NCBI GenBank assembly: GCA_030429105.1
Contig: JAUIDE010000003.1
Location: 1-64,000, forward strand
Direction of reading: 5' to 3'
Source of the DNA: Alphaproteobacteria bacterium
GTDB lineage: Bacteria > Pseudomonadota > Alphaproteobacteria > Rhodobacterales > Rhodobacteraceae
DNA: 64,000 nt
Under the pieces are notes generated by a model. That model worked only from the letters and a program-made list of their open reading frames with translations. It made no database searches and had not been told where the DNA came from. A program made the translations under genes and the position numbers. Below, piece by piece: positions 1 to 64,000 of this stretch. Numbering within the stretch: position 1 is the first letter of the stretch; the number at the start of each line of letters is the position of its first letter.

Positions 1-1642
1 CGGCCTTCTCGAACTTCTCCGGATCGTCGTTCGAGACGATGTTCCCCGCCTTGTCGAGCAGGTCGCCCTCCCGGTTGCGCTTGAAGATGGCGCGGAAGTT
101 CCAGCCGTGGCCGTGATAATCGGCGAATTGCGTGTCCTGCGCCTTCGGATTCACGTCCCGCCAGACCTCCTCGAGGAAGGCGAGCTCGCGCCACTTGCCG
201 CCGGCGGAGGCGGCCTCGGGGTTCCGGTCTAGGATTTCGCGCATCCGGCCCCAGGGGCCGTAGGTCTCTTCCTCGTGATGCTCGTCGCCGTGCCAGTATT
301 TCCGGGTGGCGACCTTCTCCTCCTTGCGGCGCTTCTGGCCGACTTCCTGCCGCCCGCGATCCACCTGCTTTTCCGGCCACATGAGCGGCGCGTCGGACTC
401 ATAGTCCCACATCGTGTAGCCGAGATAGGTGTTCACGAACATGTTGGGCTGGTGCATGTGGCAGGACATGCACTGAGAGGTCGGGATCGCCGAGGTGAAG
501 GCGTGGCGGAGCGGGTGGCCCTTTTCCCCCTTCATCTCGGGGAAGTGCTCCCCGTTGATGGTCGGGTCGATGGTGACGGTCTGCCCCTTGTTCCCGTACT
601 TCGCGTACATGCCGGAGCTTTCCCACTCGCGGTCGTTCGCGTAAGGCACATGGCAGCCGGCGCAGCCGGAGATGCGGTAGTCGCCCGGCTGGTCGTTCGT
701 GCCGAAGAACCACATGTGCGGGTCGTTGAGGCGCGTCTTGTGGATGTTCAGCACCGGGATCGCGATGCGGATGCCGGTGGCGTTCCCGCGGTTGGACTGG
801 CGGATGTCCGGCCGGCCCGGCTCCTCGAGCCGCTGGAGCTGGCCGAGCGCGTTCGGCAGGCCGAGTTCCGGGAAGATGGTGATGATGTTCCGCCCGCCCC
901 GCTCGAACACGCGGAAGACGTCCGCCGCGGGGAGGACCTCCCAGGCCGGCATCGGGTAGAGCTTCGGCAGGATGCCCTTCGCCTCCATTTCCGGGGTGAC
1001 GGCGACCGGGCTGTCCAGCACCGCGGGCTCGCCGTCTCGTGTGAAGGCCTCCCCAAGGACGTAGCGCTTGAAGGGCAGGATGCCGTTATTGTAGGCGGCC
1101 CCGCCCCAGAGCATCGCCGAGGTCGCCATGAGCGAGCGTTCCGCCGCCTGGATCTGCTTCATGTGGCAGGCCCCGCAGGCCTCCCGCACCACGCGGTAGT
1201 CCGACGGGTTCACGAAGCGGAGGAATTCGGGGCTTTCCTTGTTGATGAGCGTGTAGCTCCGCTTCGGATTGGCGGAGGTCGGCCAGTGCCAGGTCTCGGG
1301 GTAGAGGGGCAGGACATGCGCCGCCTCCATCGCCCGATTGTATTCCGGGGAGCCGGGCGCATGGCTCGCGTCGCGGAAAACGTCCGCCTGCCCGCCATGG
1401 CAATCGGTGCAGCCGAGCGGCACGGCGCCGGAGATGTGCATGGTCGGGCTGTCGGTCTTCTCGTGGCAGGACATGCAGCCCGCCGTCTTCAGCGCGACAT
1501 CGGCCGGGGACTGGCCGTTCGGCGCGGGCGGATAGAACGGATAGACCCGCTCCACCGGTTTTTCCCCCCCGGCCGCCCATGCGCCTGCGGCGGCGAGGCC
1601 GATCAGCGCGGAGAGAAGGAGGGCGAAGGGGAACCGGGTCAT
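1..1642 (-). CDS. multiheme c-type cytochrome (partial; C-terminus runs off the window)
   Basis: Open minus-strand frame from ATG at 1642 to the left edge (absent from ORF track because no stop in window): MTRFPFALLLSALIGLAAAGAWAAGG signal peptide; CXXCH motifs CMSCHEK, CTDCHGG, CGACHMK, CAGCHVP, CMSCHMHQ. Confidence 0.9.
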   Translation of the reverse strand, partial: MTRFPFALLLSALIGLAAAGAWAAGGEKPVERVYPFYPPAPNGQSPADVALKTAGCMSCHEKTDSPTMHISGAVPLGCTDCHGGQADVFRDASHAPGSPEYNRAMEAAHVLPLYPETWHWPTSANPKRSYTLINKESPEFLRFVNPSDYRVVREACGACHMKQIQAAERSLMATSAMLWGGAAYNNGILPFKRYVLGEAFTRDGEPAVLDSPVAVTPEMEAKGILPKLYPMPAWEVLPAADVFRVFERGGRNIITIFPELGLPNALGQLQRLEEPGRPDIRQSNRGNATGIRIAIPVLNIHKTRLNDPHMWFFGTNDQPGDYRISGCAGCHVPYANDREWESSGMYAKYGNKGQTVTIDPTINGEHFPEMKGEKGHPLRHAFTSAIPTSQCMSCHMHQPNMFVNTYLGYTMWDYESDAPLMWPEKQVDRGRQEVGQKRRKEEKVATRKYWHGDEHHEEETYGPWGRMREILDRNPEAASAGGKWRELAFLEEVWRDVNPKAQDTQFADYHGHGWNFRAIFKRNREGDLLDKAGNIVSNDDPEKFEKA

Positions 1643-1649
1643 GGCCGCC

Positions 1650-3863
1650 TCAATAGGTCAGAACGATGTTGGCGAGCACGGAGTAGTAGAGATCGCGCTC
1701 GCCCTGAGACGCATAGAGATCGTTGAACCCCTCGCCGGGGATCAGCGCGGCGCCCGAGAGGCGGACGACGAAGTTCTGCGTCTGGAACGGCCGCCAGATC
1801 GCGGCGACCGAGACGTCGAGCCCGATGTCGTTGTCGATCGAGCCCTGGAGCCGCAGCGCCTCCAGCGAGGAGGTGTCATCGAACCACATGTAGTTGGCGT
1901 TGCCGGAGAGGCGGAATTCCGGCGTCAGGTCGAAATCCGCGCCGACGCCGACGAGGATGATGCCCGGATTCACGAAGTTCGACTGCCCGTGCTCCTTGTT
2001 CGGCCGGAGCGAGGGGAGCACGGCGTTGCGGGAGGAAAGGCCGACTCCGGAGCCGCCGATCAGCGGGATCTGCTGCCGGATCCAGTAGCTCGTGTCGCCG
2101 CCGGCGAATTGCGGGTTCTCGAAGATGGCGTCGAAGCCGTTGCTGGTGTTGTCGAACGGATCGGAATCGCCGCTCGCGTAGAGCGCCGAAAGCCGCCAGC
2201 GCGCCCAGTCGAAATCCCGGCTCAACTCCGCCGCCGCGAAGAAGGCGGAGATGTTCGAATCCTCGCCCGTGAACGGGTTCTGGTCGTCGCCGAACGCGTA
2301 ATAGGCGGAGGCCGTCAGGTTGTAGGAGCCGATGCGGCCGTCCGCGTTGTAGCCGAGATAGAAGACGTCATAGTCCCGCTCCTGCTGCGTGCCGAAGGGG
2401 AAGGGGCGGGCCAGGAAGCCGTTGTCGTCGAAGAACCGCTCCCCGGCCTCGCGGTTGCGGTTGTAGATCGCCGTCAGCTGGCTCGTCAGGCCGAGGATCG
2501 GAAAGTCCTGCCGGTAGACGTTTGCCACGAAGATGTCGTCGTCCCGCACGTCCTGGAAAGGGTCGTTCAGGCCGGAATTCGTGTCCTTCTCCAGCCGGCG
2601 GAACCACGCGAGGTTGTATTGCCAGAGGTTGTTGTCCCAGTTGCCGAAGAACCGGACGCCGAGCTGGCTGTCCTGGAACAGGAAGCCCCGGAAGTCTGAC
2701 GAGAAGGGCTGGATGCCCGCGCGGACCGAGTAGAAGTCGTAGCGGTCCGTGATGTTGGCGACGTGATAGTCGAGGAAAAGCTCGATGATCCCGTAATGAT
2801 AGTCGAACCGGCTGGTCCCGGCCCCCGGATCGGCGCGGAGCACGCGCCGTTCGTCCACATCCGCGAAGTTGCCGTTGAGGACGCCGGTATAGCGGAATTC
2901 GATGTCCTGCGGGCGGAAGGCCGTGTCTCCGTTCAGGAGGCTGAAGCCGTGGATGAAGTTCTGGTTGAAGATGATCTGGTCCGGCTTGCCGAAGATGTCG
3001 TTCGTGCCGGGCCTCGCGGTGGACTGGACGCCGGTCGGCGTCGGGAAGCTCCGCGGCTCGATTACCGTGTCGGAGATGCCGAGAAGGATGAGGAAGCAGT
3101 CCGTCGGAAACTCGCCGATCAGCGGCGCGAGGAAGGGAAAGCAGTCCCCCTCGTAGAACGGCTTGTCGCCCTTCAGCGTGTTCTGGTTGTAGGGGTCGAA
3201 CGGGTCTTCCTTGATCAGCCCCAGCGTATCGACGAGCCGCCAGCGGTCCGGTATCGCGAGAAAGTCGTCCGGCCCCGCCGCCCGCGGCGGGGGCAGGGGG
3301 ATGGAGGTGGGGTCGATATAGGGTTCGGGCTCCAGCGGGGTCACGTCCACCCCCGGAGGGGCGCGGCGGCCGTCGAGCGTCTGGCGCCGCACGCGGCCCT
3401 CGTCCGGCTCCCCGGTCAGCAGCACGCGGTCGTTCAGGAGGAAGCCGCCGGGGCGGATCGTCGGGCCCGGCTCACCGGCCCCGGGGCCGGCGGGGATGCT
3501 CGTCGTCTCGACGCCCGAAGCATCCGGGGCGCGCCGCCAGTCGCTCTCGACTTGCGGGACGACCCCGGTATCGACCGGCGCCTGCCGGCCTTCGACGCCG
3601 GCGGGGCGCTCCCGCCCCGCATCGTCGACGATCGACGGGTCTCGCTCCACCGGCTCCGGCACCGTTTCAGGCGCGACCTGCCGAACATCGGGCTGCTGGT
3701 TACGCCGCAGGACCTGCGAGAAGACGAAGACCTCCTGATCCTTCAGCGGCCCGGCGGCGGGCAGCGGGGCTTCCGCCATTGCGGGCGCGGACCCGGCGAG
3801 CAGCGCCCCCGCCGCCGCGGCGGCGAGAAGGCCGGTTCGGGCTCTTGGCGTTCGCGGCGTCAT
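1650..3863 (-). CDS. outer-membrane beta-barrel protein (porin-like, alternating amphipathic/aromatic strands)
   Basis: Signal peptide MTPRTPRARTGLLAAAAAGALLAGSAPAMAEA; aromatic-rich strands (RFDYHYGIIELFLDYHVANITDRYDFYSVRAGIQPF); C-terminal aromatic YYSVLANIVLTY. Confidence 0.75.
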   Translation of the reverse strand: MTPRTPRARTGLLAAAAAGALLAGSAPAMAEAPLPAAGPLKDQEVFVFSQVLRRNQQPDVRQVAPETVPEPVERDPSIVDDAGRERPAGVEGRQAPVDTGVVPQVESDWRRAPDASGVETTSIPAGPGAGEPGPTIRPGGFLLNDRVLLTGEPDEGRVRRQTLDGRRAPPGVDVTPLEPEPYIDPTSIPLPPPRAAGPDDFLAIPDRWRLVDTLGLIKEDPFDPYNQNTLKGDKPFYEGDCFPFLAPLIGEFPTDCFLILLGISDTVIEPRSFPTPTGVQSTARPGTNDIFGKPDQIIFNQNFIHGFSLLNGDTAFRPQDIEFRYTGVLNGNFADVDERRVLRADPGAGTSRFDYHYGIIELFLDYHVANITDRYDFYSVRAGIQPFSSDFRGFLFQDSQLGVRFFGNWDNNLWQYNLAWFRRLEKDTNSGLNDPFQDVRDDDIFVANVYRQDFPILGLTSQLTAIYNRNREAGERFFDDNGFLARPFPFGTQQERDYDVFYLGYNADGRIGSYNLTASAYYAFGDDQNPFTGEDSNISAFFAAAELSRDFDWARWRLSALYASGDSDPFDNTSNGFDAIFENPQFAGGDTSYWIRQQIPLIGGSGVGLSSRNAVLPSLRPNKEHGQSNFVNPGIILVGVGADFDLTPEFRLSGNANYMWFDDTSSLEALRLQGSIDNDIGLDVSVAAIWRPFQTQNFVVRLSGAALIPGEGFNDLYASQGERDLYYSVLANIVLTY

Positions 3864-3888
3864 TTCTCGCCTCCCTCGCATGACGGCA

Positions 3889-6033
3889 TCAGAGCACCTG
3901 ACACGGATTCTGCACGTCGCTCGCGATGAACGGGCGGAACGGGCAGGAGACGTAGCGGAGCCGGTTCCGCCCGTCCGGCACGAGCGTATCGGAGCGGATC
4001 GCCTCCGGCGCATGGCCGAGCCCGTTCCCGAGCCGGAGCCCGGCGCGGCGCAGGCCGAGGGACGAGATCATGTCGTCCTGGTCGATGCCGTCGCCGGAGA
4101 CGCCGATGCCGCCGATGAGTATTCCGTTGCGGTAGATCGGGACGGAGCCGGCGAAGATCTGCGCCCCGTTCGACAAGGCCGGCCGCGGGAAGGCCAGACC
4201 GTCCCGCGCGGAGAGGCCGGTGCATCCCACCGGCGTGTCCGCGCCGAGGCCGAGGATGAAGAAGACATGCTGCAGGATGTTCCCGCCGATCAGGTCGAAC
4301 TGCAGCCCCGTGGAGAAGGGGGACCAGTTCTGCGTCGGGTCGGGCGAGTTGAAGGGGCGGGAGAAGGGGCCGTTCGGAGACGGCGTCCCGTTCTGCTGGC
4401 GCTGCACCCCGTCCGGGAAGAACGGGCGGGAGAGGTTGCCGTTGCCGCGGTCGGAGAAGGCGATCGTGCCGGTCAGCGCGTCGGGCCCGATGAAGGCGCG
4501 CGCGGCGTCCACGTAATCCTGGAGCGGCGGGATGTTGATGACCTGCGCGCCCACATTCGCCGTCGCCCCGGCGACGGCGCCAAGCTCCGTTCCCGCCGTG
4601 GCGGAGGAGAAGAACATCGCCGTGCGCGCCTTCTGCAGCGACACGTCGGTGCCGAAGATCGGCCCGTCCGGCGTGCGGGCGACGCCGAGGATCTCCCCGT
4701 TCGTGTCGACAATGGAGACGGTTACCTGGATGCGGCTGTTGAGCGGCTGGCGGATCTGCGCGCGCCCGGCGAGCGCAACGCCGAGCGCCTCGTCGATCAA
4801 CGCGATGACTTCCCGCCGCGTCAGCCGGTTCGCCGGGTCGCCGCCCGGCGCGTCCCCCGCCGCCTTCGGCGAGAAGCGCGGATCCCCGTTCTCGTCCACC
4901 AGCACATAGGCGCTCAGGTTCTCGAAGGGGCTGCCGCCGGCGAGGCTTGTCGCCGGAACGTAGCCGGAGGCCGGGTCGCCATAGGCCACGCCGGCCAGGA
5001 CGTCCGCAGCCGTTCCTGTCGGCGTCGCGTAGTAGCCGTTCACGGGGATCAGATTGCCCTGAAACCCGTTGCTTATCGTCGCGAAGGACGGCGCTGCAGC
5101 GGGGTTGGAGCGCAGCCGGTCCGTATCGTCCACGGTGTCGGTGAAGCGGAGCGTGTTGCCCTCCACCGTGATCCGCTCCGCCCGGATCTGCGCCGGGGCT
5201 TCGAAGCCGGCGGTTCCGGCGAGCGCGATCAGCTCGTCGACCATGTCCGCATCCGAATCGATGTCGGTGACCCGGAGGTCCAGCCCGTAGATCCCGTCCG
5301 CGATCACGCCGATCCCGCCGACGAGCGTGCCGTTCTTGTAGAGCGGCAATCCCCCCGGATCGGCGGCGAGGCCGAGCGGGGAGCGGCGGGGACCGACGGT
5401 CGATCCCACAACTGTCCCCGCTCCGTTGTCGGAGGCGAAGCGGGTGGAGAGGTCTGAACAGGGCAGCTGGCTGAACTGCACGCCGAAGAGCGGGCCTCCG
5501 GCCTGGAAGGTCTGCTCCGGATTGAAGTTCTCCTGCACGATCTGGCTCGCCGTGCGAGTCGTGAACGCGTTTCCGCCGGAGGAAAGATACGCCCCGGTGA
5601 CCGCCTTCGCGATGGCGCCGACGGGCGCCGCGCCCGGGATCGTCAGACCGTCGAGGCCCGACCCGGCGGCGCCCACGAGCACCGTCCCGGAAAGCGGGCC
5701 CTGGTCGATGGTCCGCGGCACCTCCGCCTGCGCGAGGAGCTGCGCCGGCGCGCCGTTCATCTGGAAGACGGCGAGGACGTTGCCAACGCGATCCACCACC
5801 GCGATGGCGGCGGGCGCGCCCTGCGCGATCGCCTCGGCCGCGGCCTGCGCGATGATCTGCTGGACCTCGGCGCTGGTGAGCGCCTCCAGCGGCGGGAAGT
5901 CGATCAGCCCGGTGAAGCGGGTGCCGGGCTCCGGCGTCGCGCCGTTGTCGCTCCCCGTCTCCTCCCCGCCGCAGGCGGCGAGGAGGCCGAGGGTCAGGAG
6001 GCCGGCGAGACCGTATCGGAAGGGGGCCTTCAT
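3889..6033 (-). CDS. lipoprotein with two GlcG/HbpS-like (heme-binding DUF336-type) domains
   Basis: Lipobox LLAACGG; N-domain SAEVQQIIAQAAAEAIAQGAPAAIAVVDRVGNVLAVFQMNG...YKNGTLVGGIGVIADGIYG, C-domain TRREVIALIDEALGVALAGR...VSIVDTNGEILGVARTPDG...YRNGILIGGIGVSGDGIDQDD. Confidence 0.75.
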   Translation of the reverse strand: MKAPFRYGLAGLLTLGLLAACGGEETGSDNGATPEPGTRFTGLIDFPPLEALTSAEVQQIIAQAAAEAIAQGAPAAIAVVDRVGNVLAVFQMNGAPAQLLAQAEVPRTIDQGPLSGTVLVGAAGSGLDGLTIPGAAPVGAIAKAVTGAYLSSGGNAFTTRTASQIVQENFNPEQTFQAGGPLFGVQFSQLPCSDLSTRFASDNGAGTVVGSTVGPRRSPLGLAADPGGLPLYKNGTLVGGIGVIADGIYGLDLRVTDIDSDADMVDELIALAGTAGFEAPAQIRAERITVEGNTLRFTDTVDDTDRLRSNPAAAPSFATISNGFQGNLIPVNGYYATPTGTAADVLAGVAYGDPASGYVPATSLAGGSPFENLSAYVLVDENGDPRFSPKAAGDAPGGDPANRLTRREVIALIDEALGVALAGRAQIRQPLNSRIQVTVSIVDTNGEILGVARTPDGPIFGTDVSLQKARTAMFFSSATAGTELGAVAGATANVGAQVINIPPLQDYVDAARAFIGPDALTGTIAFSDRGNGNLSRPFFPDGVQRQQNGTPSPNGPFSRPFNSPDPTQNWSPFSTGLQFDLIGGNILQHVFFILGLGADTPVGCTGLSARDGLAFPRPALSNGAQIFAGSVPIYRNGILIGGIGVSGDGIDQDDMISSLGLRRAGLRLGNGLGHAPEAIRSDTLVPDGRNRLRYVSCPFRPFIASDVQNPCQVL

Positions 6034-6455
6034 TCGCTGCGCTCCGCTGCTTCGAACCAGCCGTATTTCAGCCCTTCGGGCGTCCGGTAGGCGAGGGTGA
6101 TGGTCATGGAGGAGACGCCGGAGGGCGGCGCGGTGAAGAGCTTGAAGACGAGCTCGTCCCCCTCCCGCCGCGCGGCGGCCGGGATCAGCGCGGCGCGGTC
6201 GCCGTTCCATTCCGTCCAGAACCCGTCCCTGTCCCGCATCCAGACCTGGTTGGAGGAGGCGGGGCGCAGGAGGGCGTGGACGGAGAGCACCTCGTCGCCG
6301 CCCGCGTCCACCCGCGCCTCCAGCGCGCCGCCGGGCGCGAAGGAGACCGCCGGCAGCGCCGCGCCGTCCGCGCTCAGCCGTTCCGCGGCCGCGAGGCCGG
6401 ATGCGGCGAGCGCGGCCAGAAGCAGCGGCGGAAGGGCGATGAATGGTCTGCGCAT
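6030..6455 (-). CDS. small exported protein of unknown function
   Basis: Signal peptide MRRPFIALPPLLLAALAASGLAAAE; 4-nt overlap with downstream lipoprotein gene. Confidence 0.7.
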   Translation of the reverse strand: MRRPFIALPPLLLAALAASGLAAAERLSADGAALPAVSFAPGGALEARVDAGGDEVLSVHALLRPASSNQVWMRDRDGFWTEWNGDRAALIPAAARREGDELVFKLFTAPPSGVSSMTITLAYRTPEGLKYGWFEAAERSE

Positions 6456-6491
6456 CGGGTTTCTCCCTGCTGCGCGCCCCGGAGGGCGCGG

Positions 6492-8387
6492 CTATTGCGT
6501 GGCGCGCACCACGGTCGAACGCTCCGCCGCATTCCGCCGGTCCACCATCGCCTGCCCATGCGGCGGCGACATTGGGCCGTAGGGGTCGGCGTGGAACACA
6601 TGGCAGGCGAGGCACTCGGAGGAGGCGCTGGCTCCCGCCTGCTCACCCTTGTGGCAATCGCGGCAGTTCTCGATGGGCGGCATCAGCACGTCCGTGCTCG
6701 ACTTGGACGTGGTCGCCGCGTGGCAGGAGACGCAGTCCATCGCGAAATGCGGCTCGTGGTTGAAGTAGCTCTTCGGCATCCAGTGCCGTTGCAGCAGCGC
6801 GCCCTGCACGGTCCAGACCGTGCGGCCGCGCGAATCCGGCTCCGCCGAGGCCTGCGCGACGTGGCAGTCGCCGCAGAGGCTGACCTCCATGATGCGCTTC
6901 AGCTCCAGCTCCGCCTGTTCGGCGGCCCAGTCCAGCCCCTCCGCCCGGCCGGCGAGGCCGATCGCCTCGCCCGGGCGGCGGCGCGCGCTCTCCGGGGCGC
7001 CGGGGACGTTGAGGCCGCCTTCGAGCACGCGCGCGCCATAGTAGTCGTGCACGATCTCCTGCACTTCCACCGGCTTGGCGTGCGGCAGCTCCCGCAGCAC
7101 GTCGAGATTGTCGGGCTTGAAGACGAGCTCGTGACAATAGCCGCAATCGCGCTCCATCTCGATCGGCCGCATCAGCGCGCCGTCTGCCTGCGGCTGGTGG
7201 CAGGACTCGCAGTTCATCTGCCAGGTCTTGTCCGCGACCCGGCCCAACCCGCGCACGCCCTCCTTGTTCAGGTGGACGTCATGCGGGAACTTGAGGCCGG
7301 ACTGCTCCGAGAGCGGATATTTCGGGTCGAGCGGCGCGCGCGCGACGGTGGGGAGCAGCGCGCCGTCCACCGCCGTGCCGACGCCGGTGACGAGCGTCGG
7401 GCGGAATTGCGGATGCTGGAGCGCGAAGTCGGAGACGTCATAGAGCTCGGTCGCGCTGGCCACGGCCTTCAGGTTCGCGTGGCAATCGGTGCAGGTGGAG
7501 GACGCCTCCTCGATCGGGCTCTCGCCGCCGACATGCTCCTTATGGCAGGCGGCGCAGCGCGCGAGGGACGGATCGTCCGCCGCGGAAGCGTGCTTCGCGA
7601 CGTCGAAATGGTTCGCCGTCTCGGCGTGGCAGGCGAGGCAGGCCTCGTTCGTCGTCATCTCGAAGGGGCGGAGATGACAGGCCGAGCAGTTCTCGGCGAG
7701 CCCGGCATGGACGTTGGACATCGGGCCCGAAAGCCAGAGCGTCTCCATCGGCGTGAAGAGGGGGGCCGGCGGCGGCTCCGTCCCCTCCGCAAGGCTGGTT
7801 CCGAGCGCGACGAGCGTGGCGACGCTGCCGGCCCGCTCTTCCGCCTTCTCCGGCGCGACCATCGCGTTGACGACGACGGCGTCCGGCGACGGGGCTTCGC
7901 GCAGGAGGATGACGGAAAGCGGCCAGGCGATGAAGAGCACGAGCGCGGCGAGCGCCAGGAGCCACGAAAGGCGGCGGCGCGAGGGCAGCGTGTCCGCGAT
8001 CCGCTGCGGGGTGCGATAGGCGCGCGCCTGCGCCTCGACGCGGGCGAGGGTGATCGCCGCGTCGGCATGGGCGCCGGGCGCCTCGCAGCCGATCTCGTAG
8101 GCGCCGACCCTGCAGCTTTCCCCCGGCCGCAGCGCGACGGAGTCGACCATCTTGCCGCCCGATTCGATCAGCGCGCCGCCGACGCCTTCGAGCCGGAGCC
8201 CGCCGGGGCCCGCGCTGAGCGTCGCATGGTGATAGGCGACGTTCACGTCGGGCAGGTTCACGTCCATGTCCGAGCCGCGGCCGACGCGGAAGACGTCGGC
8301 CTCCAGCATGGTCTCGCGCCGCGAGACGTCCTCGCTGTCAGGCCGGCGCTTCAGGGTGATGAGCGAAAGACGCATGCCGGGCCTCAC
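6492..8387 (-). CDS. FHA-domain, single-TM, decaheme c-type cytochrome
   Basis: N-terminal FHA-like VFRVGRGSDMDVNLPDVNVAYHHATL, TM LSWLLALAALVLFIAWPLSVILL, then ten CXXCH motifs (CSACH, CLACH, CAACH, CTDCH, CESCH, CGYCH, CGDCH, CVSCH, CRDCH, CLACH). Confidence 0.9.
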   Translation of the reverse strand: MRPGMRLSLITLKRRPDSEDVSRRETMLEADVFRVGRGSDMDVNLPDVNVAYHHATLSAGPGGLRLEGVGGALIESGGKMVDSVALRPGESCRVGAYEIGCEAPGAHADAAITLARVEAQARAYRTPQRIADTLPSRRRLSWLLALAALVLFIAWPLSVILLREAPSPDAVVVNAMVAPEKAEERAGSVATLVALGTSLAEGTEPPPAPLFTPMETLWLSGPMSNVHAGLAENCSACHLRPFEMTTNEACLACHAETANHFDVAKHASAADDPSLARCAACHKEHVGGESPIEEASSTCTDCHANLKAVASATELYDVSDFALQHPQFRPTLVTGVGTAVDGALLPTVARAPLDPKYPLSEQSGLKFPHDVHLNKEGVRGLGRVADKTWQMNCESCHQPQADGALMRPIEMERDCGYCHELVFKPDNLDVLRELPHAKPVEVQEIVHDYYGARVLEGGLNVPGAPESARRRPGEAIGLAGRAEGLDWAAEQAELELKRIMEVSLCGDCHVAQASAEPDSRGRTVWTVQGALLQRHWMPKSYFNHEPHFAMDCVSCHAATTSKSSTDVLMPPIENCRDCHKGEQAGASASSECLACHVFHADPYGPMSPPHGQAMVDRRNAAERSTVVRATQ

Positions 8388-9223
8388 CAGTAAAAGAAGA
8401 CGATGAGGACATGCGCGATCAGCGTCGCGATCAGCCCGATTGTCACCGGAACGTGGATCCAGAGCCAGACGTCCATCATCGCCTTGAAGCTCAGGTCGCG
8501 CCGCAGGCGGGCGGATATCTCCGCCTTGCGGGAAAGCGCGGCGATCATCTCCGTCGCCGCGATCTGCTGTTCCGTATCCGTGATGCGCTCCGCCTCGGCC
8601 CGCGCCTTGGCGAGCGCGGAGGCGGCGGCGCAGCGGCGGCTGGAGCCGGAGAGGAGCTGGAAGAAGCCGCCGCCGATCCGCGTCTCCAGCGCTTCGCGCG
8701 CGGCGCCGGCGAAGGCGTCCGGGAGGCGCTGGGCGAGGCGCTGCAGGCGGATGTCGATCTCCGCGCTCTCGCGCCGCAGGCCCTCGGCGGACTGGCCGGA
8801 CATGTTCTGCGACATCAGCCGCGGATAGCGAACATAGGCGAAGACACCGAAGCCGCCGGAAAGGATCACCAGCATCATCAGCGCATAGGCCAGCGTATGG
8901 ACGTTCCAGCCGAATTCGAAGCCGGTATGCAGCGTGGCGATCACGACGAGCGAGATGCCGAGATAGACATGGGCCGAGGTCCAGCCCTTCACGCCCTTCG
9001 CGCCGGTCGAGAAGCCGCGCTTCTTCACCCCGAGCCAGGTGAGCCAGAGGATGAGCGCGAGCCCGAGCCCGCCGAGCCCGTAGCCGACCCAGGTGCCGCC
9101 GTTCCGCCCGCCGACTGGCGCATAGGCTGAGTAGATCACGATCACGAGGAGGCAGAGCCAGGCTGAGCGCTTGAACCAGCGGAACCGCTCATAGACGAGA
9201 AAGGAGGAATGGGCGGACATCAC
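8384..9223 (-). CDS. membrane b-type cytochrome-like protein
   Basis: Multiple TM helices; His pairs spaced 14 residues in two helices: HVYLGISLVVIATLH and HVPVTIGLIATLIAH; overlaps neighbours by 4 nt on both sides. Confidence 0.7.
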   Translation of the reverse strand: MMSAHSSFLVYERFRWFKRSAWLCLLVIVIYSAYAPVGGRNGGTWVGYGLGGLGLALILWLTWLGVKKRGFSTGAKGVKGWTSAHVYLGISLVVIATLHTGFEFGWNVHTLAYALMMLVILSGGFGVFAYVRYPRLMSQNMSGQSAEGLRRESAEIDIRLQRLAQRLPDAFAGAAREALETRIGGGFFQLLSGSSRRCAAASALAKARAEAERITDTEQQIAATEMIAALSRKAEISARLRRDLSFKAMMDVWLWIHVPVTIGLIATLIAHVLIVFFYW

Positions 9224-11610
9224 GCGCCCTCCCTGATCCGCTGGAACAGCTCTTCCGGCCCCATGCGGACGACCGCCCCGGTCGGGCAGGCGCGTACGCA
9301 GGCGGGCCCCGCCTCATCCCCGGCGCAGAGGTCGCACTTGCGCGCAAGCTCCTTGTTCTCCTTCGATTTCTTGGCCTTTCCGGCCTCGCCGGGCCCGTAT
9401 TTCCCGCCGAAGACCAGCCAGGAGAAGAGGCCGCCCTTCGGCGGCGGCAGGGCCGAGAGCTTGATCGCGTCATAGGGGCAGTTGCGGGCGCAGTTGCCGC
9501 AGCCGATGCAGGTCTCGTTCACATAGACCGCGCCCCTCGCGTCCCGCTGGAGGGCGTTGGGCGGGCAATCGGCCATGCAATGCGGCTGCTCGCAATGGCG
9601 GCAGGAGATCGGGACATGGATGTTGGCGTAGGTCGGCCCCGCCGCCCGGTCGAGCCGGCTGACGCCGCCATGCGTCTCCGCGCAGGCCTTCTCGCAGTAA
9701 TCGCAGCGGACGCAGAGGCTCTCATCGATGACGATGGCGTTGGTCGCCTCGCCGAGGCCGACCGAGGTGAGGAACTCGATCTTCTTCGAAAGCTCGTCGT
9801 CCGAAACCTTCTGGTTGCCTTCCTCGCGCTCCCGCGCCACCCGGTCGACGATGGCGCGGAGCTTCGGCTTGCCGTCCAGCAGGGAGCGGAAGAGCGCGCC
9901 GTCGAGCTGCACCGCCTCGACCGGCACGGTCGCCCGCACGGTGGCGGAGCGGACCTGCCGGGTAAGCAGCGCCATCTCGCCGACGAACTTGCCGGCGGGC
10001 ACATAGGCGAGCACGACGTCGGAGCTTCCGACCCGCTTCGAGACGGTGCAGGAGCCGGAACGGATGACGAAGAGCGCGTCGCCCTCCTCGCCTTCCTTGA
10101 TCAGCGCCTCGCCGCGGCCGAATTTCTTTGTCTCCGCCGCCGCGATCAGCTCGGTCAGGTCGCTCCGCGTCAGCTCGGGGGAGAGGAAGGTCTGCAGCTG
10201 GCGGAGGATCGCCGTCTCGTCCATCACCTGTTTGGCGACCGGGGAGGAGGCGATGAGCTTCAGCGCCGCGGTGCGCGGGATCTCGATGCAGACGGCGCCA
10301 GCGCCCGACCGGTCCGCCTGAACGGTCGCGGTGCGGCGGCGGCCCATGATGAGGCCCATCTCGCCGAAGAAGGCGCCCTTCTCCAGCCGGAAGATCTTTT
10401 CCGGCGTCACCGGAATCTCGACCGAGCCCTCGTGGATGACGAAGAGGCTGTCCCCCGCCTCGTCCTTCCGCATGAAGGGCTCGCCCGGCTTCTTGAAATG
10501 CACCTCGGCGTCCAGCAGGAACTCGGAGAGCTGGAGGAGCGTGAGGCCCTGGAAGAGCGGCACGGCGTCCTTGATCCGCTCCAGCATCGACTGCACGTCG
10601 CGATAGCCGGGGATGACCTGGAACTTCTTCGCCAGCTCCTTGCGGATGATGCTCTCGACCGGGTCGCCGATGATCGTGTGGATCACCTCGTAGCCCTGGT
10701 TCATGCAGTGCTTGATGAGCGGATAGCCGGCGAGCGCGCCGATGATGTAGACGCCCGGCCGGTCCGCCTCGTAGGTCTCGGAGACGCGGGGAACGTCCGC
10801 CCCCTCCTCGAAGACGCCGCCCACGGCCTCGACGAAGGCGCGCGGCGCCATGGCGCCGAGCCGCGCGATCACCCGGTCCGCCGGTACGACGCGCTCGCCT
10901 TCCGGCGTCTTCAGCACGATGGCCCGCTCCTCCACCCGCGCGGGCTCGGCGTTGTAGGCGCATTCGAGGAGCTCGTCCTTGATCGCCGTGAGGATGAGCG
11001 AGATGTTGCCCGACTTGGCGCGTGAGAATTCGCGGCTGCGGTTGACGATGGTGACGCGGTTCTGCGCCTGCGCGAGGGCGACGGCGTTCTCGATCGCCGC
11101 GTCGCCGGCGCCGATCACCACCACGTCCTTGTCGAAATAGTCGCGCGGGTCGTCGAGCTGGTATTCGGTCAGCCCGTTATCGGCGCCGGGGATCTTCCGC
11201 GCGTCGAGCTTGCGGAGGTTGCCCTGCAACCCGATGGCGAGCACGACGTTGCGGGCCTTAACGCTGTCGCCCTTCGCGGTGCGGATCGTGAAATCGCCCT
11301 TTTCACCCTCGATCGCCGTGACTTCGGCGTTGAACATGACGTTCACGCCGGAGCCTGCCGTCCCTTCGTCCCACCAGCCGAGGATGTTCTCCCGCGTGTC
11401 CGCCTCGAACTTCAGGTCGGATTGCAACGGCAGGTTGTCCGGCGTCGCCATGACATATTTGCCGCGCTGGTACTTGTAGATCGTGTCCGAAAGGTGGTCG
11501 GTCCGCTCAAGCAGGACGTGGCTTACGCCGAGTTTCGCCGCCCTCGTCGCCGCGCTCGCCCCCGCAGGGCCCGAGCCGACGATCGCGATTTCGTACGTTT
11601 CCGTCATCAC
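9220..11610 (-). CDS. fused FAD/NAD(P)-binding oxidoreductase - two cyclic-nucleotide-binding domains - 4x[4Fe-4S] ferredoxin domain
   Basis: GSGPAGASA and VVIGAGDAAIENA Rossmann motifs; phosphate-binding-cassette motifs FFGEMGLIMGRRRTATV and FVGEMALLTRQVRSATV; CVRCDYCEKAC, CRHCEQPHCMADCP, CIGCGNCARNCP, CDLCAGDEAGPACVRACP. Confidence 0.9.
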   Translation of the reverse strand: MMTETYEIAIVGSGPAGASAATRAAKLGVSHVLLERTDHLSDTIYKYQRGKYVMATPDNLPLQSDLKFEADTRENILGWWDEGTAGSGVNVMFNAEVTAIEGEKGDFTIRTAKGDSVKARNVVLAIGLQGNLRKLDARKIPGADNGLTEYQLDDPRDYFDKDVVVIGAGDAAIENAVALAQAQNRVTIVNRSREFSRAKSGNISLILTAIKDELLECAYNAEPARVEERAIVLKTPEGERVVPADRVIARLGAMAPRAFVEAVGGVFEEGADVPRVSETYEADRPGVYIIGALAGYPLIKHCMNQGYEVIHTIIGDPVESIIRKELAKKFQVIPGYRDVQSMLERIKDAVPLFQGLTLLQLSEFLLDAEVHFKKPGEPFMRKDEAGDSLFVIHEGSVEIPVTPEKIFRLEKGAFFGEMGLIMGRRRTATVQADRSGAGAVCIEIPRTAALKLIASSPVAKQVMDETAILRQLQTFLSPELTRSDLTELIAAAETKKFGRGEALIKEGEEGDALFVIRSGSCTVSKRVGSSDVVLAYVPAGKFVGEMALLTRQVRSATVRATVPVEAVQLDGALFRSLLDGKPKLRAIVDRVAREREEGNQKVSDDELSKKIEFLTSVGLGEATNAIVIDESLCVRCDYCEKACAETHGGVSRLDRAAGPTYANIHVPISCRHCEQPHCMADCPPNALQRDARGAVYVNETCIGCGNCARNCPYDAIKLSALPPPKGGLFSWLVFGGKYGPGEAGKAKKSKENKELARKCDLCAGDEAGPACVRACPTGAVVRMGPEELFQRIREGA

Positions 11611-11714
11611 GCCCCCGGTCGCAAGGTGCGGGCATGATGAGATTTTCGGCGCGCGCGGTCAATCATTCCCTGCGCTGCGCCGCAGCAGGGCCGTGCGTTC
11701 AGTCACGCTTTTTC

Positions 11715-12752
11715 TCATTCGGGCGAGGAGATGACCGAAAAATGGCCGCCGCCTCCGCAGCAATGCCGGAGAGATAGGTAATATCGGCCCGGCTGCAACT
11801 CCGCGGAGAACCGGAAACCGTAACCCCTTCCCGAATCGTCGTCGGCGTAGAGGGCGCGCCCGTCCGCCGTCTCGATCCGGCCCGTGAGGTCGGCCCCCGG
11901 CGCGGAGGCGAAGGCGAAGCGGCCCGGCTCCGTCACCTCGACGGAGAGCCGGGCTTCGCCGCCGAGCGGCAGCACGCCTTCCGCCGTTCCGCCGGGGGCG
12001 AGCGCGCCGCCCGTGGCGGCGGGCGCGGGGGCGGCGCCGGGGAGGATCGTGAGGGGCAGGGTCGCCGCGGGGCGAAAGGGATCGCCGGGCGCGTAGATCC
12101 GCACTTCGGTCTCGCCGGGCCGGGCGTCGCCCGAGATGGAGACGGCGAGGAGGGGGGCGCCCTCTTCGTCCGTTCCGATCTCGACCCTCACGCCGTCCGG
12201 CCCGCGGGCGGTCGCGCCTTCGGGCGGTGCGCTTTCGAGCCGCGCCTCGGCGGAGCCGCCGACCGGCGCGGCGAGGCCCGCCGCCGCCTTCTCCCGCGCC
12301 GCGCCGAAGGGGTTCCCGCTGGGCGCGGCGCCGCCGAGCGCCGGGGTCATGCGCCGAAGGGCGTCGCAGGCGTCCCCCCGGCTCAGCGCCGCGCCGTCAT
12401 GGACGGAGACGCCGGCTGCGCCCGTCTCGATCATCACCGGCCGGAGCGCGAGCCCTTCGCCCTGCGCCTGGCCGTAGAGCGCGAGCGCGGCGGCGCGGGC
12501 GCCGAGCGCGGCTTCGGCCCAGAAGGCGGCGGCCTCGGCGGAGGCGGCGTCGGCCGGGGCGATCTCCACGCCCGAGGGGCCGAGCCGGAGCCAGACGGCG
12601 CCGGGGGGCGGCTCCCGCTCCCGCAGGGCCGCGCAATCGGCCTCGAAAGCCGTTTCGGCGCGGGCGAGGCGGGCGAGCCAGGCGTCGAGCCCCGCGGCCG
12701 GCGCGGCGGCGGGGAAGAGGGCGAGAAGGGACATGAGCGTCGCGCGGATCAT
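11715..12752 (-). CDS. exported hypothetical protein with C-terminal PPC-like beta domain
   Basis: Signal peptide MIRATLMSLLALFPAAAPAAG; C-term GRFAFASAPGADLTGRIETADGRALYADDDSGRGYGFRFSAELQPGRYYLSLRHCCGGGGHF. Confidence 0.55.
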   Translation of the reverse strand: MIRATLMSLLALFPAAAPAAGLDAWLARLARAETAFEADCAALREREPPPGAVWLRLGPSGVEIAPADAASAEAAAFWAEAALGARAAALALYGQAQGEGLALRPVMIETGAAGVSVHDGAALSRGDACDALRRMTPALGGAAPSGNPFGAAREKAAAGLAAPVGGSAEARLESAPPEGATARGPDGVRVEIGTDEEGAPLLAVSISGDARPGETEVRIYAPGDPFRPAATLPLTILPGAAPAPAATGGALAPGGTAEGVLPLGGEARLSVEVTEPGRFAFASAPGADLTGRIETADGRALYADDDSGRGYGFRFSAELQPGRYYLSLRHCCGGGGHFSVISSPE

Positions 12753-12794
12753 GGCGCGATGCTACGCCTGCCGGGCGAAAGGGGGAAGCGCCGG

Positions 12795-13379
12795 ATGGAG
12801 GAGACGCTCATCGCCGGGCTCGGCGCCGCGCTGCTCGGCCTCGGGGTCGCGTGGCGGCGGCGTGACCTCGCGCTCTCTCCCCTGCCGCTCGGCGCGGCTT
12901 CGGGCGTGCTTGGGGCGGGGGCGGGCGCGCTCCTCTCGCTTCTCGCGCCGGGGGCGGGATGGGCGGGGATCGGCCTTCTGGCCGCGCTCGCGCCGCTCGC
13001 GCTGATCGACGCGCGGCGGATGATCCTGCCGGACGACCTGACGCTGCCGCTGATCCTCTTCGGCCTCCTCCTCGGGCTGGCGGAGGGCTCCTGGGCGCCG
13101 GCGCTCGGCGCGGCGCTTGGCTGGGGCGGGCTCGCGCTCTTCGCGCGGCTCTGGCCGCGGGAGGGGGCGCTTGGCGGAGGGGATGCGAAACTCCTCGGCG
13201 GGATCGGGGCCTGCCTCGGGCCGATGGCGCTGCCGGAGGTGGTGTTCATCGCGGCGCTTTCGGGCCTCGCATTCGGGCTCGCCGTCAGGGGAGCCCGCCG
13301 CGATGCGGAGATCCCGTTCGGCCCGGCGCTGGCCTTCGGGGCCCTCGGGTCGCTGCTTTTCGGGCCGATTTTCGGGTGA
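12795..13379 (+). CDS. prepilin peptidase (A24 family), minimal form
   Basis: Hydrophobic; catalytic-Asp motifs DARRMILPDDLTLPL and GGGDAKLLGGIGACLG; ATG at 12795 inside the longer ORF 12399..13379. Confidence 0.8.
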   Translation: MEETLIAGLGAALLGLGVAWRRRDLALSPLPLGAASGVLGAGAGALLSLLAPGAGWAGIGLLAALAPLALIDARRMILPDDLTLPLILFGLLLGLAEGSWAPALGAALGWGGLALFARLWPREGALGGGDAKLLGGIGACLGPMALPEVVFIAALSGLAFGLAVRGARRDAEIPFGPALAFGALGSLLFGPIFG

Positions 13380-13387
13380 GGGGGAGG

Positions 13388-13403
13388 GATAACCATGGTT
13401 ATC
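13388..13403. repeat. 16-bp perfect palindrome GATAACCATGGTTATC
   Basis: Self-reverse-complementary, just after the prepilin peptidase stop. Confidence 0.5.
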
Positions 13404-13520
13404 GGCCAATCTCCTTTGAAATCAAAGAGAAAAACCCGTGATCGCCTTTGAAACAATTGGAGTCGGAGCGGAATCCGGCCCGTTGGACCCGGCCGGGCCG
13501 AGGCGCTCCGCTCACGTTCG

Positions 13521-13655
13521 CCCCATGGCCCGTGCGTCCAGCACGGGCCGCGGCCTCCCTCCCGCGCGGGAGGCCGCATCGCGACGTCTCAAGACGCTCA
13601 AGCGTCAGAGTTCCTGACGCCATAAACCGCACGGACCATTCGTTCCGAGGCGGCC
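13521..13655 (+). repeat. copy A of ~135-bp double-hairpin intergenic repeat
   Basis: Hairpins ggcccgtgc/gcacgggcc (13527..13549) and gcggcctccc/gggaggccgc (13550..13577); matches reverse complement of 62051..62185. Confidence 0.75.
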
Positions 13656-13727
13656 GCCCGATGGAGCCCGCGGCCCTTCGCGCTCCGTTCGCGCGCCGTC
13701 CGGCCTCGTCGGCGGGCGCCCGGGCGT

Positions 13728-14678
13728 TCACCCTTGCCGGGCGAAGAGCCCGAGCGCGTCCGCGACCAGCCGCGCGAAGGTCAGCGCGCCGAGGCCGTCC
13801 ACATCCCGCTCCGGCATGAACTCGACGAAATCGGCGGCGACGATCCGCCCCCGCGCCGCCGCGCCGCGCATGAGCCCGAGCGCCTGCCAGTAGGAGAGGC
13901 CGCCCGGCGCGCGGCCGATCACGGCGGGCATTATGGAGGGGTCAAGCGCATCCGCGTCGAAGCAGATCGCGATGTCGGCGCCTTCGGGGATCGGGGCGAG
14001 CGCGGCGGCGACGCCCTCGCCATGAAGCGCCTCAGCCGTGACGAGGCGGGCGCCCCAGGCCTTCGCCGCCGCGACGTCGCCTGCGCGGGCCGAGCCCATG
14101 CCGCGAGCGCCGACCTGCACGATCCCCGCCACATGCGCCATTTCGGAGGCGCGGCGCATGGTGGAGGAGAGGCCCAGCCGCTCCCCCATATGCTCGTCCC
14201 GCCAGTCGATATGCGCGTCGATCTGGAGGATCCAGAGCGCCCCGGCCCGCGCCGCCAGCGCCTCCAGCATAGGGATCGGCGTCGAATCGTCCCCGCCCAG
14301 CATGACGGGAACGGCCCCGCGCGCGAGGATCGCCGCCGTCCGCTCCCGGATCGCGGCGCGGTTTGCGGCGAAATCCGTCTCGCTCAGCGGGAGGTCGCCG
14401 GTATCGGCCGGGAGGCGGGAAAGATCGGGGAAGAGCGGCCCGCCGCTTTCGAAATCGAACCGGTCGAAGCCCCCGGCGAACGCGCCGGTCGCGGCGCGGA
14501 GCGCGGCGGGCGCGTTCCGGCAATAGGAGCCGACGGAGGCGTAGGGCGTCGCGCCGCCGGCGCCGAAGATCGCCGCCGGCGCGTCGAGCCGGGAGAGATC
14601 GGGGCAGGGTGGCAGGCCGAGGAATGTCTCCGCCGCCGCCGCGCCGAAGAGCGCGCCGAGGTCCGGCCCGCCGCTCAT
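13728..14678 (-). CDS. ureohydrolase (agmatinase/arginase family)
   Basis: VMLGGDDSTPIP, LWILQIDAHIDWRDEHMG, ICFDADALDPSIMPAV; ATG at 14678 inside long ORF 13728..15557. Confidence 0.85.
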   Translation of the reverse strand: MSGGPDLGALFGAAAAETFLGLPPCPDLSRLDAPAAIFGAGGATPYASVGSYCRNAPAALRAATGAFAGGFDRFDFESGGPLFPDLSRLPADTGDLPLSETDFAANRAAIRERTAAILARGAVPVMLGGDDSTPIPMLEALAARAGALWILQIDAHIDWRDEHMGERLGLSSTMRRASEMAHVAGIVQVGARGMGSARAGDVAAAKAWGARLVTAEALHGEGVAAALAPIPEGADIAICFDADALDPSIMPAVIGRAPGGLSYWQALGLMRGAAARGRIVAADFVEFMPERDVDGLGALTFARLVADALGLFARQG

Positions 14679-15148
14679 CCCTGCGGAGCTTCGAGCTCGC
14701 GCACCCGCGCCTGCGCCTGCCCGAGCGCCTGCGTCGTCCGCTCCAGCCGCGCGGCGAGGAAGCGCATGACCTGGAGCGAGACTTCCGGGAATTCCGCGAG
14801 GAGCTTCAGGAACGCGTCCCGGTCGATCCTGAGCACCTCGAGGTCCGTCTTGGCGGCGATGGCGGCGGTGCGGGGGATGTCGCAAAGCACGGCCATCTCG
14901 CCGAAGACCTGTTTCGGCCCGATCACCGCCACCTCCCGCCGCTCCCCGCCGATGCGGATCAGCACGGACGCCTCCCCGGTGATGGTGACGAAGGCGCTGT
15001 CCCCCTCGTCGCCCTGGTCGAAGAGCAGCTCCCCGGCCCGGTAGGTCAGGCTTTCCGACATGAAGGCGAGGAGCTGGAGCCGCTTCGGGGCGACGCCCTG
15101 GAAGATCGGCGTCTCCATCATCGATTCGACGGCTTTGTTCAGACTCAT
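14675..15148 (-). CDS. stand-alone cyclic nucleotide-binding domain protein
   Basis: PBC motif VFGEMAVLCDIPRTAAIAA; ATGA overlap with ureohydrolase gene. Confidence 0.85.
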   Translation of the reverse strand: MSLNKAVESMMETPIFQGVAPKRLQLLAFMSESLTYRAGELLFDQGDEGDSAFVTITGEASVLIRIGGERREVAVIGPKQVFGEMAVLCDIPRTAAIAAKTDLEVLRIDRDAFLKLLAEFPEVSLQVMRFLAARLERTTQALGQAQARVRELEAPQG

Positions 15149-15181
15149 GCGATCCTCCCCCGGTTCTTTTCGCCCCGCGCC

Positions 15182-17788
15182 TTATCCGGCGGCTTGCATC
15201 CGCTCCGCCGGCCCCTCGCGGAGGCCGCCATCCTGCTTCACCTCGATCATGTGGTCGAAGCCCTCCGCCAGCTCCGGCGCGGCGAGGGCCATGATGAGGG
15301 TGCGGCCCTTCATCTCCTCCAGAACGGCGGCGCGCGCCGCGGCCTCCTCCGGCGCCGCCCCGGCGGCGACGCCGTTGACGATCAGGATCTCGGTCCGCCG
15401 CAGAAGCCCGCGCACGAGCGCGGCGCGGCGGCGCGAGGCGGCCGAAAGCCCGCCGCCGCCCGGCCCGACCTGCGCGCCGAGGCCGACCGCCGTTATGCCG
15501 GGCCGGAGCCCGCCGGCCTCGATCTCCCGCTCCAGGAACCCGTCGAACCGCCGCCATGCGCTGCGGCGGTTGTAGCGGCGCTTGCCGTCGAGCAGGTTTT
15601 CCGAGACGGAGAGCGCGGGCGAATAGCGCTCGTCCCCGAAGCCGACGACGCGCGCATCCCCCGCCAGTTTCGGCAGGAGGCGGGCGCGGGCGGCGAGGAG
15701 TTCCGCCTCCAGCTCGGCGTCCACCACATCGAGCCTGTCCCTCACCGGCACGAAGGCGAGGGCGAAGGAGAGGAGGATGCGCCGCGGCTCGTCCTTCGGC
15801 GCCCAGTCCGGCCGCTTGGCGGCCTCGACGATACCGGCGGCGGCGAGGATGTCCTTCTTCGAATAGTCGGAGAAGGAATCAAGGAGGGCGCTCGACTCGT
15901 CCACTGCGCCGAGAAGCTCGACCAGTTGCGTCGCGATGCGGAGCCCGGCGCGGAGCAGCGGCTCGGTCGCCCCAGCCTCGTCGAGCAGGGCGACGACCGT
16001 CGCGTCCTCCGCATAATCGGCAATTCCGGCGCGGGCCTTCGCCGGCATCCCGAAGAGGACATTCTCCAGCAGCGAGGCGTTCTGGTTGAAGCGCTCAGGC
16101 TCCCAGAACTCCACGATGTCGGCGATTTCCCGGTCCCCCGCCGCCGCCTCGCGCAGACGGTCCCGCGCCGCGAGGATGAGCGCGGCGAGGTCGGGATGCG
16201 CCTTCGGGTCCATCCGCGCCTGGAGGCCGAGATGGTAGAGTTCCTCCGCCAGCCCGACCTTCGCCGCGAGGTCGAGGATGCGCGCCGTCAGGGCGGCCGC
16301 GTCCGCCACGCCGGCGGCGGCGTAGTCCGTCCAGTCGCCGAAGGGGTTGGCGGGGATGTTGCCGGTCTTCTCCGCCTCCTCCAGCCGGCGGCGCGCATCC
16401 TCCCGCTCGTCATCGGAGAGGAGCGCCGGGGTCTTGCGCAGGGCGTAGGTCAGATTGTCCTTCAGCGTGCCGGCGAAGAAAGCGGCGTCCGGCGAGACAT
16501 AGGCGAGCGAGCGGGCGACGACGGGCATCGGCGCCTCGATCACCGGCGCGCCGCCGATCGTGGCGCGGCCCTGGTCGGGCTCCACCAGCCCGGCCATGAT
16601 CTTCATCACGAGGTCGCGCCCGCCTTCCTCCCCGCCCGTCACCGCCGTCGCGCGGCCGGCGGGGGCGGCGCAGGAGGCGCCGTGCAGGCCGCTCGACGCC
16701 GGGCCGTGATTGACGCCGCGGAGGGCGACCTCGCCCTTCAGCCGCGCCTCCGGATCGTCCGCCCCGCCGCCGATCCGCGCCTCGTCATAGACGTCCTCGC
16801 CGGAGAAGTTCTCGACCACCATCTCGTAACGGCTGTTGAGGTCGTTCCAGCGCTGGAAGTAGTTCAGCAGCTCCTTCCACGGCCCCGACACGTCCTTGTA
16901 GGCGGCGAGCACGGCGACGAGGCTGCCGAGCTCAAGATTGCCGTTGATCACCTGGATGCCGCCGAAGAGGTAGAAGGCGAAGGGCGTCAGGGCGATCATG
17001 AAATTGTTGAGCGCCTTGATGAGATATTTCCGGTTGAAGATGTCGAGCCGGATGCGGAAGCTCTCATAGAGGCGGTCGCCGACCACGGCGAGATGCCAGC
17101 GCGCGGTGCCCGAGGTGTGGATTTCCTCCATCGCGCCGACGCTCTCGCCGATATTGTCAGCGATCCTGCGGACATTGGCGACGCGCTCCTTGTTCAGGCG
17201 CACGACCTTCTTCTGCAGTTTCGGGATCAGCCAGGCCTGGACCGGATAGAGCGCTATAGCCGCGGCTCCGAGGAACGGGTCCTGCATGAAGATGAAGACC
17301 ATGTAGACGAGCAGCATCCCGCCCTGCCAGACGGGGGTGGAGATGACCTCGCCGAAGAAGCCGGAGAGCGCGTCGATCTCGCCCATCACGGACTGCACGA
17401 TCTCGCCCTGCTTCATGTGCTGGAAGCGCTTGATCCGGAAGCGCAGCACGGATTCGTAGAGCTTGAAGCGGAGCCGGCGCATCTGCCGTTCCGAGGTCAG
17501 GCCGATCTGGTTGTTGAGGACGTATTTCAGCCAGTTGTTCAGCACGATCATCGTGATGAAGATCATGCAGAGCGCGACGAGGTAGGTGACCTGGTCCATG
17601 CTCGTCCAGAAGAACTCGGTGGGGAACTGCACCGGCTCCTTGCCGGCGCCGAGCGCGTCGTTGACGATGATCTTCGGGATTTCGAGGCTGATATAGATGA
17701 CCGGGAAGGTCATGAAGGTCACGATCAGGGTCTTGATCGTGTCCAGCTTGCCGTGCTTCCAGACGAAGCCGACGAGGCTCTTCTCCAT
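15182..17788 (-). CDS. ABC exporter-like membrane protein with degenerate/expanded nucleotide-binding domain
   Basis: N-terminal six-TM exporter-type domain; C-term retains NBD order but Walker A is GGEEGGRD, signature LSAAS, Walker B ILIVNG, H-loop His replaced. Confidence 0.8.
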   Translation of the reverse strand: MEKSLVGFVWKHGKLDTIKTLIVTFMTFPVIYISLEIPKIIVNDALGAGKEPVQFPTEFFWTSMDQVTYLVALCMIFITMIVLNNWLKYVLNNQIGLTSERQMRRLRFKLYESVLRFRIKRFQHMKQGEIVQSVMGEIDALSGFFGEVISTPVWQGGMLLVYMVFIFMQDPFLGAAAIALYPVQAWLIPKLQKKVVRLNKERVANVRRIADNIGESVGAMEEIHTSGTARWHLAVVGDRLYESFRIRLDIFNRKYLIKALNNFMIALTPFAFYLFGGIQVINGNLELGSLVAVLAAYKDVSGPWKELLNYFQRWNDLNSRYEMVVENFSGEDVYDEARIGGGADDPEARLKGEVALRGVNHGPASSGLHGASCAAPAGRATAVTGGEEGGRDLVMKIMAGLVEPDQGRATIGGAPVIEAPMPVVARSLAYVSPDAAFFAGTLKDNLTYALRKTPALLSDDEREDARRRLEEAEKTGNIPANPFGDWTDYAAAGVADAAALTARILDLAAKVGLAEELYHLGLQARMDPKAHPDLAALILAARDRLREAAAGDREIADIVEFWEPERFNQNASLLENVLFGMPAKARAGIADYAEDATVVALLDEAGATEPLLRAGLRIATQLVELLGAVDESSALLDSFSDYSKKDILAAAGIVEAAKRPDWAPKDEPRRILLSFALAFVPVRDRLDVVDAELEAELLAARARLLPKLAGDARVVGFGDERYSPALSVSENLLDGKRRYNRRSAWRRFDGFLEREIEAGGLRPGITAVGLGAQVGPGGGGLSAASRRRAALVRGLLRRTEILIVNGVAAGAAPEEAAARAAVLEEMKGRTLIMALAAPELAEGFDHMIEVKQDGGLREGPAERMQAAG

Positions 17789-17847
17789 GCCGACCCCCTC
17801 AGATGACCCGGTCAGTAGTGGCGCATGGCGCGGGGCCGATCAACGGC

Positions 17848-18717
17848 TCATGCGGCCTTGACCTTCGCGGCGCGGAAGGAAAGCTCCATCCCGTCCTTCC
17901 CGGCGAAGGAGAAGGGGGCGGTCTCCTTCAGCCGCCTCTCGATCTCGGCGATCTGCGCGTCGGTCCGTGTCGGGTTGTGGTGGAAGAGCGCGAGGCGCTT
18001 CGCCCCTGCGAGGCCGGCGAGCCGCACCCCCTCGTCCGGCGTCGAATGGCCCCAGCCGACGTGGTTCGGGTATTCGGCGGCGGTGTAGGCGCTGTCGTAG
18101 ATCGCGAGGTCGGCGCCGTCCATCAACTCCAGCACGTTCTCGTCCGTCTCGCCCTCGACATGCTCGGTGTCGGAGCAATAGGCGATGGAGACGCCGAGCG
18201 CCTCGACCCGGTAGCCTGTGCAGCCGCCGGGATGGTTGAGCGGGCGGGTGACGATCGTCACTTCGTCGTTCAGCTTCATGCGGCCGTGCGGATCGGGCTG
18301 GAAATACTCGATCTCGGCGCCCAGCATCGCCTCCTCCACCGGGAAGAAGGGGCGGCAGAAGAGCCGCGGCATGAGGAGGCGCATGTCATGCGGCTCGCAG
18401 GCTCCAAGGCGGAACTTCTGCCCGGGAATGAAGATCGGCGTGAAGAAGGGCAGGCCGCAGACATGGTCGAAATGCGGATGGCCGAGGAGGATCACCGTCT
18501 CCCGGTCGTCCGGCTCCTCCATCATCTGGTTGCCGAGCCGGCGGATGCCCGAGCCGCAATCGAGGATGACGCGGGTCGAGGCGGTGAGGATTTCGAGGCA
18601 GGGGGTGTCGCCGCCGTAGATCACGGTGTCCGGGCCCGGGGAGGGCAGCGAGCCCCGGACGCCCCAGAACCTGAATCGGACGTCGGCGTCGCTCATGGGT
18701 CTCGTCCAGTCCTTCAT
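17848..18717 (-). CDS. MBL-fold metallohydrolase (cyclic-phosphodiesterase-like)
   Basis: FRFWGVRGSLPSPGPDTVIYGGDTPCLEI, metal motif GHPHFDHVCGLPFF, CSDTEH, DSAYTAAEY. Confidence 0.85.
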   Translation of the reverse strand: MKDWTRPMSDADVRFRFWGVRGSLPSPGPDTVIYGGDTPCLEILTASTRVILDCGSGIRRLGNQMMEEPDDRETVILLGHPHFDHVCGLPFFTPIFIPGQKFRLGACEPHDMRLLMPRLFCRPFFPVEEAMLGAEIEYFQPDPHGRMKLNDEVTIVTRPLNHPGGCTGYRVEALGVSIAYCSDTEHVEGETDENVLELMDGADLAIYDSAYTAAEYPNHVGWGHSTPDEGVRLAGLAGAKRLALFHHNPTRTDAQIAEIERRLKETAPFSFAGKDGMELSFRAAKVKAA

Positions 18718-18877
18718 CGCGGTCTCCGGCACGTCCCCTCCACCGGCCTCGGCATGCGCGCCCGGAATGCGCCGCGCCCGGGCTGCCCCCACGCCCCCGT
18801 CTGATGACGATATGGGAAGGATGCGGCGAAATAAACCCGCGGCTGCGGCCTTCTATGCGCCTGATGTGCGTAATCCG

Positions 18878-19780
18878 TCACCAGCGTGGGCCCTTTCCCT
18901 TCAGGGTTTCGGCCAGGTAATCGACGAAGACGCGCAGTTTCGGCTGCGGGAACCGCCCCGCCGGATAGACGGCGTAGATGCCGATGGGCGGCGGCTGGTG
19001 GCGCGGCAGGACTTCCACGAGCGCGCCGGAGGCCAGCAGGTGCGAAACGATGAAATGCGGGCCGAGCACGACGCCCAGCCCTTCCGCCGCCGCCGCGGCC
19101 AGCGCGTCCCCGTTGTTTACGGAGAGGCGCCCGCCGATCCGCACCGGCCGCTCCTCCCCGTTCGCGGCGCGGAGGCGCCAGACGGGTCCGGATGCGTTGT
19201 TGGTGTAGTGGAGGAGGTCGTGGTCGGAGAGATCGTCGAGCGTCTCCGGCGTGCCGCGCCGGGCGAGATAGGCGGGGGAGGCGACGAGGATCAGGTCCGT
19301 CTCCGCCAGCTTCCGCGCGATGAGCGTGCTGTCCGGCAGGTCCCCGATCCGGATCGCGAGATCGTATCCCTCCGCCACCAGCTCCACGCGCCGGTCGTCG
19401 AGCTGGAGCCGGGCGGAGACGGCGGGATAGCGGCAGAGGAAGCCGGAGACCGCCGGCGCGACATGGCGGAGGCCGAAGGAGAGCGGGGCGGAGATCTTCA
19501 GCTCGCCCGTCGGCGCGTCCTGCATCGCGGCGGCCATCGCGTCCGCTTCATGGGCGGCGGAGAGCACGTCCCGCGCCTTGTCGAAATAGGCGAGGCCGAT
19601 CTCGGTCGGGCTCACGCGCCTTGTCGTCCGCGTCAGGAGCCGGGCGCCGAGCCGCGTCTCCAGCGAGGCGACATGTTTGGAGACGGCGGATTTCGAGAGG
19701 CCGAGCCGCTTCGCCGCCTCGGTGAAGCCGCCAAGCTCCACCACGCGCGTGAAGATCTCCATCTCGGTAAGGCGGTCCAT
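18878..19780 (-). CDS. LysR family transcriptional regulator
   Basis: MDRLTEMEIFTRVVELGGFTEAAKRLGLSKSAVSKHVASLETRLGARLLTRTTR wHTH; ATG at 19780. Confidence 0.93.
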   Translation of the reverse strand: MDRLTEMEIFTRVVELGGFTEAAKRLGLSKSAVSKHVASLETRLGARLLTRTTRRVSPTEIGLAYFDKARDVLSAAHEADAMAAAMQDAPTGELKISAPLSFGLRHVAPAVSGFLCRYPAVSARLQLDDRRVELVAEGYDLAIRIGDLPDSTLIARKLAETDLILVASPAYLARRGTPETLDDLSDHDLLHYTNNASGPVWRLRAANGEERPVRIGGRLSVNNGDALAAAAAEGLGVVLGPHFIVSHLLASGALVEVLPRHQPPPIGIYAVYPAGRFPQPKLRVFVDYLAETLKGKGPRW

Positions 19781-19851
19781 CGCCCCTCCCTCGCCCCGGT
19801 GATGGACGGTAACAAAATTGCGCCGGCTTACAAGCGTTTGCGCCGCGCCGC

Positions 19852-20313
19852 TTATGCGGGCGGCGGCGCGCCGGCCTCCTTCACCGCCTCCATCGAGACG
19901 AAGGTGGAGGTGTTCGCCACATGCGGCAGCCGCGCGATCTCCTCCCCCAGCATCCGGCGATATTCCGCGATGTCCGCGCTTCGGACCTTCAGGAGATAGT
20001 CGAAGGCCCCCGCGATCATGTGGCATTGCTCCACCGCCGGCAGGGCGCGCACGGCCGCGTTGAACGCCTCCAGCGCCGGGGCCCGCGTGTCCGACAGCGT
20101 GACCTGCACGAAGGCGACATGGCCGAGGCCGAGCCGCGCATGGTCCACCTGCGCGCTGAAGCCGAGGATGTAGCCTTCCGCGATCAGGCGGCGGAGCCGC
20201 GCATGGGCCGGCGTCTTCGAGAGATTCACCCGCGCCGCGAGCTCCGCGACGGAGAGCCGGCCGTCGGATTGCAGTTCCCGCAGGATCGCCCTGTCGATCC
20301 GGTCGAGCTTCAT
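19852..20313 (-). CDS. Lrp/AsnC family transcriptional regulator
   Basis: MKLDRIDRAILRELQSDGRLSVAELAARVNLSKTPAHARLRRLIAEGYI plus RAM-like domain. Confidence 0.93.
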   Translation of the reverse strand: MKLDRIDRAILRELQSDGRLSVAELAARVNLSKTPAHARLRRLIAEGYILGFSAQVDHARLGLGHVAFVQVTLSDTRAPALEAFNAAVRALPAVEQCHMIAGAFDYLLKVRSADIAEYRRMLGEEIARLPHVANTSTFVSMEAVKEAGAPPPA

Positions 20314-20549
20314 CGCGGCCTCCTCCGCTACTTCCGGGCGCGATCATCGGCGATTTCGGGAGATCGGTCCATGAAATGCGCAGGATTCGGGAAAATCGCC
20401 GCGCGGCTGGCGCTAATATGGGCATGCGAAGCCGGCGATGTCGCGCTGCAACAGAAAGCTGTCGCAAGACGGTTGTCACGGCGGGCGCCTCTGTGCTTGA
20501 CTTCGCACAACGGATAACCGGCTCAAGCCGGAAGCTGACAGGGAACCGC

Positions 20550-21641
20550 ATGACCGATCCGACGGCCGACAAGGCCTTCGTCGCCTTTGAGCGCGTTCAG
20601 AAAAGCTACGATGGGGAGACCCTCGTGGTGAAGGACCTCAATCTCGCCATCGGCAAGGGCGAATTCCTGACGATGCTCGGCCCATCCGGCTCCGGCAAGA
20701 CCACCTGCCTGATGATGCTCGCCGGCTTCGAGACGGCGACCCATGGCGAGATCAGGCTCGGCGGCCGCCCGATCAACAACATCCCGCCGCACAAGCGCGG
20801 GATCGGGATGGTGTTCCAGAACTACGCGCTCTTCCCGCACATGACGGTGGCGGAGAACCTCGCCTTCCCGCTCGAAGTGCGGAAGATGGGCAAGGCCGAG
20901 ATCGAGGCGAAGGTGAAGCGCGCGCTCGACATGGTGCAGATGGGCGCCTTCGGCGGGCGCCGCCCGGCTCAGCTTTCCGGCGGGCAGCAGCAGCGCATCG
21001 CGCTCGCCCGCGCGCTCGTCTTCGACGCGGAGCTGGTGCTGATGGACGAGCCGCTCGGCGCGCTCGACAAGCAGCTGCGCGAGCACATGCAGTTCGAGAT
21101 CAAGCATCTGCACGAGAATCTCGGCATCACGGTCGTCTACGTCACGCATGACCAGGGCGAGGCGCTGACCATGTCGGACCGCGTGGCGGTGTTCAACGAC
21201 GGGGTTATCCAGCAGCTCGCGCCGCCGGACGAGCTATACGAGCGGCCGCAGAACGCCTTCGTCGCGCAGTTCATCGGGGAGAACAACAAGCTCCACGGCG
21301 TGGTGGAGGAGCTGAACGGCGGCCGTGCGGTCGTCCGGCTCGACAGCGGCGAGGTGATCGACGCCGCCGCGGTGAATGTCGGCGGCAAGGGGCGGCGCAC
21401 GCTCGTCTCCGTCCGTCCCGAGCGGGTCGAGCAGCGGGAGGACATGAGCGCGCCGGGGCTGGACGCCGAGGTGCTCGAATTCATCTACATGGGGGACGTC
21501 TTCCGCACGCGGCTGCGCGTCGCCGGCTCCGACGAGTTCGTCATCAAGAGCCGGAACGGCCAGGGCCAGCGGCGCCTCCAGCCGGGCGAGAAGATCCGCA
21601 TCGGCTGGGCGACGGAGGACGCCCGCGCGCTCGACGCCTGA
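20550..21641 (+). CDS. spermidine/putrescine-type ABC transporter ATP-binding protein (PotA-like)
   Basis: Walker A GPSGSGKTT, LSGGQQQRIALARALVFDAELVLMDEPLGALDK; TOBE-type C-term; ATG at 20550. Confidence 0.9.
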   Translation: MTDPTADKAFVAFERVQKSYDGETLVVKDLNLAIGKGEFLTMLGPSGSGKTTCLMMLAGFETATHGEIRLGGRPINNIPPHKRGIGMVFQNYALFPHMTVAENLAFPLEVRKMGKAEIEAKVKRALDMVQMGAFGGRRPAQLSGGQQQRIALARALVFDAELVLMDEPLGALDKQLREHMQFEIKHLHENLGITVVYVTHDQGEALTMSDRVAVFNDGVIQQLAPPDELYERPQNAFVAQFIGENNKLHGVVEELNGGRAVVRLDSGEVIDAAAVNVGGKGRRTLVSVRPERVEQREDMSAPGLDAEVLEFIYMGDVFRTRLRVAGSDEFVIKSRNGQGQRRLQPGEKIRIGWATEDARALDA

Positions 21642-21738
21642 GCGCGCGCACGGAATTCCCGGCGCGGCCCCGCCGCCGCCGGGCCCGCGCCGGGCGGGTT
21701 TTCCCGGCGGGAAGAACGACTGCAACCAGGGAGCCAAG

Positions 21739-22815
21739 ATGAAGAAGACACTCATCCTCAGCACCGCCCTCGCAGGCCTCGCCTTCGGCGCTTCGGCGCA
21801 GGAGATCACGGTCATGTCCTGGGGCGGCGCCTATACGAAGAGCCAGGTGGAGGCCTATCACAAGCCCTTCACCGAGAAGACCGGGATCAAGGTGATCTCG
21901 GTGGACGCCGACAACCCGGCGACGCCGATCAAGGCGCAGGTCGAGGCCGGCAACGTCTCCATCGACGTCGCGGACGTCGAGCTTTCGGACGCCGTGCGTC
22001 TCTGCGACGAGGGGCTGATCTACCCGATCGACGCGGCGGCCCTTCCGGCGGCGCCGGACGGGACGCCGGCGACGGAGGATTTCATCGACGGCGCGCTCTA
22101 TGACTGCGCGGTCGCCTCGATCTTCTGGTCCACGGTCTACGCCTATGACGATTCGAAGTTCCCGGGCGAGAAGCCGACGACGATCGAGGACTTCTTCGAC
22201 ACGGCGAAGTTCCCCGGCAAGCGCGGCCTCCGCCGCGGCGCCAAGGCGAATTTCGAGATGGCGCTGATGGCGGACGGCGTGCCTGCCGAGGAAGTCTATG
22301 ACGTGCTGAAGACGCCGGAAGGCGTGGACCGCGCGCTCGCCAAGCTCGGCACCATCAAGTCCGACATCATCTGGTGGGAGGCCGGCGCCCAGCCGCCGCA
22401 GCTCCTCGCCGATGGCGAAGTGCTGATGACCACTGCCTATAACGGCCGCATCTTCAACGCCGCCGCGGCGGAGAACAAGCCGTTCGTCGTGGTGTGGGAC
22501 GGGCAGATCCTCGATCTCGACCTCTTCGTGATCCCCAAGGGCGCCCCGAACAAGGAGGCCGCGCTCGAGTTCATCAAGTTCTCGACGGACACGCAGCGCC
22601 TCGCCGACCAGGCGAAGTGGATCTCCTACGGCCCGGCCCGCAAGTCCTCCGGCCCGCTCGTCGGTCTCTTCAACGACGGCAAGACGGAGATGGCGCCGCA
22701 CATGCCGACCGCGCCGGCGAACATGGAGAACGCCCTCCTGAACGACTTCGAGTTCTGGGCGGATTACGACGTCGAGCTCTCCGAGAAGTTCAACGCCTGG
22801 GTGGCGGCGAACTGA
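21739..22815 (+). CDS. polyamine-type ABC transporter substrate-binding protein (PotD/PotF-like)
   Basis: Signal peptide MKKTLILSTALAGLAFGASA; EITVMSWGGAYTKSQVEAYHKPFTEKTGIKVISVD. Confidence 0.88.
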   Translation: MKKTLILSTALAGLAFGASAQEITVMSWGGAYTKSQVEAYHKPFTEKTGIKVISVDADNPATPIKAQVEAGNVSIDVADVELSDAVRLCDEGLIYPIDAAALPAAPDGTPATEDFIDGALYDCAVASIFWSTVYAYDDSKFPGEKPTTIEDFFDTAKFPGKRGLRRGAKANFEMALMADGVPAEEVYDVLKTPEGVDRALAKLGTIKSDIIWWEAGAQPPQLLADGEVLMTTAYNGRIFNAAAAENKPFVVVWDGQILDLDLFVIPKGAPNKEAALEFIKFSTDTQRLADQAKWISYGPARKSSGPLVGLFNDGKTEMAPHMPTAPANMENALLNDFEFWADYDVELSEKFNAWVAAN

Positions 22816-22828
22816 CGAACGAACGGGG

Positions 22829-22850
22829 GCGGGGCGCCGCGGCGCCCCGC
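22829..22850. promoter_or_regulatory. 22-nt perfect GC palindrome in SBP-permease gap (mRNA hairpin)
   Basis: GCGGGGCGCCGCGGCGCCCCGC between stop at 22815 and ATG at 22873. Confidence 0.55.
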
Positions 22851-22872
22851 CTGCACCTGAGCGGAGGGCGGC

Positions 22873-24153
22873 ATGGCGGACATCGCTGACACGGGCATGG
22901 CCTCGGCCCCGGCGCGCGCCGAGACGCTGAAGACGGCGGACGGCACGCCGCTGAAGGCGGCCCTGGCCCATGCGGCGAAGCGGGCGCGGCGGCGCGCCTT
23001 CCTCCTCGTCGCGCCGCTCCTCGCCTTCGTGGTGCTGACCTTCGTCGCCCCGATCGGGCAGATGCTCTATCGCTCCGTCGCGAATGACGGGTTCTCCGCC
23101 AACATGCCCAATCTCGTGCGCTGGTTCGCCGAGAACCCGGAGACGGAGCCGGACGAGAGCGCCTACGCCGCGCTCGCCGCCGACCTCGCGCTTGCGGCGG
23201 AGGCGCGGACCATCGGCGTCGTCGGCACGCGGATCAACTATGACGTTTCGGGCACCCGCTCGCTCTTCACCTCGGCCGGGCGGCGCGCCGCAAGGCTGGA
23301 GGCGCCCTATCGCGAGGCCTTGCTGGACCTCGACGAGGAATGGGGCTCGCCCGCGCTCTGGAGCGCGATGCGCGCGGCTTCGGCGGCGCATACACCCAAT
23401 TTCTACATCGCCGCGCTTGACCGGCAGGTGGACCCCGAGGAGGGGATCGTCAGCGTTCCGGAGGATCAGCGCATCTATGTGCCGCTCTTCTGGCGGACGA
23501 TGATGATCTCCGCGGTCATCGCCGGCATATGCCTCCTGCTCGGCTTCCCGGTCGCGCATCTGCTGGCGACGCTGCCGATGCGCCTCTCCAACCTCCTGAT
23601 GATCCTTGTCCTTCTTCCGTTCTGGACCTCGCTTCTCGTGCGCACGACGAGCTGGATGGTGCTGCTGCAATCCGAGGGCGTGGTGAACGACGTGCTCGTC
23701 TCCTTCGGGATCGTGGCGGACGATGCGCGCATCCAGATGATGTACAATCAGGCCGGGACGATCATCGCGATGACGCATATCCTGCTGCCGTTCATGATCC
23801 TGCCGCTCTATTCGGTGATGCGGACGATCCCGCCCTCCTATGTGCGCGCGGCGCGCTCGCTTGGCGCGAACAACTGGACGGCGTTCTGGCGGGTCTACGT
23901 GCCGCAGACCGTGCCGGGGATCGGCGCGGGGGTGCTGCTCGTCTTCATCCTGGCGGTCGGATACTACATCACGCCGGCGCTCGTCGGCGGCTCCTCGGGC
24001 CAGCTCTTCTCGAACATGATCGCCTTCCACATGACGCGGTCGCTTAACTGGTCGATGGCGGCGGCGCTGGCCGCGCTGCTGCTCGGGGCGATCCTCCTTC
24101 TCTACTGGCTCTATGACCGGCTGATCGGCATAGACAACATGAAGTTCGGGTGA
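22873..24153 (+). CDS. polyamine-type ABC transporter permease (PotB-like)
   Basis: Binding-protein-dependent permease motif YVRAARSLGANNWTAFWRVYVPQTVPGI; TM helices. Confidence 0.88.
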   Translation: MADIADTGMASAPARAETLKTADGTPLKAALAHAAKRARRRAFLLVAPLLAFVVLTFVAPIGQMLYRSVANDGFSANMPNLVRWFAENPETEPDESAYAALAADLALAAEARTIGVVGTRINYDVSGTRSLFTSAGRRAARLEAPYREALLDLDEEWGSPALWSAMRAASAAHTPNFYIAALDRQVDPEEGIVSVPEDQRIYVPLFWRTMMISAVIAGICLLLGFPVAHLLATLPMRLSNLLMILVLLPFWTSLLVRTTSWMVLLQSEGVVNDVLVSFGIVADDARIQMMYNQAGTIIAMTHILLPFMILPLYSVMRTIPPSYVRAARSLGANNWTAFWRVYVPQTVPGIGAGVLLVFILAVGYYITPALVGGSSGQLFSNMIAFHMTRSLNWSMAAALAALLLGAILLLYWLYDRLIGIDNMKFG

Positions 24154-25070
24154 CGGCGATGGCGCTTCCTTCCTATGCGGGTCCGCTGGAGCGCGCCTGG
24201 TATTACGGCTTCCGGGTGATCTGCGGGCTCATCTTCTTCTTCCTGATGGCGCCGATCCTCATCATCATCCCGCTCTCCTTCAACGCGGAGCCCTATTTCA
24301 GCTTCACGGAGAAGATGCTCTCGCTCGACCCGGAGGGATATTCGCTCCGCTGGTACGACCTTCTCCTCACCTTCGGGATGCTGGCGCCGGACGCCCCGCG
24401 GGACGCGGCCTGGTGGGCGGACGCCTGGGAGAATTCGGCCTGGATCCGGGCGGCGAAGAACTCGATCATCATCGGCGTCGCCTCCACCATCCTCGCGACG
24501 GCGCTCGGCACGCTCGCCGCGCTCGGCCTCTCGCGGCCGGAGATGCCCTACCGGCGGGCGATCATGGCGATCCTCATCTCGCCGATGATCGTGCCGATCA
24601 TCATCACCGCGACGGGGCTCTTCTTCTTCTACTCGGCGACCGGGCTTGCAGGCTCCTATGCCGGCGTGATCCTCGCGCACGCCACGCTCGGCATCCCCTT
24701 CGTCATCATCACGGTGACGGCGACGCTGGTCGGCTTCGACCATTCGCTGACGCGGGCGGGGGCGAGCCTCGGCGCCTCGCCCCAGACGATCTTCTTCAAG
24801 ATCACGCTGCCGCTGATCCTGCCCGGCGTGATCTCCGGCGCGCTCTTCGCCTTCATCACCTCGTTCGACGAGGTGGTGGTCGTGCTCTTCGTCGCGGCGC
24901 ATGACCAGCAGACGATCCCGCGGCAGATGTGGAACGGCATCCGGGAGCAGATCTCCCCCGCCATCCTCTCGGTGGCGACGATCCTCGTGATCTTCTCCAT
25001 CGCGCTGCTGACGACGGTGGAGCTGCTCCGCCGGCGGTCGGAGCGGTTGCGCGGCCTCAGCCCGGGCTGA
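24150..25070 (+). CDS. polyamine-type ABC transporter permease (PotC-like)
   Basis: LTRAGASLGASPQTIFFKITLPLILPGVISGALFAFITSFDEVVV; ATGA overlap with preceding gene. Confidence 0.9.
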   Translation: MTAMALPSYAGPLERAWYYGFRVICGLIFFFLMAPILIIIPLSFNAEPYFSFTEKMLSLDPEGYSLRWYDLLLTFGMLAPDAPRDAAWWADAWENSAWIRAAKNSIIIGVASTILATALGTLAALGLSRPEMPYRRAIMAILISPMIVPIIITATGLFFFYSATGLAGSYAGVILAHATLGIPFVIITVTATLVGFDHSLTRAGASLGASPQTIFFKITLPLILPGVISGALFAFITSFDEVVVVLFVAAHDQQTIPRQMWNGIREQISPAILSVATILVIFSIALLTTVELLRRRSERLRGLSPG

Positions 25071-25076
25071 GGCGGC

Positions 25077-25679
25077 TCACGCCAGACGGTGGCCGCAGGT
25101 GCGGAGCTGCCCGCGATAGGCGTCCGCCTGCCGCGCCACCTGGCTCGCGGCGTTCATCAGCCAGCCCTTCTGCCGCCAGTTCCCGCGGCGGAAGCCGGTA
25201 TGGCCCTCGTGATAGGCGAGATACTGGTGATAGGCGTCATGCTTGGCGAGGCCGTTCAGACGCTCCGTCATGGTCAGATACCAGCCGACGAAATCCGCCG
25301 CATCCTCGAAGTCGTCGCGGCTCGCGCGGCTCGCGCCCGTCTCCTGCCGGTACCAGTCCCATGTCCCGTCCAGCGCCTGCGGATAGCCGTAGGCGGAGCT
25401 GACATGTCCGGTGGGGATCAGGCCGAAGGCGGCGTAGGTCTTCGGCGGCCGCGCGTCGTGCCGGAAGCTCGATTCCCGCCAGATGATGGCGAGCACGACC
25501 TCCGGCGGCGCGCCCCAGCGCCGCTCCGCCTGGCGGAGTGCGGGGCCCCAGTCCTCGTCATGGTCGAGGATCGCGCAGGCGTCCGCCTGGTTGCGCGGCG
25601 GTCCGTCCGGCGTGGAGGAACAGGCGGCCAGCGCAAGCGCGCCCGCCGCCCAGATCAGGGCGTATCGCGTTCGTCTCAT
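25077..25679 (-). CDS. lipoprotein with lytic transglycosylase SLT-like domain
   Basis: Lipobox LALAACSS; APPEVVLAIIWRESSFRHDARPPKTYAAFGLIPTGHVSSAYGYPQALDGTWDWYR. Confidence 0.7.
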   Translation of the reverse strand: MRRTRYALIWAAGALALAACSSTPDGPPRNQADACAILDHDEDWGPALRQAERRWGAPPEVVLAIIWRESSFRHDARPPKTYAAFGLIPTGHVSSAYGYPQALDGTWDWYRQETGASRASRDDFEDAADFVGWYLTMTERLNGLAKHDAYHQYLAYHEGHTGFRRGNWRQKGWLMNAASQVARQADAYRGQLRTCGHRLA

Positions 25680-25745
25680 GTCTCGGGCCTGCTCGCAGCC
25701 TCATTTATGCCCCAAATCTAACACGGAAGCCGCCGCCCGCCAATC

Positions 25746-26621
25746 TCAGAGAAGAAAGGCGAGCGTCAGCGGCACGAAGGCGACCGAAAGCGCGGTGGAG
25801 ATGACGACGAGCCCGGCGACTTCTTCCGGCGAGGCCTCGTATTTCGCCGCGATGAGATAGTTCGTCACCGGCGCCGGCATGATCGCCTGGAGGACGAGGA
25901 TCGCGAAGGCGAGGTCGGGCAGGGCGAGCGCATGGCCGATTGCGAAGGCGACGGCGAGCGCGGCCGGATAGCGGAGGCAGGCGATCAGCGCGGCGCGGGC
26001 CAGCGAGGCGGCGCGGATGCGGCTGATCGAGACGCCGAGCGTGAGGATCATCAGCGGAATGCCCATCTGCCCGATCAGCGCGATGGCGTTGTCGAGGAAG
26101 CCCGGCGGCTTCAGCCCGAGCGAGGCCGCGGCGACGCCGAGAAGGGCGGCCCAGACCATCGGCTGCCGCGCCGCCTCCCCGGCCCCGCCCTTCCCCGCGA
26201 CGAAGGAGACGCCGATGGAGAATTGCAGCGCCACCATGATCGCGAAGAGCACAATGGCGAGCGCCAATCCCTCCGCCCCGAAGGCGTAGAAGGCGACCGG
26301 GAGCCCCAGATTGCCGGCGTTGTTCATCACGGTCGGCGGGAGAAAGACGCGAAGCGGCAGCCCGGCGAGCCGGAGGGCGGCGGCGAAGAGGACGGCGCAG
26401 AGCCCGTAGAAAAGCAGCGTCGCCGCGATCATCTGCCCGAAGGCGTCCGCCCCGATCTCCGCCCGCACCAGCGTCGAAAAGATGAGGCAGGGCATGGCGA
26501 GCCCGGTGCCGAGCCGCGTCACGAAGGCGATGTCGTAGGGCAGGCCGCGCCGCGCCCAGCCGAAGCCGACCGACGCGAGGATGAAAACCGGCGCCACGAT
26601 CTCGAAAACCTGCGCGATCAT
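25746..26621 (-). CDS. AEC family transporter
   Basis: TM-rich; VMNNAGNLGLPVAFYAFG and LQAIMPAPVTNYLIA motifs typical of auxin-efflux-carrier family. Confidence 0.85.
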   Translation of the reverse strand: MIAQVFEIVAPVFILASVGFGWARRGLPYDIAFVTRLGTGLAMPCLIFSTLVRAEIGADAFGQMIAATLLFYGLCAVLFAAALRLAGLPLRVFLPPTVMNNAGNLGLPVAFYAFGAEGLALAIVLFAIMVALQFSIGVSFVAGKGGAGEAARQPMVWAALLGVAAASLGLKPPGFLDNAIALIGQMGIPLMILTLGVSISRIRAASLARAALIACLRYPAALAVAFAIGHALALPDLAFAILVLQAIMPAPVTNYLIAAKYEASPEEVAGLVVISTALSVAFVPLTLAFLL

Positions 26622-26719
26622 GCCGCCCCCCTCGCGGCGCCGCCCTGCCCGCCTATGGAAACTTTCTTAGGAGGGCTATACTATTCAAGTGCGAACGCAA
26701 GCGGGGCGAATCGGCGGGC

Positions 26720-27049
26720 ATGATACGGGCTTCGGCGAAATTCAGGATCGGTCAGGTGGTGCAGCATCGCATCCACCCGTTCCGGGGCGTCATCTTCGAC
26801 GTGGACCCGATCTTCTCCAACACGGAAGAATGGTGGAACTCCATTCCGGAGGAGAACCGGCCGCGAAAAGACCAGCCTTTCTATCACCTCTTCGCCGAGA
26901 ACGAGACGAGCTACTACGTCGCCTATGTCTCGGAGCAGAACCTGCTGCCGGATGAATCCGGCGAACCGGTGGAGCATCCCGAAGTCGGCGAGATGTTCGG
27001 CGGGCTCGAGGGCGGGCAGTACGAGGTCGAGCCGAGCTACCGGCACTGA
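26720..27049 (+). CDS. hspQ: heat shock protein HspQ
   Basis: AKFRIGQVVQHRIHPFRGVIFDVDPIFSNTEEWW...QPFYHLFAENETSYYVAYVSEQNLLPD. Confidence 0.93.
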   Translation: MIRASAKFRIGQVVQHRIHPFRGVIFDVDPIFSNTEEWWNSIPEENRPRKDQPFYHLFAENETSYYVAYVSEQNLLPDESGEPVEHPEVGEMFGGLEGGQYEVEPSYRH

Positions 27050-27146
27050 GTTTTTCCACGATTCCGATCTTGCAGCGCACGCTGGCGATGCGCATTAATA
27101 TTACCCGACAGAAGGCGCGAAACAGGCGCCGGGGGAGGAGATTTCC

Positions 27147-29021
27147 ATGGCCTACGCTTCGCTCGCCGACAAGGCGGCCTTCGAGACCCAGCCTTTCGAC
27201 GGGCGCCTTGCGGTCAACAACGTCTTCGAACTGCTGACCGAGACGGCGGGGAAATACGGGGCGCGGCCGGCGCTCAGCTTCCAGATCAAAAGCGGCGAGA
27301 AGGACAAGGCGGAGACGCTTACCTGGTCCCGCCTCCACGCGCGCACGGCGCAGGCGGCGAACCTCTTCCGCGATCTCGGCGTCGGGCCGAAGGACGTGGT
27401 CGCCTATCTCCTGCCCAACGCGAACGAGACGGCCATCGCGCTCCTTGGCGGCATGACGGCGGGGATCGTGAACCCGATCAACCCGCTGCTGGAGGCGGAG
27501 CAGATCGGGCAGATCCTGCACGAGACGAATGCGAAGGTGCTCGTCACCCTCGCGCCCTTCCCGAAGACGGACGTGGCGCAGAAGGCGGCGAAGGCGCTCT
27601 CCCATGCGCCGAACGTGAAGCATGTGCTGACGGTGGACCTGAAGCGCTATCTCACGCCGCCGCTCTCCCTCATCGTGCCGCTGATCCGGCCGAAGGTCGC
27701 CTGGCCCTCCGGCGTGAAGGTGGCGGATTTCAACGCGGAGATGGGCAAGCGGCGGGAGACGCTCGCCTTCCCCAACGAGGCGACGCGGGAGACGATCTGC
27801 GCCTATTTCCACACCGGCGGCACGACGGGGATGCCGAAGGTCGCGCAGCACAACCACGGCGGCGCGCTCTACAACGGCTGGGTCGGCGAGGCGGTGCTGG
27901 CGACGGCGGATGACGTGCTGCTCTGCCCGCTGCCGATGTTCCATGTCTTCGCGGCCTATCCCGTCCTCCTCTCCTGCTGCACCTCGGGCGCGCATATGGT
28001 GATGCCGACGCCGCAGGGCTTCCGCGGCGAGGGGGTGTTCGACAATTTCTGGAAGCTGGTGGAGCGCTGGGGCGTCACCTTCATGATCATGGTGCCGACG
28101 GCTGCGGCGGCGCTGATGCAGCGGCCCGTGAACGCGGACATCTCGACGCTGAAGAGCGCGTTCTGCGGCTCCGCGCCGCTGCCGCAGGAACTGTTCCGGC
28201 AGTTCGTGAAGACGACGAACGTCAACATCCTCGAAGGCTACGGCATGACGGAGGCGACCTGCGTCGTCTCCGGCAACCCGCCGCACGGGGAAAAGAAGAT
28301 CGGCTCCGTCGGCATCCCCTTCCCCTATACGGACGTGAAGATCCTCCATTGCGCCGATGACGGGACGATCCTGAAGGAGATGGGGCCGAACGAGATCGGG
28401 GAGATCTGCGTGCTGAACCCCGGCACCTTCCCCGGCTATACCGAGGCGAAGCGGAACGAGGGGCTCTTCGCCACGGGCGGCTATCTCCGCACCGGCGACC
28501 TCGGCAAGTTCGACGATGACGGCTATCTCTGGATCACCGGCCGCGCGAAGGACCTCATCATCCGCGGCGGGCACAACATCGACCCGGCGATCATCGAGGA
28601 GGCGCTGATCGCGCATCCCGCCGTCGCCTTCGTCGGCGCCATCGGCCAGCCGGACGCCTATGCCGGCGAGGTGCCCTGCGCCTATGTCGAGCTGATGCAG
28701 GGCGCCTCCGTGACGGGGGAGGAGTTGCTGGCCTATGCGGCGGAGAACATCTCCGAGCAGGCGGCGCTGCCGAAATATGTCGAGGTGATGACCGAACTGC
28801 CGAAAACGGCCGTCGGCAAGGTGTTCAAGCCCGACCTCCGCCGCGCCGCGATCTCCCGCGTCTATTCCGCCGCGCTGAAGAAGGCGGGGGTGGAGGCGAA
28901 GATCGTGGACGTGGTGGATTCGAAGCAGACCGGCCTCACCGCCATTGTCGCGGGCGGGGACGACGCGAAGATCACCGAGGCGCTGGGGCCATTCCCCCGG
29001 CCGTGGGCTCGGGCGGCCTGA
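27147..29021 (+). CDS. acyl-CoA synthetase (AMP-binding)
   Basis: HTGGTTGMPKVAQHNHG P-loop-like motif, GYGMTEATCVVSGNPP, YLRTGDLGKFDDDGYLWITGRAKDLIIRGGHNIDP. Confidence 0.93.
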   Translation: MAYASLADKAAFETQPFDGRLAVNNVFELLTETAGKYGARPALSFQIKSGEKDKAETLTWSRLHARTAQAANLFRDLGVGPKDVVAYLLPNANETAIALLGGMTAGIVNPINPLLEAEQIGQILHETNAKVLVTLAPFPKTDVAQKAAKALSHAPNVKHVLTVDLKRYLTPPLSLIVPLIRPKVAWPSGVKVADFNAEMGKRRETLAFPNEATRETICAYFHTGGTTGMPKVAQHNHGGALYNGWVGEAVLATADDVLLCPLPMFHVFAAYPVLLSCCTSGAHMVMPTPQGFRGEGVFDNFWKLVERWGVTFMIMVPTAAAALMQRPVNADISTLKSAFCGSAPLPQELFRQFVKTTNVNILEGYGMTEATCVVSGNPPHGEKKIGSVGIPFPYTDVKILHCADDGTILKEMGPNEIGEICVLNPGTFPGYTEAKRNEGLFATGGYLRTGDLGKFDDDGYLWITGRAKDLIIRGGHNIDPAIIEEALIAHPAVAFVGAIGQPDAYAGEVPCAYVELMQGASVTGEELLAYAAENISEQAALPKYVEVMTELPKTAVGKVFKPDLRRAAISRVYSAALKKAGVEAKIVDVVDSKQTGLTAIVAGGDDAKITEALGPFPRPWARAA

Positions 29022-29036
29022 CGGGGCGGGGAGAGG

Positions 29037-29077
29037 CGCCTGCTCACAGTGAGCAGGCGGGTCATCCCGTTGATATC
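29037..29077. repeat. hairpin plus GGTCA-N5-TTGATAT motif
   Basis: cgcctgctcac-a-gtgagcaggcg followed by ggtcatcccgttgatat; related to 61931..61970. Confidence 0.5.
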
Positions 29078-29218
29078 GTAGGGAAATCGGAAACAGGGCG
29101 CAAAAAGCGCGCGTGAGCGTTCCGGCGGGGTCGCGCCCTCCATTACCCTCCCGCCGGGAGGGGGCGGCGCTTCGGGCGCCGCTCGCGCCTCTCCACCCTC
29201 CCCGGAAGAGGCAGGCGA

Positions 29219-30157
29219 TCAGGGCCTCAGCCGGGCGGGGGAGGGGGCGCCGAAGCGGCGGAAGACGTCGGTCATGTGGCTCTGCGAGGCGAAGCCGCAA
29301 TCGAGCGCGATTTCCGCCGTCGTCGCCCGCCCCTCCGCCAGCATGGCGCGGGCGCGGGCGATGCGGCGGGCCATCACCCAGCGATGCGGCGTCTCCCCCG
29401 TCGCGGCGCGGAAGGCGCGGGCGAATTGCGCGGGGGAGAGGCCGGCGGCCTCGGCCAGATCGGCGACGCCGAGCGGCTGCGACGGGTCGGCCTCCACGAG
29501 ATCGGCGACGCGCCGCAGACGCTCGGGCGAGAGCGGCGCAGCGGCGCGCTCCGCCGGCGCGCGGCGCCCCGCGGCGCGGCGGAGGAGATGGGCGGCGAGG
29601 GCGAGCGCCCGCCCCTCGACGGCGAGCCGCGCGCCGGGCTCGCCCGCCTCCGCCTCCCGCGCGATCTCGATGACGGCGCGGCTCACCGCCGGGTCGCCCT
29701 CCCAGCCGAGCACCGGCATGTCGCCCTCGATCCCGGCGAGGAGCCGGATCGACGGGGCGAAATGGATATGGGTGCAGGCGAAGCCCGCCCGCGTCACCCA
29801 GTCCGACGCGGCTTGGGCGGGCACGAGGCAGAAGGCGCCGGGCCGCGCCCCGCCGCCGAGGCTCCGCCCGTCGACGAAGGAGCGCACCGGCTCCGGCTCC
29901 ACGATCTCCTCAACGAAAATGAGGATGTCCGCCTCGGCGCCATGGGCGATGGCGGCTGTCCGGTCCGGGCAGCGGTGCCGGAGGACGGAGACGGGGCCGG
30001 CGCGCCAGAAGCCGCGGATCTTCGGCGTCGTCTCCCGCCAGATGATGTTGTCGAAGGTCGGGATGCCGGTGGCGCAGGTCGCGCCCGCCTCCGGCGCGGC
30101 GAGGGCCGGCGGCGAGGCGCCGGGTTCGGGTTTCCGCGCGGCGGCATTTTCATTCAT
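29219..30157 (-). CDS. AraC family transcriptional regulator
   Basis: C-terminal LGVADLAEAAGLSPAQFARAFRAATGETPHRWVMARRIARARAMLAEGRATTAEIALDCGFASQSHMTDVFRRFG. Confidence 0.93.
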   Translation of the reverse strand: MNENAAARKPEPGASPPALAAPEAGATCATGIPTFDNIIWRETTPKIRGFWRAGPVSVLRHRCPDRTAAIAHGAEADILIFVEEIVEPEPVRSFVDGRSLGGGARPGAFCLVPAQAASDWVTRAGFACTHIHFAPSIRLLAGIEGDMPVLGWEGDPAVSRAVIEIAREAEAGEPGARLAVEGRALALAAHLLRRAAGRRAPAERAAAPLSPERLRRVADLVEADPSQPLGVADLAEAAGLSPAQFARAFRAATGETPHRWVMARRIARARAMLAEGRATTAEIALDCGFASQSHMTDVFRRFGAPSPARLRP

Positions 30158-30291
30158 GCGCCGAATTTATCATTTCGCGCGCGCAATATCCACGGGTTCG
30201 CAGCAGGTTCGCGAAAGGGCGCGCCGATTCTGCGGAAGCCGTGCGCGCGCCGTCCGTTCATCTTTCTCTCGCCCCGAAGTGAGGACAAGAG

Positions 30292-30993
30292 ATGACCGAC
30301 CAACGCCGCCGCGCCGCCCCGCCCGAAGAAGCCGCCTCCCTGGCGCATGACGTCCGCAATTGCGCCGCCGCGCTGGGCCTCCATGTCGGAGCGCTCGAAC
30401 GGAGCCCGGACCCGGCGGCGCGGCGCGCGGCGGAACGGATCGCCGCGGGGCTGGACCGCATCGCGATCCTTTGCGCCGGCGCGACGCGGCGCGCGCCCGC
30501 GGCGGAGACGAAGCTTTCCGACCTCGTGGCGGAGGCGATAGACCTCGCCGAGGCGGCGGCGCCTGGCCCGCTCGCTTTCGAGGCGGCGGTCTCGCCCTCC
30601 GCGGAGGAGACGCCGGGGCCGGTGCGCGCCGCGCTCTTCCGGATCGTGTTCAATCTCGTCCACAACGCCGCCGCAGCCGCCGCGCGCGGCGGGGGATCGC
30701 TCGTGCGCGTCGAGTGCGCGCGGGCGGGCGGGCGGCTCGTCGTCGACGTGTCGGATGACGGGCCGGGCCTGCCGCCGGAGGCCGCCGCGCTCTTTTCCGG
30801 GAGGCCGCCGCGCGGCGTCTTCGCCCCGCGGGGGCTCGGCCTCCGCATCGCCGTCTCGCTGGCGGAGGGCCTTGGAGGGCGGCTCATGCTGCTGCGAAAC
30901 GGGCCGGACGGGGCGACGATCCGCTTCGTCGCGCCGCTGGCGGCGAAGCCCCGGCTGGGCGAAACAACGACCGACCCCGCCTCGGCCGCCTGA
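30292..30993 (+). CDS. small soluble HATPase/histidine kinase-like protein
   Basis: LAHDVRNCAAALGLHVGALE H-box-like, NLVHNAAAAA N-box, DVSDDGPGLP G1, GLGLRIAVSLAEGLGG G2. Confidence 0.85.
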   Translation: MTDQRRRAAPPEEAASLAHDVRNCAAALGLHVGALERSPDPAARRAAERIAAGLDRIAILCAGATRRAPAAETKLSDLVAEAIDLAEAAAPGPLAFEAAVSPSAEETPGPVRAALFRIVFNLVHNAAAAAARGGGSLVRVECARAGGRLVVDVSDDGPGLPPEAAALFSGRPPRGVFAPRGLGLRIAVSLAEGLGGRLMLLRNGPDGATIRFVAPLAAKPRLGETTTDPASAA

Positions 30994-31034
30994 GCCTGGC
31001 GCCAGGACAGACGATCGCTTCGCGTGGTTGCGTC

Positions 31035-31068
31035 ATCCGTCCGGACCGGTGATCCGGCCCGGACGGAT
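31035..31068. terminator. bidirectional terminator-like hairpin between convergent genes
   Basis: atccgtccgg ... ccggacggat, 10-bp stem, 14-nt loop. Confidence 0.5.
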
Positions 31069-31074
31069 AACGCT

Positions 31075-31947
31075 CTAGCGCCAGCCGATCCGCGCGTCGG
31101 AGCCGAGCATCTCGCCGTAGAGATCGGTCCGCCGGTCCCTCAGCACCTGGTTGTATTCGTTCCAGTTGCGCTTGCGCCGCGCGTCCGAGAGGTTGAGGTC
31201 GGCGTAGACGATGGTCTCCTCCGTCGCGCCGGCCGGGCCGCCGATGGGCCAGCCGGTATAGCTGACGATCAGGCTCTGGCCGTTGAAGGGCTGGCCGCGC
31301 TCCGTCCCCACCCGGTCCGCCGCCGCGATGAAGATCGAGTTGGAATGGGCGGCGGCCATGCAGAGGATGTTGGCCATCGCCTCCCGCTTCGGGTCCTGCC
31401 CCGGGATCGGCACCCAGTTCGTCGGCACGCAGACGATGTCCGCTCCCTGCAGCGCCATGAGGCGATAGCTTTCGGGGAACCAGCCGTCATAGCAGATGCA
31501 CATGCCGATGCGGCCGAGGGGCGTGGCGAAGACGGGGAAGCCGAGATCGCCGGGCTCGAAGAAGAGCGCCTCGGCGTTCCAGAGATGGGCTTTCCGGAAT
31601 GTCCCGACATGCCCCTCCGGCCCGATCAGGACGGAGGAATTGTAGAGCTTCGGGCCCTCCCGCTCGGCGATGCCGGCGACGATCCAGACGCCGAGCCGCG
31701 CCGCGGTCTCCTCCCACGCCTCGACCGTTTCGCCCGCCGGGATTTCCTCGGCGAGCGCGAAGGCTTCCTCCCGCGTCTCGAACACATAGCCGGAATTGGC
31801 CAGTTCCGGCAGGACGATCAGCTTCGCGCCCTCGCCCGTCGCCTGTTCGATAAAGTCGAGCGAGCGGGCGACGTTGCGCGCCTTCTCGCCCACGACGGGC
31901 TCCATCTGGATGCAGGCGACGCGGATTTCGGCTTCGGCTCTCGGCAT
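31075..31947 (-). CDS. carbon-nitrogen hydrolase (nitrilase superfamily)
   Basis: Glu ...LIVLPELANSGY, Lys FRKAHLWNAEALFF, Cys GMCICYDGWFPESYRLMAL. Confidence 0.93.
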   Translation of the reverse strand: MPRAEAEIRVACIQMEPVVGEKARNVARSLDFIEQATGEGAKLIVLPELANSGYVFETREEAFALAEEIPAGETVEAWEETAARLGVWIVAGIAEREGPKLYNSSVLIGPEGHVGTFRKAHLWNAEALFFEPGDLGFPVFATPLGRIGMCICYDGWFPESYRLMALQGADIVCVPTNWVPIPGQDPKREAMANILCMAAAHSNSIFIAAADRVGTERGQPFNGQSLIVSYTGWPIGGPAGATEETIVYADLNLSDARRKRNWNEYNQVLRDRRTDLYGEMLGSDARIGWR

Positions 31948-31964
31948 TGTTCCCTCCCGGCGCG

Positions 31965-32660
31965 TCAGGGCGCCAGATAGCGTTTCAGAAGCGGGTCGAC
32001 GGCGATCTCCGCCGAGGGCCCTTCCATCGCGACGCGCCCGCGCTCCATCACCACCGCGCGCGCGGAGACGCGGAGCGCAAGCTCGACATGCTGCTCCACG
32101 ATCACGAGGGCGATCTCCTTCGCGAGGAGGGTCAGTCGGTCCGCGATCTCCTCGATCACGCCGATCCAGACGCCTTCGGTCGGCTCGTCCAGCATCAGGA
32201 GCTTGGGCTTGCCGAGGATGGCGCGGCCGATGGCGAGCATCTTCCGCTCCCCGCCCGATAGCGTGCCGGCCTGCTGGGAGAGGCGGGCGCCGAGCTTCGG
32301 GAAGAAGTCTATCGCCTCGTCATAGCCCTTCGAGCCGGAGGCGACGGCGCCGAGCATCAGGTTCTCCCGCACCGTCAGCGAGCCGAAGACCGCGTGCTCC
32401 TGCGGGACATAGCCAAGGCCGCGGCGCACGCGCCGCTCCGTCCCCTCACCGGCGCAATCCGCGCCGTCGAAGGCGATGCGCCCCTCCCAGGGGGAAAGCT
32501 CCCCGGCGAGGGTCTTGAGCAGGGTCGTCTTGCCGGCGCCGTTGCGGCCGAGCACGGCGAGCCCGCCTTGCGCCGGCGCGATGAAGCTCATGCCGAACAG
32601 CACCTGGCTGCGGCCATAGCCCGAGGTCAGCCCTTCGACGGAGAGGATCGGCTCAGACAC
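31965..32660 (-). CDS. branched-chain amino acid/urea-type ABC transporter ATP-binding protein (LivF/UrtE-like)
   Basis: GRNGAGKTTLLKTLAGE, LSGGERKMLAIGRAILGKPKLLMLDEPTEGV. Confidence 0.93.
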   Translation of the reverse strand: MSEPILSVEGLTSGYGRSQVLFGMSFIAPAQGGLAVLGRNGAGKTTLLKTLAGELSPWEGRIAFDGADCAGEGTERRVRRGLGYVPQEHAVFGSLTVRENLMLGAVASGSKGYDEAIDFFPKLGARLSQQAGTLSGGERKMLAIGRAILGKPKLLMLDEPTEGVWIGVIEEIADRLTLLAKEIALVIVEQHVELALRVSARAVVMERGRVAMEGPSAEIAVDPLLKRYLAP

Positions 32661-33387
32661 GGGTGGTGTAGACCTCCTGCACCTTCGGGGACGCCTCGAT
32701 CTCCGCCACCGTCCCGTCGTCGAGCACGCGCCCGTTGTCGAGGACGGTCAGCCGGTCGCAGATGTCCTTGATGAAGTCGAGGTCGTGCTCGACGATGACG
32801 AGGGCGCAATGCGCCTTGATCGGCATGAGAAGCTCGCCGGTCGCCCTACGCTCCTCCGGGCTCATGCCGCCCGTGGGCTCGTCGAGGAGGAGGAGGCGCG
32901 GCTTGTTGGTGAGCGCCATCGCGATCTCCAGCCATTGCTGCTGGCCGTGGGAAAGCTCGCCCGCGAGATCGTCCGCCCGGTCGGCGAGGCCGAAGCGCTC
33001 CAGCGCGTCCATCGTCTCGTCATGCAGTTCGCCGCGGCTGCGCGAGCGGAGAAGGCCCCAGATCGACCCGCGGGACTGCGAGGCGAGGAGCACGTTGTCA
33101 TAGACGGAGAGCTGCGGCAGCACCGCGGTGATCTGGAACTTGAGCGACAGGCCGGCGCGGGCGCGCATCGGCGGCGGCTCGCGCGTGATGTCCTGACCGC
33201 CGAAGGAGATGGTTCCCTCGTCCGGGTAGTGCACGCCGGCGATGGCCTTGAGAAGGGTGGACTTGCCGGAGCCGTTCGGGCCGATCAGGCCGTGGAAGCT
33301 GTTCGCCTCCACGCTCACGTCCACCCCGCCGAGCGCCTTCAGCCCCCTGAAGGTCTTGGCGACGCCGCGAACCTCAAGGAGCGCCAT
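32653..33387 (-). CDS. ABC transporter ATP-binding protein (LivG/UrtD-like)
   Basis: GPNGSGKSTLLKAIAGVHYPDEG, LSHGQQQWLEIAMALTNKPRLLLLDEPTGGM. Confidence 0.93.
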   Translation of the reverse strand: MALLEVRGVAKTFRGLKALGGVDVSVEANSFHGLIGPNGSGKSTLLKAIAGVHYPDEGTISFGGQDITREPPPMRARAGLSLKFQITAVLPQLSVYDNVLLASQSRGSIWGLLRSRSRGELHDETMDALERFGLADRADDLAGELSHGQQQWLEIAMALTNKPRLLLLDEPTGGMSPEERRATGELLMPIKAHCALVIVEHDLDFIKDICDRLTVLDNGRVLDDGTVAEIEASPKVQEVYTTRV

Positions 33388-34408
33388 CGCCGCCCCCTTT
33401 CCGCTTCTTCCTAGCGCCGATGCCGAAGGAGCCGATCCGCTCCCGCTCCGAGAGGATCACGCCGAGGAGGCCGGTGGGCCGCCAGACGACGACGATCAGC
33501 ATGATGAACCCGAGGATCACCGGCCAGTAGGGTTTCAGCGCGTTGATGTCCGAGAGGATGAACGCCATCGTCTCGATCGCGGCGACGCCGAAGATCGGGC
33601 CGAGGAGCGTGCCGATGCCGCCGAAGAGGCCGTAGAGCACGGCGTAGGTGGAAAGCCCGATCCCCATGCTCGCCGGGCCGATGAAGCCCTCGTGGAAGGC
33701 GTAGAGCCCGCCGGCGAGGCCGGCGATCATGCCCGCGAAGGCGAAGATCAGCGCCTTGAAGACCTGCACGCGGTAGCCGAAATAGGCCAGCCGCTCCTCG
33801 TTCTGCCGCATCCCCGCAAGCACCAGCCCGAATTGTGAGCGCACGATCCAGCGGCTGCCGAGATAGGCGAGGATGAGGAAGAGGAGGATGAAGTAGTAGA
33901 ACCAGACGCCCGGCTCGATCTCCAGACCCGCGACCTTCGCGAATTCCCAGATCGACATGCCGTTCGCCGCGCCCACCCATTGCCAGCCGGCGACGAGCCG
34001 CTCCGCCGCATAGGAGGCGGTGAGCGTGCCGAGGGCGACGAAGATCACCGTCGGCGTCCGCTTGCCGAGAAGGAGGAACCAGCCGACGAGGAGCGCTGCG
34101 ATCAGCCCGGTCGCCATCGAGGCCGGGATGATGAGCAGAAGCTCCACCACCCCCGCCTTGTTGGCGAGGAGCGCGGCCACATAGCCCGCCACGCCGAAAT
34201 AGAGCGCCTGCCCAAAGGTCATGATGCCGGAATAGCCCCAGCAGAGATCGAAGCTGATCGCGAGGATGGCGAGGATCAGCATGCGCGAGGCGATGATCGT
34301 CTGGAAATCCGAGGTGACGTGCGGCACGGCGACGAGCCCGGCGAGGAGCGCGATCTCGATGATCGGGATGATGCGCAGCTGGCGCCGCGGCGTCTCGTCT
34401 CTGGCCAT
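33374..34408 (-). CDS. branched-chain/urea-type ABC transporter permease (LivM/UrtC-like)
   Basis: TM-rich; ISFDLCWGYSGIMTFGQALYFGVAGYVAALL. Confidence 0.92.
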   Translation of the reverse strand: MARDETPRRQLRIIPIIEIALLAGLVAVPHVTSDFQTIIASRMLILAILAISFDLCWGYSGIMTFGQALYFGVAGYVAALLANKAGVVELLLIIPASMATGLIAALLVGWFLLLGKRTPTVIFVALGTLTASYAAERLVAGWQWVGAANGMSIWEFAKVAGLEIEPGVWFYYFILLFLILAYLGSRWIVRSQFGLVLAGMRQNEERLAYFGYRVQVFKALIFAFAGMIAGLAGGLYAFHEGFIGPASMGIGLSTYAVLYGLFGGIGTLLGPIFGVAAIETMAFILSDINALKPYWPVILGFIMLIVVVWRPTGLLGVILSERERIGSFGIGARKKRKGGGDGAP

Positions 34409-34438
34409 GTCGCGCTTTCGCAGGGGGATTCAGGGGGA

Positions 34439-34463
34439 GGCGGGCGCAGGGGCTGCGCCCGCC
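34439..34463. promoter_or_regulatory. GC-rich hairpin in SBP-permease gap
   Basis: ggcgggcgcag-ggg-ctgcgcccgcc, 11-bp stem, between SBP stop and permease start. Confidence 0.55.
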
Positions 34464-34473
34464 CAGGTTCAGG

Positions 34474-35688
34474 TCAGGCGCATTCCTGCGGCGGCACCGC
34501 GCTTTCGGAGGAGATGATCTCCCATTTCCCGCCGACGGACTGGGCGATGTACATGTTCATCTCTACATGGCCCGTCCCGGCGATGACCTTGGCGGGGCCG
34601 CCCGGCCCCTCCGCGATGGCGGCCGAGTTCATCGCCTCGGAGACGGCGTCCCGCGCGAGGTCCCCGTTCGTCGCGATCACGGCCTGCTCGTAGAGCTTGA
34701 TGCCGCGATACATGCCGGTGGAGGCGGAGCCGGCGGTGAACTGGTAGGGCGTGCCCGGCCACATGGCGTTGTAGCCCTCGATCAGCGCCTTCGTCGTCGG
34801 GTCGTCGATCGTGTGGAACATGTCGAGGCAGGAATAGACGCCTTCGAGCTCCCGCGGGGCGACGTAGTTGACCGTGTTCTCGTCGAAATACACGCAGGTC
34901 TGGCCGCCCTTGTCATAGTAGCCGGCTTCGAAGAGCTGCTTCTGGAACGCCTGGAGCCCCGGCGGGATGACGGTGTTGAAGATGTGGTCCACATTCTCCG
35001 ACATGATCCGGGAAATGGTGGCGGAGTATTCGAGCTGGTCGAGCGGGAAGTAATCCTCCATCACCACCTCGCCGCCATTCTCCTCGATCACCTTGCGCGC
35101 CCACTTGTTCAGGAGCTGCGGCCAGATGTAGTTGGCCGAGGGCATGGCGAAGCGCTTGAAGCCCTTTTCCTTGATGAGATAGGGGATGAGGCGCGCGCAT
35201 TGCTGCGCCGGCGTCGGCCCGGTGCAGAAGAGGTGCGGGGTGCATTCCTGCCCCTCATAGAGCTGCGGGTAGATGTAGAGCGTGCGCCCGCGCTGGGTGA
35301 TCGGGTTCTTGATCGCCTCCCGCATCGCGGAGGTGATGCCGCCAAGCACCACGTCCACCTCGCTCTGCTGGATCAGGCGGCGGACATTGCCGACGGCGAC
35401 GCCCGGGTCGGAGGCGGTGTCCTCCAGGAAGAGCTCGATGGGCCGGCCGAGGATGCCGCCGGCGTCGTTGATCGCCTTCACGGCGAACTGCGCCGTCTGC
35501 CAGTTGGCGTTGCCGGAGGGCGCGATGGCGCCTGTGATGTCCGTCGCGATGCCGACCTTGATGGCCCCGGCCTGCGCGTTCGCCCAGTCGGGCCGCAGCA
35601 CCCAGCCGCCTGCGCCCGCGGTCCAGCCCGCCGCGGCGAGCGCGGCCCCCCCGCGGAGAAATCCGCGCCGTGTCGTCGGATTCGTCAT
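34474..35688 (-). CDS. ABC transporter substrate-binding protein (UrtA/AmiC-like)
   Basis: Tat-like N-term TRRGFLRGGAALAAAGW; IKVGIATDITGAIAPSGNANWQTAQFAVKAINDAGGILGRPIELFLEDTASDPGVAVGNVRRLI. Confidence 0.9.
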   Translation of the reverse strand: MTNPTTRRGFLRGGAALAAAGWTAGAGGWVLRPDWANAQAGAIKVGIATDITGAIAPSGNANWQTAQFAVKAINDAGGILGRPIELFLEDTASDPGVAVGNVRRLIQQSEVDVVLGGITSAMREAIKNPITQRGRTLYIYPQLYEGQECTPHLFCTGPTPAQQCARLIPYLIKEKGFKRFAMPSANYIWPQLLNKWARKVIEENGGEVVMEDYFPLDQLEYSATISRIMSENVDHIFNTVIPPGLQAFQKQLFEAGYYDKGGQTCVYFDENTVNYVAPRELEGVYSCLDMFHTIDDPTTKALIEGYNAMWPGTPYQFTAGSASTGMYRGIKLYEQAVIATNGDLARDAVSEAMNSAAIAEGPGGPAKVIAGTGHVEMNMYIAQSVGGKWEIISSESAVPPQECA

Positions 35689-35689
35689 G

Positions 35690-36574
35690 TCACCGTCTCC
35701 CTGAGTTGATGAGGCCGTTCGGCCTGAATTTCACGATCACCAGAGCCGTCACGAACACCAGCACCTCGGCCACGACGGGGCTGACGGCGCCCCCGACGCC
35801 CGGAATCTCCCGCAGCCACTGGAAGCCCGGCACCATCGAGCCGATCATCGCGGCGCCCAGCAGCGGCCCCTCGAAGGAGCCGACGCCGCCGAGCATGACG
35901 GAGAGGAAGGCCTGCACGAGGAAGCGGACGCCAAGGTCGGCGGAAAGTGAGAAGAGCGGCACCATCAGCGCCCCGGCGAGCCCCGCGAGCGCGGCGCCGA
36001 GCGCGAAGGTCAGCGCATAGAGCCGGTCGGTCGAAACGCCGGAGGCGCGGGCCAGCGCCGGGTTTTCCAGCGCGCCGCGAATCTGCAAGCCGGTCGCGCT
36101 CCGCGTCAGGAAGAGCCAGGCGGCGACCATCACGCCGAGGGTCGAGACGATGATGACCGTCCGCCAGATCGAGAAGCTGAGCCCGCCGACGGAGAAGGAG
36201 CCGGGGATCGGCTCCTCAATCGCGTAATACTGCCCGCCGATCAGCCCGCGCACGATTTCCCGGATGATGAGGCCGATGGCGTAGGTCGCGAGCATGGCGA
36301 TGATCGGTTGCGCGTAGAGCCGGCGAATCACGCTTCGCTCCACCGCCGCGCCGAAGGCGCCGACGACGAACGGGGCGACGAGCATGCCGAGCCAGATCGG
36401 CAGCCCCCATTCGCGGAAGAGATAGACGGTGTAGGCCCCGAGCAGCACGAACTCGCCGTGGCCGAGATTGAAGATCCCCATCAGGCTGGCGATTACGGCG
36501 AGGCCCGAGACGACGAGGACCATGATGGAGGCGAAGGCGGCGATGTCGAAGGCCAGCTTCACGACGTCATCCAC
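35690..36574 (-). CDS. branched-chain/urea-type ABC transporter permease (LivH/UrtB-like)
   Basis: GIFNLGHGEFVLLGAYTVYLF, TGLQIRGALENPALARASGVSTDRLYALTFALGAALAGLAGAL. Confidence 0.92.
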   Translation of the reverse strand: MDDVVKLAFDIAAFASIMVLVVSGLAVIASLMGIFNLGHGEFVLLGAYTVYLFREWGLPIWLGMLVAPFVVGAFGAAVERSVIRRLYAQPIIAMLATYAIGLIIREIVRGLIGGQYYAIEEPIPGSFSVGGLSFSIWRTVIIVSTLGVMVAAWLFLTRSATGLQIRGALENPALARASGVSTDRLYALTFALGAALAGLAGALMVPLFSLSADLGVRFLVQAFLSVMLGGVGSFEGPLLGAAMIGSMVPGFQWLREIPGVGGAVSPVVAEVLVFVTALVIVKFRPNGLINSGRR

Positions 36575-36614
36575 GGCCGGCTCTCCTTTTCTCGGATGGG
36601 CTCAAGGATTTCCC

Positions 36615-36626
36615 TTGTCCGGACAA
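36615..36626. promoter_or_regulatory. 12-bp palindrome TTGTCCGGACAA in divergent intergenic region (candidate operator)
   Basis: Perfect dyad between divergent livH-like (36574) and AtzG-like (36763) starts. Confidence 0.4.
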
Positions 36627-36762
36627 AAGCACGGCATTTACACTTCGGCAAGCATCTCCTTGAAGTTGAAGTGCGGAATGTCCACAAATTTGGTGCGGCG
36701 GAATCGCACATCGGGGTGAGCAGGGTGATGCAGAAGTCGAAACACTCTTTCCGGAGGTCGAG

Positions 36763-36972
36763 ATGACGAACGAGACGACGCCGCCCATCGGGCCGGACGA
36801 CATGAATGCGCTGGCGAAGCCCGCGCGCCTCTCCCTCGCGCCCGGCCGGCCCGAGATCGTGGCCGTGGCGCTGACGGGCATGCTCGAGAGTTTCGACCTG
36901 CTCGACGCGGTCGATGTCGGCGAGACGGCGCCCACCAATTCCTTCGACCCCCGCTGGAGGGACGCGAAATGA
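36763..36972 (+). CDS. AtzG-like small amidase-partner protein
   Basis: 69 aa, PARLSLAPGRPEIVAVALTGMLESFDLLDAVDVGETAPTNSFDPRW; ATGA overlap with amidase. Confidence 0.75.
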   Translation: MTNETTPPIGPDDMNALAKPARLSLAPGRPEIVAVALTGMLESFDLLDAVDVGETAPTNSFDPRWRDAK

Positions 36973-38363
36973 CCGATCTCGCCGATATGCCCCTCCGCGC
37001 CGTCGCCGCGAAGATCGCCGCGAAGGAGGTCTCCCCCGTCGAGGTGACGGAAGCCTGCCTCGCCCGCGCGGCCGAGACGGAGCCGAAGCTTACCTCCTTC
37101 TCGCTCCTCATGGCGGACAGCGCGCGCGCCGAGGCGAAGGCGGCGGAGGCCGAGATCCTCGCCGGCGGCTACCGGGGCGAGCTCCACGGCATTCCTGTCG
37201 GGATCAAGGAGCTTTACGACGTGGCGGGGACGCCCACGACCTCCAGCTCCAATGTCCGGGAAAACTGGATGGCGGAGACGGACAGCGCCTCTGTCGTTTC
37301 CCTCCGCGAGGCGGGGGCCGTGATCCTCGGCAAGACGCATACGCATGAATTCGCCTATGGCATCGTGACCCCGCGCTCCCGCAACCCGTGGGGAGAGGAT
37401 CATATCCCGGGCGGCTCCTCCGGCGGCTCCGGCGCCTCCCTCGCGGCGGGCTCCACCTACATGTCGATGGGGTCGGATACCGGCGGCTCGATCCGGATTC
37501 CCGCCGCCGTCTGCGGCGTCGTCGGCCTGAAGCCGACCTTCGGCCGCTGCTCCCGCGCCGGGGTCACCTCGCTCGCCTGGTCGCTCGACCATGTGGGCCC
37601 GCTCGCCCGCACGGTGGCGGACGCGGCGGTGAGCCTCAATGCGCTCCAGGGCTACGACCCGCGCGACCCGGGGAGCGTGGACGTTCCGAAGGAGGATTTC
37701 ACCGCTGCGCTTGGCAAGGACGTGAAGGGGATGCGGATCGGCGTGCCGAAGAACTATTACTTCGACCGCGTCGAGCCGGGCGTGGACAGCGCCGTCCGCG
37801 CCGCCATCGCGCGGCTGGAGGCGGAGGGGGCGATCCTCTCCGAGGTCACGATTCCCTATGCCGACCAGATCATGGCGATGGAGTTCGCGATCTGCCTGCC
37901 GGAAGCGAGCGCCTATCACCGGACGATGCTGCGTGAGAGCGCGCATCTCTACGAGGAGGATGTCCGCACCTTCCTCGAAGCCGGGGAGTTCGTGCCGGCC
38001 ACGACCTATATCCAGGCGCTGCGCGTGCGGCGGCTGATGCAGGCGGAGCTTGCCAAAGTGTTCGAGGGGATCGACATCCTCCTCGCGCCCGCAGTTCCGG
38101 CGGCGGCGGCGCGGGCGGGGGCGCAGGTTCTGGACTGGGGGAACGGGGTGGAGGAGCCGCTCGCCTCCGTCTATGTCCGGCTCTCGGCGCCGGCCAACCT
38201 CACCGGCCTTCCCTCCATCGCCACGCCCTGCGGCTTCAACGAGGAGGGGCTGCCGGTCGCCTTCCAGGCCATCGCGCGGCCCTTCGGCGAGGCGACGGCG
38301 ATCCGGCTCTGCGACGCCTGGCAGCGGATGACGGACTTCCACGAGCAGCGCCCGCCGCGCTGA
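36969..38363 (+). CDS. amidase signature hydrolase (AtzE/GatA-like)
   Basis: GIKELYDVAGTPTT catalytic-Lys region, GGSSGGSGASLAAGSTYMSMGSDTGGSIRIPAAVCGVVGLKPTFGR. Confidence 0.93.
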   Translation: MTDLADMPLRAVAAKIAAKEVSPVEVTEACLARAAETEPKLTSFSLLMADSARAEAKAAEAEILAGGYRGELHGIPVGIKELYDVAGTPTTSSSNVRENWMAETDSASVVSLREAGAVILGKTHTHEFAYGIVTPRSRNPWGEDHIPGGSSGGSGASLAAGSTYMSMGSDTGGSIRIPAAVCGVVGLKPTFGRCSRAGVTSLAWSLDHVGPLARTVADAAVSLNALQGYDPRDPGSVDVPKEDFTAALGKDVKGMRIGVPKNYYFDRVEPGVDSAVRAAIARLEAEGAILSEVTIPYADQIMAMEFAICLPEASAYHRTMLRESAHLYEEDVRTFLEAGEFVPATTYIQALRVRRLMQAELAKVFEGIDILLAPAVPAAAARAGAQVLDWGNGVEEPLASVYVRLSAPANLTGLPSIATPCGFNEEGLPVAFQAIARPFGEATAIRLCDAWQRMTDFHEQRPPR

Positions 38364-38423
38364 CGCGCTCCCGGCGGCGGCCCTCTGGTCGCCGCCGGCC
38401 CCTGCGGATGCGCGGAAATCGTT

Positions 38424-38441
38424 TGACTGTTCGACCAGTCA
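38424..38441. promoter_or_regulatory. inverted repeat TGACTG-N6-CAGTCA upstream of TetR gene (candidate operator)
   Basis: tgactgttcgaccagtca, 16 nt before ATG 38458. Confidence 0.5.
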
Positions 38442-38457
38442 GGGCCACGCTCCCTCC

Positions 38458-39102
38458 ATGACCGAAGCCGCGAGAGCATCCGAGACGCCCGACGCGAGAG
38501 AGCGCATCCTCGATGCGGCGGAGCAGGATTTCGCGCTGCACGGATTCGCCGGGGCGGGGATGAAATCCGTCGCCGCGGCGGCGGAGGTGGCGCAGGGGCT
38601 GATCCATTATCATTTCGGCGCGAAGGAGCGGCTCTACGAGGCGGTGATCGAGCGGCGGGCGGCGATCATCAACGCCGGCCGCATCGCACGGCTGGAGGCG
38701 GCGGAGGCGGAGGGGCTGACGCTCCGCGCCGTCTTCCGCGCCTTCTTCGCCCCGCCGCTCGGCCCCGAGGGCGGGGGCGCCGCCTATGCCCGCATCTTCG
38801 CGACGCTCGGCGCCGGGCTCGACCGGGACAGGGCGCTCGTCGCCCGCTGCTATGACGAGACCGCGCGCCGCTTCATCGCCGCGATCCGCCGGGCCGAGCC
38901 TCGCGCGGGGGAGGCGGAGGCGGCCTGGTCCTATGTCCTCGCTCTCGGCGCGCTCATCACCGTTATCGGGCGGGACGGGCGGCTCGAACGGCTTTCCGCA
39001 GGCGCCGCGACGACCGAACCGGTGGCGGACACCGTGGAGCGGCTCGCCGCCTTCGCGGAGGGCGGTCTCCTCGGCCTGATCGGAGGCGCCGGCCGCGACT
39101 GA
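38458..39102 (+). CDS. TetR family transcriptional regulator
   Basis: ARERILDAAEQDFALHGFAGAGMKSVAAAAEVAQGLIHYHFGAKERLYEAVI. Confidence 0.93.
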   Translation: MTEAARASETPDARERILDAAEQDFALHGFAGAGMKSVAAAAEVAQGLIHYHFGAKERLYEAVIERRAAIINAGRIARLEAAEAEGLTLRAVFRAFFAPPLGPEGGGAAYARIFATLGAGLDRDRALVARCYDETARRFIAAIRRAEPRAGEAEAAWSYVLALGALITVIGRDGRLERLSAGAATTEPVADTVERLAAFAEGGLLGLIGGAGRD

Positions 39103-39144
39103 ACGGACTGAAAACAAGAACAGACGACCAAAGGGAGTGAAACG

Positions 39145-40203
39145 ATGAAAAGACCGAGCCTCGCGGCCCTCGCCGCCGCAACCCTCCTGACCGCGGGCGC
39201 CGCCTCGGCGGAGAGCTTCACCGCCACCATCGCCGCCGGCCATCCGCCCGTCTTCCGCTGGGTGAAGATGCTCTCCGAGGTCTTCATCCCCGTCGCGACG
39301 GAGGAGATGAAGAAGGCCGGGCACGAGATCGCCTTCACCGAGCAATATGGCGGCGCCATCGCCGGGGTGGGCGAGGAACTGGAGGCCATCGAGGCGGGGC
39401 TCGCGGAGCTCGGCACCTGCCAGGCGCTGTTCGACCCGGCGAAGCTCGGGCCGCAGAACGTCACCTATTACACGCCCTTCGTGAGCGCGGACGCGCGCGC
39501 CGTCCTCTCCGCCGTCCACGGCCTCCATCGCAACGAGCCGCGGATGCGGGAGGCCTATGCCGAGAACGGCGTCGTCTATGTCGGCGCGCCCATCGCCATC
39601 GACGACTACCTGCTGATGACGAACTTCCCGGTCGGGTCGATGGCCGACCTTCAGGGCCGCAAGATCGCCGCGCCGGGCGCCGCGATCAACTGGCTCTCGG
39701 GGACCGGGGCGGTGGGCGTCGCCGGGAACCTCACGACCTATTACAACGAGATCAAGGCCGGGGTTTACGACGGCGTGCTCGTCTTCGCCTCGGCCGCGCT
39801 GCCGGGCAAGCTCTTCGAGGTGGCGCCTTACGTCACGAAGCTCGGCCTCGGCGCGCAATATGCCGGCGCCGTCTGCGCCAACGAGGCGTGGTGGGAGAGC
39901 CTGCCGCCGGAGGCGCAGGCCGCGCTCATGACGGCCGCGGACGCGACGCAGGCCTGGTACATGGACGCGCTCGACGCGGCGGTGACGGCCGCCTTCGCCG
40001 GCATGGAGGCGGGCGGCGCGAAGATCGCCGAAGCCTCGCCCGAGATGCGCGCCGCCTGGGCGGCGGGCATGGACAATGCGGCGAAGACCTGGGCCGCAGG
40101 CCTCGACGGGCAGGGCAAGCCCGGCTCACTGATCCTCTCCGCCTATATGGACGCGATGCGCGCCGCCGGCGCTGAGCCGCTCCGCGACTGGGACAAGGAG
40201 TAA
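39145..40203 (+). CDS. TRAP transporter substrate-binding protein (DctP family)
   Basis: Signal peptide; VGSMADLQGRKIAAPGAAINWLSGTGAVGVAGNLTTYYNEIKAGVYDG. Confidence 0.9.
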   Translation: MKRPSLAALAAATLLTAGAASAESFTATIAAGHPPVFRWVKMLSEVFIPVATEEMKKAGHEIAFTEQYGGAIAGVGEELEAIEAGLAELGTCQALFDPAKLGPQNVTYYTPFVSADARAVLSAVHGLHRNEPRMREAYAENGVVYVGAPIAIDDYLLMTNFPVGSMADLQGRKIAAPGAAINWLSGTGAVGVAGNLTTYYNEIKAGVYDGVLVFASAALPGKLFEVAPYVTKLGLGAQYAGAVCANEAWWESLPPEAQAALMTAADATQAWYMDALDAAVTAAFAGMEAGGAKIAEASPEMRAAWAAGMDNAAKTWAAGLDGQGKPGSLILSAYMDAMRAAGAEPLRDWDKE

Positions 40204-40218
40204 GCGGGGCCGGGACGG

Positions 40219-40707
40219 ATGCTCCGGCTGCTCGACCGGGCGACCGAGGCGCTGAACGTCCTCGGCTCGCTCCTCATCCTCGCCCTCACGCTCCTCGTCG
40301 GGGTCGACGTTCTGGGGCGTAACCTCGCCGGCGCGCCGCTCGCCGGCGTGCCGGAGATGGTGACGCTCTCCATCGTCGCCATCGTCTTCCTGCAGGCGCC
40401 GGCGGCGCTGCGGGCGGGGCGGTTCACGCGGTCGGACGGCTTGATCGAGGCGCTCGCCCGCCGCGCGCCGGGGGCGGCGAAGATGCTGGAAACCGCGTTC
40501 GACCTGGCGGGGATCGCCGTCCTCTCGGTCATCCTGACAGCTACATGGCCGCTCTTCCTCCGCTCCTGGACGCGGGGGGACTTCATCGGCGCGGTGGGGG
40601 ACTTCACCGCGCCGACATGGCCGGTGAAGGCGACGATCCTGATCGGCTCCGCGCTCCTGATCCTCCAGTTCCTCGCGCGCATCCTCCGCCGCTGGGGCGC
40701 GAGGTGA
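40219..40707 (+). CDS. TRAP transporter small permease (DctQ family)
   Basis: Four TM segments; LLVGVDVLGRNLAGAPLAGVPEMVTLSIVAIVFLQAPAALRAGRFTRSDG. Confidence 0.9.
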   Translation: MLRLLDRATEALNVLGSLLILALTLLVGVDVLGRNLAGAPLAGVPEMVTLSIVAIVFLQAPAALRAGRFTRSDGLIEALARRAPGAAKMLETAFDLAGIAVLSVILTATWPLFLRSWTRGDFIGAVGDFTAPTWPVKATILIGSALLILQFLARILRRWGAR

Positions 40708-42014
40708 CGCCGTTCGAGATCGGGCTCCTCGCGCTCGGCGCGATGGGGCTTCTCGTCATGCTGGGGATGCATGTGCCGATCGCGCTCATGCTCTGCTCCT
40801 TCGGCGGGGTCTGGGCGATCAAGGGCTCGCCCGACCTTGCCGCGAAGCTGATGGCGCTGGCGGCGAACGACGCGATCTCCTCCTATTTCTTCGGCGTCGT
40901 GCCGCTCTTCGTGCTGATGGGCTTTCTCGTCTCGGAAGCGGGCTTCGGGCGGGACGCGTTCCTCGTCGCCAATTCCGCCTTCCGGCGGGTGAAGGGCGGG
41001 CTCGGCGTCGGCGCGGTGGGGGCGAGCGCGATCTTCGCGGCGATCACCGGCATCTCCATCGCCTCCGCCGCCGTCTTCACCAAGATCGCCGTGCCGGAGA
41101 TGCGGCGGCACGGCTACACGGCGCGCTTTTCCGTCGGGATCGTCGCGGGCGCCTCGGTATTGGGCATGCTCATCCCGCCCTCGCTCCTCCTCATCCTCTA
41201 CGGCATCCTGACGGAGCAGAGCATCGGCGACCTCTTCATCGCCGGGATCGGGCCGGGATTGCTCCTCGCATTCATGTTCGGGATCGGCGTCATCCTCCTC
41301 GCGACCTTCGCGCCCGGTTTCGCCGGGCGGACGGAGCAGGGCGGGCCGGGGCTCGGGGCGGCGGAGATGCTGGCGCGGGCGGCGCCGCTCGCTGGGCTGA
41401 TCCTTCTCGTCCTCGGCGGCATCTATGGCGGGTTCTTCACGCCGGTGGAGGCGGGGGCGATGGGCGCGCTCGGCGCGCTTGTTCTTGGCGCGGCGATGGG
41501 GCGGCTGACGCTCCCCGGCCTCTGGCGCGTGCTGGTGGAGACAGGGCTGGTGACCGCCGCGGTCTGCTTCCTCATCATCGCGGCACAGACGTATTCGCGG
41601 ATGCTCGCCTTTTCCGGCCTTCCCGCCGGGCTCGGCGCCTTCGCGGCGGAGGCCGATCTCGGCTTCTGGGGGCTCATGCTGGCCTATGTCGGAGTCGTGA
41701 TCCTCCTCGGCATGATCCTCGATTCCGCCTCGATCATGCTGATCCTCGTGCCGCTGATGATTCCGGTGGTTCAACCGATGGGGATCGACCTCATCTGGTT
41801 CGGCATCGTCACCGTCATCGCGGTGGAGATCGGGCTGCTGACGCCGCCCTTCGGCATTTCCGTCTTCGTCGTGAAGTCGACGCTGAACGACCCGACCGTG
41901 CCGCTCGGCGAGATCTTCAAGGGCGCGGCGCCCTTCGCGCTCATCATGCTCGCCGCGCTCCTCCTCATCATCGCCTTTCCCCCCATCGCGACCGGGCTCC
42001 TGCCCGGACGCTGA
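40704..42014 (+). CDS. TRAP transporter large permease (DctM family)
   Basis: TM-rich; ASAIFAAITGISIASAAVFTKIAVPEMRRHGYTARFSVGIVAGASVLGMLIPPS; GTG at 40704 overlapping DctQ stop. Confidence 0.92.
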   Translation: MTPFEIGLLALGAMGLLVMLGMHVPIALMLCSFGGVWAIKGSPDLAAKLMALAANDAISSYFFGVVPLFVLMGFLVSEAGFGRDAFLVANSAFRRVKGGLGVGAVGASAIFAAITGISIASAAVFTKIAVPEMRRHGYTARFSVGIVAGASVLGMLIPPSLLLILYGILTEQSIGDLFIAGIGPGLLLAFMFGIGVILLATFAPGFAGRTEQGGPGLGAAEMLARAAPLAGLILLVLGGIYGGFFTPVEAGAMGALGALVLGAAMGRLTLPGLWRVLVETGLVTAAVCFLIIAAQTYSRMLAFSGLPAGLGAFAAEADLGFWGLMLAYVGVVILLGMILDSASIMLILVPLMIPVVQPMGIDLIWFGIVTVIAVEIGLLTPPFGISVFVVKSTLNDPTVPLGEIFKGAAPFALIMLAALLLIIAFPPIATGLLPGR

Positions 42015-42028
42015 AGACAGGAGCCGCC

Positions 42029-42805
42029 ATGCCCCGCCGCCTGATCGACATTTCCGTCGCGCTCGAAGCCGACATCGCCTCCGACCCGCCGATCATGCTG
42101 CCGGAGATCGAGTATCACCGGCATGCGGACACCGCGGCGCAGGTCGCCAGTTTCTTCCCCGGCCTGAAGGCGGAGGACCTGCCGGGCGGGGAGGGATGGG
42201 CGGTGGAGACGCTCCGCATCTCGACCCATAACGGCACCCATCTCGACGCGCCCTATCACCATCACTCGACCATGAGCGGCGGGGAGCGGGCGCTGACCAT
42301 CGACGAGGTGCCGCTCGACTGGTGCCTCAACCCCGGCGTGAAGCTCGACTTCCGGGACAGGCCGGACGGTTACGTCGTCTCCGCCGCGGAGGTGGAGGCG
42401 GAGCTGAAGCGGATCGGGCATGAGCTCCGCCCGCTCGACATCGTTCTGGTGAACACGGCGGCGGGCGCGCGCTACGGCGAGCCCGACTATGTGATGACGG
42501 GCTGCGGCATGGGGCGGGAGGCGACGCTCTACCTGCTCGAACGCGGCGTGCGCGTGACGGGGACGGACGCATGGTCCTGGGACGCGCCCTTCATCCACAC
42601 TGCGAAGCGCTGGATGGAGACGCATGACCCGGCGATCATCTGGGAGGGGCACCGCGCCTCCATGGAGATCGGCTATTGCCACATGGAGAAGCTCTCGAAC
42701 CTCGAAAGCCTGCCGCCGAGCGGCTTCACGGTCAGCTGCTTCCCGGTGAAGATCAAGGGCGCCTCCGCGGGCTTCACCCGCGCCGTCGCCATTCTGGAGG
42801 CGTGA
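42029..42805 (+). CDS. cyclase family protein (kynurenine formamidase-like)
   Basis: RISTHNGTHLDAPYHHHSTMSGGERALTIDEVPLDWC. Confidence 0.88.
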   Translation: MPRRLIDISVALEADIASDPPIMLPEIEYHRHADTAAQVASFFPGLKAEDLPGGEGWAVETLRISTHNGTHLDAPYHHHSTMSGGERALTIDEVPLDWCLNPGVKLDFRDRPDGYVVSAAEVEAELKRIGHELRPLDIVLVNTAAGARYGEPDYVMTGCGMGREATLYLLERGVRVTGTDAWSWDAPFIHTAKRWMETHDPAIIWEGHRASMEIGYCHMEKLSNLESLPPSGFTVSCFPVKIKGASAGFTRAVAILEA

Positions 42806-42806
42806 G

Positions 42807-43697
42807 ATGAAGCTCGGAACGGTGGAGCACGGGGGCCGGGCGATCCCGGTCGCGGTGCGGGATGCGTCGACGGTCGTGGACCTCTCGCCCGATTTCGCGG
42901 ACATGGTGGCGCTGGTGGAGGCCGGGGCGGAGGGGCTCGAAACGGCGCGGGCGCGGCTCGCCTCCGGGCCGGGCGTTCCGCTTTCGGAATGCCGGATGCG
43001 CTGCCCGATCCGGCCGGTGCAGTATCGCGATTGCCTCGTCTTCGAGGAGCATCTGGTGAATTGCGGCGTCGTCTTCGAGGCGGCGACGGGGCGGAAGATG
43101 GAGGTTCCGCCGGTCTGGTATCGCCAGCCGATCTATTACAAGGGCAACCGCCTCTCCTTCATCGGCGACGGGGAGGAAATTGTCTGGCCGCATTACGCCG
43201 AGCATCTCGACATTGAACTCGAACTCGCCATCGTCGTCGGCAGGACGGGGAAGGACATCGCGAAGGAGGCCGCGCCGGGCCATATCTTCGGCTATACGAT
43301 CCTCAACGACGTCTCCGCCCGCGACGCGCAGATGGCGGAGATGGCGGGGCAGCTCGGCCCGGCCAAAGGCAAGGATTTCGACACCGGGAACATCCTCGGC
43401 CCCTGGATCGTGACGGCGGACGAAATCCCCCATCCCGCCGCGCTCCGCATGGAGGCGCGGGTGAACGGGGCGCGCTGGGGCGGCGGGACGAGCGCCGCGA
43501 TGCATCACGATTTCGCGGCGATCCTTGCGCATATCTCGATGTCGGAGACGATCCATGCCGGGGAGGTGATCGGCTCCGGCACGGTCGGCACCGGCTGTGG
43601 GCTGGAGACGGGGCGGCGGCTCGCGCCGGGGGACCGGATCGAGCTGGAGGTCGAGCGGATCGGCGTCCTCTCCAACCGGATCGTGCGGCCGGCCTAG
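42807..43697 (+). CDS. fumarylacetoacetate hydrolase family protein
   Basis: DIELELAIVVGRTGKDIAKEAAPGHIFGYTILNDVSARDAQ; KGKDFDTGNILGPWIVTADE. Confidence 0.92.
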   Translation: MKLGTVEHGGRAIPVAVRDASTVVDLSPDFADMVALVEAGAEGLETARARLASGPGVPLSECRMRCPIRPVQYRDCLVFEEHLVNCGVVFEAATGRKMEVPPVWYRQPIYYKGNRLSFIGDGEEIVWPHYAEHLDIELELAIVVGRTGKDIAKEAAPGHIFGYTILNDVSARDAQMAEMAGQLGPAKGKDFDTGNILGPWIVTADEIPHPAALRMEARVNGARWGGGTSAAMHHDFAAILAHISMSETIHAGEVIGSGTVGTGCGLETGRRLAPGDRIELEVERIGVLSNRIVRPA

Positions 43698-43764
43698 CGG
43701 CGCTGGACGCGGGGGCCGCCGGGGGGTAACGGGGGCTCGCCGCCAGCCAGAGGAAGGCCGCCGC

Positions 43765-44457
43765 ATGAGCTTCGACCGCCGGATCAGGATCGCCCCCTCC
43801 ATCCTCGCCGCCGATTTCGCGGATTTCGGCGCGGAATGCCGCGCGGTGGAGGCGGAAGGCGCGGACTGGGTGCATGTCGACGTGATGGACGGGCATTTCG
43901 TGCCCAACATCACCTTCGGCCCGCAGATGGTGAAGGCGCTCCGCCCGCATGTGAAGACCGTGATGGACGTGCACCTGATGATCGCGCCGGTGGACGCATA
44001 TCTCGCCGCCTTCGCGGAGGCGGGGGCGGATGTCATCACCGCGCATGTCGAGGCGGGCCCGCATCTCGACCGCACCCTTCAGGCGATCCGCGATCTCGGC
44101 AAGAAGGCCGGCGTCGCGCTCAACCCCGCGACGCCGCCGGAGGCGATCGGCTGGGTGCTGGACCGGGTGGACCTCGTCTGCGTCATGACGGTCAATCCGG
44201 GCTTCGGCGGGCAGGGCTTCATCGGGGCGATGGTCCCGAAGGTGCGGCGGCTCAGGGAGATGATCGGCGACCGGCCGATCCACATCGAGATCGACGGCGG
44301 TGTGACGGCGGAGACGGCGCCGCTCGTCGCCGCGGCGGGGGCGGATGTGCTCGTCGCGGGCTCCGCCGTATTCAAGGGCGGATCGGCGGCGAGCCCGGCG
44401 GCCTACGGCGCCAATATCCGCGCGATCCGCGAAGCGGCGGAAGCGGCGCGTTCGTGA
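43765..44457 (+). CDS. rpe: ribulose-phosphate 3-epimerase
   Basis: RIAPSILAADFADFGAECRAVEAEGADWVHVDVMDGHFVPNITFGPQMVKALR. Confidence 0.96.
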   Translation: MSFDRRIRIAPSILAADFADFGAECRAVEAEGADWVHVDVMDGHFVPNITFGPQMVKALRPHVKTVMDVHLMIAPVDAYLAAFAEAGADVITAHVEAGPHLDRTLQAIRDLGKKAGVALNPATPPEAIGWVLDRVDLVCVMTVNPGFGGQGFIGAMVPKVRRLREMIGDRPIHIEIDGGVTAETAPLVAAAGADVLVAGSAVFKGGSAASPAAYGANIRAIREAAEAARS

Positions 44458-45116
44458 CCGCGCCCCGCATCGTCGTCTTCGACCTCGACGGCACGCTGAT
44501 CGACAGCGCGCCGGACATCGCGGCGGCGGCCAACGTGATGCTGCGGGAGATCGGGCGGGAGGCGCTGCCGCTTCCGCGCATCGTCGCCTTCGTCGGCAGC
44601 GGCGTGCCGAAACTGGTGGAGCGCTGCCTCGACGCGACGGGCGGGCGGGACGAGGCCGGGTTCCGCGCCGCGCTCGCCATCTTCCGCCGGGCCTATGACG
44701 CCGATCCGGCGACTCTGACGCGGCCCTATCCGGGCGTTCCGGAGATGCTGGAGGCGCTCGCCGGGGCGGGCTTCGCCCTCGGCGTCTGCACCAACAAGCC
44801 GGAGGCGCCGGCCCGCGCGATCCTCGAAGCGCTCGGCCTCGCGGGCCGGTTCGGCGCGGTCGTCGGCGGCGACACGCTGCCGGTCACGAAGCCGGACCCG
44901 GCGCCGCTCCGCGAGGCGGTCTCCCGCCTCGGCGGCGGCGCGGCGCTTTTCGTGGGGGACAGCGAGACGGACGAGGCGACGGCGAAGGCCGCCGGGCTCC
45001 CCTTCCTCTTCTTCACCGGCGGCTACCGCAAGAAGCCGGCGGAGGCCTTCGCGGCGGATTTCGCCTTCGACCGGTTCGAGGCGCTCGCCGCGCATCTGGC
45101 GGCGAAGCGGGGCTGA
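44454..45116 (+). CDS. gph: HAD-family phosphoglycolate phosphatase
   Basis: VVFDLDGTLIDSAPDIAAAAN, FVGDSETDEATAKAAGLPFLFFTGGY; GTG start overlapping rpe stop. Confidence 0.9.
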   Translation: MTAPRIVVFDLDGTLIDSAPDIAAAANVMLREIGREALPLPRIVAFVGSGVPKLVERCLDATGGRDEAGFRAALAIFRRAYDADPATLTRPYPGVPEMLEALAGAGFALGVCTNKPEAPARAILEALGLAGRFGAVVGGDTLPVTKPDPAPLREAVSRLGGGAALFVGDSETDEATAKAAGLPFLFFTGGYRKKPAEAFAADFAFDRFEALAAHLAAKRG

Positions 45117-45149
45117 GCGCGGCGGCCGTGGAGGGCAGGGCCGCCGCGC
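45117..45149. terminator. terminator-like hairpin between convergent genes
   Basis: gcgcggcggcc ... ggccgccgcgc, 11-bp stem. Confidence 0.5.
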
Positions 45150-45155
45150 CCGGCT

Positions 45156-45824
45156 TCAGAACAGGAAGTCCTCGTCAGCATGAAACACGAGCCGGCTCCA
45201 CTCGTCGGCGGCGTCGTCGGGATTGAGGTTGTCGTTGTGGACGAGGACCTGAAAGACGCCAGAGGAGTCATAATTCTCGGCGGTGATGATGTTCCCGTCC
45301 ACGATCACGTCGTCGGCTGCGGTCGAGGCGCTGGATGCGTGATGTTTGCGGTGTGCGTCGTAGTTGTACTCGGGGTAGATCGGGATCGAGCCTTCCGCCT
45401 CGCCGTCGTCGCGGCCCGCCGTGAGGTCCCTTTCCGGTTCTTCGACAGCCGCCGCCTCGCGCACCTTCTGGACGGCGGGGAGGAGAAGGCCGATCTGCGT
45501 CTCGCCGCCATCCTCGGGCAGGGCGAGATCGTCAACCGGGTCCTGGACCGCGGCGGCCTCGCGCACCTTCTGGACGGCGGGGAGGAGGAGGCCGATCTCG
45601 GTCCCGCCGTCGTCCTCGGGAGCTGCGAGATCGTCGACGCTCTTGTCCTCGTCGTCGCAGGCGTTCCGCGCCGCCGCCTCGCGCACCTTCTGCACGGCGG
45701 GGAGGAGGAGGGCGATCTGCGTCTCGCCGGCATCGTCGATCTTGAAATCGAACCGGTCAGCGCTCTCGGCCGAGCCGCCCGTTTGGTAGCTGCTGATGAG
45801 GACGTCATCGAGACCGATTATCAT
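45156..45824 (-). CDS. acidic repeat protein with three LLLPAVQKVREAAA (pilin-helix-like) units
   Basis: TQIALLLPAVQKVREAAARN, TEIGLLLPAVQKVREAAAVQ, TQIGLLLPAVQKVREAAAVE at DNA spacings of 120 and 102 bp. Confidence 0.75.
   Translation of the reverse strand: MIIGLDDVLISSYQTGGSAESADRFDFKIDDAGETQIALLLPAVQKVREAAARNACDDEDKSVDDLAAPEDDGGTEIGLLLPAVQKVREAAAVQDPVDDLALPEDGGETQIGLLLPAVQKVREAAAVEEPERDLTAGRDDGEAEGSIPIYPEYNYDAHRKHHASSASTAADDVIVDGNIITAENYDSSGVFQVLVHNDNLNPDDAADEWSRLVFHADEDFLF
45451..45735 (-). repeat. three in-frame imperfect tandem DNA repeats coding the LLLPAVQKVREAAA units
   Basis: Units start (plus-strand coordinate) at 45451, 45553 and 45673: g(c/g)cgcctcgcgcaccttctg(g/c)acggcggggaggag-like. 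Confidence 0.85.
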
Positions 45825-45976
45825 GATGTTTCCCTTCTGGCTTCACACCGGCGGACCATGCGCCGCTCGACGAGAGACACATGGGCCGCTCCGGTTCAGG
45901 CCGAAAGGGGCGCAGAATCCGGCGGTTGAGATAGGTCACTCGCGGTGATTTTTCTCACAGAGGCGGAGCGGTGCGC

Positions 45977-46801
45977 TTAGCGGATGCCGGAGCGCATGAA
46001 GCTGTCGATCACCTGCCGGTGGAGGACGAGGTAGAGCGCGAGGATCGGCAGGCTCGCCATCGTCGCCGCGGCCATGAGCGGCCCCCAGTCGTTCCCCTCC
46101 TGCGTCATGAAGAACTGGAGCCCGATCTGGACGACGGAGGCCTCCATCCGTCGGATCAGGAGGAGCGGCCAGAAATACTCGTTCCAGGCGGAGATGAAGG
46201 CGAGGACGCCGAGCGAGGCGAGCGGCGCGCGGAGATTGGGGACGATCACCTCGACAAGAATGCGGAGGCTCCCCGCCCCGTCCATCCGCGCCGCCTCCAC
46301 GATCTCCTTCGGGAAGGAGCGGAGCGCGTTGATCATGAGGAGGACGGCGAAGGCCGCTGCGGCGTTGGGGATGACGAGGCCGGCGAGGCTGTCCAGCATC
46401 CCGAGCCGGGTCGCCAGCACATAGTTCGGGATCATCACGACCTGGAAGGGCACGAGCCAGGAAAGCGCGATCAGCACCTGCGCCGTCCGCGCCCCCCGGA
46501 AGCGCCAGAAGACGAGCGCATAGGCGGCGAGAAGCCCGCTCGCCGCCTGCGCCGCGGCCGTCAGCGCCGCCATCGCGAAGGTGTTCCAGAGGATGCGCGG
46601 CATCGGCAGCGCTTCGAGCGCGGCGCGGTAATTCTCCAGCGTCGGCGAAGCGGGGAAGAGCGCGGTGGAGAAGACCTCCCCCTCCGGCCTCAGCGAGGTC
46701 GCGATCATCCACCAGAGCGGAAAGATCGCGAGGAGCGAGAGGAGGATCATCGCCCCGTGCACGGCGATGCGGAAGGCGGGGGAGCCGCGCTCAACTGTCA
46801 T
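45977..46801 (-). CDS. carbohydrate ABC transporter permease (UgpE/MalG-like)
   Basis: EAARMDGAGSLRILVEVIVPNLRAPLASLGVLAFISAWNEYFWPL. Confidence 0.93.
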   Translation of the reverse strand: MTVERGSPAFRIAVHGAMILLSLLAIFPLWWMIATSLRPEGEVFSTALFPASPTLENYRAALEALPMPRILWNTFAMAALTAAAQAASGLLAAYALVFWRFRGARTAQVLIALSWLVPFQVVMIPNYVLATRLGMLDSLAGLVIPNAAAAFAVLLMINALRSFPKEIVEAARMDGAGSLRILVEVIVPNLRAPLASLGVLAFISAWNEYFWPLLLIRRMEASVVQIGLQFFMTQEGNDWGPLMAAATMASLPILALYLVLHRQVIDSFMRSGIR

Positions 46802-47726
46802 GGACGGCGTATTTCCGCATGAGCCGCAGGCATCCGAGCGCGGCGAGGCCGAAGACCACGAAGGTCAGCACCCCCGCCGCCGCGCTCCAGCCGGCCGACA
46901 TCGTCTTGAACCCGTATTCCCACATCAGGAAGAAGACGTTGGTGGTGGAGCGTAGCGGCCCCCCGCCCGTCAGCGCGTTGATATAGACGAAGGACCATTG
47001 CGCGCCGAAGAGCACCGTCATCATCGAGAGGAGGAGGATGGTGGGCGAGAGGAGCGGCAGGCGGATGTCCCGCACGATCCGCCAGCGGCTCGCCCCGTCC
47101 ATCCGCGCCGCCTCGATATAGCTCGCCGGAATCGCGGCGTTGGCGGCGGAGAGGAGGAGCGTGGAGAAGCCGATGAGCTTCCATCCCGTGATCCAGACAA
47201 GCGTCCAGAGCGCGACGTCGGGGTCGCTCAGGAACCCGATCCGGGCGAAGCCGAGCGCCGAGAGACCGGCGTTGACGAGGCCGTGATCCTCGTTCAGCAG
47301 CCAGCGCCAGAGCACGGCGGCGACGATGGGCGCGACGATCATGGGGAGAAAGACGAGCGTGCGGTAGAGATTCCGCAGCGGCCCCGAAAGGTCCTGCGTC
47401 AGGATCGCGATGGCGAGCGGGGCGATCACCGAGAGCGGGAAGAGGCCGAGGATGTAGAGGAGCGTGTTGGAGACGGCGCGCCCCATGTCGGGCAGCGTCA
47501 CGAGGTTCGCGTAATTGTCGAGCCCGACCCAGCGCGGCTCCGAATGGGGCAGCATGTTCCATTGCTGGAAGGAGAGGCCGAAGGCGCCTACAAGGGGCGC
47601 CCAGGTCCAGACAACGACGATCAGCAGCGCCGGGGCGAGGTAGAGCCACGGCTCCGAAAGCTTCACGCCGAGAAGCGGCAGGCGGACGACGCTGCGCCGG
47701 GCGGCGGGGATCGCGGCTTCTGTCAT
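46791..47726 (-). CDS. carbohydrate ABC transporter permease (UgpA/MalF-like)
   Basis: EAARMDGASRWRIVRDIRLPLLSPTILLLSMMTV. Confidence 0.93.
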   Translation of the reverse strand: MTEAAIPAARRSVVRLPLLGVKLSEPWLYLAPALLIVVVWTWAPLVGAFGLSFQQWNMLPHSEPRWVGLDNYANLVTLPDMGRAVSNTLLYILGLFPLSVIAPLAIAILTQDLSGPLRNLYRTLVFLPMIVAPIVAAVLWRWLLNEDHGLVNAGLSALGFARIGFLSDPDVALWTLVWITGWKLIGFSTLLLSAANAAIPASYIEAARMDGASRWRIVRDIRLPLLSPTILLLSMMTVLFGAQWSFVYINALTGGGPLRSTTNVFFLMWEYGFKTMSAGWSAAAGVLTFVVFGLAALGCLRLMRKYAVHDS

Positions 47727-47741
47727 GGGCGCTCCGGCCAG

Positions 47742-47763
47742 GGGGGCGGCGCAGGCCGCCCCC
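47742..47763. promoter_or_regulatory. GC-rich hairpin in SBP-permease gap
   Basis: gggggcggc-gcag-gccgccccc, 9-bp stem, between SBP stop (47773) and permease start (47726). Confidence 0.55.
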
Positions 47764-47772
47764 GGTTCAGGC

Positions 47773-49065
47773 TCACTCGGCGGGCATCAGCGGCTGGCCG
47801 CGCTCCTGCGCCGCCTTCAGCGTCTCCACCGGGTCGCCGGAGCCGAACACGGCCTCCGTCATCGCCTCCTTCATCATGTTCTCCACCTGCCGGTAATTCG
47901 GGCCGGGGAAGGCGATGTTGGGCGTGAGCCGTTCGAGCTGGGAGAGGTTGGGCTTGATCATCGGGTTCGCCTCCACCCAGTCCTTCAGCCATTTCGGGTC
48001 CTCCACCATGCCGGGGCGGAGGGGGAGGTAGCCGATCTTCGTCGTGATCTCGTTGTAGGCGTATTCGGAGGTGAGGAACTTCATCAGCTCCCAGGCCGCG
48101 CGCTGCTTTTCCGGCTCCTTCGAGAAGAGGAAGAGCGCGGAGCCGGAATTGGTCGGCGCGGTCGGCTTCTCGCCGAAGGCGGGCATCGGGGCGACGCGCA
48201 GCTCGAAATTGCCCTCGGCGGCCTTGATGAGCCGGTTCTGCACGGCGCTCGTCCAGAGGAACATGCCGAGATTGCCGGACTGGAACGTGTCGAGATGGGC
48301 GCCGACGTCGATCCGCGCATGGGCGCCGCTGTCCATCAGGTCCCGCAGCATGGCGACCGCCTCGGCCGCCGCCGGGTCCGCGAAGGTGAGCGTGTTGCCG
48401 TCGCGCACCTTGCCGCCGTTGGACATGACGATGGCCTGATAGACGAAGGTGCCGTCGATCGGGCCATAGGCGCCGGGGAAGAAGCCGTGCTTGCCGGTCG
48501 CCTTCGTGATGGCGAGCCCGGCGTCCTTCACCTCCTCCCAGGTCCGCGGCGGCTGGTCCGGGTCGAGCCCGGCGGCGCGGAAGAGATCGGCGTTGTAGAA
48601 CATCACCGGGGTCGAGAAGACATAGGCGAGGCCATAGGTCTTACCCTCCACCTCGCCGAGCGCGAGGCCGTTCGGGACCATGCCTACGGAATGGGCGGCG
48701 AGCTCCTCGCCCGCGAGGTCTTCGAGCGGCTCGGCGCCAAGCTCCTTTGCGGCGTAGATCAGGTCCCGGAACACGAGCTGCGCGAGGTCGGGCTGCATAC
48801 CCGCCACCATGTCGGCCTGCACGCGGGAGAGGACTTCGTTGGAGGGCGCCGCGATAGGCTCGACCGTCACGAGCGGGTTGCGCCGCATGAACTCCTCGAT
48901 CAGCCCGAGCGTCGCCTCCCGCCCGAGCCCGGCGGAGGCGAGGTTGTAGTTGTAGAAGGTGATCGTCACCGGCTCGGTGATCGCCTCCGCCATCTCGGCG
49001 GCGGCGATTTGCGGCGCGGCCAGCGTGGCGAGGAGGCCGGCGGCGAGGAGATGTCGCTTCAGCAT
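47773..49065 (-). CDS. carbohydrate-type ABC transporter substrate-binding protein (UgpB-like)
   Basis: MLKRHLLAAGLLATLAAPQIAAAE signal; ITFYNYNLASAGLGREATLGLIEEFMRRNPLVTVEPI; ATG at 49065. Confidence 0.9.
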   Translation of the reverse strand: MLKRHLLAAGLLATLAAPQIAAAEMAEAITEPVTITFYNYNLASAGLGREATLGLIEEFMRRNPLVTVEPIAAPSNEVLSRVQADMVAGMQPDLAQLVFRDLIYAAKELGAEPLEDLAGEELAAHSVGMVPNGLALGEVEGKTYGLAYVFSTPVMFYNADLFRAAGLDPDQPPRTWEEVKDAGLAITKATGKHGFFPGAYGPIDGTFVYQAIVMSNGGKVRDGNTLTFADPAAAEAVAMLRDLMDSGAHARIDVGAHLDTFQSGNLGMFLWTSAVQNRLIKAAEGNFELRVAPMPAFGEKPTAPTNSGSALFLFSKEPEKQRAAWELMKFLTSEYAYNEITTKIGYLPLRPGMVEDPKWLKDWVEANPMIKPNLSQLERLTPNIAFPGPNYRQVENMMKEAMTEAVFGSGDPVETLKAAQERGQPLMPAE

Positions 49066-49087
49066 GGTTGGTCCTTTCCTTGAGAGG

Positions 49088-49939
49088 TCAGCCGGCCCGC
49101 GCAAAGGCGGCGCCGTCGCGGGCGAGCGCCCGCTCCCGGAGTTCGACGAGGGGGTAGTTGGCGAGTTCCGCGCGGTCCTGCGGCAGCGGGACGACGGCGA
49201 GGGTGAGGCCCGAGGGGCGGATCGTCCCGATCCCGAAGCCGGCGCCGCGGACCATGCGGAGCCGGTCCGCCGCGAGGATGTCCGTCGCCGCATGGAGCCC
49301 GGCGCCGACGATCACGGGAACCCCACGCCAGAGCGAAAAGCGGTCATGGTGGATATGGCCGGAGAGGATTCCGACGACGCCCCGCCCCTCGATCAGGTCG
49401 CCGAGCCGCGCCGACTGCTCCGGCGGCAGGGCGCGCCAGGGCGTGTCGTCCGCGCCCCCGGCGAGGTTCGGCGGATGATGCGCGACGATCAGCTTCGGCA
49501 GGCCGGGATGCGCCGCCAGCCGATCCTCCAGAAAGCCGAATTGCGCCTCGTCCAGCGCGCCGCCGATGGCGCCCGGAACCGAGGTGTCGAGCGCGATGAC
49601 GTGCACGCCGGCATGGACGGCGTCATGGTCGAGCGGGGCGGAGGAGGCGCTTCCCGTCATCGCCTCGTGGAACCCTTCCCGCGTGTCGTGGTTGCCGAGC
49701 GCCCAGATCACGGGCAGGCCCGTCCGCGCCATTTCCGCCGCGAGAACGCGGAAACTCTCAGCGTCCCCGGCGTTCGTGAGGTCGCCCGAGGCCACGATGA
49801 AATCCGGCGCCGGCGCGATCCGCGCGATTTCCGCCAGCGCGGCGCGGAGCGTCGTGAGCGTGTCGCTGTGCAGGTGCGGGTCGTCCGGCCGGCCGATATG
49901 GATGTCGGTCAGGTGGACGAAGACCGGGTCTCTCGCCAT
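49088..49939 (-). CDS. metallophosphoesterase (CpdA/GpdQ-like)
   Basis: FVHLTDIHIG, ASGDLTNAGDAES, ALGNHDTREGF, LSGHIHHDRF. Confidence 0.92.
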   Translation of the reverse strand: MARDPVFVHLTDIHIGRPDDPHLHSDTLTTLRAALAEIARIAPAPDFIVASGDLTNAGDAESFRVLAAEMARTGLPVIWALGNHDTREGFHEAMTGSASSAPLDHDAVHAGVHVIALDTSVPGAIGGALDEAQFGFLEDRLAAHPGLPKLIVAHHPPNLAGGADDTPWRALPPEQSARLGDLIEGRGVVGILSGHIHHDRFSLWRGVPVIVGAGLHAATDILAADRLRMVRGAGFGIGTIRPSGLTLAVVPLPQDRAELANYPLVELRERALARDGAAFARAG

Positions 49940-51033
49940 TGGGTCTCACTCTCGGTTGCGACGGGTTCGGGTTCTGCCCGCGCGCCGTCCTCCGCCCGGA
50001 AGGCGTGGACATGGGCGGCGGGGATGCGGACGGCGAAGGGCGCGGAGGGCGCCGCCTCGCCCGCCCGGCGGATCAGCGTCACCGCCTCGCCGCCCGGCGC
50101 GCGGGCGTGGATGTGAAGCTCGGCGCCCATGTCCTCCGCGAGGTCGGGCGCGAAGCGCGGGCCGGGGCTGGACGGGTCCGCCGCTATGTCCTGCGGCCTG
50201 ACCCCGAGTTCGAGCGCCGCGCCCTCGGGAAGGCGCCATCGCGCGCCGGGGCAGGGCTCCCAGCCGCCCGCGGCGCGGGCCCGCCCTTCCCGGTCGATCC
50301 GGGCGGGGAAGAAGATCATCGGCGGCGTGCCGACGAAGCCGGCGACGAAGCGGGAGGCGGGGCGGCGCCAGACCTCGCCGGGCGCACCGACCTGCCGGAT
50401 GCGCCCGCCCTCCATCACCACCAGCCGGTCCGCCATCGTCATCGCCTCGAGCTGGTCATGGGTGACGAAGATCGAGGTCGCGCCAAGCGCGCGGTGGAGC
50501 CGCTTGATCTCCAGCCGCATCTGGAGCCGGAGCCGGGCGTCGAGATTCGAGAGCGGCTCGTCGAAGAGGAAGACGCGCGGACGGCGGACCATGGCCCGCC
50601 CCATCGCCACACGCTGCCGCTGCCCGCCGGAAAGCTGGTGCGGCCGCCGCTCCAAGAGCGGCTCCAGCTCCAGCATCGCGGCGACTTCCCGCACCCGCGC
50701 CTCGCGCTCCGCGCGCGGAACGCCGGCGACCTTCAGCGCATAGCCGATATTCCCGGCGACGCTCATATGCGGATAGAGCGCGTAGTTCTGGAACACCATC
50801 GCGCAGCCGCGCCGCCCGGGCGGGACGCCCTCCATCGGCTCCCCGTCGATTTCGATCTTCCCGGCGCCCTGCTCCTCCAGCCCGGCGATCATGCGCAGCA
50901 GGGTGGACTTGCCGCAGCCCGAAGGCCCGAGGATGACGACGAAATCTCCGGACGCGATGGAGAGATCGACGTCGCTGACGACGGCGGGGCCGCCGAAATC
51001 CTTGCTCAAGCCCTCGATGCGGATTCCGGCCAT
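49909..51033 (-). CDS. sugar-type ABC transporter ATP-binding protein (UgpC/MalK-like)
   Basis: GPSGCGKSTLLRMIAGLEEQ, LSGGQRQRVAMGRAMVRRPRVFLFDEPLSNLDARLRLQMRLEIKRLH. Confidence 0.93.
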   Translation of the reverse strand: MAGIRIEGLSKDFGGPAVVSDVDLSIASGDFVVILGPSGCGKSTLLRMIAGLEEQGAGKIEIDGEPMEGVPPGRRGCAMVFQNYALYPHMSVAGNIGYALKVAGVPRAEREARVREVAAMLELEPLLERRPHQLSGGQRQRVAMGRAMVRRPRVFLFDEPLSNLDARLRLQMRLEIKRLHRALGATSIFVTHDQLEAMTMADRLVVMEGGRIRQVGAPGEVWRRPASRFVAGFVGTPPMIFFPARIDREGRARAAGGWEPCPGARWRLPEGAALELGVRPQDIAADPSSPGPRFAPDLAEDMGAELHIHARAPGGEAVTLIRRAGEAAPSAPFAVRIPAAHVHAFRAEDGARAEPEPVATESETQWRETRSSST

Positions 51034-51054
51034 GCGTTCCCTCCGGAGACGGGC

Positions 51055-51747
51055 CTAGAGCGATTCCCCGACAGCTGCGTGACGGGCGCCGAACGGCGTT
51101 CGGGAGCCGGGCGGCTCGGGCCGCGCGAACATCGGCGCGGAGACCTCCACGATCCGCTCGATCAGCGCCTCCGGGTCCTCCGCCCCGCCTCCTCCCGCGA
51201 GGAGGCGGGAGCGGGCGCGGTGCCGGGTGATCTGGCTGCGGACGCCGAGCACGGCGTTGACCCGCCAGCCGATCTCCCCCTCGTCGAACCAGGGCGCGAT
51301 CCGCCGGAGCTGCCGGATGAAGGCGCGGTGATGGTCGAGGCTCTCCGTCATCCGCGCGAAGCGGCCTGGCCGGTCGCTCAGCGTGGCGAGGCCGTGCATG
51401 TAGGTGAAGACGCGGTAGCGGCTTTCGGGGTCGAGGCTCCAGCGGATCGAGGGGCCGACAAGCGCGGCGAGCACGCCGGCGAGGCCCGGCGGCTCGGGCC
51501 GCCGCCGGTCGATCTCCGCCTGGAGCGCCGTCAGCCGCTCCGCGTTGAGGCGGCGATAGGCGTCCATCGCCGTCGCGGCCACGAGGTCCTCCAGCGAGCC
51601 GAAATGATGCGAGACGGAGGAGGCGGCGACGCCGGCCTCCGCCGCGATGGCGCGCACCGTCACGTCGGAGAAGCGGCGCGAGCGGCGGATCACCCGCTCA
51701 CAGGACTGGATCAGCCGGACGGAGGTTTCGCATTCGCGCGCGCTCAT
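51055..51747 (-). CDS. TetR family transcriptional regulator
   Basis: RRFSDVTVRAIAAEAGVAASSVSHHFGSLEDLVAAT. Confidence 0.9.
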   Translation of the reverse strand: MSARECETSVRLIQSCERVIRRSRRFSDVTVRAIAAEAGVAASSVSHHFGSLEDLVAATAMDAYRRLNAERLTALQAEIDRRRPEPPGLAGVLAALVGPSIRWSLDPESRYRVFTYMHGLATLSDRPGRFARMTESLDHHRAFIRQLRRIAPWFDEGEIGWRVNAVLGVRSQITRHRARSRLLAGGGGAEDPEALIERIVEVSAPMFARPEPPGSRTPFGARHAAVGESL

Positions 51748-51913
51748 GGAACCCCGCTTAGGCCGCTCCTGCGACGCTTTGGTGACTTCGCGGGCGGCTT
51801 TACCGCGGCGAACGCCGTTCGGGCTTTGTCAGCGAAGGGTTACGGCGCCGAAAAATCCGTGTCGCGGAACGGTGGTCCAAGCCTCGGCGCCGCAACCCGA
51901 GGATGTTCCGCCC

Positions 51914-52735
51914 ATGACCGACCCCGCCCTTCCCGCCATCGGCGCCGCGATGCCCATCGCGCTCCTGCCGGTCTATCGCGACTGGCTGATCGAGGCCGAC
52001 CGCGACCTCGAAATCCAGGACTTCTTCCGGATCGACGCGCTGGAGGACTGGTCGGGCCTCGCCGCCGAGGCGAAGCGCCAGCTCGACGGCTGGCGGGGTC
52101 GGCTCGGCATCCACGGCCCCTTCTGGGGCTTCACCATCGCGAGCCATGACGCGGACGTGCGGGCGCTCGTCATCCGCCGGATGCTGAAGGGCCTCGAAGT
52201 CTGCGAGGGCCTCGGCGCGACGCAGATGGTGATCCACAGCCCCTACACGACCTGGGACTTCAACAATCTCGACTATACGCCCGGCGCACGCGACGCAGTG
52301 GTGGAGCGGGCGCATCAGACGCTCGGCGCCGTCGTGAAGCGGGCGGAGGAGACCGGCGTCACGCTCGTCATCGAGAACATCGAGGACAAGGACCCGAGGG
52401 ACCGTCTCGCCCTCGCCCGCTCCTTCGATTCGCCCGCGGTGAAGGTCTCGCTCGATACCGGGCACGCCTTCTATGCGCAGGTCTCCACCGGCGGCGCGGC
52501 GGTGGACTATCACGTCGCCGTCGCGGGCGAGATGCTCGACCATGTCCATGTGCAGGACGCGGACGGCCATGCGGACCGGCACTGGGCGCCGGGCGAGGGG
52601 ACGATCCCCTGGCGCGCCGTCTTCACCGCCCTCGCGCGACTGGAGACGAAGCCGCGGCTGGTTCTGGAATTGCGGGACAATTCGCGCATCCCGGCCGGCG
52701 CCGCGCATCTCGTCGGGCTCGGCCTCGTACGCTGA
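51914..52735 (+). CDS. sugar phosphate isomerase/epimerase (AP-endonuclease-2-type TIM barrel)
   Basis: GIHGPFWGF, MVIHSPYTTWD, LVIENIEDKDPRDRLALARSFDSPAVKVSLDTGHAFYA, DHVHVQDADGHADRHWAPGEGTIPW; ATG at 51914. Confidence 0.88.
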   Translation: MTDPALPAIGAAMPIALLPVYRDWLIEADRDLEIQDFFRIDALEDWSGLAAEAKRQLDGWRGRLGIHGPFWGFTIASHDADVRALVIRRMLKGLEVCEGLGATQMVIHSPYTTWDFNNLDYTPGARDAVVERAHQTLGAVVKRAEETGVTLVIENIEDKDPRDRLALARSFDSPAVKVSLDTGHAFYAQVSTGGAAVDYHVAVAGEMLDHVHVQDADGHADRHWAPGEGTIPWRAVFTALARLETKPRLVLELRDNSRIPAGAAHLVGLGLVR

Positions 52736-52834
52736 CCCAGAGCCTTCACCAAAACTTCAACTGCGCATCATCGCGAGGACTCGCCTCGCGCCGACCCTGA
52801 AAACCCTTGAGCCCCACTTCAGAAGGAGGTCCCG

Positions 52835-54481
52835 ATGACCAGCCTCACTCGCCGTCTCGTCCTCGGCGGCGGCGCCGCCGCGACCGGCGCGCTGATCCTG
52901 CCGCGCTTCGCCATCGGCCAGTCCGACCAGCGCCCCTCGATCACCATCGCGGTGCAGAAGGTCTCCAACTCCAACACGCTCGACGTGATGCGCGAGCAGT
53001 CCAATGTCGGGGAGCGGATCTTCTTCTCCTCGATCTGGGAGGGCCTCATCGGCCGCGACTGGCTCGGCGGCCTCAAGAGCGTGCCGCTCCTCGCCACCGA
53101 ATGGCGCCGGATCGACCCGCAGACGGTCGAGCTGAAGCTTCGCCAGGGCGTGAAGTTCCATAACGGCGACGAGATGACGGCGGAGGACGTGGCCTTCACC
53201 TTCTCGCGCGAGCGCATGTTCGGCGACACCGAGGCGAAGAACCGCTCCACGATCACGACGCTTGAGCAGGGCACGCCGCCGCGCGCCGGCAAGGAGCTGC
53301 CGACCGAAGTGACGGCCTATGCCCGCAGCGCCTGGCCCGACCTCGTGAAGGTCGAGCCGGTGGACCGCTACACGGTGCGCTTCCACAACGCCTCCCCGGA
53401 CGTGACGCTGGAGGGCCGCCTCTCCCGCTACGGGTCCGACATCTGCTCGCAGCGCGGCTGGGACGAGGCCTCCTCCTATCTCGACTGGGCGAGGAAGCCC
53501 GTCACCACCGGCCCCTACATGGTCGCCGAGTTCTCGCCGGACAGCCATCTCCTCCTCGTCGCGCATGACGAATACTGGGGCGGCCGCCCACCGCTCGCCT
53601 CGATCCGCTTCGTCGAGGTCCCCGAGGTGGCGAGCCGCGTGAACGGCCTCCTCTCCGGCGAATACCAGTTCGCCTGCGACATGCCGCCGGACCAGATCCC
53701 CGGCATCGAGGCGAACGCCGCCTTCGAGGTGCAGGGCGGGACGATCCTCAATCATCGCCTCACCGTGTTCGACAAGCACCACGAACAGCTGCAGGACCCG
53801 CTGGTGCGCCGCGCGCTCACCCACGCCATCGACCGGCAGCTGATCGTGGACGCGCTCTGGGCCGGGCGGACCACCGTCCCCAAGGGGCTCCAGTGGCCCT
53901 ATTACGACGACATGTTCATCGAGGACTGGGCGGTTCCCGCCTATGACCCGGCGCTCGCCGCCGACCTCGTGAAGCAGTCCGGCTACAAGGGGGACCCGAT
54001 CCCCTATCGCCTCCTCAACAACTACTACACCAACCAGGTCGCGACGGCGCAGATCCTCGTCGAGATGTGGAAGACCGTGGGCCTCAACGTCGAGATCCAG
54101 ATGGTCGAGAACTGGGGCCAGATCCTCGAACGGGGCGAGACCCGCGCGATCCGCGACTGGTCCAACTCCGCGCCGTTCAACGACCCCGTCTCCTCCATCG
54201 TGAACCAGCACGGCCCGAATGGCGGCCAGCAGCAATGGGGCGAATGGACGAACGCCGAGGCCAACCAGATGTCCGAGGTCATGCTGACTTCGACGGACCG
54301 GGCGGCGCGCAAGCAGGCCTTCCGGCGGATGCTGGAAATCTGCGAGCGGGAGGACCCGGCCTTCACCGTGCTCCACCAGAACGCGACGTTCACGGCGAAG
54401 CCGAAGTCGATCAAGTGGCAGGCGGCGCCGGCCTTCGCGATGGACTTCCGCCCCGGCAACTTCGAGATGGGACGGTCTTGA
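52835..54481 (+). CDS. peptide/dipeptide ABC transporter substrate-binding protein (SBP family 5)
   Basis: Tat-like N-term TRRLVLGGGAAATGALILPRFAIG; LKLRQGVKFHNGDEMTAEDVAFTFSRERM. Confidence 0.93.
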   Translation: MTSLTRRLVLGGGAAATGALILPRFAIGQSDQRPSITIAVQKVSNSNTLDVMREQSNVGERIFFSSIWEGLIGRDWLGGLKSVPLLATEWRRIDPQTVELKLRQGVKFHNGDEMTAEDVAFTFSRERMFGDTEAKNRSTITTLEQGTPPRAGKELPTEVTAYARSAWPDLVKVEPVDRYTVRFHNASPDVTLEGRLSRYGSDICSQRGWDEASSYLDWARKPVTTGPYMVAEFSPDSHLLLVAHDEYWGGRPPLASIRFVEVPEVASRVNGLLSGEYQFACDMPPDQIPGIEANAAFEVQGGTILNHRLTVFDKHHEQLQDPLVRRALTHAIDRQLIVDALWAGRTTVPKGLQWPYYDDMFIEDWAVPAYDPALAADLVKQSGYKGDPIPYRLLNNYYTNQVATAQILVEMWKTVGLNVEIQMVENWGQILERGETRAIRDWSNSAPFNDPVSSIVNQHGPNGGQQQWGEWTNAEANQMSEVMLTSTDRAARKQAFRRMLEICEREDPAFTVLHQNATFTAKPKSIKWQAAPAFAMDFRPGNFEMGRS

Positions 54482-55464
54482 CCCCTCTCGTCGCCATCAG
54501 CGGCCTCTCCGTCTCCTTTGACGGGGCGGCCGCCCTTCACGGCGTCGATCTCTCGCTCGCGCCGGGGGAGGCGCTCGGGCTCGTCGGCGAATCGGGTTCG
54601 GGGAAATCCGTAACCTGGCTCGCCGCGCTCGGGCTCCTGCCGCCCCATGCGGCGGTTTCGGGCTCCGTCCGGCTCGAGGGCGCCGAGATCCTCGGCGCGC
54701 CCGCTTCGACGCTGGACCGCCTGCGCGGCGGCCGCGTCGCGATGATTTTTCAGGACCCGGCCTCCTCACTCAACCCAGTGCTGACCATCGGCAAGCAGAT
54801 CGGCGAGGCGCTGGCGCTCCATCGCGGGCTCGACGGGCGGGCGCGGATGGCGGAGGCGAAGCGGCTCCTTGATCTCGTCGGGATGCCCGATTCCGCGCGC
54901 CGCCTCTCCGCCTATCCGCACGAGCTTTCGGGCGGGCAGAACCAGCGCGCGATGATCGCCATGGCGCTCGCCGGCCGGCCCGACCTCCTGATCGCGGACG
55001 AACCGACCACCGCGCTCGACGTGACAATCCAGGCGCAGATTCTCGAACTCCTCGCGTCGCTGCGGAAGGAGACGGGGATGGCGCTCGTCCTCATCAGCCA
55101 CGATCTCGGCGTCGTGGCGGAGACCTGCGACCGCGTCGCGGTGATGTATGCCGGTCGGATCGTGGAGGAGGCGCCGGCGCTCGCGCTCTTCGAGGCGCCG
55201 CGCCATCCCTATGCCGAGGGCCTGATCGGCGCGCTGCCGCTGCTCGACGGGCCGCGCCGGCGGCTGACGGCGATTCCGGGAACCGTGCCCGACCCGAGGG
55301 AGGCGCCGCCCGGCTGCGCCTTCGCGCCCCGCTGCCCGAAGGCCGCGTCCGCCTGCGCCGGGGCGGTCCCTGCGCTCACCGAGGTCGGCCCGGCCCGCCG
55401 CGCCGCATGCTTCTTCCCGCTCCGCTCAACCCCCTCCCGCGCCGAACGGAAGGTGACGGCATGA
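54478..55464 (+). CDS. peptide ABC transporter ATP-binding protein (DppD-like)
   Basis: [62 protein letters not shown]; probable TTG start at 54478. Confidence 0.92.
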
Positions 55465-56441
55465 CGCCGCTGCTGGAGGCGGAGGGGCTCGCGCGCGTCT
55501 ACGCCTCGCGCCGCGGCGTCTTCGGCCGCCCGGTCGCTGTCCGGGCGGTGGACCATGTCTCGCTCCGCCTCGGGCGGGGGGAGACGCTGGGCGTCGTCGG
55601 CGAATCGGGCTCCGGCAAGTCCACCGCCGGGCGGCTCCTCCTCGGCTTCGAGGCGCCCGACGAAGGCGAGGCGCGTTTCGACGGCGCGGCCATGCCGCCG
55701 CCGGGCTCGCCCGAATGGCGCCGCCTGCGGGCGCGGATGCAGATGATATATCAGGACCCGCTCGGCGCGCTCGACCGGCGGCTCACCGTCGCGGCGCAGG
55801 TGAAGGAACCGCTCGACATCCACGGGATCGGCGCGCCGGAAGATCGCGCCGCGCGGGCGGCGGAGCTGCTCGCCGCCACCGGCCTCTCCGCGCGGATCGG
55901 CGCGCGGCGGCCGCATGAACTGTCCGGCGGGCAGAGGCAGCGCGCCGTGATCGCACGCGCGCTGGCCACGCGGCCCGATCTTCTCGTCTGCGACGAGCCG
56001 GTTTCGGCGCTCGACGTCTCGATCCAGGCGCAGGTGGTGAATCTTCTCTCCGACCTCCAGGCGGAGCTTGGCCTCGCCATGATCTTCATCAGCCACGATC
56101 TCCGCGTCGTCCGGCAGATCAGCGCGCGGGTCGCCGTCATGTATCTCGGCCGGATCGTGGAGGAGGGGGCGGCGGACGACATCTTCGCCCGGCCGGTCCA
56201 TCCCTATACGAAGGCCCTCGTCTCCGCGGCGCCGGCGCCGGGCAAGACGGGCAAGCGCATCCTCCTCGAAGGCGAGCCGCCGAATCCGGCCGCGCGGCCC
56301 TCGGGCTGCGCCTTCCATCCGCGCTGCGCCGTCGCCGTCCCCCGCTGCCGGGCGGAGGTTCCTTCGCTCGCCGATCTCGGGGCCGGGCGGCGCGCGGCCT
56401 GCCATCTCGTCGCGCCGCTTTCCGGGCAGGAGGCCGCCTGA
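55461..56441 (+). CDS. peptide ABC transporter ATP-binding protein (DppF-like)
   Basis: [64 protein letters not shown] at 55461. Confidence 0.93.
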   Translation: MTPLLEAEGLARVYASRRGVFGRPVAVRAVDHVSLRLGRGETLGVVGESGSGKSTAGRLLLGFEAPDEGEARFDGAAMPPPGSPEWRRLRARMQMIYQDPLGALDRRLTVAAQVKEPLDIHGIGAPEDRAARAAELLAATGLSARIGARRPHELSGGQRQRAVIARALATRPDLLVCDEPVSALDVSIQAQVVNLLSDLQAELGLAMIFISHDLRVVRQISARVAVMYLGRIVEEGAADDIFARPVHPYTKALVSAAPAPGKTGKRILLEGEPPNPAARPSGCAFHPRCAVAVPRCRAEVPSLADLGAGRRAACHLVAPLSGQEAA

Positions 56442-57376
56442 TGCTCCGCTTTCTCGCCGTCCGCTTCGGCCGCGCGCTTCTCACCGTGGCGCTCGTCGTC
56501 ACCTTCGCCTTCGTCGTGCTGCGGCTCTCCGGAGACCCGGCGACGCTGATCCTCGGCCCGGAAGTGCCGCCCGAGGCGATCCGCGCCTTCCGGGAAAGCT
56601 GGGGGCTCGACGAGCCGCTCTGGCGGCAATATTTCAGTTATTTCGGGGCGATAGCCTCCGGCGACCTCGGCAATTCGATGCGGGACGGGCGCCCGGCTCT
56701 CGAACTGGTGGCGGACCGCATCCCGGCCACGCTGGCGCTGACCGTGCCCGCGCTCCTCCTCAAGATCGGCATCGGCATTCCCGCCGGCGTCTACGCCGCG
56801 ATGCATCGCGGCGGGCCGATCGACCGGACGGTGATGCTGGTCGCTGTCGCGGGCTTCACCGTCCCCTCCTTCGTCCTCGGCCTCGTGCTCGTGATGGTCT
56901 TCTCCGTGCAGCTCGGCTGGCTCCCCTCCGGCGGGCGGGACACATGGCTCCATGCGGTGCTGCCCATCGTCACGATGGGCGTCGGCGGCGCGGCGATCCT
57001 CGCCCGGTTCACGCGCTCGGCGATGATCGAGGTGCTGGGCCAGCCCTATATCCGCACCGCCTCGGCCAAGGGCGTGCCCTGGGGCGCGGTGATCCGCGGC
57101 CACGCCCTGCCGAACGCGGCGATCCCGACCGTGACCATCGTCGGCTTCATGGTCGGCAGCCTGATCGCGGGGGCGGTGGTGGTGGAGAGTGTCTTCTCCT
57201 GGCCCGGGGTCGGGCGGCTCCTCGTCGTCGCCGTCTCGAACCGCGACCTTGCGGTGGTGCAGACCATCCTCCTCCTCGTCGCGGCGACGATGGTGACGGC
57301 CAACCTGATCGTCGATCTCCTCTACGGCGCGCTCGACCCGCGGATGCGGCGCGGCGCGGGGCAGGGGGCGCACTGA
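56441..57376 (+). CDS. peptide ABC transporter permease (DppB-like)
   Basis: DPATLILGPEVPPEAIRAFRESWGLDEPLWRQYFSYFG; EVLGQPYIRTASAKGVPWGAVIRGHALPNAAIPTVTI. Confidence 0.94.
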   Translation: MLRFLAVRFGRALLTVALVVTFAFVVLRLSGDPATLILGPEVPPEAIRAFRESWGLDEPLWRQYFSYFGAIASGDLGNSMRDGRPALELVADRIPATLALTVPALLLKIGIGIPAGVYAAMHRGGPIDRTVMLVAVAGFTVPSFVLGLVLVMVFSVQLGWLPSGGRDTWLHAVLPIVTMGVGGAAILARFTRSAMIEVLGQPYIRTASAKGVPWGAVIRGHALPNAAIPTVTIVGFMVGSLIAGAVVVESVFSWPGVGRLLVVAVSNRDLAVVQTILLLVAATMVTANLIVDLLYGALDPRMRRGAGQGAH

Positions 57377-57377
57377 G

Positions 57378-58226
57378 ATGGCGCTCGCCGAAGCCTCCGC
57401 CCCGCGCCCCGGTCTCGCCCGGCCGCCGCTCGGCATCCTCCTCGCGCTCCTCTGGATCGCGCTGATGCTCTTCCTCGCGGTCTTCGGGGACTTCGTGGCG
57501 CCGCAGGAATTCACCGCGATGGACCTGATGGCGCGCCTCTCCCCGCCCTTCACCGAGGGCCACTGGCTCGGGACGGACGAGCTGGGGCGGGACGTCCTCT
57601 CGCGCCTCATCGCCTCGATCCGCGTCTCGCTCATCATCGCCTTCGGCGCGACGCTGATCTCCGCGGCGCTCGGCACGACGCTCGGCTTCCTCGCGGCGCA
57701 TTTCCGCGGCTGGGTGGAGCAGGCGGTGCTGATGCTCGCGGATTTCCAGGCGGCGATGCCGTTCCTCATTCTCGCCCTCGCCGTGCTCGCCTTCTTCGGG
57801 AACGACCTGACGCTTCTGGTGCTGCTGATGGGCCTCTACGGCTGGGAGCGCTATGCGCGCATCGCGCGCGGCCTCGCCATTTCCGCCGGGGCGCAGGGCT
57901 ACGCCAGCGCGGTGCGCCAGCTCGGCGGGACGCCGCGGCGCGTCTATCTCCGGCACATCCTGCCGAACATCGCCTCGACCCTCATCGTCTCGATGACGCT
58001 GGTCTTCCCGGAGGTGATCCTGCTCGAATCCGGCCTCTCCTTCCTCGGCCTCGGCGTGCAGCCGCCGATGACGAGCCTCGGCAACATGGTCGGCTACGGG
58101 CGCGAATACATCACGCGCGCGCCGTGGATCCTGCTTTCCCCCGCCGTCGTGATCGTGCTGACGACGCTCGCCGTCTCATCGCTCGGCGACTGGCTGAGGG
58201 ACCGGCTGGACCCGACGACGCGCTGA
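57378..58226 (+). CDS. peptide ABC transporter permease (DppC-like)
   Basis: HWLGTDELGRDVLSRLIASIRVSL; YASAVRQLGGTPRRVYLRHILPNIASTLIV. Confidence 0.94.
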   Translation: MALAEASAPRPGLARPPLGILLALLWIALMLFLAVFGDFVAPQEFTAMDLMARLSPPFTEGHWLGTDELGRDVLSRLIASIRVSLIIAFGATLISAALGTTLGFLAAHFRGWVEQAVLMLADFQAAMPFLILALAVLAFFGNDLTLLVLLMGLYGWERYARIARGLAISAGAQGYASAVRQLGGTPRRVYLRHILPNIASTLIVSMTLVFPEVILLESGLSFLGLGVQPPMTSLGNMVGYGREYITRAPWILLSPAVVIVLTTLAVSSLGDWLRDRLDPTTR

Positions 58227-58245
58227 GGCGCCCCGGAGGCTCCGC

Positions 58246-59406
58246 TCAGAGCACCCCCGCGATCCGGTCCATCGCCCGCTCTATGTTCTCCACCGAATTG
58301 GCGTAGCTGAAGCGGATGTAATCCTTCGCGTGGAGCCCGAAGCTCGGCCCCGCCACGGTCGCCACGCCCGCTTCTTCAAGGAACCGCGTCTGAAGCGTCC
58401 GCGCATCCGCGCCCGTCCCCGAGATGTTCGGAAAGGCGTAGAAGGCCCCCGCCGGGTCGAGGCAGGTGACGCCCGGAAGCTGGTTGAGCCGCCGCACGAT
58501 CACCCGCCGCCGCTCGTCGAAGGCGCGCATCATCGCCTCCACGGCGTCCTGCGGGCCTTCCAGCGCCGCGATCCCGGCCCATTGCGTCGCCGCGTTCACG
58601 CAGGAATGCGAGTTGACGCAGAGCCGCACGGCCTTCTCGATCAGCGCGTCGGGCCAGTACGACCATCCGAGCCGCCAGCCCGTCATTGCGTAGGTCTTCG
58701 ACCAGCCGTCGAGCAGGATCAGGCGATCCCGGATTTCCGGGAAGGAGAGGAAGCTCACATGCTCCCGCCCTTCATAGAGCATCCGCCCGTAAATCTCGTC
58801 CGCCATCAGCGCGACATGCGGGTGGTCCATCAGCCCGGCGACGAGCTTCTCCACCTCCTCGCGCGGCGCGGCGCCGCCCGTGGGGTTGCCCGGCGAGTTG
58901 ACGATGACGAGCCGGGTGCGCGGCGTGATCCCGGCGAGGATCTCGTCGGCGGAGAAGGCGAAGCCGTTCTCCTCCCGCAGCACGATGGGCACCGCCTCCG
59001 CCCCCGTATAGCGGATCATCGAGCGATAGATGGGGAAGCCCGGGTCGGGATACATGATCTCCGCCCCCGGCTCGCCGAAGAGCATCATGGCGAAGAACAT
59101 GGTCGGCTTGCCGCCCGGCATGATGACGATGTTCTCTGGGGAAATCTCGGCCCCCCGCCGCTTCGCCACGTCGGCCGCCACCGCCTCGCGGAGCGGCAGC
59201 AGGCCTTGCGCCGGCGTATAGCCGTGCGCGCCGTCGCGGAGCGCCTTCACCGCCGCCTCGACGACATGCTCAGGCGTGCGGAAATCCGGCTGGCCGATGC
59301 CGAGATTGATGATCTCGCGGCCCTGCCGTTCCAGGGCCGCGGCGCGGGCCAGCACCTCGAAGGCGCTCTCCGTCTCCAGCCGGCCGATGCTCTCCGCGAG
59401 GATCAT
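58246..59406 (-). CDS. pyridoxal phosphate-dependent aminotransferase (class I/II)
   Basis: INLGIGQPDFRTPEHVVEAAVKAL, VNSPGNPTGGA, LDGWSKTYAMTGWRLGW; ATG at 59406. Confidence 0.94.
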   Translation of the reverse strand: MILAESIGRLETESAFEVLARAAALERQGREIINLGIGQPDFRTPEHVVEAAVKALRDGAHGYTPAQGLLPLREAVAADVAKRRGAEISPENIVIMPGGKPTMFFAMMLFGEPGAEIMYPDPGFPIYRSMIRYTGAEAVPIVLREENGFAFSADEILAGITPRTRLVIVNSPGNPTGGAAPREEVEKLVAGLMDHPHVALMADEIYGRMLYEGREHVSFLSFPEIRDRLILLDGWSKTYAMTGWRLGWSYWPDALIEKAVRLCVNSHSCVNAATQWAGIAALEGPQDAVEAMMRAFDERRRVIVRRLNQLPGVTCLDPAGAFYAFPNISGTGADARTLQTRFLEEAGVATVAGPSFGLHAKDYIRFSYANSVENIERAMDRIAGVL

Positions 59407-60395
59407 GCGAGCGGCCCGTTCGGCGTGAGGAGGATCTTGCCGCCGCGCCCGCCGGATGCGGCGTGGCGCAGCGCCTCCTCGATCCGGTCCAATCCGTATT
59501 CCGCCTCGACGGGGGAGACGATCTTCCCGCTCGTGAAGGCCGCCGCCATCTCGTCGAAGAGCTTGTGCTTCTCCGCCCGCGGCGCCGGGCCGAGCCAGCT
59601 GCCGAGCCAGAAGCCGGTCAGCGTCATGCCGCGGACGATGAGGTGGGAGGGTTCGATCTGGCAGGGGTCGCCGGAGAGATAGCCGTAATTCACCAGCTCC
59701 GCCCCGTCCGAAAGGCAATCGGCCATCCAGCGCGTCGCCGCGCCGCCGATCGCGTCGATCCCGAGGGGGACGTTCGCATCCCCGATCTCCGCCCGCAGCC
59801 GCTCCGCCTGGTCAGGCCCGCCGACAAGGACGATGTCGCCGCCATGCGCCTTCAGCGGCTCGATGAGGTCGGCGCGGCGGACGATGTTGGCGGTCTTCAC
59901 CCCCATGTCCTTCGCGAAGCGGATGAGATGGAGGCCGACGGCGGAATTGGCGGCGTTCTGGATCACCCAGTCGCCCGGCTTCAGCGCCTTGTAGTCCACC
60001 AGCATCCGGTAGGCGGTGGGCGGGTTGACCTTGAGCTGCGCCGCGTCCCGCCAGCCGAGCGTCTTCGGGATCCGGATCAGCGCGTTCGCGCTTTCCTCGA
60101 CATATTCGGCCCAGTTGGCGCGGGTGAGGATGATGACATGGTCGCCGGTCTCCAGCCCGCTGCCCTCCCCCGCCGCCTCGACGATCCCGGCGCCTTCGAT
60201 CCCGCAAGGCGCGGGGAGGGGCGAGGGGCCGGGATAGCGGCCCTCGAAGCCGAGAAGGTCCGCCGGGTTGATCCCGCAGGCCATGACGCGGACGAGCGCG
60301 CGGCCCGGCCCCGGCGCGTCCGGCTCCGGAACCTCGTCCACCCGCACGACCTCATGCGGCGCGCCATGCGCGTAGAGCTTCGCCTGTTTCATCAC
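59403..60395 (-). CDS. zinc-dependent alcohol dehydrogenase/quinone oxidoreductase family (MDR) protein
   Basis: GINPADLLGFEGRYPGPSPLPAPCGIEGAGIVEAAGEGSGLETGDHVI; WVIQNAANSAVGLHLIRFAKDMGVKTANIVRR. Confidence 0.92.
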   Translation of the reverse strand: MMKQAKLYAHGAPHEVVRVDEVPEPDAPGPGRALVRVMACGINPADLLGFEGRYPGPSPLPAPCGIEGAGIVEAAGEGSGLETGDHVIILTRANWAEYVEESANALIRIPKTLGWRDAAQLKVNPPTAYRMLVDYKALKPGDWVIQNAANSAVGLHLIRFAKDMGVKTANIVRRADLIEPLKAHGGDIVLVGGPDQAERLRAEIGDANVPLGIDAIGGAATRWMADCLSDGAELVNYGYLSGDPCQIEPSHLIVRGMTLTGFWLGSWLGPAPRAEKHKLFDEMAAAFTSGKIVSPVEAEYGLDRIEEALRHAASGGRGGKILLTPNGPLA

Positions 60396-60528
60396 GTCCT
60401 CCCTTGCGGCGAAGATCGTCGCCTTCGCTCACCCGCCTTTTCGCGCCCCGTCGCGGGATCGGTCAAGGCCGGCGCGCTTGCAGCGCCGCCGCGCCGCGCT
60501 AGGCTGCGGCGAGGCGAGGGAGAGGGCC

Positions 60529-61929
60529 ATGGCGGAAGAAATCGGATTCGCGACGCTGACGGAGACGGCCGGGCGCATCGCCCGCGGGGAGATCACGGCG
60601 GAGGCGGTGACGGCGGCGCTGCTGGAGCGGATCGGCGCGCTGGAGTCGAAGGTCGGCGCCTGGTCCCATCTCTGCGGCGAGCGGGCGATGGAGCAGGCGG
60701 CGGCGCTGGATGCGGAGCGCGCGCGGGGCATCCTCCGAGGCCCCCTGCACGGCGTCCCGCTCGGGCTCAAGGACCTATGCGACACCGTCTTCGCCCCCTC
60801 GACGGCGGGGACGAAGATCATGGCCGGGCGCATCCCGGCGCGGAACGCGACCATCGTGGACCGGCTGGAGCGCGCGGGCGCGATCTCCCTCGGCAAGCTG
60901 AAGATGACGGAGGGGGCCTATACCAGCCACCATCCGGAGGACCCGGCGCCGATCAACCCCTGGGGCGCCGATCTCTGGGTCGGCTCCTCCTCCACCGGTT
61001 CGGGCGCGGCGGTCTCCGCCGGCATGTGCTTCGGCGCGATCGGGTCGGATACCGGCGGCTCGATCCGCTTTCCCTCGGCCACCTGCAACCTCACCGGCAT
61101 GAAGCCGACCTGGGGCCGCGTGAGCCGCGCCGGGGTCTTCCCGCTCGCCGATTCGCTGGATCATCTCGGGCCGATGTGCCGGACCTCGGCGGACGCCGCG
61201 GCGATGCTGCAAGTCATGGCGGGCGCGGACCCGGCGGACCCGACGGCGCTGGTCGACGCCGTGCCGGATTATCTGGCCGAAATCGGCGCCGGGCTCCGGG
61301 GCAGGGTGGTCGGCGTCGACCGCGCCTATGTGGAGGCGGTGGAGCCGGATGTCGCCGCCGCGCTCGGGGAGATGGAGCGGGCGCTGCTCGACCTCGGCGC
61401 GCGGGTGCGGGAGGTGAGCCTGCCGCCCTGGGAGCGGCTGGTCGCCGGCTGGATCGCGATGTGCTCGGTCGAGACGGCCCATGCCCACCGGGCGACCTAC
61501 CCGGCGCGGAAGACGGAATACGGCCCGGCGCTGGCGCAGCTGATCGAGGAAGGGCTGGCGACCACGGGCGCGCGGATCGCGGAGATCGTGACGATGCGGC
61601 TCGACTTCTGCGGCGGCCTCCGGGCGATGTTCCGCGATTGCGACATGCTCCTCTGCCCGGCCATGCCCGTCCGCATCCCCACGCTCGCGGCGATGGCGGA
61701 TTACGGGGCGGAGCCGCAAAGGCTGCTCGACATCCTCCGCTACACCGCGCCCTTCGACTTCTCGGGGAGCCCGGCGCTGACGCTCCCGACCGGGTTCGAC
61801 GGGGCGGGGGCGCCGGTCGCGATGCAGCTCGTCGGGCCGCATCTCTCGGAGTCGGCGCTTTTCGCGGCGGGCCATGCGTTCCAGACGATCACCGACCACC
61901 ACGCCCGGCGCCCGGCCGGCCTCGGGTGA
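60529..61929 (+). CDS. amidase signature enzyme
   Basis: LGLKDLCDTVFAPSTAGTKI, GSSSTGSGAAVSAGMCFGAIGSDTGGSIRFPSATCNLTGMKPTWGRVSRAG; ATG at 60529. Confidence 0.92.
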   Translation: MAEEIGFATLTETAGRIARGEITAEAVTAALLERIGALESKVGAWSHLCGERAMEQAAALDAERARGILRGPLHGVPLGLKDLCDTVFAPSTAGTKIMAGRIPARNATIVDRLERAGAISLGKLKMTEGAYTSHHPEDPAPINPWGADLWVGSSSTGSGAAVSAGMCFGAIGSDTGGSIRFPSATCNLTGMKPTWGRVSRAGVFPLADSLDHLGPMCRTSADAAAMLQVMAGADPADPTALVDAVPDYLAEIGAGLRGRVVGVDRAYVEAVEPDVAAALGEMERALLDLGARVREVSLPPWERLVAGWIAMCSVETAHAHRATYPARKTEYGPALAQLIEEGLATTGARIAEIVTMRLDFCGGLRAMFRDCDMLLCPAMPVRIPTLAAMADYGAEPQRLLDILRYTAPFDFSGSPALTLPTGFDGAGAPVAMQLVGPHLSESALFAAGHAFQTITDHHARRPAGLG

Positions 61930-61930
61930 C

Positions 61931-61970
61931 CTGCACACGGAGTGCAGAGGGGTCAAGCGGCTGATATTTA
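61931..61970. repeat. hairpin plus GGTCA-N5-CTGATAT motif
   Basis: ctgcac-acgga-gtgcag then ggggtcaagcggctgatat; related to 29037..29077. Confidence 0.45.
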
Positions 61971-62050
61971 TGGGTTCCTGAGAATCGTCGGGCCGGAGCG
62001 AAGCGCAGGTTGGCATGGGCGGGAAGGGTTGCGGCCTCCCTCGGGAGGTC

Positions 62051-62185
62051 GCCTCGGGACGATTGGTCCTTGCGGTTTATAGCGTCACAGCCTCGAACGA
62101 TTGGGCGTCTTGAGCCGTTGCGATGCGGCCTCCCTTGGGGGGAGGGAGGCCGCGGCCCGTGCCGGACGCACGGGCCAATGGGCGG
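62051..62185 (-). repeat. copy B of ~135-bp double-hairpin intergenic repeat
   Basis: gcctcgggacgattggtccttgcggtttatagcgtcac...gcggcctcccttggggggagggaggccgcggcccgtgccggacgcacgggcc; inverted relative to 13521..13655. Confidence 0.75.
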
Positions 62186-62203
62186 GCGAGGCGCCCCCGC
62201 CGC

Positions 62204-63328
62204 TTATTCCGCCGTCGCCTCGGCCCGGCTCTTGCCCGTCACGTCCTGCGCCAGCGCCTCGGCCATGAAGGCGTCGAGCCCGCCGTCGAGCACGCCCTGC
62301 GTGTCCGAGGTCTCCACCCCCGTCCGGAGGTCCTTCACCATCTGGTAGGGCTGGAGGACATAGGAGCGGATCTGGTTGCCCCAGCCCGCATCCGCCTTCG
62401 CGTCGTGCAGGTCCTGGATGATCTGGTTCCGCTTCTTCAGTTCGAGGTCGTAGAGGCGCGATTTCAGCGCCTTCATCGCGATGTCCCGGTTCTGGTGCTG
62501 CGACTTCTCGGAGGAGGTCACGACGATCCCGGTCGGGAAATGGGTGATGCGAACGGCCGAGTCGGTCGTGTTCACATGCTGCCCGCCGGCGCCGGAGGAG
62601 CGGAACGTGTCGATCCGTATGTCGTTCGGCTGGATGTCGATCTCGATGGAATCGTCAACCACCGGATAGACCCAGACCGAGGAGAAGGACGTGTGCCGCC
62701 GCGCCGCGCTGTCGAACGGGGATATGCGGACGAGCCGGTGCACCCCGCTTTCCGCCTTCAGCCAGCCGAAGGCGTTGTGGCCCTTCACGAGATAGGTGAC
62801 GGAGCGGATGCCCGCCTCCTCCCCCGGCGTCTGCGCCGTCATCTCCACCTTGTAGCCGCGCCGCTCGGCCCAGCGGACATACATGCGGGCGAGCATCTGC
62901 GCCCAGTCGCAGCTCTCGGTGCCGCCGGCGCCGGCGTTGATCTCGAGATAGGTGTCGTTCGCGTCGGCCTCGCCGTCGAGCAGCGCCTCCAGCTCCTTCT
63001 CCGCCGCGCGGGCCTTCAGCGCGGCGAGCGCGGCCTCGGCTTCGGCGACGATCTCTTCGTCGTCCTCCGCCTCGCCGAGCTCAACCAGCTCCCGGTTGTC
63101 GGCAAGCTCCTGCGCGAGGGCGTTGTAGCCGTCGATCTTGTCGGCGAGGATCTGCCGGTCGCGCATCACGGCCTGGGCATGGGCCGGGTCGTTCCAGAGG
63201 GAAGGGTCCTCCGCCCGCGCGTTCAGCTCGTCGAGCCGCCGCTCCGCGCTCTCCCAGCCGATGCGCTGGCGCAGGAGGGCGAGGGATTTCTCGATGGCCT
63301 CGATGGTCGTGATCGTTTCGGCGCGCAT
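62204..63328 (-). CDS. prfB: peptide chain release factor 2
   Basis: SPF tripeptide ([22 protein letters not shown]) and [32 protein letters not shown] motif; ATG at 63328; continuous frame. Confidence 0.95.
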
Positions 63329-63567
63329 GGCTCGGGTCTCTTCCGCTTCGCCCCCCACATAGGCGAGGCGGGCGGCGCGGTCAAAGGCGGGGCGGGGGGA
63401 CGGTCATCGATGGCGCGCGCCCGCCGACCTCGCCCCGGCCTCGACAAGCGACCCTCCGGGGGAGGGTCGCCGAGGCCGTCGCCCGGAGGCGAAGGCCGGA
63501 GGGCGAGGGGCGCCAAGCCGCCGCGTCGGTCTGCATCGGCCCGCGACCGCCCGGGTGGCAGCGTCTC

Positions 63568-63619
63568 GCGGCCGCCTTGGGGCGGGCGGCCGCGGGCCGA
63601 TCCGCGGGGCGGATCGGCC
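63568..63619. terminator. double GC hairpin (terminator-like) downstream of the truncated minus-strand gene
   Basis: gcggccgcc/ggcggccgc (63568..63593) and ggccgatccgc-ggg-gcggatcggcc (63595..63619). Confidence 0.5.
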
Positions 63620-63681
63620 GGGCGCTTCTTGAGGCCGCCCGCACCGCTACGGCCGTATGGCGCCGTGAGCGTCTCCCGAAC

Positions 63682-64000
63682 TCAATAAAGCCCGCCGCTC
63701 TCCAGGTCCCGGTCGAGGCTCCGCGGCGGCCGCGGGCGGGCGGGCGCCAGCGTCGCGCCCGTCTCGGCGCCCGCCTCCGCCCCGGCCTCGGCGCCCCCTG
63801 CCGCGTCCGTCTCTCCGTCGCCGATCAGCGCGGAGCCGACATCGCCGCCGAGGCTCACCGGCAGGTCGCCGCTCCCGAAGAAGGAGGAGGTGACGTCGCC
63901 GACCACCGCAGCCGTCTGGTAGAGCCCGGGCGCCTGCCCCTCCCGGAACGCCTCCCGGATCAGGTTCCCGCCGGAGCCGTCCGGCAGGCGCTCGCCCGTG
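63682..64000 (-). CDS. C-terminal part of a probable class A penicillin-binding protein (PBP1A-like)
   Basis: Frame open to right edge: TGERLPDGSGGNLIREAFREGQAPGLYQTAAVVGDVTSSFFGSGD...LESGGLY; adjacency to prfB; only the divergent tail is visible. Confidence 0.45.
   Translation of the reverse strand, partial: TGERLPDGSGGNLIREAFREGQAPGLYQTAAVVGDVTSSFFGSGDLPVSLGGDVGSALIGDGETDAAGGAEAGAEAGAETGATLAPARPRPPRSLDRDLESGGLY

Follow-up and report, generated by a model that had tools for sequence, protein, structure and literature searches.

A seven-gene operon with redox components for each layer of the envelope

The window analyzed here (64,000 nt; positions 1-64,000 of the forward strand of contig JAUIDE010000003.1, assembly GCA_030429105.1) carries at positions 1-11,610 an operon for what is probably an electron export chain driven by NAD(P)H and gated by cyclic nucleotides. 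The operon is genuine and, but for a contig break in gene A, complete. Its seven consecutive ORFs, all on the minus strand and in the order G-F-E-D-C-B-A, were confirmed, as were the 4-nt overlaps that the first-pass annotation had reported between G and F (9220-9223), F and E (8384-8387) and D and C (6030-6033); the other neighbors are separated by 36 nt (E/D), 4 nt (C/B) and 7 nt (B/A). The domain content of the conserved operon also bore out the claim that there are redox parts for each layer of the envelope. An eighth gene, encoding a 4-heme cytochrome, had been missed in the first reading; it adjoins the continuation of A, which the assembly places on a different contig. Upstream of G lies a gene for an exported protein, H (11715..12752, minus strand), which has 43-60% identity and the same gene order in two genomes of the same genus and only weak matches elsewhere, and which is probably not a core part of the operon. 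No description of the gene set was found in the literature (full text of open-licence papers).

Cytosolic and inner-membrane components

According to Pfam and NCBIfam matches, the product of gene G (9220..11610) comprises an FAD/NAD(P) domain of the YpdA/thioredoxin reductase type, tandem cyclic nucleotide (cNMP)-binding domains and a HydN/HycB-like domain for four [4Fe-4S] clusters, in which exactly 16 C-terminal cysteines correspond to the Fe-S cysteines. Its matches in the PDB were Bdr/YpdA, the regulatory domains of PKA and PKG, and HycB, and the GxGDA and NR..F.R motifs are conserved across homologues. Residues 6-295 resemble the YpdA/Bdr flavoprotein disulfide reductases (Bdr, E=2e-20; TIGR04018), whereas the two cNMP domains and the 4x[4Fe-4S] domain are additions, the CxxC is lacking and the score falls under the family cut-off. 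G was rejected as a thioredoxin reductase, since the redox-active CxxC is absent from residues 1-340. By motif, NADPH would be the favored donor. The proposal that cyclic-nucleotide control is built into the protein was supported at the level of motifs: the Glu and Arg of the phosphate-binding cassette (E417/R426 and E545/R554) are invariant in both domains, at 100% in 86 homologues. G occurs without neighboring F and E in two genomes (G156 and G096).

Gene F (8384..9223) encodes an inner-membrane protein with two His pairs, each 14 residues apart (H85/H99 and H257/H271), that are invariant in 30 homologues and are also kept in a G-F fusion and in F2, its counterpart in a sister system (see below). 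F is therefore likely a bis-heme b membrane protein, with heme b as the presumed cofactor. It had no profile match to known b-type families, including MsrPQ and NOX/FRE, and neither F nor G matched a Rieske protein or a cytochrome bc-type b subunit.

The product of gene E (6492..8387) is predicted to have an FHA-like cytosolic domain, one transmembrane helix (approximately residues 143-161) and a periplasmic decaheme c domain. Ten CxxCH motifs and ten non-motif histidines are conserved in 13 homologues, and nine of these histidines remain at 100% in 70 homologues; ten distal histidines for ten hemes predict a decaheme cytochrome with all-bis-His ligation. The FHA domain had been put forward as a phospho-signaling or regulatory module, a reading that did not hold. 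In 70 homologues the Arg of the FHA-type binding site is invariant, the Ser position of SxxH is variable and the Asn is present in 40, while the Pfam match of the N-terminal domain is to the YscD cytoplasmic domain and lies under the Pfam cut-off. Judged by its sequence, the FHA-like domain is degenerate, missing the conserved phosphothreonine-binding serine.

Exported and outer-membrane components

Gene D (6030..6455) encodes a small exported protein with a signal-like N-terminus that is conserved in part of the family, with a homologue at the same place in 10 loci. The product of gene C (3889..6033) is a lipoprotein with the lipobox LAAC and HbpS-like domains (PF03928; E=2e-19 over three stretches, 70 bits, above the cut-off of 25); a lipobox-like motif was found in 16 of 32 homologues.

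Gene B (1650..3884) encodes an AlgE-like outer-membrane beta-barrel with a long, low-confidence N-terminal extension. Its start codon is uncertain: the listed ORF start (4013) overlaps C, and homologues start later, at 3884 or inside. An AlphaFold model (mean pLDDT 64.5, with most of the strand region at 75-95) predicts 18 strands, fewer than the 26 or more of a large, decaheme-enclosing barrel. The best folds retrieved with this model by Foldseek were AlgE and OprD (AlgE, E=2.6e-14), and the Alginate_exp profile matched weakly in 2 of 12 homologues. There was no match to the MtrB/PioB family (PF11854) among B homologues or in the organism's own genome, and none between B and the named ext porin models. 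Homology of B to the alternative barrel was not detectable.

The window holds the N-terminal part of gene A (2..1642), which encodes 547 residues of an exported protein with five CxxCH motifs. The remainder, which contains hemes 6-10 and a beta-propeller of the LVIVD type, lies on contig C31 of the same assembly (L156:2863-5109, minus strand); approximately three residues are missing between the two contigs. Neither the propeller nor the ExtM-like half of A had been noticed in the first reading. The joined protein has ten CxxCH motifs and a C-terminal beta-propeller, the same as a 1290-aa homologue from the same genus. A is the best-conserved protein of the set (~60-65% identity). The ExtM profile matched all 11 A homologues (best E=8e-23), with 73 bits against a family cut-off of 800 and coverage of only part of hemes 6-10; A bears a distant resemblance to ExtM of the Geobacter selenite/tellurite cluster. 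In the AlphaFold model of an A homologue, the propeller was predicted with high confidence, and 700 of 1200 residues had pLDDT <50, so the heme part is unreliable; a fold search with the propeller returned generic propellers only. Searching solved structures by sequence with the A, B and F profiles gave no useful match.

Distribution and variants of the gene set

The gene set recurs, sometimes with altered gene order, in dozens of genomes of Alpha-, Gamma- and Betaproteobacteria, and is therefore far beyond chance. Co-occurrence across genomes had been set beforehand as a refutation test, and the genes do co-occur: in a sample of 399 proteobacterial genomes, 16 have F and 11 have A, and none of the A carriers lacks F (Fisher 5e-18, a value inflated by kinship). 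Three of these carriers (G551, G421 and G597) have the GFE locus at a great distance from the C-B-A locus. The set occurs mainly in aerobic Proteobacteria: the named carriers, many of them cultured aerobes, include Sphingopyxis, Sphingobium, Novosphingobium and Lysobacter relatives. A CcmH/CycH-type TPR gene adjoins G in Sphingomonadales.

Two features of the family had escaped the first reading, namely a sister system and the exchange of outer-membrane modules. In the sister loci, a separate gene encodes an FNR-type NAD(P)H reductase (FAD_binding_6, NAD_binding_1 and Fer2), and G2, which has the cNMP and 4Fe-4S domains without the FAD domain, adjoins F2 and E2. F and F2 aligned with E=3e-19 (hhalign) and E and E2 with E=6e-31; two unrelated NAD(P)H modules would then feed homologous Fe-S, b and c parts. 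In genome G252, a single 1118-aa ORF comprises both G and F, with E adjoining, and in G364 a similar long open frame spans F. The outer-membrane modules are exchangeable: of eight additional alphaproteobacterial genomes with G, four carry A and no alternative 5-heme cytochrome, and the other four carry that cytochrome and no A. The two cytochromes share a local heme-motif match only. Four F-bearing genomes outside class Alphaproteobacteria have neither outer-membrane cytochrome; in one of them (G365), B and C are present at a contig end.

Type II reaction-centre genes are present in the host genome, and occur in 4 of 11 A carriers versus 27 of 388 other genomes (p=0.007, confounded by kinship). 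A link to photosynthesis as the function was rejected, as 7 of the 11 A carriers have no reaction-centre genes.

Proposed electron path and alternative explanations

In the export chain that we favor, electrons would pass from NAD(P)H to FAD and on to four 4Fe-4S clusters, all within G, with cNMP binding to the tandem domains possibly switching the transfer. The two putative b hemes of F would carry them over the inner membrane to E, which is held in that membrane, may use its FHA-like domain for docking and would pass electrons through ten c hemes into the periplasm. The 4-heme, c554-like cytochrome could then relay them from E to A, which would sit at the outer membrane together with lipoprotein C and porin B and reduce a terminal acceptor there. 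The domains, the ligand and cysteine motifs, the conservation, the co-occurrence, the gene fusion and the module exchange are seen in the sequences, whereas we infer the order of flow, its outward direction, the gating, the NADPH preference and the heme b of F. Such a chain would conserve no energy, since it would bypass quinones and its outward electron flow would follow the membrane potential. MsrPQ and the NOX/FRE ferric reductases follow the same outward logic: there, a membrane protein with paired-His hemes receives electrons from NAD(P)H and flavin, and no energy is conserved. The operon differs from them in its Fe-S clusters, its presumed gating by cNMP and a multiheme relay that leads to the outer membrane. 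The first-pass annotation had suggested a respiratory conduit, a view that fared poorly, as many carriers are cultured aerobes and the apparent donor is NAD(P)H instead of quinol. The NAD(P)H supply suggests a reductase that conserves no energy; its role is less likely to be respiration than reductive detoxification, the reduction of metals or oxyanions, or redox upkeep of the surface in aerobes.

The export chain might take the specific form of a reductase in the periplasm served by its own porin: B would import a small oxyanion or metal complex, and A would reduce it there. We regard this form as tentative, though it is the most probable of the specific alternatives considered here. B resembles a solute or polymer channel, A is conserved as expected of an enzyme, and the ExtM matches recall the Geobacter extHIJKLMNOPQS cluster, which encodes a porin, 10-, 12-, 5- and 4-heme cytochromes, an Fe-S protein and a cytochrome b, for which the same proposal exists with selenite and tellurite, reduction of both being lowered in an extI mutant (PMC5877670). 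The ext cluster likewise joins these kinds of parts, but the ExtM match is far under its cut-off, and ext has a Rieske/cytochrome b pair and a rhodanese-like protein, whereas in the present operon the entry is NAD(P)H-FAD-cNMP-4Fe-4S, the lipoprotein has HbpS-like domains and A carries a propeller. A true MtrCAB-like conduit, with A, or part of E or C, in or through B and extracellular respiration to minerals, electrodes or humics, seems unlikely. The presence of multiheme proteins both in the inner membrane and beside an outer-membrane barrel, the lipoprotein nature of C, and the propeller and choice-of-anchor matches in A, common among surface proteins, speak for it, and MtrCAB, MtoAB and PioAB also combine multiheme cytochromes on the inner-membrane side and at the outer membrane with a barrel. 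The MtrB barrel, however, has about 26 strands. As B is modeled as 18-stranded and AlgE/OprD-like, much smaller than MtrB, threading of A through it is unsupported; PF11854 is absent from the genome, E is anchored in the inner membrane, the donor is not of the CymA/quinol type, and many of the named carriers are aerobes in culture. The claim that the operon does not match the MtrCAB, OmcB or PioAB architectures therefore stood.

Reduction of oxidized envelope proteins or heme handling, with MsrPQ- or DsbD-like logic, would account for the HbpS-like domains in C, the CcmH/CycH-type gene beside G in Sphingomonadales and the non-energy-conserving logic. However, no thiol or methionine sulfoxide reductase domain was found in any part, and a 10-heme terminal protein would be unusual in such a role, which makes this reading improbable. 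Least credible of all is reverse flow, in which an external donor, Fe(II) for instance, supplies A with electrons that end up on NAD(P)+. Phototrophic Fe(II) oxidizers do employ outer-membrane cytochromes, and the host carries reaction-centre genes, but most A carriers have none, and electrons would have to move inward against the membrane potential to NAD(P)+ without a quinone-coupled or proton-driven part.

Known outer-membrane conduits draw on the quinol pool and have been studied in metal-reducing anaerobes and in Fe(II) oxidizers; to our knowledge, extracellular electron transfer is not expected in aerobic Proteobacteria. The export chain might even represent a new kind of envelope transport, although we put this forward with some reserve: quinone-independent, directly linking NAD(P)H in the cytosol with the outer membrane of aerobic Proteobacteria under second-messenger control, with exchangeable entry and exit modules. 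If this is true, common aerobes spend reducing power on a periplasmic or surface process whose purpose nobody has assigned, and the carriers offer tractable strains and a small gene set for finding it.

Gene content and completion of the operon

The first-pass annotation had described seven minus-strand genes covering every layer of the cell envelope, and all seven (G, F, E, D, C, B and A, window positions 2–11610) are present where it placed them, with the claimed 4-nt overlaps borne out at the G/F, F/E and D/C junctions. In G, a YpdA-like FAD/NAD(P) domain comes first, then two cyclic-nucleotide (cNMP) domains and lastly a HydN/HycB-like iron–sulfur domain. A count of sequence motifs gave exactly 16 C-terminal cysteines in this protein, which would be enough for four 4Fe-4S clusters, and the same kind of check found no CxxC in its flavin part. 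F contains two invariant histidine pairs, the members of each pair lying 14 residues apart. E combines an FHA-like domain with a single membrane helix and ten CxxCH motifs. The lipoprotein C carries HbpS-like domains, B is a barrel and A is an exported multiheme protein.

The window begins at a contig end, and the cytochrome gene A had been left to be finished by extension to the left. The remainder of A was found on another contig of the same assembly (C31); it continues the reading frame of the window's part after a gap of about three residues between the contigs. Full-length homologues of A contain ten CxxCH motifs and a C-terminal LVIVD propeller. On C31, a gene for a 4-heme c554-like cytochrome is convergent to A. 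Upstream of G lies a gene for an exported protein (H, window 11715–12752), which is retained within the genus and has weak matches elsewhere. In Lysobacterales, a protein of ~575 amino acids without a Pfam match adjoins G (L078:2816–4483 and 10 other loci).

The proposed electron entry module and a sister system

In one genome (G252) a single open frame fuses G and F, with E adjoining. We also found loci of a sister system in which the counterpart of G (G2, with cNMP and 4Fe-4S domains) has no flavin domain; instead, a separate gene encodes an FNR-type NAD(P)H reductase that includes a 2Fe-2S domain and is unrelated to the flavin domain of G. These loci also hold F2 and a decaheme E2, and profile comparison revealed homology between F and F2 and between E and E2. 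The strongest evidence for the putative electron donor is that NAD(P)H modules without homology to each other are exchanged at one place. The ten hemes of E are matched by ten conserved distal histidines, nine of them invariant (100%) among 70 sequences, as would be expected of a wire. The sister system (L150–L155 and L180) additionally comprises 4-heme and 5-heme cytochromes and a barrel, and the N-terminus of E2 is cysteine-rich; going by the open-licence literature, this system is apparently also undescribed.

Cyclic-nucleotide and FHA-like domains

Both cyclic-nucleotide and FHA domains had been proposed to act as regulatory domains built into the redox proteins. The former proposal is supported by the binding Glu and Arg residues, which are kept in both cNMP domains of G in 86/86 homologues. 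Of the 80 named loci, 29 have a calcineurin-type phosphoesterase gene adjoining E; one record annotates this enzyme as the cAMP phosphodiesterase CpdA. The proposal for FHA was not supported: of the residues that form the phosphothreonine site, the FHA-like domain of E retains the Arg while the serine is not conserved, and the Pfam family that it matches is the cytoplasmic domain of YscD. This domain would more likely serve in docking than in phospho-sensing.

Distribution, co-occurrence and putative alternative exit modules

The order G-F-E-(D)-C-B-A recurs across several alphaproteobacterial families, and the gene set was also seen in named Alpha-, Gamma- and Betaproteobacteria, including Sphingobium megaplasmids; a changed order, E-C-B-A-(4-heme)-G, occurs at loci of Betaproteobacteria and at a few others. 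The first-pass annotation had exposed its proposal to the possibility that the genes fail to co-occur across genomes, and the outcome was the opposite. In an evenly drawn sample of 399 proteobacterial genomes, with kinship ignored in the statistics, A was present in 11 genomes and F in 16, and all 11 carriers of A have F. In three of these 11 genomes (G551, G421 and G597), G-F-E and 4-heme-C-B-A form two clusters that are separated by hundreds of kb or placed on different contigs, so the pairing of A with F is more than mere linkage.

A is not the only putative exit that accompanies the entry genes. At two loci (L055 and L126) G-F-E is accompanied by a different barrel and an alternative 5-heme cytochrome, and at L051 such a cytochrome and barrel occur with G alone. 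Eight alphaproteobacterial genomes were tested: four have only A and four have only the 5-heme protein, which in two of the latter is encoded on a different contig from G. Neither protein was found in four F-bearing genomes outside Alphaproteobacteria, indicating that the known set of exits is incomplete.

Among the family's other genera, none of the 33 genomes sampled has E, and the genus of the window therefore probably acquired it. The whole set is carried by Sphingobium megaplasmids (L056 and L057), one of them typed as conjugative, and is thus able to move between strains. At 22 loci of Sphingomonadales (e.g. L079:8885–9856), a CcmH/CycH-type TPR gene, possibly encoding a dedicated cytochrome maturation helper, is divergent from G. 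Another contig of the window's genome (C184, 2543–4244) carries photosynthetic reaction-centre genes with two PF00124 matches, and the host is likely a phototroph.

Outer-membrane components and the proposed electron path

The structure model of B has 18 strands and is closest to AlgE; the Alginate_exp family matches weakly in two B homologues. B thereby differs from MtrB, the barrel of the MtrCAB conduit, and no MtrB-type barrel was found in the window's genome, in keeping with the mismatch to the Mtr architecture claimed earlier. A, the most conserved part of the set, resembles ExtM, which belongs to the selenite/tellurite cluster of Geobacter (PMC5877670): the profile matches 11/11 homologues of A, far below the cut-off and spanning only part of hemes 6–10. 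Given the AlgE-like, non-MtrB barrel and the ExtM match, a substrate-specific reductase is no less likely than a bare conduit.

The best explanation of the set is an NAD(P)H-driven, cNMP-gated export of electrons. A periplasmic reductase with its own substrate porin could be proposed instead, but it is a particular version of this export chain, so the likelihoods of the two overlap. In the proposed export chain, electrons would run from NAD(P)H outward, and energy would not be conserved, because no part linked to quinones or protons was detected in the set. To judge by the lifestyles of the named carriers, these bacteria are mostly aerobes. A chain that would not conserve energy fits both tight control by cyclic nucleotides and such mostly aerobic carriers.
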